The notes under the pieces are model-generated. The model was not told where the DNA came from and ran no database searches. It saw nothing but the letters and a program-made list of their open reading frames with translations. This document shows, one piece after another, positions 1 through 36,758 of a DNA stretch of 36,758 nucleotides. Source of the DNA: Saprospiraceae bacterium. Its GTDB lineage: Bacteria; Bacteroidota; Bacteroidia; Chitinophagales; Saprospiraceae. Every line of letters begins with the position of its first letter. Positions within the stretch are counted from its first letter, which is position 1. The stretch covers positions 1-36,758 of the forward strand of contig JASBTH010000411.1 in NCBI GenBank assembly GCA_030148525.1. Direction: 5' to 3'. A program made the position numbers and the translations under genes.

Positions 1-6
1 GACTGC

Positions 7-105
7 AAATGTCTATTATTTGAACCTCACTGCAGCCTTTTTTCGCCCCGTAGCCATGCTACGAAGCTCAAAAAAGGCTTTGTGAGAACCAAATTCTAGA
101 CATTT
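7..105. repeat. Long imperfect hairpin element
   Basis: Two arms of about 39 nt pair across the segment. The left arm begins AAATGTCTA and the right arm ends TAGACATTT. Inside, CTCAC pairs with GTGAG and AGCCTTTTTT pairs with AAAAAAGGCT. The tip is a separate perfect hairpin, CGTAGC-CAT-GCTACG. No ORF fits. It could be a MITE-like intergenic element, a structured RNA or a bidirectional terminator. The pairing is visible directly; the nature is inferred. Confidence 0.6.
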
Positions 106-152
106 TCGCCATCAAAAACAAATCCCAAACACGCTCTTACTTAAATCAACGT

Positions 153-200
153 GAGGTTGGCCTTAGCTGATTTTGTAAAATGCAGGTAAGGCCCAACCTC
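153..200. repeat. Inverted-repeat family, copy A
   Basis: The arms GAGGTTGGCCTTA (153-165) and TAAGGCCCAACCTC (187-200) are complementary apart from a one-base bulge. The right arm continues into CCGGTA, giving GCCCAACCTCCCGGTA, a 16-mer found identically in copy B at 14651-14666. AACGTGAGGTTGG at the left edge resembles the AACGTAAGGTTG arms of copies C and D. Confidence 0.6.
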
Positions 201-256
201 CCGGTAGAAGGTAGTAGATATAGGGTACCCTGAAACCACACCATCCCCGTTTTTCG

Positions 257-264
257 TATATTTA
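257..264 (+). promoter_or_regulatory. Possible -7 box for the glycosyltransferase gene
   Basis: TATATTTA differs by one base from the Bacteroidota -7 consensus TAnnTTTG and lies 20 bp before the ATG at 285. No convincing -33 TTTG was found at the right distance, so this is a weak call. Confidence 0.25.
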
Positions 265-284
265 AGGTGAAAAGGTCCTGATTT

Positions 285-974
285 ATGCTATCCGTAAGTG
301 TCATTATTCCAACCCTCAACGAAGCTGAAAACTTGCCTGTCTTGCTTCGTCATCTCACCAGTATCAACGACGGCTCACTACGGGAAATCATCGTGGTAGA
401 TGCCCATAGTTCAGATAACACAGTGCACGTAGCGCGTGAATTTGGTGCAACGGTTCTGGTTGCTGAATGCTGTGGGCGGGCTGCCCAAATGAATCAGGGG
501 GCAACATTTGCCACCGGTGAGGTACTTCAGTTTATCCATGCCGATACCCGGCCACCTCACTCTAATTTTGCTGATATACGGGAAACCATAGCTGCTGGCA
601 ATCCAATAGGCTGCTTTACCTATCGCTTTGACTCCAACAATCCACTACTGCGAATCAATGGTTGGTTCACCCGTCTCGATCGGCTATGGTGCCGTGGTGG
701 TGACCAGGCGATTTTCATCAAAAGAGATTTTTTTCACCAGCTCGGCGGGTATAAACAACACTGGAAGATCATGGAAGAGTACGATCTCCTCATCCGTGCC
801 CGCAGGATAGCGCCCTTCCATATTGTTCGCAAGGACGGTATTGTTTCGGCCCGAAAATACCAAGGCCGCAACTACCTGAAAGTGCAGCTTGCCAACCTGA
901 TTGTCTTCAATATGTTCAGGCGGGGATACTCCCAGGAGAAGCTGGTCCGGACCTACCGCCGTCTATTGGGGTAG
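285..974 (+). CDS. TIGR04283-type family 2 glycosyltransferase
   Basis: This is a 229-aa GT-A fold glycosyltransferase. The N-terminus reads VSVIIPTLNEAENLP, followed by the nucleotide-sugar strand EIIVVDAHSSDNT and a QFIHADTRPP segment that supplies the DxD-like metal site. A GGDQAIF stretch and the acceptor-side EEYDLL motif follow. Length and motif order match the TIGR04283 family, which databases label arsenosugar-biosynthesis or rSAM/selenodomain-associated transferase. No radical-SAM or TIGR04282 partner is adjacent, so the substrate is unknown. It has no membrane segment and is probably cytoplasmic. It converges with murB and the two stop codons overlap by 12 bp (963-974). Confidence 0.8.
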   Translation: MLSVSVIIPTLNEAENLPVLLRHLTSINDGSLREIIVVDAHSSDNTVHVAREFGATVLVAECCGRAAQMNQGATFATGEVLQFIHADTRPPHSNFADIRETIAAGNPIGCFTYRFDSNNPLLRINGWFTRLDRLWCRGGDQAIFIKRDFFHQLGGYKQHWKIMEEYDLLIRARRIAPFHIVRKDGIVSARKYQGRNYLKVQLANLIVFNMFRRGYSQEKLVRTYRRLLG

Positions 975-2012
975 ATCACCAATAAGGTTGACTTCTGGTT
1001 CTAATTCCACTCCGAATCGCTCCAGTACCGATGCCTTGATCTGGCGGGCCAGAGCCCAGATTTCCTGCCCCGTGCCTTTCCCGTGATTTACCAAAACTAA
1101 AGCGTGCTTGGGAGAGATCCCAACCTGACCAAGGCGCTTTCCCTTCCAACCGGTATTTTCGATCAACCAGGCGGCAGGAATTTTCACGTTTTGGTCATCG
1201 ACCGGATATGACGTCAAATCGGGAAAGCGTTCCCTGATGTGTTGGTAGGTCTTGCGAGGTACGATCGGATTTTTGAAGAAGGAGCCAGCATTACCCAGTT
1301 TTTTTGGATCGGGTAATTTTCTTTTCCGAATAGCCACCACGGCAGTGCTGATATCAGCGGGGGTAGGTTTGATTATATTCCGTATTGCCAATTCCTGTTT
1401 TATGGCTCCATAGGAAGTAAAAGCAGTATGCTCATTAATGGTGAGTTGTAGCTGTACTTCCGCAATGAAATATCGCCCCCTATCTACTGTTTTGAACCGA
1501 CTGGTGCGGTATCCGAAACCACAATCCCCGGCATCAAAATGCACCCACTTTCCCGTTTTCAGATCCATAGCGCGCACCCGGTGCAGCACATCGCTCAATT
1601 CAACCCCGTAAGCTCCTATGTTCTGCATAGGTGCCGCACCCACGCTTCCCGGAATCAGGGAGAGGTTTTCCAGTCCCCCCAAACCCATCCTGAGGGACCA
1701 GGTCACCAGATCGTGCCAATTTTCGCCTCCCGCAGCAGCAACGATAGCGGTATTGCCAGTCCGGCTCATTATTCCGCGCCCAATTAGCTGATTGTGAAGA
1801 ACAAATTTTTGCGGATTGCCAATGAATAACATATTACTTCCTCCCCCCAGGATGAGTAGGTCATCGGGGTTAAAAGCACGGGCAACAGCTTCGATCTCAC
1901 GAGGTGAGTGTACACTGGTAAAGGCGGGTGCACTGGCTTGTACGCCAAAGGAGTTGAATCCCCGCAAATCTTTCCCCGCATCTACGTCAATGGAATATAT
2001 GGCTTCTTTCAT
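963..2012 (-). CDS. murB: UDP-N-acetylenolpyruvoylglucosamine reductase MurB
   Basis: MurB is the FAD enzyme that reduces UDP-GlcNAc-enolpyruvate to UDP-MurNAc in cytoplasmic peptidoglycan precursor synthesis. The 349 aa match the E. coli-type (type I) length. ILGGGSNMLF near residue 54 is the FAD-binding PP-loop. GYRTSRFK carries the active-site Arg169. NAGSFFKNP carries the proton donor Ser244. LEPEVNLIG near the C-terminus carries Glu340. The start ATG (MKEAIYSIDV) leaves the usual short N-terminal extension before the SFGV motif. It lies downstream of the ABC exporter on the same strand, separated by a tandem nonamer array. All key residues are present. Confidence 0.95.
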   Translation of the reverse strand: MKEAIYSIDVDAGKDLRGFNSFGVQASAPAFTSVHSPREIEAVARAFNPDDLLILGGGSNMLFIGNPQKFVLHNQLIGRGIMSRTGNTAIVAAAGGENWHDLVTWSLRMGLGGLENLSLIPGSVGAAPMQNIGAYGVELSDVLHRVRAMDLKTGKWVHFDAGDCGFGYRTSRFKTVDRGRYFIAEVQLQLTINEHTAFTSYGAIKQELAIRNIIKPTPADISTAVVAIRKRKLPDPKKLGNAGSFFKNPIVPRKTYQHIRERFPDLTSYPVDDQNVKIPAAWLIENTGWKGKRLGQVGISPKHALVLVNHGKGTGQEIWALARQIKASVLERFGVELEPEVNLIGDLPQ

Positions 2013-2100
2013 GCCGCGCGAAAATATGGAAAAGGTTTAAATGGTGTACAAGGTTTATGATTTAAATGGGTAAATATTAGACAGCAGTATACTAAGAAGT

Positions 2101-2199
2101 CCCTCTAAACCCTCTAAACCCTCTAAACCTTCTAAACCCTCTAAACCTTTTACACCCTTTACACCCTTTACACCCTTTACACCTTTTAAACCCTCTAAT
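2101..2199. repeat. Tandem 9-bp repeat array, 11 units
   Basis: Eleven consecutive 9-mers run without interruption: CCCTCTAAA in four units, with the variants CCTTCTAAA, CCTTTTACA, CCCTTTACA (three in a row), CCTTTTAAA and a final CCCTCTAAT. The array touches the stop codon of the ABC exporter (TGA on the - strand, 2199-2201). The flank at 2030-2085 carries the same words inverted (AAAAGGTTTAAATGGTGTA), so the transcript could fold. Confidence 0.9.
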
Positions 2200-4001
2200 C
2201 ATTCCGCCAGATCAAATTGTAATTTGGCCAGGGCATTATAAGCGCCATCTTCCACATGGGAGAGCTCTTCGTGGGTACCCTGCTCGACTATATGGCCGTC
2301 CTCGATAACAAAGATGCAATCGACATCCCGGATGGTAGCCAAACGGTGGGCAATGATGATGGATGTACGCCCCACCATCAGCGTGTTCAGGGCATCCTGT
2401 ACCAGCCGTTCGGACTCGGCATCTAATGACGAGGTTGCTTCATCGAGAAGCAGGATAGCAGGATCTTTAAGGATGGCCCGGGCAATGGCAATGCGCTGGC
2501 GTTGCCCGCCGGAAAGCTTTACACCACGTTCCCCGACGATGGTATCCAAACCTTCCGGAAAAGATTTAATAAAATCCCAGGCATTCGCTTGTCGGGCCGC
2601 TTCGATAATCTCTTCCTCCCCGGCAGCAGGAGCACCGTAGAGAATGTTTTCCCGGATGGTACCTCCAAATAAGATCACTTCCTGAGGCACGATTGCCAGG
2701 TTCTGCCGGTAATCCAGCAAGTCGTAATCGTAGATTGATTTACCGTCGATAAGAATACGACCATCATCCACCTGGTAGAATTGCAGCAATAATTGAATGA
2801 TGGTGGATTTGCCCGCCCCGCTGCCGCCGACCAGCGCTACTTTTTGCCCGGAGCGTATATCCATCGACATGCCCTGTATTACCGGGACATCCTTGCGGGT
2901 GGGATAAGCGAAATGAACGTTTTGGTAGGAAATATTTCCCTCGTAGCGCAGAGCTGGCTTGGTATTCATTTTACGTGGTTGCACCTCGGGCTCATTATCC
3001 ATGATATCCAGAATGCGATCCGTGGCCCCGACTGCAGCTACTATTTCGGTATAAAAAGAACCAAGGCTGGCAATACTGGCCCCTACCAATCCGGTATACA
3101 CGATGAAATTGACGAGGTCACCCTGCAGCATCGCACCGCTTTGCACCATCAGAGCGGCCCGCCACATCACGAAAAACAGTGCACCGAACATTACAAAAAT
3201 GATGAAGGCCGCAAATAGTCCCCGCATATGAGCAGCCCGCAGTGCTGTTTTTACCACGTCCTGCAGTTTGCCGCCGTAGCGTGCCAATTCGAACCACTCG
3301 TTGGTATACGCCTTGACGGTCTGTATCGTTTGCATGGTCTCTTCCACCACCACATTGGCTTCCGCCAATTCATCCTGGCGGCGCTTAATCAACTTCCGGA
3401 TGTGGCGTCCAAAAAACATTGCCAACAGCACTACCACCGGGAAGGTCAACAGCATAGTGAGGGCCAGTGACTGCATTTTTACAATGATAATCAGAATCGC
3501 CCCCACGAAAATGATGACCTGCCGTATAAATTCCGCCAACGTAATCGAAACGACGCTCTGAATCTGGGTCACGTCGTTGGTGATGCGGCTGGTAACTTCT
3601 CCCACCCTTCTTTTTTCCAGAAAGGGGATACCCAGGGTGATCAGTTGCTGGTATAAATCTTGCCGGAGATTCGCCATAGACCGCTCACTTACAATGGCGA
3701 ACAACCAAACCCGGAGGTAGGAAAACACGCCCTGCACCCCGAGCAAGGCCAACAGAAATAAAAAGACCTGATTAAGCGTTAGGTTGTAGGTCGGATTTCC
3801 GCTGATGATATTCAATATCTCGCCTGGCAAACTCATAATCGCCAGGAACAGCATACTCCCGGCTGATAAAAAAAACATCCCCAGGATAAAAGGCCATTTA
3901 TACGGCAGGACATACCGGAATATCTGCAATGACCGCTTCAGGTTTTGCTTATTCAGTTTAGGTTGATCCTTCTTGTTAATGGGGCGCTTTCGCGTACTCA
4001 T
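2199..4001 (-). CDS. ABC exporter, fused permease and ATPase (MsbA-like)
   Basis: This 600-aa half-transporter has an N-terminal six-helix transmembrane domain (about residues 35-325) and a C-terminal nucleotide-binding domain. Visible motifs are Walker A GGSGAGKST (392-400), Q-loop VPQEV (Gln440), signature LSGGQ (496-500), Walker B ILLLDEA (516-522) and H-loop His552 in IIAHRLAT. All catalytic residues are intact. It should act as an inner-membrane homodimer exporting lipids or drugs. The family includes MsbA (lipid A flippase) and many multidrug exporters, and sequence alone does not separate them. The basic N-terminus (MSTRKRPINKK) precedes the first helix. A perfect -7 box lies 20 bp upstream. 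Confidence 0.9.
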   Translation of the reverse strand: MSTRKRPINKKDQPKLNKQNLKRSLQIFRYVLPYKWPFILGMFFLSAGSMLFLAIMSLPGEILNIISGNPTYNLTLNQVFLFLLALLGVQGVFSYLRVWLFAIVSERSMANLRQDLYQQLITLGIPFLEKRRVGEVTSRITNDVTQIQSVVSITLAEFIRQVIIFVGAILIIIVKMQSLALTMLLTFPVVVLLAMFFGRHIRKLIKRRQDELAEANVVVEETMQTIQTVKAYTNEWFELARYGGKLQDVVKTALRAAHMRGLFAAFIIFVMFGALFFVMWRAALMVQSGAMLQGDLVNFIVYTGLVGASIASLGSFYTEIVAAVGATDRILDIMDNEPEVQPRKMNTKPALRYEGNISYQNVHFAYPTRKDVPVIQGMSMDIRSGQKVALVGGSGAGKSTIIQLLLQFYQVDDGRILIDGKSIYDYDLLDYRQNLAIVPQEVILFGGTIRENILYGAPAAGEEEIIEAARQANAWDFIKSFPEGLDTIVGERGVKLSGGQRQRIAIARAILKDPAILLLDEATSSLDAESERLVQDALNTLMVGRTSIIIAHRLATIRDVDCIFVIEDGHIVEQGTHEELSHVEDGAYNALAKLQFDLAE

Positions 4002-4020
4002 ACATCAGTATTTATTCCCG

Positions 4021-4028
4021 CAAAGGTA
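4021..4028 (-). promoter_or_regulatory. -7 promoter box of the ABC exporter
   Basis: On the - strand this reads TACCTTTG, a perfect match to the Bacteroidota -7 consensus TAnnTTTG, ending 20 nt before the ATG at 4001. I did not find a clear -33 TTTG at standard spacing, so it rests on the -7 match and the position. Confidence 0.45.
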
Positions 4029-4216
4029 CGTGGATTTTACCCGTTGCGACTCATTAAACAAAGCTAAAACACGCTTTACGTACGTAAATATGCATTCACA
4101 GACTCGGGGGACGAATTATTTGACACGATTCTGACCCTGTACCAACAAATGCCTACTTTCGGGCTTCCAAAATCTCAAGTAAACAGGTAACACGCATTAA
4201 TCGGTAAAGCCAGACG

Positions 4217-5068
4217 ATGAAGCACTCCTACATAATTGCATTATTGGTCCTGATACAAGTCATGCTCTCCGACAAACTGACTGCTCAAAACCTGGATTTT
4301 GGCGTAGTTGCCGGTTTACCCTCCTACAGTGGAGACCTGTCTCCGCAGGAACTGGGCATCTATTTCGAAGATATCCGTGTTGGTGGCGGCGTCTTCTTGA
4401 GAAACCAATATTCCAAACGCCTCGGGATACGATACGGTTTGACGTACGGTCGAATCAGTAGCTCTGCTCCGTTGCGGGGTGCCAATGGATATCGCCCCAA
4501 CTTCCTGACCGACCTGTACGAAGTTTCCGCTCTGGCCGAAATAACCCCCTTTACTATCGGTTACTACGATGCCGGGACCATCATTACCCCCTACCTGGCA
4601 TTGGGTCTGGCACTTTTTCAATTTGACCCCAAAACGGAATTCCAGGGAGAGCGCATCCGTTTGCAGCCACTCGGTACCGAAGGCCAGGGTTTGCCAGGCT
4701 ACAGTGCCCCCTACCGACGTTTACAGGTTAGTATGCCCGTAGGTATTGGCCTGAAATTCGTAGTGCAGGACAAATGGACCATCGGCGCAGAAATCGTTGG
4801 TCGAAAAACCTTTACCGATCATCTCGACGACCGGTCCGGGGCTACCGTCGTCTTTGGCGATGTTGTCCAGGGTAATGGAGAATTATCGGGACGCCTGAGT
4901 AATGAGAACCTCCAACCAGTTCCCGAAAACTTTGAGCGTACCTATCAGCGGGGAGGTGAGTACGACGATTGGTATTATTTTTCAGCAATTACCATTAGTT
5001 ACCGCTTTCAGTCGTCAGACACAATCTATAAACCCGGCAAGAAGGGGGTCATCTGCCCGAGGTTCTGA
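4217..5068 (+). CDS. Outer-membrane beta-barrel protein, PorG/DUF6089-like
   Basis: This 283-aa protein begins with a signal peptide (MKHSYIIALLVLIQVMLSDKLTAQ, cleaved near AQ). Alternating hydrophobic strands follow: LDFGVVAGLPSYSGDLSP, then a GIRYGLTYGRI strand, and a C-terminal strand ending WYYFSAITISYRF. The pattern of early SYxGDL and later RYGLTYG is typical of small Bacteroidota barrels annotated as DUF6089 or PorG-like, some linked to the T9SS. The C-terminal tail after the last strand (KPGKKGVICPRF) is short and ends in CPRF, much like the CPSF end of the PorP protein at 31025. The assignment is by pattern; function is unknown. Confidence 0.65.
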   Translation: MKHSYIIALLVLIQVMLSDKLTAQNLDFGVVAGLPSYSGDLSPQELGIYFEDIRVGGGVFLRNQYSKRLGIRYGLTYGRISSSAPLRGANGYRPNFLTDLYEVSALAEITPFTIGYYDAGTIITPYLALGLALFQFDPKTEFQGERIRLQPLGTEGQGLPGYSAPYRRLQVSMPVGIGLKFVVQDKWTIGAEIVGRKTFTDHLDDRSGATVVFGDVVQGNGELSGRLSNENLQPVPENFERTYQRGGEYDDWYYFSAITISYRFQSSDTIYKPGKKGVICPRF

Positions 5069-5187
5069 GAAGCTGCAAAACTTAACATTGGACACTAGAA
5101 ATTGATTATCAATTATTTGCCGGGGACTACTCAGGCCTTATTGCTGCGAGCGGCAATCCTCTCCTTTTTTCCTTCCACATTTGAACG

Positions 5188-5195
5188 TACCTTTA
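5188..5195 (+). promoter_or_regulatory. Possible -7 box for the ArsC-like gene
   Basis: TACCTTTA is one base from TAnnTTTG and lies 35 nt before the ATG at 5231. A T-rich stretch (5165-5170) sits about 17 nt upstream, where a -33 element would be, but it lacks the consensus G. Confidence 0.3.
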
Positions 5196-5230
5196 CATTC
5201 GCTTAACATAACCGGCAGTTTCACCAAAGC

Positions 5231-5668
5231 ATGAAGAAAGTTCTGGTACTGTGTAGTGCTAATTCAGTGCGCAGTCAAATGGCAGAAGCCTACTTAAAGT
5301 TTTACGCCAAGGGGTACGGCATTTTTTTCAGCGCCGGGCTGGAAAACCATGGTATCAATCCTTATGCTGCCAAGGTAATGGAAGACGATAACATCGACCT
5401 GAATGAGCATCTTTCCAAAACAGTCGAGGCTTTTAACAATATTACTTTTGACTACCTGATTACCGTTTGTAATCAAGCCAAAGAGCGCATTCCCCGTAAC
5501 TTCTCCTACCGTAATCACGTACATTTCGATATTGACGATCCCGCTGATGCACAAGGTACCGAAGAGGAGATTCTCCGGGCTTTTCTCGATACCCGGGAAA
5601 CCGTAAAACGTCATATCCTGCAATTCATTGGCCGCAATCTCCTGCCCAAGTCGGAAAGGCAATCCTAA
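5231..5668 (+). CDS. Low-molecular-weight phosphatase-fold protein, ArsC-like
   Basis: This 145-aa protein has the LMW protein tyrosine phosphatase fold used by thioredoxin-coupled arsenate reductases. The P-loop CSANSVRS gives Cys8 and Arg14. DDP near residue 103 supplies the general acid, and GTEEEI follows as in ArsC. In thioredoxin-type ArsC two further cysteines, seven residues apart, shuttle the disulfide. Here Cys80 (TVCNQAKERIP) is present but the second position (87) is Ile, so the canonical relay is incomplete. It could be an arsenate reductase using another reductant, or a phosphatase. It lies 117 bp upstream of ppk1 on the same strand. Confidence 0.75.
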   Translation: MKKVLVLCSANSVRSQMAEAYLKFYAKGYGIFFSAGLENHGINPYAAKVMEDDNIDLNEHLSKTVEAFNNITFDYLITVCNQAKERIPRNFSYRNHVHFDIDDPADAQGTEEEILRAFLDTRETVKRHILQFIGRNLLPKSERQS

Positions 5669-5785
5669 AAGGAAGCATCAGTTTTCTACTCTTGTTTACA
5701 ACAAATTAATAATGGGGGTTTTGGGATATGCTCAAAAACAGCGTTTTTAGCGGTTAGCGCAAAAGTGTTCTTCTAAACAGCTGGT

Positions 5786-7876
5786 ATGGAACAACTCCGA
5801 TTTATTCCTCGTGATACAAGTTGGTTATCATTTAATCACCGGGTATTACAAGAGGCTAAAGATCCCTCCGTCCCCCTTTACGAACGGATCAAGTTTTTGG
5901 CTATTTACAGTTCAAATCTGGATGAGTTTTTCCGGGTCCGGGTTGCTGCCATGCGGCAATTTAAATTACTCAATAAAGCCGACCGCAAAGAATGGCTACA
6001 AGTAAAGCCCAAGAAGGAACTCCGGCGTATCCGGGAGGTAGTCCACCAGCAGCAAACGGAGTTCGGGGCCATTTTTCGCCACCAGATCCTGCCCGCCCTG
6101 CGCCGCGAATCTATCCACCTGTTGGACCACCTGAGTGAATACACTCCGGAGCAGCGGGCTTTCGCCAAAAATATTTTTGCCGAAAGGCTACAGGCAGACC
6201 TTACCTTCCAATACATTGAACCCGATCAGGAACCCCCGTTTCTGAAAAACCGGGGCCTCTACCTGCTGATCACCTTTGCGGGTACCGATCGCCTGGGACT
6301 GGTCAATATTCCGAGCGACATCCACGATCGATTCTGGATATTGCCCGCTCCCGAAGGGAAACACGCCATAGGCTTTTTGGATGATATCATTCGCGTCGGC
6401 CTGCCCGGTCAATTTGACCAGGCAATAGATCAGACCTACGCCATAAAGATGTCGCGGGATGCCGAACTATATCTGGGCGACGAGTACTCCGGAGACCTGG
6501 TCGAGAAGATCAGGTCGAGCCTGGACCGTAGGGACGAAGGTGCTCCCGCCCGCTTCCTCTACGACAGTAGTATGCCGGTCAGCCTCACCATGCAACTGAA
6601 GCTCTGCTTCCACCTGAAGAAAAACGACCTGTTTCCCGGCGGCCGCTATCATAATTTTCACGACTTTTTTGGATTGCCCGATCCATCCGGAAAGGCACAT
6701 ATGCACAATCCGCCGATGCCGCCCCTGCCCCACCCTGTTTTGGAGCACAAGCCTTCGCTGATCAAGGCCCTCAGGGAGCGCGACTACGTATTACACTTTC
6801 CCTACCAACGGTACGATTACGTGCCAAAATTCATTGAGGAGGCTTCCCGGGATGAAGCTGTGAAATACATCAAAATAACCCTGTACCGGGTAGCTGGCAA
6901 ATCGGCGGTGGTCGAAGCCCTCCTGGCCGCGAAAGCTGCCGGTAAGCAGGTGACTGCTTTTATTGAAGCCAAAGCACGCTTCGATGAAGCTTCCAACCTG
7001 TACTGGGGGAAAGAACTGGAAAAGGCTGGTGCCAATGTTTTGTATAGCTATCCCGAAATTAAAGTCCATACCAAACTACTACTGGTTGGCCGCGAAGAAG
7101 CGGGCAAGATCCACCATTACGCCTATCTGGGCACGGGGAATTTTAATGAAAAAACCGCCAGGCTATACGGTGATCATGCCTTGTTGACTTCCGACAGCCG
7201 ATTGTCCGATGAGGTCGATAAAATTTTCGGGGTACTGGAAAAAAGACTGGTCATACCGAAAACCAAGCACCTATTTGTATCGCCTTTTACCTCACGCGAT
7301 CGCTTTGAGGATCTGATCGACCGGGAAATAGCGCTCGCCCGGGAAGGGAAGAATGCCTACATGATCCTGAAAATGAATAGTCTGGAAGATAAAGGTATGA
7401 TCGAAAAACTCTACCAGGCCAGTCGGGCCGGGGTGCGTATTCGCATGATTGTACGAGGTATTTGTTGCCTGGTGCCCGGTGTACCGGGCCTGAGTGAGCA
7501 CATTTCCATTACATCCATCGTCGATCGCTTCCTGGAACATGCACGGATTTTTGTATTCGGCAATGATGGCAACGAACAAATGTATACCGCCTCCGCCGAT
7601 TGGATGGAACGCAACCTGGACCGACGGATTGAAGCCGTAATGCCGATTTATGACCAAGACGTATACCAGGAGTTGCGGGATATCCTTACCTTACAGCTTC
7701 AGGATAATACGAAGGCACGGCAGCTCAATGCTGCTCAGTCGAATCCCTATCAGCCCAAAGCGCCCCATGAACCTTCCGTTAGAGCTCAGATTGCCATCTA
7801 CCGGTACCTGGAAAATAAGTTGTCCCCCAAGGAGGCCGATACAGCTTCTTCCAATACCGCTAAAAGACCCAATTAA
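5786..7876 (+). CDS. ppk1: Polyphosphate kinase 1
   Basis: PPK1 polymerises the gamma-phosphate of ATP into polyphosphate. The 696 aa match the family length. The N-terminal domain has SSNLDEFF (Asn44, ATP contact). FIEAKARFDE lies at 392-401. KVHTKLLLV carries His428, the equivalent of the phosphorylated His435 of E. coli. YLGTGNFNEKTARLYGD follows (447-463). RFLEHARIF carries His585, the equivalent of His592. All catalytic residues are intact. The next gene, btaA, starts 66 bp downstream on the same strand. Both products concern phosphorus economy, and the ArsC-like gene upstream handles a phosphate-fold chemistry. I saw no Pho box. Confidence 0.95.
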   Translation: MEQLRFIPRDTSWLSFNHRVLQEAKDPSVPLYERIKFLAIYSSNLDEFFRVRVAAMRQFKLLNKADRKEWLQVKPKKELRRIREVVHQQQTEFGAIFRHQILPALRRESIHLLDHLSEYTPEQRAFAKNIFAERLQADLTFQYIEPDQEPPFLKNRGLYLLITFAGTDRLGLVNIPSDIHDRFWILPAPEGKHAIGFLDDIIRVGLPGQFDQAIDQTYAIKMSRDAELYLGDEYSGDLVEKIRSSLDRRDEGAPARFLYDSSMPVSLTMQLKLCFHLKKNDLFPGGRYHNFHDFFGLPDPSGKAHMHNPPMPPLPHPVLEHKPSLIKALRERDYVLHFPYQRYDYVPKFIEEASRDEAVKYIKITLYRVAGKSAVVEALLAAKAAGKQVTAFIEAKARFDEASNLYWGKELEKAGANVLYSYPEIKVHTKLLLVGREEAGKIHHYAYLGTGNFNEKTARLYGDHALLTSDSRLSDEVDKIFGVLEKRLVIPKTKHLFVSPFTSRDRFEDLIDREIALAREGKNAYMILKMNSLEDKGMIEKLYQASRAGVRIRMIVRGICCLVPGVPGLSEHISITSIVDRFLEHARIFVFGNDGNEQMYTASADWMERNLDRRIEAVMPIYDQDVYQELRDILTLQLQDNTKARQLNAAQSNPYQPKAPHEPSVRAQIAIYRYLENKLSPKEADTASSNTAKRPN

Positions 7877-7942
7877 CCAAGCTACGCAGTCCACAGACGT
7901 TTTCCTACCCAGGTATAACCCTGGTGGTACAATTGGTAACCT

Positions 7943-9115
7943 ATGAAACAGCTAAACTCCGTTCGCGACTGGTTATTCCGACAAGTGCATACCCGGAATT
8001 TGGTGTACAACACCTGTTGGGAAGATCCCCGGTGTGATCGCCAGCTATTAAATTTACAGCCGGATAGCGAAATGGTCATGATTACCAGTGCCGGATGTAA
8101 TGCACTGGATTACCTGCTCGACAACCCGCGCCAGATCAATTGCGTGGATATGAACCCGCGTCAGAACGCCCTGCTGGAACTCAAGCAAGTCGTTTTTCAG
8201 CATAGCGATTTCGATCAATTGTTTCAGCTGTTTGGCGATGGCAGGCACCGTCAGGCCGATGAGCTATACCAGGATACCCTGCGCCAGAATTTATCAGATA
8301 CCTCCCGCCAGTATTGGGACGACAATATGGACTTCTTCAATGGTCGTGGCATCAGGAAGTCCTTTTATCACTATAGCACGTCGGGGACTTTTGCCTGGAT
8401 GGCTAATCAATACCTGAAGGTTCGCCGGAATGTGTACGACCAGGTACAGCAGCTCTTTTCCGCCATTTCCATGGAAGAACAAGTTCGATTGTACTACCAG
8501 GTAGAAAGTAAGGTGTTAAATCCACTTACCGAGTTTTTTATCAATCGCCATCTTACCCTCTGTTTGGTCGGGGTTCCCCGTTCCCAACAGCAGTTGTTTG
8601 TAGAGAAATACGAAAAGGGTGCTATGGGCTTCATCCAGGAATGCCTGCGAAAAGTCTTTACCGAGCTGCCCATTCACGACAACTATTTCTACCGCCTCTA
8701 CCTCAACGGATCGTATTCGCGTGATTGCTGCCCTTCGTACCTCGAAGAGAACAACTTTGCCGTATTACGTGACCGTTCTGAGCACATCCAGACACACACT
8801 AATACCATTTCCGGTTTCCTGGAGGCGAATCCCAATGCGTATTCACACTACGTGCTGCTCGATCACCAGGATTGGCTGGCTGCCAACAACCGCACGGCCC
8901 TGGAACAGGAATGGCGCCTCATCCTGCAAAACAGCAAACCCGGAACCCGGATCCTGCTGCGCTCTGCCGCCCACGAGATCGACTTTTTCCCGGATTTTGT
9001 ACACCAACACGTGCAATTCGAGCAGGAGGAAACGGCCCGTACCCATAAGGAGGATCGCGTTGGCACCTACGCCAGTGTATACCTGGGAATCGTGGATGAA
9101 CCGCTTCCTTCTTAA
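7943..9115 (+). CDS. btaA: BtaA-like SAM:diacylglycerol aminocarboxypropyl transferase (DUF3419)
   Basis: BtaA moves the 3-amino-3-carboxypropyl group of S-adenosylmethionine onto diacylglycerol, making diacylglycerylhomoserine, the first step to the phosphorus-free betaine lipid DGTS. The 390 aa open with LVYNTCWEDPRCDRQLL, a hallmark of DUF3419. ITSAGCNALDYLL is the SAM-binding loop and CVDMNPRQNALLELK is the acidic strand that follows. The C-terminal HYVLLDHQDW segment is also typical. It is followed after 96 bp by a small methyltransferase of BtaB size, which strengthens the call. A close relative using another acceptor cannot be excluded. Confidence 0.85.
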   Translation: MKQLNSVRDWLFRQVHTRNLVYNTCWEDPRCDRQLLNLQPDSEMVMITSAGCNALDYLLDNPRQINCVDMNPRQNALLELKQVVFQHSDFDQLFQLFGDGRHRQADELYQDTLRQNLSDTSRQYWDDNMDFFNGRGIRKSFYHYSTSGTFAWMANQYLKVRRNVYDQVQQLFSAISMEEQVRLYYQVESKVLNPLTEFFINRHLTLCLVGVPRSQQQLFVEKYEKGAMGFIQECLRKVFTELPIHDNYFYRLYLNGSYSRDCCPSYLEENNFAVLRDRSEHIQTHTNTISGFLEANPNAYSHYVLLDHQDWLAANNRTALEQEWRLILQNSKPGTRILLRSAAHEIDFFPDFVHQHVQFEQEETARTHKEDRVGTYASVYLGIVDEPLPS

Positions 9116-9162
9116 ATGCTGAATGCTCAATGCTCAATGTTGAATGTTGAATGTTGAATCCG
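9114..9162. repeat. Tandem heptamer array between btaA and btaB
   Basis: Seven consecutive 7-mers run from inside the btaA stop codon: AAATGCT, GAATGCT, CAATGCT, CAATGTT, GAATGTT, GAATGTT, GAATCCG. A second short array, CTCAAAC twice then CTGACC, follows at 9192-9211 and runs up to the btaB start codon. The same words recur at 9863-9907, 16867-16928 and 26231-26300. Confidence 0.85.
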
Positions 9163-9211
9163 AATTTAGCATTTAGCACTGACCATTCCCCTCAAACCTC
9201 AAACCTGACCA

Positions 9212-9862
9212 ATGGCCGACATCGAAAAATTCGAGAAGCAAACCGCCAGCGAGCAAACCGACCTGATTCAGCAGTATTACAAAATGCAGTCCCGCATTTA
9301 CGATGCTACGCGTTGGTCTTTTTTGTTTGGCCGCAAAGAGGTGATCCGGCAGGTACCTTTGTCCGGGGATACGACGGGCTCAATTGTTGAAGTGGGTTGT
9401 GGAACGGGGATAAATCTACAATACCTCGCGAAACGATTCCCGCAGGCAAGCCTTACCGGACTGGACGTTTCCGGCGATATGATTCAGCTTTCGCAAAAAA
9501 AGAACCGTTCGATTCAGGATCGCCTGACTTTGCTGGAGCAACCCTACGCCAGGGGGGACTCACCGGTCAGCAACCCGGCCGATCTGTTCCTCTTTAGCTA
9601 CTCCCTGACCATGATCAATCCGCAATGGTCGGAACTGATCGAGCAAGCCTACGCCGATCTGCGACCGGGCGGATACATCGCCGTCGTCGATTTCCACGAC
9701 TCAAAGCGCGGTTGGTTCAAGCGCCATATGTCGAACCATCACGTGCGCATGGATGGTCACTTACAACCCTTCCTGAACAAGCATTTCTCACCGGTCCACG
9801 ACAAAGTGCATCAGGCTTATCTGGGTGTTTGGGAGTACCTGGTCTACGTGGGGAAGAAATAG
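9212..9862 (+). CDS. btaB: BtaB-like SAM-dependent N-methyltransferase
   Basis: BtaB methylates diacylglycerylhomoserine three times to give the betaine lipid DGTS. This 216-aa class I methyltransferase has motif I VEVGCGTGINLQYLA, then LTGLDVSGDMIQLSQ (acidic strand binding the SAM ribose), DLFLFSYSLTMINP (motif IV region) and LRPGGYIAVVDFHDS (post-motif). Size and domain match Rhodobacter BtaB (about 210 aa). The pairing with a DUF3419 gene upstream on the same strand is the main support, because the domain alone is generic. The start ATGGCCGAC follows directly on the heptamer-rich spacer. Confidence 0.8.
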   Translation: MADIEKFEKQTASEQTDLIQQYYKMQSRIYDATRWSFLFGRKEVIRQVPLSGDTTGSIVEVGCGTGINLQYLAKRFPQASLTGLDVSGDMIQLSQKKNRSIQDRLTLLEQPYARGDSPVSNPADLFLFSYSLTMINPQWSELIEQAYADLRPGGYIAVVDFHDSKRGWFKRHMSNHHVRMDGHLQPFLNKHFSPVHDKVHQAYLGVWEYLVYVGKK

Positions 9863-9910
9863 ACATGCTGAATGATGAATTAAATTCAACATTCAGCATT
9901 CATCATTGAA
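9863..9910. repeat. Inverted heptamer array between convergent genes
   Basis: GAATGAT-type heptamers run one way and their complements (ATTCAGC, ATTCATC) run back. Two alternative perfect 10-bp stems result: ATGCTGAATG (9865-9874) with CATTCAGCAT (9890-9899), and AATGATGAAT (9871-9880) with ATTCATCATT (9898-9907). It sits between the convergent btaB and sppA genes and could act as a weak transcript end for both, though no U-tract is present. Confidence 0.65.
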
Positions 9911-9924
9911 ACTGTACGGGGATC

Positions 9925-11706
9925 TTAATTCCAGGTCGGCTCAAAGGGCATGCGCGCCTGTACGCCGTGCATATCTCTTAATTCCGTAGCTGTTTTGTAG
10001 TGCGGATACAATTTGGGGAATTGGCTTTTCATCAGCCATTTCGCCTTCACGTTGGCATCAGCTCCCATAAGCTCCTCCAGCAGTTGGGTAAAGGGATCTT
10101 TCACCTGGGGATAATCGACCACCCGATAGTCTTCCAGTTCGGCCATTTTTACCGCCGAAGCAATTGCTCTCTGCAGGTCGCCCGGTTTATCCACCAGTCC
10201 TTTATCAAGTGCCCGCTGGCCGGTCCAAACGCGTCCCTGGGCCACTTCGTGTACGTCATCGCGGGTCATACCACGTCCTTCGGCTACCCGGCTCAGGAAT
10301 AGTTCGTAGGCAGCATCGGTCTCCCGTTGCACGTACTCTTGTTCGGCCTGCGTTAGGTCAAAGAAGGGACTGTACCCAATAGCGCGATCACTCACCTTTA
10401 CCGAGTCCCAGTCGATGCCTAACTCTTCCCCGAAGGTCTGGCTGAGGTTGGGCATTACCCGGAAGACACCAATGGACCCCGTCAGAGTATTTGGTTGGGC
10501 AAAGATACTATCGGCAGGAGCCGAGATGTAGTAGCCCCCGGAGGCGGCATAATCACCCATGGAAACAACCAGCGGTTTGCCGGATTCCCTCGCTTCCGTG
10601 AGGGCATGCCAGATATTTTCCGATGCCAGCGCACTACCTCCTGGTGAATTGACCCGTAGTACAATAGCTTGTACCCGATCGTCTTTAGCCACTTTTTGGA
10701 TGGTCTTTATGTAACGCTGATCACCTACACTTCCGTTGGCACCTTCGCCGTCGACGATTGTTCCTTCGGCATAAATAACCGCTACCTTATCCCGGGCGCG
10801 GTAGTTGCGATCCGGAGGATTGCTGCGGTAGTAGTCTTTCAGCGAAAAGGTTTTCACCGATTCGTCTTCGTCGAGTCCGATCAGTTCGCGCATGCGGTCC
10901 TCGACCTCCGTGCGATAAGAAACACCATCCACTAATTTATACCTTAGGGCCTCTTCCGGGTTACCAGCCAGGTATTCATCGATAGTGCGTTTTAACTCAG
11001 CGCGATCAATGGTGCGGGTACGGCTGACATCGTCCAGAAAAACATCGTAGTAATCGGTCAGGTATTCCCGGACCTGTTCCCGGTTTTCGGGACTCATATC
11101 ATTACGCCGGAATGGCTCGGTTGCGCTTTTAAACTTCCCGGAATAAAAGACCTGCGGATCTACCTCGAGTCGATCCAGCATATCTTTGTAGAAGGGGACC
11201 TCAGCCGAAAATCCCCGCACCTCCATGATACCGGCCGGATTAACGTGGACCTCCGTGCCGGCTGAAGCCAGGTAATATGTCTTCAGTAAGTAAAATTTGG
11301 AATGCGAAATGACGAATTTCCCGCTATCCGCGAAATCCTCCAGCGCGTCGCGCAGTGCACGAGTCGTTGAAAACCCGCTGTTATAGGTAAGCCCTGGTTC
11401 CAGCAAAATTCCTTTGATATTATCATCTTCCGCAGCCTGGCGGATGGTAGCGGTGATATCGTGTAAGCCCAATACATCACTATCCTGGAAATCGGTGGTG
11501 AATGGATCGGGTTCAATGTTATTGGTCAGTTCGGGTATAGGATCCTCGAACGTCAGTCGCAATACGGAATTTGCGGAAATATCCTTGGGCTTGCTGGCCT
11601 GGTTGGCAAACGAGGCAAAGATGAGGCCTCCGATACCGATCAAAACACCGATAGCAAGTAATACCCCCAAGCAAGAAGCAAATAAGAACTTAAAGAATTG
11701 GCCCAT
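9925..11706 (-). CDS. sppA: Signal peptide peptidase SppA, 67-kDa type
   Basis: SppA is a membrane-bound Ser/Lys protease that degrades cleaved signal peptides. The 593 aa have one N-terminal membrane helix (about residues 8-33) and two tandem S49 domains. The general base Lys193 lies in GKFKSATEPF of the first domain. The nucleophile Ser389 lies in GDYAASGGYYIS of the second. VNSPGGSALAS precedes it as the oxyanion region. The arrangement is the E. coli double-domain form with the dyad split between halves. It is convergent with btaB and divergent from the isoaspartyl peptidase gene. All active-site residues are present. Confidence 0.95.
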   Translation of the reverse strand: MGQFFKFLFASCLGVLLAIGVLIGIGGLIFASFANQASKPKDISANSVLRLTFEDPIPELTNNIEPDPFTTDFQDSDVLGLHDITATIRQAAEDDNIKGILLEPGLTYNSGFSTTRALRDALEDFADSGKFVISHSKFYLLKTYYLASAGTEVHVNPAGIMEVRGFSAEVPFYKDMLDRLEVDPQVFYSGKFKSATEPFRRNDMSPENREQVREYLTDYYDVFLDDVSRTRTIDRAELKRTIDEYLAGNPEEALRYKLVDGVSYRTEVEDRMRELIGLDEDESVKTFSLKDYYRSNPPDRNYRARDKVAVIYAEGTIVDGEGANGSVGDQRYIKTIQKVAKDDRVQAIVLRVNSPGGSALASENIWHALTEARESGKPLVVSMGDYAASGGYYISAPADSIFAQPNTLTGSIGVFRVMPNLSQTFGEELGIDWDSVKVSDRAIGYSPFFDLTQAEQEYVQRETDAAYELFLSRVAEGRGMTRDDVHEVAQGRVWTGQRALDKGLVDKPGDLQRAIASAVKMAELEDYRVVDYPQVKDPFTQLLEELMGADANVKAKWLMKSQFPKLYPHYKTATELRDMHGVQARMPFEPTWN

Positions 11707-11779
11707 AAGTGGAGTCCTGTTTTATCTGTGAGAAGCTGTTAGAATATAATCACACCATCAGCTTCTGAACGTTCAGCAA

Positions 11780-11911
11780 CTACTGTGGTTTAATCACAAA
11801 ATTAAAAACCCATTGTGGAATGCCGGGATTTTTTAGATCAATGGGGGCGAAAAGGCGATTAGAAGCCCACCTAAAGGCCCCATCGGCATCGCCCGGGTAA
11901 ATAACTTTTTT
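11780..11911 (-). pseudogene. Protein-like remnant in the sppA/asparaginase gap
   Basis: Between the divergent sppA and peptidase genes, the - strand encodes a stretch that reads like the C-terminal end of a globular protein: YPGDADGAFRWASNRLF, then PIDLKNPGIPQWVFNF, ending at a TAG (11780-11782). The region is GC-richer than neighbouring spacers. No good start is available without running through the peptidase promoter and signal sequence. I do not recognise the family. It may be a gene remnant or chance. Confidence 0.25.
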
Positions 11912-11942
11912 TATTTTCTGCCATACAATTAATTTGTCATTT

Positions 11943-13025
11943 ATGAAATTCACACATCCATTTACGCTACTGTGTTTCATCGGCTTATTCCTGCTGGGGA
12001 CCAGTTGCGAAAACGAAACAGTCACCAATACGACCGGTGAACCTAATACGAATATTACCCCTGACACTCAGGAGGTAGCAGAATACGCCATGGTCATCCA
12101 CGGAGGAGCCGGCACGCTGCGTCGCGCCGATATGACTGCCGAAAAGGACTCGATGTACCGATCGGCCCTCGATTCGGCCCTCACCATCGGTGAACAAGTA
12201 CTGCAATCGGGTGGATCTGCAGCTGACGCCGTGGAACAAACCATTAACTACCTGGAAAATGTGCCGCTCTTCAATGCCGGCAAAGGCGCCGTGTTCACGG
12301 CCGCCGGACAACACGAGCTGGACGCCTCCTTTATGGACGGTGCTACCCTCAACGCAGGAGCTGTCGGAGGCGTGACTAATGTCAAACACCCCATCACCGC
12401 CGCCCGGGCCGTAATGGAAAATTCGGAGCACGTATTCCTCTCGGGGCCCGGAGCCGAGGAATTCGCTCTCGAGCAAGGGTTAGAGACGGTGCCCAATAGC
12501 TACTTTTTCACGCAGCACCGCTACGATGCCCTTCAGGAAGCGCAGTCCGCTGAGGCGGAAGCCGAAAGTGAACGCACCAGCATGCTGTCCCCTCCCTTTC
12601 CCGACCACAAATTTGGTACCGTAGGCTGCGTCGCACTCGATAAGGAGGGCAACATCGTTGCCGGCACCTCCACCGGCGGTATGACTAACAAAAAGTACGG
12701 CCGTATCGGCGATTCGCCCATCATCGGAGCGGGCACCTACGCCAACAACGCTACCTGCGGTGTATCCTGTACTGGTCACGGGGAGTTCTTCATTCGCTAT
12801 GCGGTGGCCTATGATGTACATGCGCATATGGCTTACGGCAAAAAGACCCTGGCCAATGCCACCGAAGCAGTCGTCATGGAAAAGCTCGTCGACGCCGGTG
12901 GTAGCGGAGGCCTAATTGCCCTCGACAAATACGGCAACATCGCCATGACCTACAACACCGAAGGCATGTATCGCGGTTATGTGAAGCCCGGTGAGCGGGT
13001 AGTGGGGATTTATAAGGATGAGTAA
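11943..13025 (+). CDS. Isoaspartyl peptidase/L-asparaginase, plant type (lipoprotein-like)
   Basis: This Ntn-hydrolase cleaves beta-aspartyl dipeptides and asparagine after autoproteolysis. From the ATG at 11943 the protein is 360 aa; a TTG 9 bp earlier is a poorer start. MKFTHPFTLLCFIGLFLLGTSC resembles a lipoprotein signal with Cys22, although the lipobox is imperfect, so export to the periplasm or outer membrane is likely. VIHGGAGT opens the enzyme domain. The Ntn nucleophile Thr226 follows the cleavage site in HKFGTVGCVALD. GTSTGGMTNK and GHGEFFIR supply substrate contacts. The family often carries signal peptides in Bacteroidota. Confidence 0.9.
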   Translation: MKFTHPFTLLCFIGLFLLGTSCENETVTNTTGEPNTNITPDTQEVAEYAMVIHGGAGTLRRADMTAEKDSMYRSALDSALTIGEQVLQSGGSAADAVEQTINYLENVPLFNAGKGAVFTAAGQHELDASFMDGATLNAGAVGGVTNVKHPITAARAVMENSEHVFLSGPGAEEFALEQGLETVPNSYFFTQHRYDALQEAQSAEAEAESERTSMLSPPFPDHKFGTVGCVALDKEGNIVAGTSTGGMTNKKYGRIGDSPIIGAGTYANNATCGVSCTGHGEFFIRYAVAYDVHAHMAYGKKTLANATEAVVMEKLVDAGGSGGLIALDKYGNIAMTYNTEGMYRGYVKPGERVVGIYKDE

Positions 13026-13146
13026 TTGCCGAGAAAGGAGAGACTGCAGAGATTTAAGGGACTGGAGAGAAAGAAGTATTCTTCGGTCTCTTCTTTCTCT
13101 ACAGTCTTTTTAGTCCCTTGAGTCCCTTCTTTCTCTACAGTCTCGG
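13026..13146. repeat. Spacer of repeated and inverted short words
   Basis: The words CTTCTTTCTCTACAGTCT and AGTCCCTT each occur twice, and their inverse (AAGGGACTGGAGAGAAAGAAG) lies at 13058-13078, so the segment can fold. CTACAGTCTC also occurs at 26398-26407. It separates the convergent peptidase gene and the damaged ORF. Confidence 0.65.
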
Positions 13147-13536
13147 TCAATTGCGCAAGTCCGCCGGCCTTACCAGCCGCTGATCGTAACGAACCGCAAT
13201 ATTCTGGCCGTTGAGGGTACACTCTATGCGTATGGCGGGCGCATTGTCGATGCGGTTAAATTGGATAGTTCTGCTCATTTTGTAACCCGCAGGTACATTT
13301 GTTTTCCGCAAAGACTGAGAAGCCCAGTATTCGAAGCGTTCATTGAGGTTGGTCAGTCGCCGATGATTGCGGATTTCTTCCACTGTCCAGTCTTCATCAC
13401 CTTCGCGTGAAACATCATTTTCAGAATCCGGGGACGCCAGGTCGGTGGCAACGTCGATAATGCGAATGACCGATTCGTTGCGCTGGTCGGATTGTTCCCG
13501 GGCTGATAGCAGTTCGGCTTCCAGGGCTTTTCCACT
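13147..13536 (-). pseudogene. Damaged ORF, coding-like, unrecognised
   Basis: The - strand is open from just after a TAA at 13537-13539 to a stop at 13147. The translation is protein-like throughout: ALEAELLSAREQSDQRNES near the start and a C-terminal half with RFEYWASQSLRKTNVPAGY and RLVRPADLRN. No ATG exists; the only usual start is GTG at 13383, which would discard 51 coherent residues. A GTG at 13535 lies one frame away, and one extra A in the AAAA run at 13527-13530 would join it to give MEKALEAEL. So this is either a frameshifted small gene or the 3' remnant of a larger one. It starts 11 bp after the LpxR-like stop. Confidence 0.4.
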
Positions 13537-13547
13537 TTAGCAATACT

Positions 13548-14444
13548 TTAACGAAGTAAATGGTAGCGCAGACCGATCCGTCCCCAGCCATGGGCCTCAC
13601 GTCCCCGTAATTCGCTGCTGATGAACCACTGCCCGAGCTCCAGGTCAAACCGTCCGAATGGTATTTGAACATCAAGTCGGGAATGAAGCACAAACGAATG
13701 GAGATTATCCTGGTGGGTGGTCCATCCATTCGGAATTTGACCATTGTAGAGTACAGCTTCCGCCAAAAAAGTCAGGGAACACGTCCATCGGTTTTGGAAG
13801 GCCCCGAGAGAAAAGCCAGTTGCCCCGGAGGTTCGTATATTTCCAATTCGCCACTCCTGATTGAGGGAAGCATACCAACTTTTTCCCGACCATACGGTCT
13901 GCTCGGTCAGACCATTGACCTGCAAAAGCAACTGATGGCCCATTTGCTGGTTCCAGCCAACTGGTTCCCGATACCCGTTGAGCTTATGCATGAAGCGTTG
14001 TAAGGACTCTCCCTGCGCCAGCGGTCCCCGAAAACCGACCATATACTGCCACTCCCGATGGTCGCTTTTTGCCGAAAGGCCGGCAACCAACAGGCCACTG
14101 TACGGGTAATCGACGCGGTACTGATCCGGAAACTGAATATTGGTAGGTGAAAAGATCTGATGGCGAACAAACAGTGCACAGGAAGTTGGCAAGGACCGTC
14201 CAAAAAAGGGCCGATATGCACCCGAAAGCCAGCGTGAACGGGGTGTCCACTCCAAACCAGCCTCAAACCCGCTGGTGTAAAACTGATCGCTTTTATCGAC
14301 CAGGCGAAAATGGTCGTTATCCGCAATCAGGTACAGGGAATGCCAGCGCAAGCTATCATTTCCGTAGGAAGCAGGCAAACAAAAAAGCAGGAGATACCAA
14401 ATTAGGTATCGCTGCCCGGTACCTGCCAGACTCGTTTTTCTCAT
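13548..14444 (-). CDS. LpxR-like outer-membrane lipid A deacylase (DUF2219)
   Basis: LpxR is an outer-membrane barrel that removes the 3'-acyloxyacyl chain of lipid A. This 298-aa protein has an N-terminal signal sequence (hydrophobic to about residue 28, ASYG). The LpxR pattern is visible: ADNDHF (Asn43, Asp44), DQFYTSGFEAG (Thr57, Ser58), DYPYSGLLVAGLS in place of the usual PYAGxL, FMHKLNG with the catalytic His153, and PVGWNQQ. The last residues, GRIGLRYHLLR, form a terminal strand. The catalytic residues appear conserved, so a lipid A or related deacylase is plausible. The family name is from pattern memory, and the substrate in this phylum is unproven. Confidence 0.75.
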   Translation of the reverse strand: MRKTSLAGTGQRYLIWYLLLFCLPASYGNDSLRWHSLYLIADNDHFRLVDKSDQFYTSGFEAGLEWTPRSRWLSGAYRPFFGRSLPTSCALFVRHQIFSPTNIQFPDQYRVDYPYSGLLVAGLSAKSDHREWQYMVGFRGPLAQGESLQRFMHKLNGYREPVGWNQQMGHQLLLQVNGLTEQTVWSGKSWYASLNQEWRIGNIRTSGATGFSLGAFQNRWTCSLTFLAEAVLYNGQIPNGWTTHQDNLHSFVLHSRLDVQIPFGRFDLELGQWFISSELRGREAHGWGRIGLRYHLLR

Positions 14445-14608
14445 AGTATTCCGGCAAATGACTGAAAAGCAGAAATACAGCGGGCGCAGCCCAATTCATT
14501 TTTGGCCGTATATCAACAAGATACGAAACCTGTGTAGGAAAAGTTACCAGAATATTCCGGGCATTTTTTATCCCAGTGGCAATGACCTATTTTTGGTAAA
14601 AATATCGT

Positions 14609-14666
14609 GAGGCTGGGCGTAGATGATATCTTAAAGTGACCATTTTCAATGCCCAACCTCCCGGTA
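14609..14666. repeat. Inverted-repeat family, copy B
   Basis: GAGGCTGGGC (14609-14618) faces GCCCAACCTC (14651-14660) with one mismatch. The right side continues as GCCCAACCTCCCGGTA (14651-14666), identical over 16 bp to copy A at 191-206, 14 kb away. Confidence 0.6.
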
Positions 14667-14733
14667 CAGCGTAATTGGTATTTGGTATTTGGATTTAAAC
14701 AAGTCCTACTACCCAATGCCCTATACTAAATAC

Positions 14734-14789
14734 AACGTAAAGTTGTAGCCTTCAGTAATTTACCGAACTGCTGCCCCCAACCTTACGTT
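14734..14789. repeat. Inverted-repeat family, copy C
   Basis: AACGTAAAGTTG (14734-14745) faces CAACCTTACGTT (14778-14789) with one mismatch. The flanks match copy D: AAATACAACGTAA before the left arm, TTCAGT and ATTT in the loop, and CCCAACCTTACGTTAAA at the right. It ends 15 bp before the tesB ATG, so it would lie in that gene's leader. Confidence 0.7.
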
Positions 14790-14804
14790 AAAAATACCAC
14801 CATT

Positions 14805-15668
14805 ATGAAGGAAGTCCAGAACTTACTGGAACTACTGGAATTAGAGAAAATTGAAGAAAATTTATTCCGGGGAGAAAGCAGTAGTGTCGGCAGCAGCCGG
14901 GTCTTTGGCGGCCAGGTGTTGGCTCAATCCCTCTATGCCGCCATGCGAACCACCCCGGAAGACCGGTTCGTACATTCCCTCCACGCCTATTTCATTCTGC
15001 CCGGCTCCCTGGATACGCCCATTATCTTCCAGGTCGACCGTATCCGGGACGGAGGTAGTTTTACTACTCGTCGGGTACAGGCTATCCAAAACGGCGAGGC
15101 CATCTTTTTGATGTCGGCCTCGTTTCAGCTGACACAGGAAGGTTTTGATCACCAGATAAACATGCCCAATGTTTCTCCACCCGAGGTGCTGGTTAGCTGG
15201 GAGGATATGGTCGAACAATACGGTGAAATGTTGCCGGAAAATATTCGCAACTTCCTGAATATCGAGCGCCCGATTGAGTTTCGGCCGGTGGAGCTCATCA
15301 ACCCCGCCCTTCCGGGCAAAAGCAGCCCCTATCGCCACGTCTGGATGAAAGCGAAGGGTACCATGCCCAATGATCGCCGGGCTCACCAGTGTGTCTTGGC
15401 TTATACATCGGATTACAATTTACTGACCACCGCGCTGCTTCCGCACGGCAATGAAGCTTCCTTTGGCAACGTGCAACTGGCCAGCCTGGACCATGCCATG
15501 TATTTCCACCGGCAAGTGCGCATGGATGAGTGGTTACTGTACGCCATTGACAGCCCCAGCGCGTCAAATGCCCGCGGCTTTACGCGGGGAAATATTTTTT
15601 CCCGGGAAGGGAAACTGGTCGCATCTGTTGTACAGGAAGGATTGATCCGTCCGCGCAAAAAGAAATAA
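14805..15668 (+). CDS. tesB: Acyl-CoA thioesterase II (TesB)
   Basis: TesB hydrolyses acyl-CoA to free fatty acid and CoA. The 287 aa form a double hotdog. LFRGESSSVGSSRVFGGQVLAQ and FVHSLHAYFILPGS mark the first hotdog. The catalytic set appears as Asp203 (TSDYNLL), Ser227 in LASLDHAMYFHR where E. coli has Thr228, and Gln277 (VVQEGLIR). The Thr to Ser change keeps the hydroxyl. Residues 1-20 are a typical N-terminus. A GH130 gene begins 3 bp after the stop, an unusual pairing. Copy C of the inverted repeat lies just upstream and could influence expression. Confidence 0.92.
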   Translation: MKEVQNLLELLELEKIEENLFRGESSSVGSSRVFGGQVLAQSLYAAMRTTPEDRFVHSLHAYFILPGSLDTPIIFQVDRIRDGGSFTTRRVQAIQNGEAIFLMSASFQLTQEGFDHQINMPNVSPPEVLVSWEDMVEQYGEMLPENIRNFLNIERPIEFRPVELINPALPGKSSPYRHVWMKAKGTMPNDRRAHQCVLAYTSDYNLLTTALLPHGNEASFGNVQLASLDHAMYFHRQVRMDEWLLYAIDSPSASNARGFTRGNIFSREGKLVASVVQEGLIRPRKKK

Positions 15669-15671
15669 ATC

Positions 15672-16862
15672 ATGCTGCAAAACACAACCTACGAAAAACG
15701 GCTTTTCCAACTCTACTCGGAATACGAGTACACCATTAACCGCACCAATCGCCGGTTGGGGCTGGGCAATGGCATATTCGACCGCTATGCTCATCCGGTG
15801 CTCAGCGCCCAACACGTACCCATCCACTGGCAATACGACCTCGATCCGGCCACTAATCCACATTTGATGGTTCGCCTGGGGGTAAACTCTGTTTTCAACG
15901 CCGGTGCCATTGAGATAGACGAAAAAATACTCCTGGTAGCACGCCTGGAAGGGTACGATCGCAAGTCGTTCTTCGGGGTGGCGGAAAGCCTGTCGGGCGT
16001 GGACCGTTTTCGGTTCTGGGACCATCCCATTGATATTCCTCACCTGGAGCACGAAGTGAACATCTACGATATGCGTCTGACCCGACACGAAGACGGTTGG
16101 ATCTACGGCGTTTTCTGCAGTGAAAAGCAGCATCCCCAACACCGGGATCAGCCCAATGCTGCCATGGCCCAGTGCGGGCTGGCCCGCACCAAAGACCTCA
16201 AAGAATGGGAGCGACTGCCCAACCTGCAAACGCCGGCACCACAGCAACGGAATTGCGTGCTGCACCCCGAATTTATCGACGGTAAATACGCTTTCTATAC
16301 CCGTCCGCAAGACGGATTCATTCACGCCGGTTCGGGCATGGGCATCGCCTGGGGACTCTGTGAGGATATTACCAGCCCCGTCATTGATACCGAAACGGTA
16401 TTCGAGCCACGCCGCTACAACACCATCAATGAATTGAAAAATGGACTGGGCCCCGCCCCCATTAAAACCGAGCACGGCTGGCTGCAATTAGCTCACGGTG
16501 TCCGCCAGACGGCAGATGGATATCGTTACGTACTGTACGCCTTTATGACGGCCCTGGATGAGCCCAATCGCATCATCCATCGCCCCGGCGGATACCTCAT
16601 CGCTCCCAATGCCGAAGAACGACAGGGTGACGTCGGTAACGTACTGTTCAGCAACGGCTGGATCGCCCGGCCCGATGGCACCCTGTACATTTACTATGCC
16701 TCAGCCGACACGCGTTTGCACGTAGCTACCTCTTCCCTCGAGCGGATGATCGACTACGTAATGCATACCCCGCCCGATGCCGTCCACTCCGGCGAGAGCG
16801 CTGAGCAACGCCGCCAGATGATCGAGAAGAATCAGGCGTTTTTGCACCATTATCATATGTGA
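15672..16862 (+). CDS. GH130 beta-mannoside phosphorylase, probable mannosylglucose phosphorylase
   Basis: GH130 enzymes phosphorolyse beta-1,4-mannosides to mannose 1-phosphate. This 396-aa protein is a five-bladed propeller type. VNSVFNAGAI, then LLVARLEGYDRKSFF (the subfamily 1 signature), EHEVNIYDMRLT with the likely proton-donor Asp133, NCVLHPEFIDGKYAFYTRP, and GPAPIKTEHGWLQLAHG are visible. Length and motifs best fit GH130_1, the 4-O-beta-mannosylglucose phosphorylases of mannan catabolism (as in Bacteroides fragilis). No signal peptide, so cytoplasmic. No mannanase or epimerase lies nearby; the only operon partner is tesB. Subfamily assignment is by motif, not by search. Confidence 0.85.
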   Translation: MLQNTTYEKRLFQLYSEYEYTINRTNRRLGLGNGIFDRYAHPVLSAQHVPIHWQYDLDPATNPHLMVRLGVNSVFNAGAIEIDEKILLVARLEGYDRKSFFGVAESLSGVDRFRFWDHPIDIPHLEHEVNIYDMRLTRHEDGWIYGVFCSEKQHPQHRDQPNAAMAQCGLARTKDLKEWERLPNLQTPAPQQRNCVLHPEFIDGKYAFYTRPQDGFIHAGSGMGIAWGLCEDITSPVIDTETVFEPRRYNTINELKNGLGPAPIKTEHGWLQLAHGVRQTADGYRYVLYAFMTALDEPNRIIHRPGGYLIAPNAEERQGDVGNVLFSNGWIARPDGTLYIYYASADTRLHVATSSLERMIDYVMHTPPDAVHSGESAEQRRQMIEKNQAFLHHYHM

Positions 16863-16866
16863 TACC

Positions 16867-16928
16867 AGGTTTGAGGTTTGAGGTTTGAGGTTTGAGGTTT
16901 GAGGTTTGAGGTTTGAGGTTTGAGGTTT
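16867..16928. repeat. Tandem heptamer AGGTTTG, about 9 units
   Basis: Eight perfect AGGTTTG units plus a final AGGTTT run without a mismatch, starting 4 bp after the GH130 stop codon and ending exactly where the 30-bp palindrome begins. The complement (CTCAAAC) occurs as a short array before btaB at 9192-9205. A third word, GAAATCG, repeats at 16980-17002 in the same gap. Confidence 0.9.
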
Positions 16929-16958
16929 CCCGCCGAAGTCCGTACGGACTTCGGCGGG
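16929..16958. repeat. Perfect 30-bp palindrome
   Basis: CCCGCCGAAGTCCG, then TA, then CGGACTTCGGCGGG: every base is paired. A shorter related hairpin, CGCTGAAGCTTTAGCG, lies at 19461-19476 in another spacer, and CCGCTTTAGCGG at 17018-17029. It sits between the convergent GH130 and nuclease genes and could act as a terminator stem, a REP-like element or a protein-binding site. No U-run follows on either side. Confidence 0.85.
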
Positions 16959-17088
16959 CAGAGAAGGTGTGAGGGTTTTCGAAATCGGAAATCGGAAATC
17001 GGAAGTAATAAGCCCACCCGCTTTAGCGGTGGTGTAAATATAGACCTCGAAAACATCTCCCTTTCTCCAATTCCCCAATTCTCCAATC

Positions 17089-18345
17089 CTACTTCCTCAG
17101 CGAAGTCAGGTCGTTGGCATCTTCGATAAACATAGCGGGCTTACCGGAAAGGTTCACCACCCGGCCGCGGGCACAGATGGTTTTACCCTTAAAGGCTTCC
17201 TCCGGATCGTAGGGGAAGTTGATCAGTTTTTCCTTGCGTATGAATACCGTGAATATCTGATTGGGATACTTTTTGTCGAGGTTGAGGAGTACATTGCCGG
17301 CACGACTGGTGCGAGCCCCGACCACCTTACCGCAGACGTGAACGTCGGTAGACTGATCCATGTAGCGACGAGCCTGAATGGTATTGAAGTGGTTGCGAGG
17401 TAACGTAGTCGCATCCAGGGGCTCAACTTCGCCACGTGCAACGGATTCCAGCCAGGCCGCTTTATCTACAGTGGCTTCCAGACGAGTTTCCCGGTCGTCG
17501 GGTAGGTTGGGATACAGGTCGATGCCGGTGGCTCGTTCGACCTCATCTACGGGCACAACAAAACGGGAAACCGGGTTTTCACTACCCTCGTTGGGCAGGA
17601 GAAAACCGATCATTCGTCCTGCTGACGGGTCATACACTACTTTCCAGTACTGCCGGGGGATGGTCAATTGATTGGGGCTGCGTTCTTGTATCGGCAGGTC
17701 GGGCTCCAGAACAGGACCGGTAAAAACGATCAGGTTATGGGTGGGATTCCGGTAAAGGTACCCCCTTAGTTCGTTTTCCAGCGTAGCCCAGATACCCCGA
17801 TTAAAATCGGGCAATTGGGGGGACATATTGGAATAATAGTAGCTCTCGGACAGGGCGATCTCTGACCAGCGAAAATCGGCCGAGGGAGCCAGGTGTCCAC
17901 GATCGTAGCCGTAGCCGTCGTACTGATATGTGCTATCGGGCTGGAGATATTTGAGAAAGTAATCCGCCTCTTCGGCCGATCCGGTTTGCACTTGAGGATC
18001 GGGACGAAAGTCGTTGGTGCGATTTACCTCGCCTTCGATCACCCGGGGACTCAACACGTGGCCCACCCATTTAGCCTGCTCGTTAGGCTCGGAATAGACC
18101 AGGACCATGAGGGAATGTTGGATCAGGTATTCGCCGTCATCCAGCTTTGGCAGGAAAGGCAGCAAGGTGTCTTGCAGATCAGCCAGGTCCATTTTTTCAA
18201 TCCGGGAAAGCAATTCAGCTTCCTGAGCCCGTATCGTTTCGAGTTGAGCCTGGAGAGACGCTCGCTGCAGGGATCGTTGCTGAGCCCATACTGGTGCCAG
18301 ACTAATTATCCCGAAAACCAGAATTAGGAACAGTTTTTTATGCAT
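17089..18345 (-). CDS. Secreted DNA/RNA non-specific endonuclease (NUC1) with OB-like C-terminus
   Basis: I start at the ATG at 18345, which gives the clean signal peptide MHKKLFLILVFGIISLAP-VWAQ; an upstream ATG at 18381 would bury it. The 418-aa product has a coiled-coil-like stretch (about 25-55) and then a betabeta-alpha-metal nuclease domain: YDRGHLAPSAD with the catalytic His151, and YYSNMSPQLPDFNRGIW with the metal-binding Asn182. Residues about 335-418 (VHVCGKVVGARTSRAG to GKTICARGRVVNL) look like an OB-fold nucleic-acid-binding domain. It likely digests extracellular or periplasmic DNA/RNA for nutrient or phosphate recovery. The OB assignment is by pattern. Confidence 0.85.
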   Translation of the reverse strand: MHKKLFLILVFGIISLAPVWAQQRSLQRASLQAQLETIRAQEAELLSRIEKMDLADLQDTLLPFLPKLDDGEYLIQHSLMVLVYSEPNEQAKWVGHVLSPRVIEGEVNRTNDFRPDPQVQTGSAEEADYFLKYLQPDSTYQYDGYGYDRGHLAPSADFRWSEIALSESYYYSNMSPQLPDFNRGIWATLENELRGYLYRNPTHNLIVFTGPVLEPDLPIQERSPNQLTIPRQYWKVVYDPSAGRMIGFLLPNEGSENPVSRFVVPVDEVERATGIDLYPNLPDDRETRLEATVDKAAWLESVARGEVEPLDATTLPRNHFNTIQARRYMDQSTDVHVCGKVVGARTSRAGNVLLNLDKKYPNQIFTVFIRKEKLINFPYDPEEAFKGKTICARGRVVNLSGKPAMFIEDANDLTSLRK

Positions 18346-18465
18346 AATTTTAGAATGTCTGATAAGATTTATTTCCAGCACTTCCTGACAAGGTGAAGAC
18401 AGCTTATCAGGTCACAAATTCCTTTTGTACCGTAAAATAGAATATCCACTGCAGAACCCACAAGA

Positions 18466-18636
18466 ATGGTCAAAGCAAAGCAAAACAGATCTTTTGAAGG
18501 TTTTCAAGCCCCGGTAACGGTAGCCCGGGCGTATGGGCACTCTTCTTCCCGGGAGTTCAAGCAGGATGATCTGACGATCCTTTCCTACGAAATGCACCGC
18601 ATTGCGGGAATCGCTTACGGTGGATTAATGGATTGA
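18466..18636 (+). CDS. Small ORF, 56 aa, unrecognised
   Basis: An ATG at 18466 opens 56 codons ending in TGA at 18634-18636. The product begins MVKAKQNRSFEGFQAP and ends YEMHRIAGIAYGGLMD. Composition is protein-like and it fills the gap between the divergent nuclease gene and the thioredoxin-like gene. The TTG at 18633 overlaps its stop by 4 bp, and the preferred ATG of the next gene lies 44 bp on. I know no family for it. It could be a real small protein or chance. Confidence 0.4.
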   Translation: MVKAKQNRSFEGFQAPVTVARAYGHSSSREFKQDDLTILSYEMHRIAGIAYGGLMD

Positions 18637-18680
18637 ATAGGTCCCGACCAGTACACCAACTCAAAACCCGGACAGCCCTG

Positions 18681-19163
18681 ATGGCGTTCACCATGGAAAA
18701 TGCCCTTATGGATAAAACACCCCGCCCTCAGGAAGGCGACAAGCTTCCACCTCTTCAACTGCAACCACTGACCAGCAATCCTCCCGGCTTGAATGACCTG
18801 GCCGGAGCCCCCGCCCTTTTGTTCTTTTACAACCTGGGTTGTACCGGTTGTTTGCACCGGGGATTACCGCTGGCGCAGCGCATTCACGAAGTCTACCCCC
18901 AACTACGCATCATGGCCATCCACGTGGACCTGGGGCGCCACTCCTACCCTACCGAAGCTATTTTGGCGGAAGCCCAAAAAAGAGGCTTCCAACTGGAGCA
19001 CTATCGGGATACAGGCAGCGCTACCTACGAGGCTTACGGAGCAGAAGGCACGCCGCATTGGATATTGATAGATGCTGAGGGTCGGTTGCACCGATCTATC
19101 TTTGGCTCCATGGAGGGTGTGCAGGTACGGCTGGACTATATTCTGAGGGAATGGTATTCTTAA
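18681..19163 (+). CDS. Thioredoxin-fold/redoxin protein (AhpC/TSA or TlpA-like)
   Basis: From the ATG at 18681 the product is 160 aa; the frame opens further up with a TTG at 18633 overlapping the small ORF, and ATGs at 18693 and 18708 are also possible. PALLFFYNLGCTGCLHRG contains the redox motif CTGC (Cys54, Cys57) at the end of the first strand. GAEGTPHWILIDAEGRL carries the cis-proline of the thioredoxin fold. IHVDLGRHSYPTEA fits the redoxin core. No signal peptide, so a cytoplasmic thiol oxidoreductase is likely. It lies upstream of the YtxJ gene, another thiol protein, but 415 bp of repeat-rich spacer separate them. Confidence 0.75.
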   Translation: MAFTMENALMDKTPRPQEGDKLPPLQLQPLTSNPPGLNDLAGAPALLFFYNLGCTGCLHRGLPLAQRIHEVYPQLRIMAIHVDLGRHSYPTEAILAEAQKRGFQLEHYRDTGSATYEAYGAEGTPHWILIDAEGRLHRSIFGSMEGVQVRLDYILREWYS

Positions 19164-19578
19164 ATCGGAAAGCGGAGGTCGGAGGTCAGAAATCAGAAGT
19201 TGACCTGGACTGAATATGAATCAGTAACCCCAATCTCCAATTCTCCAAATTAGCGACTGGCGATGCGTTAGATGGCTTAATTACATGATTCAGGACATAC
19301 GTTAGATTCTCCTTATCCCCTTATCTCCACATCCCCTTATCAAGAAAAACGAGACACGGTGAATTTCTTCACTATCAGGAATCGACCAGAATCCCCAATT
19401 CTCCCTTTCTCCCTTTCCCCAATTCTCCAACTCCCCTTGCTCGCCGAAGCCCGCAATGCCCGCTGAAGCTTTAGCGAAAGAGGGAATGGGCGAAAGAGGG
19501 CCAAATCTTTCCAACGGCTCTGTCAACTTTTTGGCGATCCATCATATTTACATAAACGTACCACAAAAACAGGAATCA
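19164..19578. other. 415-bp spacer filled with short repeated words
   Basis: The gap holds GGAGGTC/AATCGG-type words (19163-19200), CCCCAATCTCCAATTCTCC (19229-19247), TATCCCC-type words with CTCCTTATCCCCTTATCTCC (19309-19328), and CCCCAATTCTCCCTTTCTCC (19391-19410) continuing to 19435. A hairpin CGCTGAAGCTTTAGCG lies at 19461-19476. The reading frame of YtxJ is open through the last 120 bp, but this stretch reads as repeat, not protein. The ytxJ promoter should lie at about 19520-19560; I could not fix it. Confidence 0.6.
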
Positions 19579-19977
19579 ATGGGTTTCATGGACAGATACC
19601 GGCAAGCACAAGAGGAAGGAATTCACGATTACTGGCAAACACTGGACCAGGCAGAGCAGTTAAACGCCATCATAGAACGTTCTCACGACAAGGCACAGGT
19701 CATCTTCAAACACAGCACCCGCTGCGGGATCAGCTCAATGGCCAAACACCAACTGGAACACGACTGGGACCTGGACGCTGAGTTGGTCGATATGTATTAC
19801 CTCGACTTAATCGCTCATCGCGATATGTCTAACCAAATTGCCGATCTTACAGGAGTCACCCATCAATCCCCCCAAATCATTTTGATTCGGAATGGCAAAG
19901 CCGTTTTTGATACCTCCCACCACGCCATTAGCGTAGCCCGTATCCGGGCAGCCCTCGAACAAACTGCCCGGGGCTAG
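19579..19977 (+). CDS. ytxJ: YtxJ-family bacillithiol-system redox protein
   Basis: The start at ATG 19579 gives MGFMDRYRQA and a 132-aa product; the frame is open 123 bp further up but through repeat sequence. VIFKHSTRCGISSMA is the YtxJ signature, a monothiol glutaredoxin-like site with Cys49. HQSPQIILIRNGKAVFDTSHH supplies the cis-proline and C-terminal strand. YtxJ proteins are predicted to work with bacillithiol as a bacilliredoxin-like reductase, and many Bacteroidota make bacillithiol. The DHFR gene starts 34 bp after its stop, so the two are probably one operon. Confidence 0.88.
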   Translation: MGFMDRYRQAQEEGIHDYWQTLDQAEQLNAIIERSHDKAQVIFKHSTRCGISSMAKHQLEHDWDLDAELVDMYYLDLIAHRDMSNQIADLTGVTHQSPQIILIRNGKAVFDTSHHAISVARIRAALEQTARG

Positions 19978-20011
19978 TAAACACCCATTCCTGCCTCGGC
20001 GTTATACAGAT

Positions 20012-20524
20012 ATGGAAAAGGTAATTATCGCCGCCATATCGAAAAACCGGGTACTGGGTAAAGACGGCTCCTTACTCTGGGACTTACCTGATGACGAAGA
20101 ACACCTTTTGTCAATCATTGAGGATGGTTGGCTGCTTACCGGGCGTACTTCCTATGAATCTGCTCAGGGCTCCCAGATTTTTTCGGAACGGGATGATGTG
20201 CTGGTACTCACCACCCGCAAAGACTATTCATTACCTCACGGGCAAGTCGTACACCAACTGGCCGATGCTTACCGGATAGCCAGGCAGGCAGGTGCAGACA
20301 AGTTATACATCCTGGGTGGCGCCAAAGTATACCAACAAACGCTGGATGATGCGGACCGAATGGTTTTAACCATTGTCGATGAATCCTTCGAGGGTGATGC
20401 TTATTTTCCACCTTGGTCCTCGTCCAATTGGAGGGAAACCAAGCGCGCCAATCATCCCCGCGATGATCAGCATGCCTTTCCATTTTCCTTTATTTGGCTG
20501 GAGCGCACCCGGGAATTCCGATAA
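20012..20524 (+). CDS. folA: Dihydrofolate reductase
   Basis: DHFR reduces dihydrofolate to tetrahydrofolate with NADPH. The 170 aa match the family. IIAAISKNRVLGKDGSLLW is the N-terminal strand and Met20-type loop, ending in Trp23; Asp28 in DLPDD aligns with the catalytic acid. WLLTGRTSYES carries the cofactor loop, and LYILGGAKVYQQTL is the conserved GGxxxY motif. DESFEGDAYFP near 125-135 is typical of the C-terminal half. Four bases before this gene (GATATGG) there is no strong ribosome-binding site. It follows ytxJ on the same strand. Confidence 0.93.
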   Translation: MEKVIIAAISKNRVLGKDGSLLWDLPDDEEHLLSIIEDGWLLTGRTSYESAQGSQIFSERDDVLVLTTRKDYSLPHGQVVHQLADAYRIARQAGADKLYILGGAKVYQQTLDDADRMVLTIVDESFEGDAYFPPWSSSNWRETKRANHPRDDQHAFPFSFIWLERTREFR

Positions 20525-20632
20525 TAATCATATCATAGGGGTCAGAAATATCATTGCCACCTTGACTGGTAGGCTATATACTTCAACTAAAAGGTATTTC
20601 TTTCCTAATACACCAGATAAACCAACACCAAC

Positions 20633-21457
20633 ATGAAAAACATTCTATTCACTACTGAGTTTTCGGAACATGCCAGTAATGTATACCGGTATGCGCTCGA
20701 ATTAGCCAAGGCTTTTGGTTCGACCATTACCCTCGGCATACCCTTCGGCAAGCCATCGACGGGAACGGATGTACTTAGCAAAAAGGAAAAAAAGGATCGA
20801 GCCCTGAAAAGATTGCAGGAATTCGCAGCGGCAAACACCCCGGACGCTTTTAAAAAGATCCCGCTCAACTATGACACAGCTCATGCTTTTCCCGGTGAAG
20901 GGATACTGCGACTAGCGGAAAAGAACCAGGCGGACCTTATCATTATGAGTATGACCGGCGCCCATGCTGATGCCGATCAACATTTTAGTGATACGACCCT
21001 CAATATTCTGCGCCGGGCCGACCGCCCCGTGTTGGCAGTACCCAATACAGCGACGTTTAATGGCCTGAATAGGTTTGTATTCAGTTCCGATTTTCAGTTT
21101 AACGATTTGATCGCACTGAACATGCTGCGTCGGTGGAGTGAAAAGTTTGATTCCAAGATCATGACGGTTCACGTACTCGGCCGTGCCGAAGAACGCGACG
21201 AAGACCGCGAATGCATGGAAGCCCTCGAAACGGCGTATTCCGGCCATACGCAAATGCAGTTTAAGTTACTGCCCAGCGGACGCACCAAACAGGAACTGCA
21301 CGACTATCTGGATGAGAATAAAGCCGAACTACTGGCCATGACTACCTCCAAAAAATCGCGCTTATGGCAACTTCTGGAGGGAAGTACTACGCGGAAAATG
21401 GCTCGTTCCGTGAAGATACCGCTGCTGGTGATCAAAGATTTTGATGACCTCAATTAA
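20633..21457 (+). CDS. Tandem universal stress protein (UspA family)
   Basis: The 274 aa contain two Usp domains, about 1-140 and 145-274. Domain 1 starts NILFTTEFSEHASNVYRYAL and ends with MSMTGAHADADQHFSDTTLNI and RPVLAVP, close to the nucleotide-binding GxxGx9G(S/T) loop but with the spacing altered, so ATP binding is uncertain. Domain 2 starts RFVFSSDFQFNDLIALNML and ends RSVKIPLLVIKDF. Such tandem proteins are common stress-induced cytoplasmic proteins in Bacteroidota. It is a single gene closed by a strong terminator. Confidence 0.9.
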   Translation: MKNILFTTEFSEHASNVYRYALELAKAFGSTITLGIPFGKPSTGTDVLSKKEKKDRALKRLQEFAAANTPDAFKKIPLNYDTAHAFPGEGILRLAEKNQADLIIMSMTGAHADADQHFSDTTLNILRRADRPVLAVPNTATFNGLNRFVFSSDFQFNDLIALNMLRRWSEKFDSKIMTVHVLGRAEERDEDRECMEALETAYSGHTQMQFKLLPSGRTKQELHDYLDENKAELLAMTTSKKSRLWQLLEGSTTRKMARSVKIPLLVIKDFDDLN

Positions 21458-21460
21458 TCC

Positions 21461-21494
21461 AAAAGGGATCTGCTGAGTAGCAGATCCCTTTTTT
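21461..21494 (+). terminator. Strong Rho-independent terminator after the stress-protein gene
   Basis: AAAAGGGATCTGCT (21461-21474) pairs perfectly with AGCAGATCCCTTTT (21479-21492) around the loop GAGT, and the stem runs into six T (21489-21494). It begins 3 bp after the stop codon. The A-rich left edge could make it bidirectional. Confidence 0.95.
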
Positions 21495-21648
21495 GTGCAA
21501 ACATGTAGCCAGAACACTTGTTTTTGAGGGTGACCTGCTGGTAAATAATACCGCTTCCGAAGTGGTTTGGAGTCCCAGCACGAAGTACTGCGTAGCAAAA
21601 CCATTTCGTTGTCGGTATAGTAGTCTGCATCCCCAAAAATGAAGCAAT

Positions 21649-22527
21649 ATGAACGGATTCGACCTTAATAACGCCCTCATTCCCTCTGAGGATATTCAGT
21701 CGGGGGGTCATGGCAAAGATGACATTCCGTCCATTGATACGCCTATTTTCAAGCGCGCCCTTGACTACTCTTTTTTCGATGAGGATACGTACGTGCTCGG
21801 CATCAACCACCAGGGCGTAGCGAAGGCCTATCCCTTGCCCATCCTCAACTGGCATGAGATCGTCAACGATTTTATGGATACACGGCCAGTAGTGGTCACC
21901 TATTGCCCGCTGTGCGGCAGCGGAATGATATACGAAGCCACTATTGGCGGAAGCCGTACCACGTTCGGCGTATCGGGGCTTTTGTATCAGAGCAACCTCC
22001 TGCTGTACGACCGTCGGAGTGAATCCCTGTGGTCCCAAATAACGGGGAAAGCCATATCGGGGCCCTTAGGTGGGCAGGAACTGAAGCCCCTGCCTGTACA
22101 ACACACCACCCTGGGAGCATGGAAACGGGAAAATCCCGAGACGCTAATTCTGACCACCCGTACGGGCTTTGTTCGAAACTATCAGCAGTCGCCCTATCAG
22201 GAATACGAAGATGACCAGCAACTCTACCATACTCCGCGGCATGCCAGTGATCTGCTACCTGCCAAAGAACGGGTTATCGGGATTCAGGTAGGCGACCACG
22301 TCAAAGCTTACCCTTTCACGGAGCTGGCCAATCATCCGGAGCTAATCCTCCGCGATACGTTTAAAGGTAAGGCTGTCCATATCCACTACGACGTACTCAA
22401 CGATGTGGCCAAAGTGACCGATGAAGGTGGCAACCAATATCCGGGCCAAACCATGTACTGGTTTGCCTGGTATGCGTTTCACCCCAAGACGGCAGTGTAC
22501 CTGGTGAGTACGAAAAAAGGCTCTTAG
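21649..22527 (+). CDS. DUF3179 domain protein
   Basis: The 292-aa product matches the DUF3179 family across its length: NGFDLNNALIPSEDI near the N-terminus, VVTYCPLCGSGMIYEA (residues 82-97), TFGVSGLLYQSNLLLYDRRS, SLWSQITGKAISGPL and a C-terminal QTMYWFAWYAFHPKT. The CPLC cysteines could bind metal or be redox active. The biochemical role of the family is not established. A stop codon in frame 9 bp before the ATG fixes the start, and no signal peptide is seen although some relatives have one. It converges with the amylase gene, 33 bp apart. Confidence 0.88.
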   Translation: MNGFDLNNALIPSEDIQSGGHGKDDIPSIDTPIFKRALDYSFFDEDTYVLGINHQGVAKAYPLPILNWHEIVNDFMDTRPVVVTYCPLCGSGMIYEATIGGSRTTFGVSGLLYQSNLLLYDRRSESLWSQITGKAISGPLGGQELKPLPVQHTTLGAWKRENPETLILTTRTGFVRNYQQSPYQEYEDDQQLYHTPRHASDLLPAKERVIGIQVGDHVKAYPFTELANHPELILRDTFKGKAVHIHYDVLNDVAKVTDEGGNQYPGQTMYWFAWYAFHPKTAVYLVSTKKGS

Positions 22528-22560
22528 AGGGCGGATGTTACCATTCGTCCATCCAATAGA

Positions 22561-25398
22561 TCATTCACCGATAACTACCCGTTGGATCCCCAGCAGACGC
22601 CCCTCCCGGCTTCGCAATTGCAGGATATACAGCCCTTCGGGCAGGCCAGGTAACACAATGGAAGCCCCATTGATTGCTCCGGTCAGTTGATCCTGCCACA
22701 CCTGCTGACCCTGCAGATTCATCAGGCTTACGCCAAAAGCCGACGCATCCAGTCCCTCCCAGCGCAGGTACAACTCCGTGCCGCTGACCGCCGGATTCGG
22801 ATATAGATCGAATCGCTCCAGTTCCGGTGCACGGAAACCTATGGAGGTTACCTGCTCCGGCAGGTTGGGGCGTTCGATTGTCCGGTTCATCCACAAGGCG
22901 TATTCCCCGGGCGCCAGGTCAAAGGTATGTTCACCACCGGCGACAGAAATGCTGTCGCCATTGACGTAATTATACCAGATCCCGTCAGCCGGAAAGTCGG
23001 CAGTAAATGACTGCGGGCGAACATCAAAATTACCCACGGCCCGTATGTCCAGCGTATCACTATCCAGGAAAATAGTCTTGACAGCTCCGGATACCTCGTA
23101 GTCTGGATCGGCATCCCGGAAAGGATCCGGATAGTTGGTGCGCAACCAGGTCAGGTCGCTGATGTAGTTGTACAGATCACGTCGATCGGGGATATTGTAA
23201 TAGAACCAACGTATGGGTTTTCGACCGGTCCGACAATCATTGTTGATCGTACCGTTGCCGATACAATAATTAATGGAGAAATCGTAGCCGACCTCCCCGA
23301 ATTGCCACATCATCTTGGGACCGGGAACCGTCCAGAAAAAAGTGTGCCCCAATTCCATACGGTCCAGGGCGGTGAACGAAACCCGGGTATTATAGGTACC
23401 CGCGCTATTCCCGAACTGACGATTCTTATACATCAGTCGTTCCTCGTCGTGGCTTTCCATGTAGGAAACCAGGTGAGGTTCATTCCAATTGCGTTCCTGG
23501 TGGAAAGCGCCACTGAAGTCGGAGGTACCTATGTACCCCATCGTCGCCTCGTTGTAATTGTAATTCATATTGCCCCAAATCAGGAAACCATAGTCTGATA
23601 ACTCGATCTCCTCCCTGTTTTCAGCAAAGTGCTCCAGCATCAAAATGGCACTGGGATTGGTGGCCCAAAGATCATCGCCGATTCCTTTCCATAAGGCCAC
23701 CCGGGTGGCATCGTACTGGCTCCAAAAGCCCACGTCATCCCCGGAATTTACCTGGGTGAATCCCTTAGATAAATCGAACCGGAACCCATCGACCCGGTAC
23801 TCATCGAGCCAATAGTGCAACACACGCCGCACCCAACGCCTCGTCTCCGGGGTTTGGTGATTCACATCGTACCCCACGTTGAAGGGGTGGCGGGCCGTTA
23901 CATTGAGCCAGGGATTATTGGCGGCCGGCCGAAAATTGATCGGGTCCCAGTACAATTGCGCCAGGGGACTCTGGCTGAAGACGTGGTTCAGGACGGCATC
24001 AATCACTACGGCCATGCCCCTGGCGTGGGCTTCATCCACGAAGCGCTTAAAATCCTCGGGGCTCCCGTAGTACTTGTCCAGAGCCATGTGAAAGGATGGA
24101 TTGTAGCCCCAGCTATCATTCCCCTCGAATTCGTTGACCGGCATGAGCTCAATGGTGTTGATGCCCAGGCGTTGCAGGTAATCCAGGGTATCGGTGAGGG
24201 ACTGGTAGCTGTGATCTTCCAGGAAATCGCGTACCAGTAGCTCGTAGATGAGCAGGTCTTCGTTGGCCGGTGGTGTGAAATCCGTCACCTGCCAGTTATA
24301 TTCTGTTTTTTCCAGGTCGACCAATGTCAGTATTCCTTCTGCTTCATCTGGATATTCGGGAAAATCGTCATTGACATTGGAAGTGATGAATTGATCGTGT
24401 CCGGGATCCAGAACCACCTCCGAATAGGGATCAGCTACAGTGATCTCACCGTCGACCAGATATTGGTAAATGTACCAGCGGCCGTCAACCTGCGGTGTCC
24501 GGTTCATCCAGAAGTACTGCCCATCGGTGCTGCGCTTCATCACGCCGGCAGCACTGGGCTGGAAGTCTGTTTCGCTGGAGATCAGAATGACATTTTGCTT
24601 CCCCGGTGCTTCCAGCAAAAAGGTGAAAGAACCGTCGGCTTCCCGGGTCAGGCCCAATTCAGTACCGACGGGTGGATCTTCCACGACCGGCTCGGGAATG
24701 AGTACCAGCGAGAAGCTGGCCGTATCTTCCAGATTACTGTCGTCTTCCCGGGCGATAAAATCGACGCGGTAATTGCCGGGGCCACTGGTCGGTTGATAGA
24801 GGTAGGAATACTGCGTAGCACCAGCCTCACTGGTCGAAACGACACTGCCGTTCTCTTCGATCCGGATGGTGGAAGGCTTACTGGCAAACCCTTTGATCTG
24901 TACGGTTTCACCATCATTCAATACCAGGTTATCCGAGAAGGGTGTCTCCAATCGCGTAAGCAAGGGAGCGCTGGCATCAAAGATATCGACAAAAATATCG
25001 CCGCCGTCGGCCTCCCGTCCGGCTTTAGCCCCATCGGCATTCCGGAATACGAAGGACAGTTGCTCCACCTCTAAACCTTCGGGTAGCTGATAATAGTCTC
25101 GAATGGTCATGGTAAAGGAATACGCATTTTCGGAGACGCGGGTCATTTTCAACCGGGGAATGGCTTTCCCCCAATCGCCCTGAACATACTGCCAGTCATC
25201 CCCTCCCACGGGAGTAACGCCGGTATGTAAGTATACATCACATGCACAATTTTCCAATCCCCGATTGCCCTGGGTGGCATCAAAGAACAAGGTAATTTCC
25301 TGATCGGGTGTGGGGAATGGCGTGTCAAAGGTGACGATCTGGGCGGAGCCCACCATCAGGCAGGTCACCACCAAAAAAAGGGTGTTCAACAGTTTCAT
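22561..25398 (-). CDS. GH13 alpha-amylase-family enzyme exported by T9SS
   Basis: I choose the ATG at 25398, which gives MKLLNTLFLVVTCLMVGSAQ, a good signal peptide; the longer frame to 25464 would start above the likely promoter. The 945-aa product has N-terminal beta domains (about 20-235), a CBM48-like domain (about 245-335), a GH13 barrel (about 380-800), and a T9SS type A sorting domain in the last 80 residues (LYPNPAVSG to VVIGE). GH13 motifs: VVIDAVLNH, GFRFDLSKG with nucleophile Asp542, LMLEHFAE with acid/base Glu589, and MESHDEE (His650-Asp651). It probably acts on starch-like glucans at the cell surface; exact specificity is unknown. Confidence 0.93.
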   Translation of the reverse strand: MKLLNTLFLVVTCLMVGSAQIVTFDTPFPTPDQEITLFFDATQGNRGLENCACDVYLHTGVTPVGGDDWQYVQGDWGKAIPRLKMTRVSENAYSFTMTIRDYYQLPEGLEVEQLSFVFRNADGAKAGREADGGDIFVDIFDASAPLLTRLETPFSDNLVLNDGETVQIKGFASKPSTIRIEENGSVVSTSEAGATQYSYLYQPTSGPGNYRVDFIAREDDSNLEDTASFSLVLIPEPVVEDPPVGTELGLTREADGSFTFLLEAPGKQNVILISSETDFQPSAAGVMKRSTDGQYFWMNRTPQVDGRWYIYQYLVDGEITVADPYSEVVLDPGHDQFITSNVNDDFPEYPDEAEGILTLVDLEKTEYNWQVTDFTPPANEDLLIYELLVRDFLEDHSYQSLTDTLDYLQRLGINTIELMPVNEFEGNDSWGYNPSFHMALDKYYGSPEDFKRFVDEAHARGMAVVIDAVLNHVFSQSPLAQLYWDPINFRPAANNPWLNVTARHPFNVGYDVNHQTPETRRWVRRVLHYWLDEYRVDGFRFDLSKGFTQVNSGDDVGFWSQYDATRVALWKGIGDDLWATNPSAILMLEHFAENREEIELSDYGFLIWGNMNYNYNEATMGYIGTSDFSGAFHQERNWNEPHLVSYMESHDEERLMYKNRQFGNSAGTYNTRVSFTALDRMELGHTFFWTVPGPKMMWQFGEVGYDFSINYCIGNGTINNDCRTGRKPIRWFYYNIPDRRDLYNYISDLTWLRTNYPDPFRDADPDYEVSGAVKTIFLDSDTLDIRAVGNFDVRPQSFTADFPADGIWYNYVNGDSISVAGGEHTFDLAPGEYALWMNRTIERPNLPEQVTSIGFRAPELERFDLYPNPAVSGTELYLRWEGLDASAFGVSLMNLQGQQVWQDQLTGAINGASIVLPGLPEGLYILQLRSREGRLLGIQRVVIGE

Positions 25399-25466
25399 AC
25401 AGCAATGCATTTTACGCGTAACGGGGGTAATGATCAATAAGGTACACTTGTAATAAGAATTCAAAG

Positions 25467-25474
25467 CAAATATA
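25467..25474 (-). promoter_or_regulatory. -7 promoter box of the GH13 gene
   Basis: Read on the - strand this is TATATTTG, a perfect TAnnTTTG. Transcription would start near 25461, leaving about 60 nt before the ATG at 25398 and excluding the upstream ATG at 25464. No clear -33 box was found. Confidence 0.5.
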
Positions 25475-25565
25475 GTGGGTGCGAAGGGTTAAGATGAGGT
25501 TGAGATTTAGGTTTAGGTTGAGGGATCTCAGCGAATCCTGCTACCTTATTCCCTTTACCAAATAC

Positions 25566-25622
25566 AACGTAAGGTTTTTACATTCAGTTATTTAGCAAAC
25601 AGATCGGACCCAACCTTACGTT
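25566..25622. repeat. Inverted-repeat family, copy D
   Basis: AACGTAAGGTT (25566-25576) and AACCTTACGTT (25612-25622) are perfectly complementary over 11 bp. AAATACAACGTAA at the left and CCCAACCTTACGTTAAA at the right are the same as in copy C, 10.8 kb away, and the loop shares TTCAGT. It lies between the DinB-fold gene and the GH13 promoter. Confidence 0.75.
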
Positions 25623-25646
25623 AAATTACAAATCAAAAATTATGAA

Positions 25647-26225
25647 TTAAAAATTAGCTCCCCCCACCTGCGCGAGCGTCCGCTCCATTTGTACATAATG
25701 CCTTTCCTGATGATTCAAATAAAAACGCATGGCATCGCCCAGCTTGAACTTCAGCCAGGAACCCAGGGAAGTGGCCACCCGGTTTTTACCCAGATCAACT
25801 TTTTTTGCCGCCTCGAGGGTAGTGAGGAAAGCTTCCAGTTGTTCCCTTTGCGTCCCCAATACAGATTCTTTGTCGAGTTCACTCGCCGATGCCGTCATAA
25901 AGGGAAGGGCCTTCATTTTATACGACAGAGAGCCGTCTTCTTTCGGACGAATAGTGCGCGCCGCGTACTGCCCCAACCAGCCGGTTTTATATTCACTTCC
26001 CTGACGGGGTGTACCATCGTCGGTTTTTTGGCGAAAGCCCTCGATATAAATCGCTCCCAAAATATTGAGGTGCTCCAGGCATTCAAGCACGCTCCAGCTC
26101 TTCTCGCCGGGTTTGCGGTTCAGTACCTCTGCATCTAAGGGTTCCAGCTTCTGACTCAGGAAGTCGAGCTGCTCGTGCGTTCGCTGTTCGAGGTCCTGGA
26201 GGACGGCGTCTTGGTTTAATCCCAT
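25647..26225 (-). CDS. DinB-fold (DUF664/DinB_2) protein
   Basis: This 192-aa protein has the DinB four-helix bundle pattern with a putative metal site: His52 in LECLEHLNIL and His172/His176 in FYLNHQERHYVQM. EKSWSVLECLEHL is the typical second-helix motif. The fold is shared by bacillithiol and mycothiol S-transferases and by stress-induced proteins, so a thiol-transfer role is possible in a genome that also has ytxJ, but nothing here proves it. It is cytoplasmic. It precedes the GH13 gene on the same strand, with 248 bp and its own promoter box between them. Confidence 0.8.
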   Translation of the reverse strand: MGLNQDAVLQDLEQRTHEQLDFLSQKLEPLDAEVLNRKPGEKSWSVLECLEHLNILGAIYIEGFRQKTDDGTPRQGSEYKTGWLGQYAARTIRPKEDGSLSYKMKALPFMTASASELDKESVLGTQREQLEAFLTTLEAAKKVDLGKNRVATSLGSWLKFKLGDAMRFYLNHQERHYVQMERTLAQVGGANF

Positions 26226-26432
26226 ATTCTTTGAATGATGAATGCTAAATGTTGAATGATGAATTTTATCAATGTTCAGTGCTCAATGATCAATTATGAT
26301 CCCTGAAGTCGCTCAGTCTCTAAGTCTCGCTGAACGCTCCATGCTCTACGCCCGATGCTCTGTGCAACACATCAGCAATTCGAAGCAATCGAGTTACTCT
26401 ACAGTCTCTAAGTCTCTGAGGTCTCTATAGTC
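26226..26432. repeat. Repeat-word spacer (GAATGAT and AGTCTCT classes)
   Basis: The first part (26231-26298) is built from heptamers GAATGAT, GAATGCT, AAATGTT, GAATGAT, then CAATGTT, CAGTGCT, CAATGAT, as in the btaA-btaB spacer. The second part (26308-26432) contains CAGTCTCTAAGTCTC twice (26309-26323 and 26402-26416) and CTACAGTCTC, which also occurs at 13132-13145. It separates the caspase fusion from the DinB gene. Confidence 0.75.
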
Positions 26433-29400
26433 TCACACTTCCCAAAGCACCTCCCCCAGTCGCTCGATCCCGGCGTCGGTATTAAAGTAGCCGAAGTGAT
26501 CACAGGCAGCCGCATCCACCACCCGGACATTGCCCTCCGGAACAGCCTTCATGCTGGCGACCGAGACGATATCGTCGTTGGCCGCATCAAAGAGCGCGTT
26601 GACCGCTCCGGATTTCAGGCGTTCGACCAGACGGGCGATCAGCTTGCTGCGGGTACCATCGTCGGGAATCAGGCTGGAATCCCCCGGTACGATGATGTAA
26701 GGTATTGGCGCTTTCTTTCCGGACCGGTTCAGGGTTTTGACCACCTCCGAATCGGGACGAAGTTGCTGCTGAGTCACCTCTACCTTGTCCCAGGCTTTAC
26801 TTACGAAAGACAGTAATGAATTGACCACCGAGGGAATGGGCAGAAAATTCAATACGATTCCCATACCGTTCAGAAATACATCGTAGGCCGATGCCCAGGG
26901 GCTTCCTGCATTGGGGCTTCCCACCTCTACAAACGTACTGACCATGGCATCGCCACCCTCTTCTTCCAGTAGCCAGCGACTGATCAGGCCACCCATGGAA
27001 TGGGCAATCAAAATCACCTCCCGCTGTTCGTTCTTGCGGCAACCCACCGCTTCGAGCGCCGCTTTCAGGTCCCGGGCGGTTTGCTCGATGGGGACACTCA
27101 GGCTGTCGTAATCAAAGGTTAGTGTCAGATCAATCTGATCCGACAGGGGACGAAGCTCCCCTTCTACCGGACGCTGAATCCGGCGGGTGATCGCCCGCTT
27201 ATCGCTGGTATCACCGATCAGACCGTGTACGACCACCAGGATCTTTTTGGCGGAAGCCACTGCCTCCGCAATGGCCGGTTCGTCTAAAACATATACCGGA
27301 TCCTGATCCTCCCAGCCGACCATAGCCAGTTTGGGGTAGGGATCCTCCTTTCCCAGCAACTGAGTGTATTTGAGGCGTTGCAGGTAAATCTTCAGGCTCT
27401 TGCCCAACCCGCGTACCGTCGGCTCGTCGGGCGATGGCAGGCTGCGGATGTGCACCATTCCCCGGGCATCCGTATAGCCCAGCGGCAGGTAAGCACCAGC
27501 TTCTTGATCGTAGCCCATGGGCAGCAGGGCTTCGCGGGTACCCGGTTCGAGTTGCAGCACGAGCGGATGCGCTGCATCCACCTTTTCTATTCCTTCCACA
27601 TCGTGCAGTTCCAACACATCCATACAGCCATCAGCTTGTCGGCTGGCCACCAAATTGGCCGGTTCCACACATCCGGAAACGGAAGGGGGTGGTTTGAGGG
27701 CGGTCACCGAGCGACTCACCTCCTGACTACTCGTCAACCGTACCTTTTGGGCCGCGAAACCCTCCGGTGCCGTTAATTGAATGCGATCCATGGCCACCTG
27801 GCCACCGGTGGGCAGTGCTGCACCTTCGGTAGGTCGGCGAATGATGAAGGGTACATCAAAGGTCGCCCAGTCGCGGAGTGGACCGCGTTCCTCTTCCTCT
27901 CCGATTCCCCGCGAAATGCCTTTTGTGCCGCGACGGGCCAATGCCAGATCGGGCAACTCCCATTCCTCCGCCGAGAAGGGGTGCGTAGAAATAACCACCT
28001 TAAACATGTTTTTCACCTCCGTCTCGCCCCATTCCTCGTATAGAATATCCGGGATATACAGCGGGATGTAAAATCGCCTCCGGCCCCCGCTTACGTAAAA
28101 AAGCCGCACGGGCTGGGTATCGTCTTGCTGAAATTCCTGAACCGGAAAATGCGAAACCGTAGCTCCGTATTTTTCATTGTAAAAGAGTACACACGCCCAG
28201 AGGCTCCCCTGGTAAGTGGTCGCGTCCTTCCGTCGCTGCAGAGTGAAAGTGATATAGGGCTTGGTCCACTGGCCATTTCGTTCCTGATAAGACAAAACCG
28301 CCATGTCCTCCTGATAATCCAGTTCCACGGGCTTACCGGGCGCATCATCGTGCTGGTAATCCGGATACGAAAAGAGCTGCACATCGAATTCCTGCAACAC
28401 ATTCAAAGAAGAATCGGGATTACTGCGCTTCCATCCTTCCAACCAGTTGCTGACGTGCTCCAATCGGGCCACGAACAGATCAATGGCCTTGTCGGAGGTA
28501 CGGGGAATCCCTTTAAAAAGTGGGCGCTCGCTGCCCGCCGGACAGATAATCCATTGGCCATCTTCCAGATCAATGCGGTACTCCGATTCCTCCGGGGGGG
28601 ATACATACAGGAGATCCCCGGCCTCTTGTCGGAGCTCGTTCCTCAGCTCCGGCTGCTGCTCCAGCCCCGGCCCCCAACCGACCATCAGCGGGTCGCGCTG
28701 TTTCGGCAGTTCTACGGCATAGACGCTTTGAGGGTCGGCCCAGTCTCCCGGCAATACGCGAGCCTGGCCGGGATCCACCTCCCGGACTACCGCCTGACCG
28801 GTGCTATCATCGGCCAGATGTACCGTCAATTGCTGCCCTTCCTCTATCTGCTGCATGGCTCCCGCATTGAGGAACCAGGCCGCTGCCTTAGGGTCGAAGT
28901 ACAAGAAGTGTTTAAGTACCGTATGCCGGGCCCGGCCGAACAGAATGGGTTCTTTATCCGGCCACTTACCCAATACCTCCCGGATTGGGTGCTGCATATG
29001 CTGGACCTCCGGATGCAGGCGGGCATTGATCAGGGTGACCAGCTGACCGTAGGTCAGGCCCTGCAAGGACTCCTCTCCCAAAGCCTCCAGCAAAGTGGTG
29101 GTGAAGACCCCGCGCGGAATGCCTTTATATCGCTTTTCGTAGGCCAGTTCGTAGGCCCGCGCAGCCGAAAGGGTCACGTGCCGGCCCATGCGCGGGGAAC
29201 GCTCCTGCCCTGCCCCATCGTACTGCGGATGACCGTGCAAGCTATCGAACGCCAGCATACGCATGGAACCAGTCGTCAGGCGGGGCGTCAGGGCCGTATT
29301 GCGCGATACTGAGCCGGAGTGGCAACTATCGAAAACAGCCAGAAAGTGGGTACCCCGGTCTTCTCCCTGTTCGTCGGTAGTGGCTTCCCAGATCAGGTGG

Positions 29401-29777
29401 CTAATCTCTTTATCCGTCAGGTCCTGAGCCGTCGTACGACTATCGTGGCAAACCAGGGTTTGCAGTTTTCCATCGGCCTGCAGGTGTGCCAGTTCGGGGG
29501 GAGCCAATACCTCCGATCCGTGACCGCTGTAATAAAATACACAGAGGTCGTCGGGGCCCGCCTCCCGGAAATGACCAAAGGATTTGATCACCGCTTCCCG
29601 GGTAGCATCCCCATCAAAAAGGGTGTGAGCGTCCAGTTTCAGATCATTGGCAGCGGCGTACTGGCGCAGGAAGCGTCGCATCATCCGGGTATCGTACTCA
29701 CAACCGTGGAGGTTGCGCACATCCCCGTCGTACACGTTGATCCCCACGAGTACAGCGTAGAGTGTTGCTTGGGCCAT
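26433..29777 (-). CDS. Caspase-like protease fused to alpha/beta hydrolase
   Basis: A 1114-aa fusion. Residues 1-285 are a peptidase C14 (caspase/metacaspase-like) domain: YAVLVGINVYDG, CVFYYSGHGSEV with catalytic His86, and LAVFDSCHSGSVS with nucleophile Cys152. Residues 290-840 are mostly beta-rich and unrecognised, with a module at 505-600 (SLWACVLFYNEKYG, IPLYIPDILYEEW, FKVVIST) of a kind I associate with Bacteroidota caspase-family proteins. Residues 844-1114 are a lipase-like alpha/beta hydrolase: ILVVVHGLIGD, VILIAHSMGGLISRW with Ser927, FDAANDDIVS (Asp1068 or 1069) and CDHFGYF (His1094). Both active sites look intact. No signal peptide or T9SS tail, so cytoplasmic. The 328-aa gene ends 3 bp upstream. 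Possible role: stress or defence executioner, unproven. Confidence 0.88.
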   Translation of the reverse strand: MAQATLYAVLVGINVYDGDVRNLHGCEYDTRMMRRFLRQYAAANDLKLDAHTLFDGDATREAVIKSFGHFREAGPDDLCVFYYSGHGSEVLAPPELAHLQADGKLQTLVCHDSRTTAQDLTDKEISHLIWEATTDEQGEDRGTHFLAVFDSCHSGSVSRNTALTPRLTTGSMRMLAFDSLHGHPQYDGAGQERSPRMGRHVTLSAARAYELAYEKRYKGIPRGVFTTTLLEALGEESLQGLTYGQLVTLINARLHPEVQHMQHPIREVLGKWPDKEPILFGRARHTVLKHFLYFDPKAAAWFLNAGAMQQIEEGQQLTVHLADDSTGQAVVREVDPGQARVLPGDWADPQSVYAVELPKQRDPLMVGWGPGLEQQPELRNELRQEAGDLLYVSPPEESEYRIDLEDGQWIICPAGSERPLFKGIPRTSDKAIDLFVARLEHVSNWLEGWKRSNPDSSLNVLQEFDVQLFSYPDYQHDDAPGKPVELDYQEDMAVLSYQERNGQWTKPYITFTLQRRKDATTYQGSLWACVLFYNEKYGATVSHFPVQEFQQDDTQPVRLFYVSGGRRRFYIPLYIPDILYEEWGETEVKNMFKVVISTHPFSAEEWELPDLALARRGTKGISRGIGEEEERGPLRDWATFDVPFIIRRPTEGAALPTGGQVAMDRIQLTAPEGFAAQKVRLTSSQEVSRSVTALKPPPSVSGCVEPANLVASRQADGCMDVLELHDVEGIEKVDAAHPLVLQLEPGTREALLPMGYDQEAGAYLPLGYTDARGMVHIRSLPSPDEPTVRGLGKSLKIYLQRLKYTQLLGKEDPYPKLAMVGWEDQDPVYVLDEPAIAEAVASAKKILVVVHGLIGDTSDKRAITRRIQRPVEGELRPLSDQIDLTLTFDYDSLSVPIEQTARDLKAALEAVGCRKNEQREVILIAHSMGGLISRWLLEEEGGDAMVSTFVEVGSPNAGSPWASAYDVFLNGMGIVLNFLPIPSVVNSLLSFVSKAWDKVEVTQQQLRPDSEVVKTLNRSGKKAPIPYIIVPGDSSLIPDDGTRSKLIARLVERLKSGAVNALFDAANDDIVSVASMKAVPEGNVRVVDAAACDHFGYFNTDAGIERLGEVLWEV

Positions 29778-29780
29778 AAC

Positions 29781-30767
29781 TTAAAATTGCAGGTCTTCGT
29801 AGGCAGGGTTCAGCTTGGTGTCGACCATGGCTACCCGGAAAATGGCGTAGGTGACATTTTTAAACGGATCGATATAGTCCGGATCCAGAATATCCATATC
29901 GTCGGTACCGGCCGGAAATAAGCGTTTGTAGGTATAGTGGTAGAAAGGTGCCTGTTCCTTGATGAGCTTATAATCTTCGCCACGGGCCAGCAGGAATAAG
30001 CCAGGGCGCAGAGCCCCCACTTTATTGTGTTTATTACCATCCAACAGGCGGTCCTTGGCCGATTGCGTCAGGACCAGGGGTAATTCGTTGCTGGCAAAAA
30101 GAGTTTCAGCCTGGTGGTCTACCAAGCGACCTACCAGATCTTCTACTGCTTTAACGGCGTCCAGGGCGATGCCCGGCAGACCCAGTATTTTCACCAATGC
30201 CTGCCCGGCCTGGGAACGCACCCCGGCAAAAAGGTATTCCCACCACTGGGTCTTTGGGTGCTTTTTCACGTCGAACTTAAGCACGGCTGTGCCCTTCGGT
30301 ATCTCGATCGGCCGGCGACCAAAGGCCTCGTGCAGATCGGCTTTACCCTGCTCGTCATCAGAGCCTTTATCCGAGAACATTTTGTAGAGGTCCAGCCCGG
30401 TAGTGGCGATCCAGTACAGGGGCTGCAGGTGATCATCTACCGGATTTTGCTGCCGGATGGTAATATTCATCGTCGCCCGGTCGCCTTCTTTAAGCTTCTT
30501 ATTCTCGGCCAGGTGAAAATCGACCATCTCCACCCGCATCAGCACATCGGGTTTATCATCTTTGCCGGCAAAGGCAGGCTCCATTTCGTGCAGATGCCGC
30601 ACGGCATTCTGATCGCCGGAGCCATCAATTTGAAAAGGAATGAATTGGTTGGCCAGTTTTTCCTGCAGCGCTTTCAGGCTGCCGCCCTTGGCCTCGAGGT
30701 CCATTTGCTCCAATTCTTCCAGCAAATGATCATAGGTAAGCGTTTGTTTAGGGTCGGTTGTTTCCAT
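29781..30767 (-). CDS. Unrecognised 328-aa partner of the caspase fusion
   Basis: I recognise no domain. The protein starts with a short helical, acidic N-terminus (YDHLLEELEQMDLEAKGG). A beta-rich centre follows (VLMRVEMVDFHLAENKKL, ATMNITIRQQN, LYWIATTGLDLYKMF) and then a helical part with a mildly hydrophobic segment near 190-215 (GQALVKILGLPGIALDAVK). The C-terminal third includes RPGLFLLARGEDYKLI and YHYTYKRLFP and ends NPAYEDLQF. No signal peptide or convincing transmembrane helix is seen. Its stop lies 3 bp before the caspase-fusion start, so the two are translationally close and probably form a functional pair: substrate, inhibitor or sensor are all possible. Confidence 0.8.
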   Translation of the reverse strand: METTDPKQTLTYDHLLEELEQMDLEAKGGSLKALQEKLANQFIPFQIDGSGDQNAVRHLHEMEPAFAGKDDKPDVLMRVEMVDFHLAENKKLKEGDRATMNITIRQQNPVDDHLQPLYWIATTGLDLYKMFSDKGSDDEQGKADLHEAFGRRPIEIPKGTAVLKFDVKKHPKTQWWEYLFAGVRSQAGQALVKILGLPGIALDAVKAVEDLVGRLVDHQAETLFASNELPLVLTQSAKDRLLDGNKHNKVGALRPGLFLLARGEDYKLIKEQAPFYHYTYKRLFPAGTDDMDILDPDYIDPFKNVTYAIFRVAMVDTKLNPAYEDLQF

Positions 30768-30805
30768 GGGTCGCGGTTTTTAGGTTTGTTTTGGTCTGGC
30801 TTTCG

Positions 30806-30816
30806 CCAAAAAGGTA
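30806..30816 (-). promoter_or_regulatory. Possible promoter for the two-gene caspase cassette
   Basis: The - strand reads TACCTTTTTGG, close to TAnnTTTG, 38 nt before the ATG at 30767. CAATTTTC sits about 16 nt upstream where a -33 box would be. A 9-bp inverted repeat, CTGGATCGA (30884-30892) with TCGATCCAG (30902-30910), lies further up and could be an operator. All of this is tentative. Confidence 0.25.
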
Positions 30817-30922
30817 GTAGAAAGGTACGGAGAAAATTGGTGATCGATCCTCCTGCGGCCGCCAAAGCTTTGCGCAGGCATGGCTGGATCGATCCAAAAC
30901 CTCGATCCAGTAGTGCCGTGGA

Positions 30923-31028
30923 TTAAAACCCATCCCCCTGCCCCTTCCCTTTGATGAAGGGAAGGGGAGCTTAACGAAGTGCCCAGTAAGCCCTCCCTTC
31001 CCAAAGGGAGGGCTTGGGTGGGTTTTAA
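30923..31028. repeat. Cloverleaf-like element at the end of porP
   Basis: An outer stem TTAAAACCCATCC (30923-30935) pairs with GGGTGGGTTTTAA (31016-31028) apart from one G-T and encloses two perfect hairpins: CCCCTTCCCTT/AAGGGAAGGGG (30941-30951 with 30957-30967) and AAGCCCTCCCTT/AAGGGAGGGCTT (30988-30999 with 31004-31015). The porP stop codon (31025-31027) lies inside the outer stem. The layout suggests a mobile miniature element that landed at the gene end, perhaps now serving as its terminator. Confidence 0.75.
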
Positions 31029-32077
31029 AACGACGGACACAACACACACGTCCGTTCTCCCGCCAGGGGTACACTCAGATACAGTTCCAGCCCCCCGAAC
31101 CCGGCCGTTGCCTGTCCCAGACGCGAAAGGGTCGCATCGTAAGTAAACCCAAATTGCCAGCCGTTTTGCGCGAAAGCGGTGGTCATCACCAGAGCATCCA
31201 CCAAGGCGGGTGTACGGGTAGCACTGCCGGCCAGGCGCACCGAAAGGTCTGCACGCACGTAGCGGGTCAGTGGCCCCCGGTCCTTGCCCTGCAGACCGAT
31301 CACCCCGTAGCCGCCCAGCAAACCGTGCCACTGACGAGCATTGAACAAGGTGTAGTTGCGGTACATCCCCTGTAAGCCCACAATCAAGCCCGGTCGCTCG
31401 GTTTGGTTGAGGTAATTCAGGTGCACATTACCGTGCACTACCAGTCCCAACCCCACGGAATAAGCATCGTCCTCCAGAAAAGACATACTTGGCGATAGCA
31501 GATGATCCACACTTGCACCCACCGACCACCGCCCTTCCCGCTGGTAGAGCAACAGCCCCGCTGCAGCATCGAGCCGGGTGCTGCTGAAACGCAGGAATGA
31601 CTCTCCGTTGCTGAGATCAGGGCGGTATTCCGTGCCGTCAAATTGGGCATCGAATCGCAGATCCCGGTTACCCAGTTGGTGCTGGATGATGCCCACTTCC
31701 AAACCGCCTGACAAATACAGGTCGGCCGATAGTTTTTGGTGATAAGACAGACTCGCCTGGGCATTCAACCGCCGGAAGCGGGAGGCCCCGCTTTCTTCCA
31801 TGCTGGCTGAGAGGCTGGCGCCAAAAAAGTCTTCACCCAGGCAGAACGCCTGGGTTTCCAGACCAGCGAATAAGGAGCGGTACGGTTGTCGGCTTACGGT
31901 ATTCCATTGGGTGCGTGCCAGGGCCGTAAAGCGGGCCTGGGTAGCAATACGACCGGTTTCTGCCGGATTTAGCGAAAGCGGCAGGGCCCGGATAGAGGTA
32001 AAATACTCGTCCTGGCCCGCCAGGAACTGAATCCCGACGAATAACATGAGTACCAACAACCAATACCTTCGCCTCAT
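31025..32077 (-). CDS. PorP/SprF family T9SS outer-membrane protein
   Basis: PorP/SprF proteins are outer-membrane barrels that help T9SS deliver and anchor specific type B cargo. The 350 aa begin with a signal peptide (MRRRYWLLVLMLFVGIQFLAG, cleaved before QDE). DEYFTSIRALPLSLNPAETG is the family's start (the usual form is QFMNNPLAINPAYAG, here diverged), followed by RFTALARTQWNTVSRQPYRS, and FDAQFDG and YSVGLGLVVHG as later strands. The gene starts 2 bp after the stop of the giant type B protein, the classic cargo/partner arrangement seen with SprB-SprF. Its stop codon is embedded in the cloverleaf element. Confidence 0.92.
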   Translation of the reverse strand: MRRRYWLLVLMLFVGIQFLAGQDEYFTSIRALPLSLNPAETGRIATQARFTALARTQWNTVSRQPYRSLFAGLETQAFCLGEDFFGASLSASMEESGASRFRRLNAQASLSYHQKLSADLYLSGGLEVGIIQHQLGNRDLRFDAQFDGTEYRPDLSNGESFLRFSSTRLDAAAGLLLYQREGRWSVGASVDHLLSPSMSFLEDDAYSVGLGLVVHGNVHLNYLNQTERPGLIVGLQGMYRNYTLFNARQWHGLLGGYGVIGLQGKDRGPLTRYVRADLSVRLAGSATRTPALVDALVMTTAFAQNGWQFGFTYDATLSRLGQATAGFGGLELYLSVPLAGERTCVLCPSF

Positions 32078-32079
32078 CG

Positions 32080-35000
32080 CTATCGAATTAAGGTTACATC
32101 CCCTTTCTTACGTAAAACTTCTCCGTCGATGTAATGCAGCTCGGCAACGTACACGTATACGCCCGCCTGGACGGGTTGACCCCGGAACCGCCCGTCCCAT
32201 CCGTGGGTCGATTCATTGGGCTTACCATCCTGCCGCTCAAAGACCAGGTCACCACCGGGACCGTAGACCCGCAGGGAGGGTATGCCCACCAGCCCCGGAT
32301 TGGAGGATCGCACCATAAATACATCGTTGGTACCGTCCCCGTTAGGGGTAAAAGCGTTGGGGATAAATACACCCAGATCGCGGTTAACATCGACGGTCAC
32401 CTGGATCGTATCCAGCACGGTGCATCCGCGGTCATCTGTTACCTGCACGATCAGGGCACCGGAACGAAGCGGACGAGCGGTGGTAAGGGCCTGGTCCGGG
32501 TCAACCACAAACCCGGCCGGCGACCATGCAATGGTGGCTTCCGCCAAATTCACATCCACCGCAACGGGAAAGGATTCTCCCAGCTCGATGCGCAGAGAAT
32601 CATCGGAGGTTATCGCGGCCGTTAGTTCGTCCACCGCCGGAATAGTGGTCAATGAATCGGCAAAACAGCCGTTATCGGTCTGAGCAGTCAGGAGGTATTC
32701 GCCGGGTTGTAATCCGGTGTGCAACGTTCCCTCCCGCTCGTAGCCGGGACCGGTGACCATTACGGCGGCAGATGGTTCCACATCGGCCCGCAGCAGGAAT
32801 CCCTGGGCTTGCGTGCAACCTTGTTCCTTATCAATGGTCAGCTCCGGACTACCGAAAGCCGTCCACGACCGGGTTGTCCGGTCAAAACAAATCCCTTCGT
32901 TTCCAGCGCGTAATTCCACCACATATTCGCCGGCCACAGACTGGGTGAAGGTAACGGAGTCGCCATACTGTACGCTGCCGTCAGGCAGCCACCAGGCCAG
33001 TTCGTCGACCGTATCCGACCGGTCCACCAGCCGAATGACCGAGGGCGTACATTCCTCTAGTACATCAATGTCAAAGGCCGCTCTTGGGGTTGGTCGCACA
33101 AAGACCGGAGCGGTGACACTATCCCGGCAACCGATCTCACTGGTTACCAGCAATGACACACTGCCTGCCCCCGATTCGGTGAATGCCTGTTGGATGGTAC
33201 AACCACTGCGCCGGGTGCCGTCGGGTAATCTCCATACACAGGAAGCACCTCCCTGGGATTCACTAACCAGGGCAACTTCCACGCCGGTACAGACCGAATC
33301 AATGGGACCGATGGCCGCCCTCGGGCCACCAACCACCTCAATGGTTTGGCTGCGCATGGTGGTGCATCCGGCTCCACTGGTGGCCATCGCCGCTACGGTG
33401 TAGGTGCCGAGGCTGTCCAAACGAGTCTGCACTTGCGTAGTCTGCAGAAAGCGCTCCTCTCCCACAGAAATAAAGGTCGGCTGTCCATTGGTCTGCATGC
33501 GCAAGGTGATTAGCTCGCCCGGGCAGGTCTGGGCGGGAGCGGTCAGGGTCAGGTTGGGAATGGGCTGCACATCTAGTACCAGGCTTGTAGAATCCTGCCC
33601 GCAACTGAATACCTGTGCTTCGATCCGTTGGGGTCCTACTGAATCAAAAACCACCGGTACGCGCAGACCTTCCCGCCGCGAGCCGTCGGGTAACAGCCAT
33701 TCCACCCGCGCATCCAGCGGGCGCGACAAACTTTCCAGGATGACCGTATCACCCAGGCAGGGTTGATCGTCGGCTACCGTAATGGAAGCCCGGGCGTCGG
33801 TGGGCACAATCACCAACTCCTGAGTAGCCGTATCCTCTCCACACTCGTTGAAGGCCTGCAGGGAGATGTTCACCGTATCGTTCTGCTCGATACCGGTCTG
33901 GTAGCGTTGTGTAGGTGGCTCAAACCCGGAATAGGTGGTTCCGTTACCGAAATCCCACCACAACTGATCGGCCAGCGAACGGTGCCCGAAGGTCACTACC
34001 TCGCCCGAACAGTACTCCGAGCGTATCTCCGAAGCAAAGCGGGCAATGGGCTGAGCCAACACCCGAATAGAATCTACTGCTGCCTCATCACCGCAGCCAT
34101 TTGTTACCGATAAACGCACGGCGTAGGTGGTGTCGCGCATGGCCGGTGGAAAGGAAATAGCAGCAGGGTGGGTCGTAGTCACCGTAGTATCCAACCCAAA
34201 GTCCCACTGAAAAGATAGTCGCTCACCCTCGCTGAGGTTGGTGAAATTCACTTGTAAAGGTCCGCACCCCTCCGTCCTGGACGGATCAAAGGCTACCAGT
34301 GAAGGTGGTTCAAAGATGCGTATCTCTCCGGTCGCAGAGACTGCACACAGATCATCATTAGTCAAGGGGTGAACACTGGCTGCCCGCAGGGTAATGTCAT
34401 AAGTTCCCGGTGACTGGTAGGTATGCGTCGGGCTGGCTCCGGAAGATGAGTTGCCGTCACCGAATGTCCAGGAGTAGCGGTCGGCACCGGTCGTTTGGTT
34501 GTTCATAGCTACTGCTGTACCCACGCAGCCGGTGGAGTCCGGAGTAAAGGCTGCTTCCGGCTCAGCACCAATGGTCAGTTCCAGTTCGTCGGAATTGCAG
34601 GCGGCGGGCAGATCGGGCTTGGTCAGGGTATACCTTTGGATGCCCACATCCAGGGTTGTCAGATCAACCGTACGTCCCGTCAGAGCGGGACCGGTCCAGA
34701 TACCGGTCTGATCGGGCAGGTCCACACTGGTCTGAGTTTCACAAACGAAGATATCATTACCGGCCTGCACCCCGCTGGCATCGATTAGCGTGAGGGTAAA
34801 GTCGTCTTCGCTTTCGCAACTGGTACCCGGGCTAAGCACGTAGGTAAATGTCTGGTCGCCGGTCGGTAAGACGGCCAGATTCAGATTTGGGTTTACGTTC
34901 CGGCCCGATGCATTGCGCCATTCACCTCCCGCCGGGCTGGCCTGGAGGGTAAAGGTTCCCTGATTGGAGCACAGGGTGGTATCAGGTGGCGTTGTGGGTA

Positions 35001-36758
35001 CGGTCAGGGCATCTACCCGCAGAACGGAGGTTGTATTTTGGCTACAGCCCGGATCAATGGTATAGGTAATCTCCACGGGATAGAATCCTTCCCCTCCGGC
35101 GGCCTGGCTATCAAAAGCGTCATCGGTCACTCCGGGTCCCGAAAAGCGCAGATTGCCTCCTTCCGGTGATTGATCAGGGTTTAGCAATGGGGCCAGTTCG
35201 ATGGGATCGTTGTCGTTGCAGACCAAGACGGTATCCGGGGCACTGACGACCGGCAGATCAACCACTTCAATCTCTTTTTGGGCCTGACCCCGGCAACCAT
35301 CCCCATTGCGCTCAAATTGGTACTGTACCGTAAAAGTACCAACACCCGCAGTAAGGGGATCAAAGGTACCGGCAGCAGTGTCCGTAATACCGACACCCGA
35401 CCATACGCCACCCGTTTCGTTGGCGAGCAGTGTCAAAGGGTCACTATCGATACAGACCGCAGCATCGTCCCCAATGTCGATCTGCGGGCCGGTTAATACC
35501 GTAATCACTACCTCGTCACCAGTAGCGCAGTTGCCGCTGCCTACCTGATATTCCAGAAGAAAACTGCCCGGGTTGAAATCAGCGGGATCAAAGGTAGCAC
35601 TGGTTGGAATACCGTCGCGTCGCCAAACGCCACCCGTTTGGGAGGCCCGTAATTCAAAGGAGGCTGCCCCTTCACAAACGGAGGTATCCGAAGCCGGACT
35701 GGTAATCGACACCGGCTCGGGCGTAATCACTCGCACCGTATCCCGGCGCACTTGCTCTCCGCAGGGATTCACCAGGCGGGCTTCAATGGCGTAGGGCGTG
35801 GCCGAAGGCATGAGGGCTACCGGAAAATCTGCAGATGCATAAGCCTGACCGTTAATAGTATACGTAGCCTCTTCCAGTAATGGGTCGGGTGTATACATGA
35901 GTTCATTACAAGCATCGTTCTGGGGACGCAAGGAAAGCGACTGAGCTTCGACCACTTCGAACGTAAAATCAGCCGTACTCGGACTTTCGCAGGCATTATC
36001 CACTTCGAGCGTGACGGTGTACATGCCCGGTCCATTAAAGGTTACGCGGACGGTATCCCCGGAGCGTTCATTATTCTCGAATTGCACCCCGCCATTGTCA
36101 CTCCACTGATACGAAGAGGCGTTGGGGGAACCGGTAGCTACCAGACGCGTGCCCGTAAAACCCTGTCCACAGAGTACGTAATTATCGCCATTACTGCTGG
36201 TGATATTTGAATCGGCCAGGGCCACGGCTGTGGCCGGTTCGATTACGTTGAAGGTCTGTTGAATCGATTGTGAACCGCAGAGGTTAGTGGCCGTCAGGGT
36301 AACCGGCACCTGCCCCGCTTCGGTAAAGGTTATTCCGGGTTCTTCCTCCGTGGAGGTTTGGCTTCCGCCAAAATCCCAGGAGTAGGTCATATCCTCATCG
36401 TTGGAGGGGCAGGTCATATTTTCCACGGCGATGGCGTTACCGATACAGGAGGTGGCTCCGAAGAACATGGGCCTAGGTGGCAACTTAAATGTAACGTCTA
36501 GACTATTGTTCTCGTCACTGCCAGTCTCATAAGAAGCAACTACCCGAATTTCTCTACAAAACCCACTGGGGAAACGGCAATCGTACTCACATTCATCTAA
36601 CAAATCACCAAGATCATACCGATGAGTACGTTCTAATGGGTCGCCTGGACGAATAACGATAGGGTCAGCATCCTCGGACCACAATAAATACATTTCTGTA
36701 AAGGTTCGATTAGGATTTGGTGTAATTGCGACCTCGACTTCGGGATCGGTGATACAAC
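32080..36758 (-). CDS. Giant PKD/Ig-repeat surface protein with T9SS type B domain (5' end missing)
   Basis: The frame is open to the window edge: residues before the first internal Met (36693) read CITDPEVEVAITPNPN, so the true start lies outside. At least 1559 aa are visible. Domains include PKD folds (TYSWDFGGSQ, YSWTFGDGN, FQWDFG, LWWDFGNG), Ig-like repeats with the TGGVW or AGGEW motif (at least three, near the first 600 residues) and further WxLPDG repeats. The C-terminus (GVFIPNAFTPNGDGTNDVF to KKGDVTLIR) is the type B, CHU_C-like sorting domain. It is probably a cell-surface adhesin or gliding protein exported by the T9SS with the PorP/SprF protein encoded next. Confidence 0.93.
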   Translation of the reverse strand, partial: CITDPEVEVAITPNPNRTFTEMYLLWSEDADPIVIRPGDPLERTHRYDLGDLLDECEYDCRFPSGFCREIRVVASYETGSDENNSLDVTFKLPPRPMFFGATSCIGNAIAVENMTCPSNDEDMTYSWDFGGSQTSTEEEPGITFTEAGQVPVTLTATNLCGSQSIQQTFNVIEPATAVALADSNITSSNGDNYVLCGQGFTGTRLVATGSPNASSYQWSDNGGVQFENNERSGDTVRVTFNGPGMYTVTLEVDNACESPSTADFTFEVVEAQSLSLRPQNDACNELMYTPDPLLEEATYTINGQAYASADFPVALMPSATPYAIEARLVNPCGEQVRRDTVRVITPEPVSITSPASDTSVCEGAASFELRASQTGGVWRRDGIPTSATFDPADFNPGSFLLEYQVGSGNCATGDEVVITVLTGPQIDIGDDAAVCIDSDPLTLLANETGGVWSGVGITDTAAGTFDPLTAGVGTFTVQYQFERNGDGCRGQAQKEIEVVDLPVVSAPDTVLVCNDNDPIELAPLLNPDQSPEGGNLRFSGPGVTDDAFDSQAAGGEGFYPVEITYTIDPGCSQNTTSVLRVDALTVPTTPPDTTLCSNQGTFTLQASPAGGEWRNASGRNVNPNLNLAVLPTGDQTFTYVLSPGTSCESEDDFTLTLIDASGVQAGNDIFVCETQTSVDLPDQTGIWTGPALTGRTVDLTTLDVGIQRYTLTKPDLPAACNSDELELTIGAEPEAAFTPDSTGCVGTAVAMNNQTTGADRYSWTFGDGNSSSGASPTHTYQSPGTYDITLRAASVHPLTNDDLCAVSATGEIRIFEPPSLVAFDPSRTEGCGPLQVNFTNLSEGERLSFQWDFGLDTTVTTTHPAAISFPPAMRDTTYAVRLSVTNGCGDEAAVDSIRVLAQPIARFASEIRSEYCSGEVVTFGHRSLADQLWWDFGNGTTYSGFEPPTQRYQTGIEQNDTVNISLQAFNECGEDTATQELVIVPTDARASITVADDQPCLGDTVILESLSRPLDARVEWLLPDGSRREGLRVPVVFDSVGPQRIEAQVFSCGQDSTSLVLDVQPIPNLTLTAPAQTCPGELITLRMQTNGQPTFISVGEERFLQTTQVQTRLDSLGTYTVAAMATSGAGCTTMRSQTIEVVGGPRAAIGPIDSVCTGVEVALVSESQGGASCVWRLPDGTRRSGCTIQQAFTESGAGSVSLLVTSEIGCRDSVTAPVFVRPTPRAAFDIDVLEECTPSVIRLVDRSDTVDELAWWLPDGSVQYGDSVTFTQSVAGEYVVELRAGNEGICFDRTTRSWTAFGSPELTIDKEQGCTQAQGFLLRADVEPSAAVMVTGPGYEREGTLHTGLQPGEYLLTAQTDNGCFADSLTTIPAVDELTAAITSDDSLRIELGESFPVAVDVNLAEATIAWSPAGFVVDPDQALTTARPLRSGALIVQVTDDRGCTVLDTIQVTVDVNRDLGVFIPNAFTPNGDGTNDVFMVRSSNPGLVGIPSLRVYGPGGDLVFERQDGKPNESTHGWDGRFRGQPVQAGVYVYVAELHYIDGEVLRKKGDVTLIR

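What the first reader, a model, noticed from the sequence alone, without database searches (positions are those of the whole stretch)
26433..29777. Caspase-like protease fused to a lipase-type hydrolase
One polypeptide joins an intact His86/Cys152 C14 protease to an intact Ser927/Asp/His1094 alpha/beta hydrolase across about 550 residues of mostly unknown beta-rich sequence. A protease and a lipase on one chain suggest a switch: the caspase part could release or activate the hydrolase, or the linker could sense a signal. Known bacterial caspase-like proteins act in gasdermin and CRISPR-linked (Craspase) cell-death pathways, but no gasdermin, CRISPR or NTPase gene is nearby here. The role is inference; the two active sites are seen.
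Basis: partly seen in the sequence, partly recalled or inferred. Interest (0 to 1): 0.78.

Follow-up and report, generated by a model that had tools for sequence, protein, structure and literature searches.

The report
Caspase–lipase two-enzyme death-effector protein
This bacterium makes one long protein that joins a caspase-type protein-cutting enzyme to a fat-cutting enzyme; the same joined protein is found in four bacterial phyla, often beside immune-type sensor and protease genes, so it is probably a self-destruct effector resembling the caspase-driven cell death of animals.

Summary
Window 26433-29777 (minus strand) encodes an intact 1114-aa caspase (C14) plus alpha/beta-hydrolase fusion with all five catalytic residues. 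It is a real, conserved family: 37 full-length members in the same order (His86, Cys152, Asp1068 and His1094 in 37/37; Ser927 in 36/37) and four more on plasmids of Rhizobium, Deinococcus, Nostoc and Anabaena.

The chain is modular. A caspase plus three-part beta-rich module (residues 1-655) also exists alone, with the caspase dyad kept in 70/70, and carries either the alpha/beta hydrolase or, independently, an unrelated GDSL lipase. In a sister species the syntenic gene stops exactly at this joint.

Relatives lie beside CHAT proteases, EAD11 adaptors, nSTAND1 NTPases or MoxR-vWA genes. This points to the NTP-dependent conflict network of Kaur et al. 2020, who had already noted caspase and alpha/beta-hydrolase pairing.

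At this locus the partner is an operonic, extremely conserved orphan (P0002). In other genomes its homologues sit directly before another caspase-lipase or are fused to a caspase-GDSL-lipase.

Best reading: a cytosolic, protease-gated lipase effector of a suicide/defence system. Function is inferred, not tested. New variant of a known kind.

The parts
26433..29777 (-). P0001, caspase-linker-alpha/beta hydrolase fusion, 1114 aa
28932..29768 (-). Caspase (C14) domain, residues 4-282
   Evidence: Pfam PF00656; family HMM CASP E 5e-81
29520..29522 (-). Catalytic His86
   Evidence: 70/70 in the caspase module family; codon checked
29322..29324 (-). Catalytic Cys152 (DSCHSG)
   Evidence: 70/70; codon checked
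28518..28904 (-). Linker part LA, residues 292-420, probably a small beta barrel (tentative)
   Evidence: Family HMM; AF2 fragment model pLDDT about 80 over 295-410; weak Foldseek
28221..28514 (-). Linker part LB, residues 422-519
   Evidence: Family HMM; no known family
27813..28202 (-). Linker part LC, residues 526-655, beta sandwich (tentative); end of the exchangeable caspase module
   Evidence: Family HMM; syntenic sister protein ends here; weak RhoGDI/DUF4384 fold hits
27909..27911 (-). Arg623 in a length-variable loop: candidate proteolytic site (prediction)
   Evidence: Basic in 36-40 of 41 fusions depending on the alignment, but also in 21/23 hydrolase-less members
27276..27794 (-). 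LD, residues 662-834, region that accompanies the hydrolase
   Evidence: Family HMM; absent from hydrolase-less members
26445..27263 (-). Alpha/beta hydrolase, residues 839-1111
   Evidence: Pfam DUF7379/LCAT/PGAP1; HMM HYD E 8e-84
26997..26999 (-). Catalytic Ser927 (AHSMGG)
   Evidence: 36/37, one Cys
26574..26576 (-). Catalytic Asp1068
   Evidence: 37/37
26496..26498 (-). Catalytic His1094
   Evidence: 37/37
29781..30767 (-). P0002, 328-aa orphan, 3 bp upstream of P0001 (operon); predicted partner
   Evidence: homologues beside or fused to caspase-lipases in two other genera; 91% identical to sister at saturated synonymous sites

Best explanation
P0001 is a cytosolic two-enzyme effector of a regulated cell-death or defence system. 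Its N-terminal caspase (predicted metacaspase-like, cutting after Arg or Lys) is held with a beta-rich module that docks partners. The C-terminal lipase-type hydrolase is the damaging part, probably attacking membrane lipids. In relatives a sensor (STAND NTPase, MoxR-vWA complex, or EAD11/TPR-coupled CHAT protease) activates the caspase, which then frees or licenses the lipase and cuts other proteins. Here the activating partner is probably P0002, encoded in the same operon. Shown: both intact conserved active sites, modular exchange, gene company, operon. Inferred: proteolytic activation, lipid target, cell death.
For: Conserved active sites in both halves. Full fusion in Bacteroidota, Alphaproteobacteria, Deinococcota and Cyanobacteria, four times on plasmids. 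The same caspase module independently carries a non-homologous GDSL lipase, sometimes with an amidase, so a caspase plus lipase combination arose at least twice. Pfam on close neighbours against distant ones: CHAT 14/83 vs at most 1/77, EAD11 9/83 vs at most 1/77 (Fisher p 0.0006 and 0.019). CHAT+MoxR+vWA operons at L057, L060 and L069, and next to GDSL forms L091 and L126; CHAT+nSTAND1 at L046, L059, L062 and L065. Nostoc pNLP1 3057-aa chain: caspase, lipase, caspase, nSTAND1, periplasmic-binding domain. P0002 homologue precedes another caspase-lipase (L208) and is fused to a caspase-GDSL lipase in an operon with CHAT and nSTAND1 (L207). S1-pocket acids D29 and D150 are 70/70, matching basic P1 specificity of metacaspases (own knowledge). 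[quoted passage not shown] it also proposes effector deployment by autoproteolysis for the EACC1 caspases.
Against: No activity data. No STAND, CHAT or EAD gene at this locus. The locus looks like a stable chromosomal place (syntenic T9SS-type genes), not a defence island. The sister species does without the hydrolase. The best candidate cleavage site, R623, is also conserved where no hydrolase follows, so release of the lipase by cutting there is not specifically supported. The full-chain structure model is unusable (pLDDT 41). Substrate of the hydrolase unknown.
Confidence: 0.55

Rival explanations
1. The two enzymes share a chain only to be recruited together. The sensor complex activates both by oligomerisation; the caspase cuts other cell proteins and does not process its own lipase.
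For: The caspase module stands alone in 23 of 70 sampled relatives with a complete dyad, some beside caspase- or CHAT-nSTAND1 proteins. The conserved basic loop does not depend on the hydrolase.
Against: The fused order caspase-linker-lipase is kept over long distances and was built twice with different lipases, which favours an intramolecular relation.
Confidence: 0.25
2. The chain is cut and activated in trans by the neighbouring CHAT protease, in the manner of a Craspase substrate; the C14 domain acts later or on other targets.
For: Stand-alone CHAT genes lie by 21/41 hydrolase-bearing but 3/23 hydrolase-less members (Fisher p 0.003); TPR-CHAT or CHAT directly follows at L033, L066, L067 and Anabaena.
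Against: On phylogenetically independent pairs the trend is not significant (median p 0.25). No CHAT gene at this locus.
Confidence: 0.12
3. A housekeeping or stress enzyme of membrane lipid turnover or developmental lysis, not defence.
For: Stable syntenic locus in two species; P0002 under extreme purifying selection.
Against: Patchy distribution (68/399 genomes including caspase-only matches), fast divergence (55% between sister species), plasmid carriage, partner genes of conflict systems.
Confidence: 0.08

Closest known systems
VMAP / MoxR-vWA ternary conflict systems with caspase and alpha/beta hydrolase pairing (Kaur et al. 2020, PMC7159879)
   Same: Caspase-type VMAPs always have an alpha/beta-hydrolase gene next door; some relatives here lie in CHAT-MoxR-vWA operons
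   Different: Here both enzymes are one chain with its own linker module; the window has no MoxR or vWA gene; homology of the two hydrolases not tested
Amidase-metacaspase-GDSL lipase of Chitinophaga pinensis (Asplund-Samuelsson et al. 2012, PMC3501461)
   Same: Same combination of caspase and lipase activity; homologous caspase and linker in the proteins of this architecture found here
   Different: Lipase is SGNH/GDSL, not alpha/beta hydrolase; N-terminal amidase in some
EACC1-caspase two-gene system (Kaur et al. 2020)
   Same: Upstream gene plus caspase with variable C-terminal effector, proposed deployment by autoproteolysis
   Different: NCBIfam caspase_w_EACC1 scores 33.5 against a cut-off of 140; P0002 shows no clear transmembrane helix
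Bacterial gasdermin-caspase and Craspase (TPR-CHAT) pathways
   Same: Works like: caspase-type protease licensing a membrane-damaging or suicide effector
   Different: Executioner is a lipase on the same chain; no gasdermin or CRISPR found

Membership tests
Peptidase C14 (metacaspase-type) | Profile match above curated cut-off | tested here: met
   PF00656 64.3 bits vs 21.4
Peptidase C14 (metacaspase-type) | His-Cys dyad | tested here: met
   H86, C152; 70/70
Peptidase C14 (metacaspase-type) | Acidic S1 pocket (basic P1) | tested here: met
   D29 and D150 70/70; the correspondence to TbMCA2 pocket residues is from own knowledge
Alpha/beta hydrolase (lipase type) | Ser-Asp-His triad and nucleophile elbow | tested here: met
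   S927/D1068/H1094, AHSMGG
Alpha/beta hydrolase (lipase type) | Lipid or ester substrate | not testable with these tools
   Needs assay
VMAP ternary conflict system | MoxR AAA and vWA genes in one operon | tested here: not met
   Absent at this locus; present at relatives L057, L060, L069, L091, L126
EAD-coupled conflict systems | Effector-associated domain on the chain or neighbour | tested here: not met
   None in P0001 or the neighbours scanned; EAD11 or EAD11-CHAT beside relatives; five EAD11 copies elsewhere in this genome
EACC1-caspase system | caspase_w_EACC1 model and EACC1 transmembrane partner | tested here: not met
   33.5 vs 140 bits; P0002 unmatched
Gasdermin or Craspase system | Gasdermin or CRISPR effector gene nearby | tested here: not met
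   No such hit among the neighbours scanned; the rest of the genome was not searched for them

The most novel reading that the evidence does not exclude
A trans-phylum family of single-chain caspase-lipase executioners, with two unrelated lipase folds recruited to one caspase module: a bacterial counterpart of pyroptosis in which the caspase unleashes its own built-in lipase instead of a separate gasdermin, with P0002 as a previously unknown partner that is its substrate, inhibitor or sensor.
Probability: 0.35. Interest if true: 0.85.

Novelty: new variant of a known kind. Interest (0 to 1): 0.62.

Why it matters
It would give a self-contained caspase-plus-membrane-effector machine in bacteria. 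Members occur on plasmids of culturable Rhizobium, Deinococcus and Anabaena, so whether bacterial caspases trigger death by switching on a membrane-damaging enzyme becomes directly testable. It also turns the predicted caspase and alpha/beta-hydrolase cooperation of Kaur et al. into one defined polypeptide, and identifies an orphan partner family.

Tried and rejected
The linker fragment 286-655 gave pLDDT 64; Foldseek hits (RhoGDI-like sandwich E 0.005, V-ATPase beta barrel, a DUF4384 phage protein) have no E below 0.001 and are only hints. A linker profile against Pfam and PDB gave nothing. Phage records: no match. R623 as a lipase-specific release site was weakened because hydrolase-less members keep it. 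A hydrophobic lid as membrane anchor is only slightly more hydrophobic than the rest of the domain (mean 1.35 vs 1.15), so no claim. CHAT versus STAND partner preference is not significant once phylogeny is considered. EACC1 and gasdermin membership were rejected. No paper naming DUF7379 is held and no paper on this exact alpha/beta-hydrolase fusion turned up in the held library. Other phyla could not be sampled as genomes, only through plasmids.

Full report
Observation. The reported ORF lies on the minus strand (29777 to 26433) and codes 1114 residues without a stop. Pfam finds Peptidase_C14 at 7-264 (E 1.8e-17) and alpha/beta-hydrolase models at about 847-1014, with DUF7379, LCAT and PGAP1 above their cut-offs. 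Both active sites are complete: H86/C152 and S927/D1068/H1094. The protein begins directly with the caspase core, and the relatives show no general signal peptide (by eye), so I take it as cytosolic.

Family. A search of 399 genomes of the order found matches in 68. I fetched 40 loci and aligned 37 full-length fusions: H86, C152, D1068 and H1094 are invariant and S927 is kept in 36. On plasmids, tblastn covers 98-99% of the query in Rhizobium ruizarguesonis pRlX4, Deinococcus aetherius pDAETH-2, Nostoc pNLP1 and Anabaena pANA01, all with complete catalytic sites. They are annotated only as 'caspase family protein'.

Anatomy. HMMs of six segments (CASP, LA, LB, LC, LD, HYD) show that CASP-LA-LB-LC (about 650 aa) also exists alone and that LD accompanies HYD. 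In a tree of 70 caspase modules the hydrolase state changes at least 11 times on supported branches, while the caspase dyad is 70/70. The two halves of full-length members are correlated in divergence (Spearman 0.51; largest of 500 permutations 0.22), as expected if the fusion is old and mostly inherited as a unit. L053 keeps its caspase but has lost the hydrolase serine motif (by eye). Four relatives carry a GDSL lipase in the same position, two of them with an N-terminal amidase (in L091 the match is below the Pfam cut-off), and form one clade; L207 is a fifth, identified through 46% identity to a Pfam-confirmed GDSL domain. A C. pinensis amidase-caspase-GDSL lipase was noted in 2012 (PMC3501461). 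Two unrelated lipase folds on one caspase module argue that the combination matters. The linker itself has no recognised family; a partial AF2 model suggests a small beta barrel followed by a beta sandwich, which is tentative.

Company. Among close neighbours (next gene upstream, next two downstream) CHAT is found in 14/83 and EAD11 in 9/83 proteins, against at most one each of 77 proteins more than 4.5 kb away. Direct annotation shows EAD11-CHAT (L001, L035, L040-L043), TPR-CHAT (L033, L061, Anabaena), CHAT+nSTAND1 (L046, L059, L062, L065), CHAT+MoxR+vWA+caspase (L057, L060, L069), caspase-subtilase (L046, L051, L058) and TIR-caspase-EAD11 (L070). The Nostoc chain joins caspase-linker-lipase to a second caspase, nSTAND1 and a periplasmic-binding domain. 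Hydrolase-less members tend to lie near protease-nSTAND1 proteins (9/23 vs 3/41) and hydrolase-bearing ones near stand-alone CHAT (21/41 vs 3/23), but this is not significant on independent pairs. These are the domains of the NTP-dependent conflict network (PMC7159879, PMC8195603).

This locus. None of those partners is present in the window. The gene is in an apparent operon with P0002 (stop codon, three bases, ATG). In a sister species the syntenic locus has P0002 (91% identical, while four-fold sites agree at only 0.20) and a 651-aa caspase protein ending at the LC/LD joint, 55% identical and without hydrolase remnants. P0002 homologues occur in 9/398 genomes of the family sample. In another genus one lies directly upstream of a caspase-lipase (L208), and in G373 one is fused to the end of a caspase-GDSL lipase followed by CHAT and nSTAND1 (L207). 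P0002 is therefore very probably a functional partner; its role is unknown.

Mechanism. I propose a protease-gated lipase effector. Steps shown: enzymes intact and conserved, modular exchange, company of conflict genes, operon with P0002. Steps inferred: activation by a partner, cutting after basic residues (D29/D150 conserved), release or licensing of the lipase, damage to the cell's own membrane. A conserved basic residue in a 23-51 residue loop (R623) is a candidate cut site, but it also exists without the hydrolase.

Novelty. Caspase and alpha/beta-hydrolase cooperation and a caspase-GDSL fusion had been reported. The single-chain alpha/beta-hydrolase version across four phyla, the shared linker module, and the P0002 family were not found in the papers searched. 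Limits: one genome per species, short contigs, simple ORF calling, no bench data.

Noticed in passing
window 29781-30767 (-); L135 13660-14646 (-): P0002: rare orphan family under extreme purifying selection (91% aa identity at saturated synonymous sites) next to a fast-evolving caspase gene; 36 invariant positions over 10 homologues, six of which show no caspase module in the flanks held.
   Followed up: partly
L128 8087-13165: 1692-aa chain: caspase module, GDSL lipase, MPAB/rubber-oxygenase domain and DUF5995 together.
   Followed up: no
L046 11334-13937; L051 11306-13906; L058 5201-7825: Caspase-subtilase (S8) fusions beside caspase-lipase genes: a second double-enzyme chain.
   Followed up: partly
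L190 3491-12664: 3057-aa Nostoc plasmid protein: caspase-linker-lipase-caspase-nSTAND1-periplasmic-binding domain, near an IS1380 transposase.
   Followed up: partly
L053 7293-10190: Caspase module intact but hydrolase decayed (serine motif lost), beside nSTAND1, CHAT and caspase-subtilase genes.
   Followed up: partly
L193 5403-5723: Short hydrolase-like ORF upstream of a hydrolase-less caspase gene on a Nostoc plasmid: possible remnant.
   Followed up: no
L142-L187 (IMG/VR contigs): Many putative viral contigs encode C14 caspase domains 22-35% identical to this one.
   Followed up: no
window 31025-36693 (-): PorP/SprF gene followed upstream by a 1537-aa PKD protein with a type IX secretion C-terminal domain, just upstream of the P0002 operon; syntenic in the sister species.
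   Followed up: no
G000:C427 1875-5041 (L131): Two further adjacent caspase-like proteins in the same genome; its EAD11 proteins lie on five other contigs.
   Followed up: no
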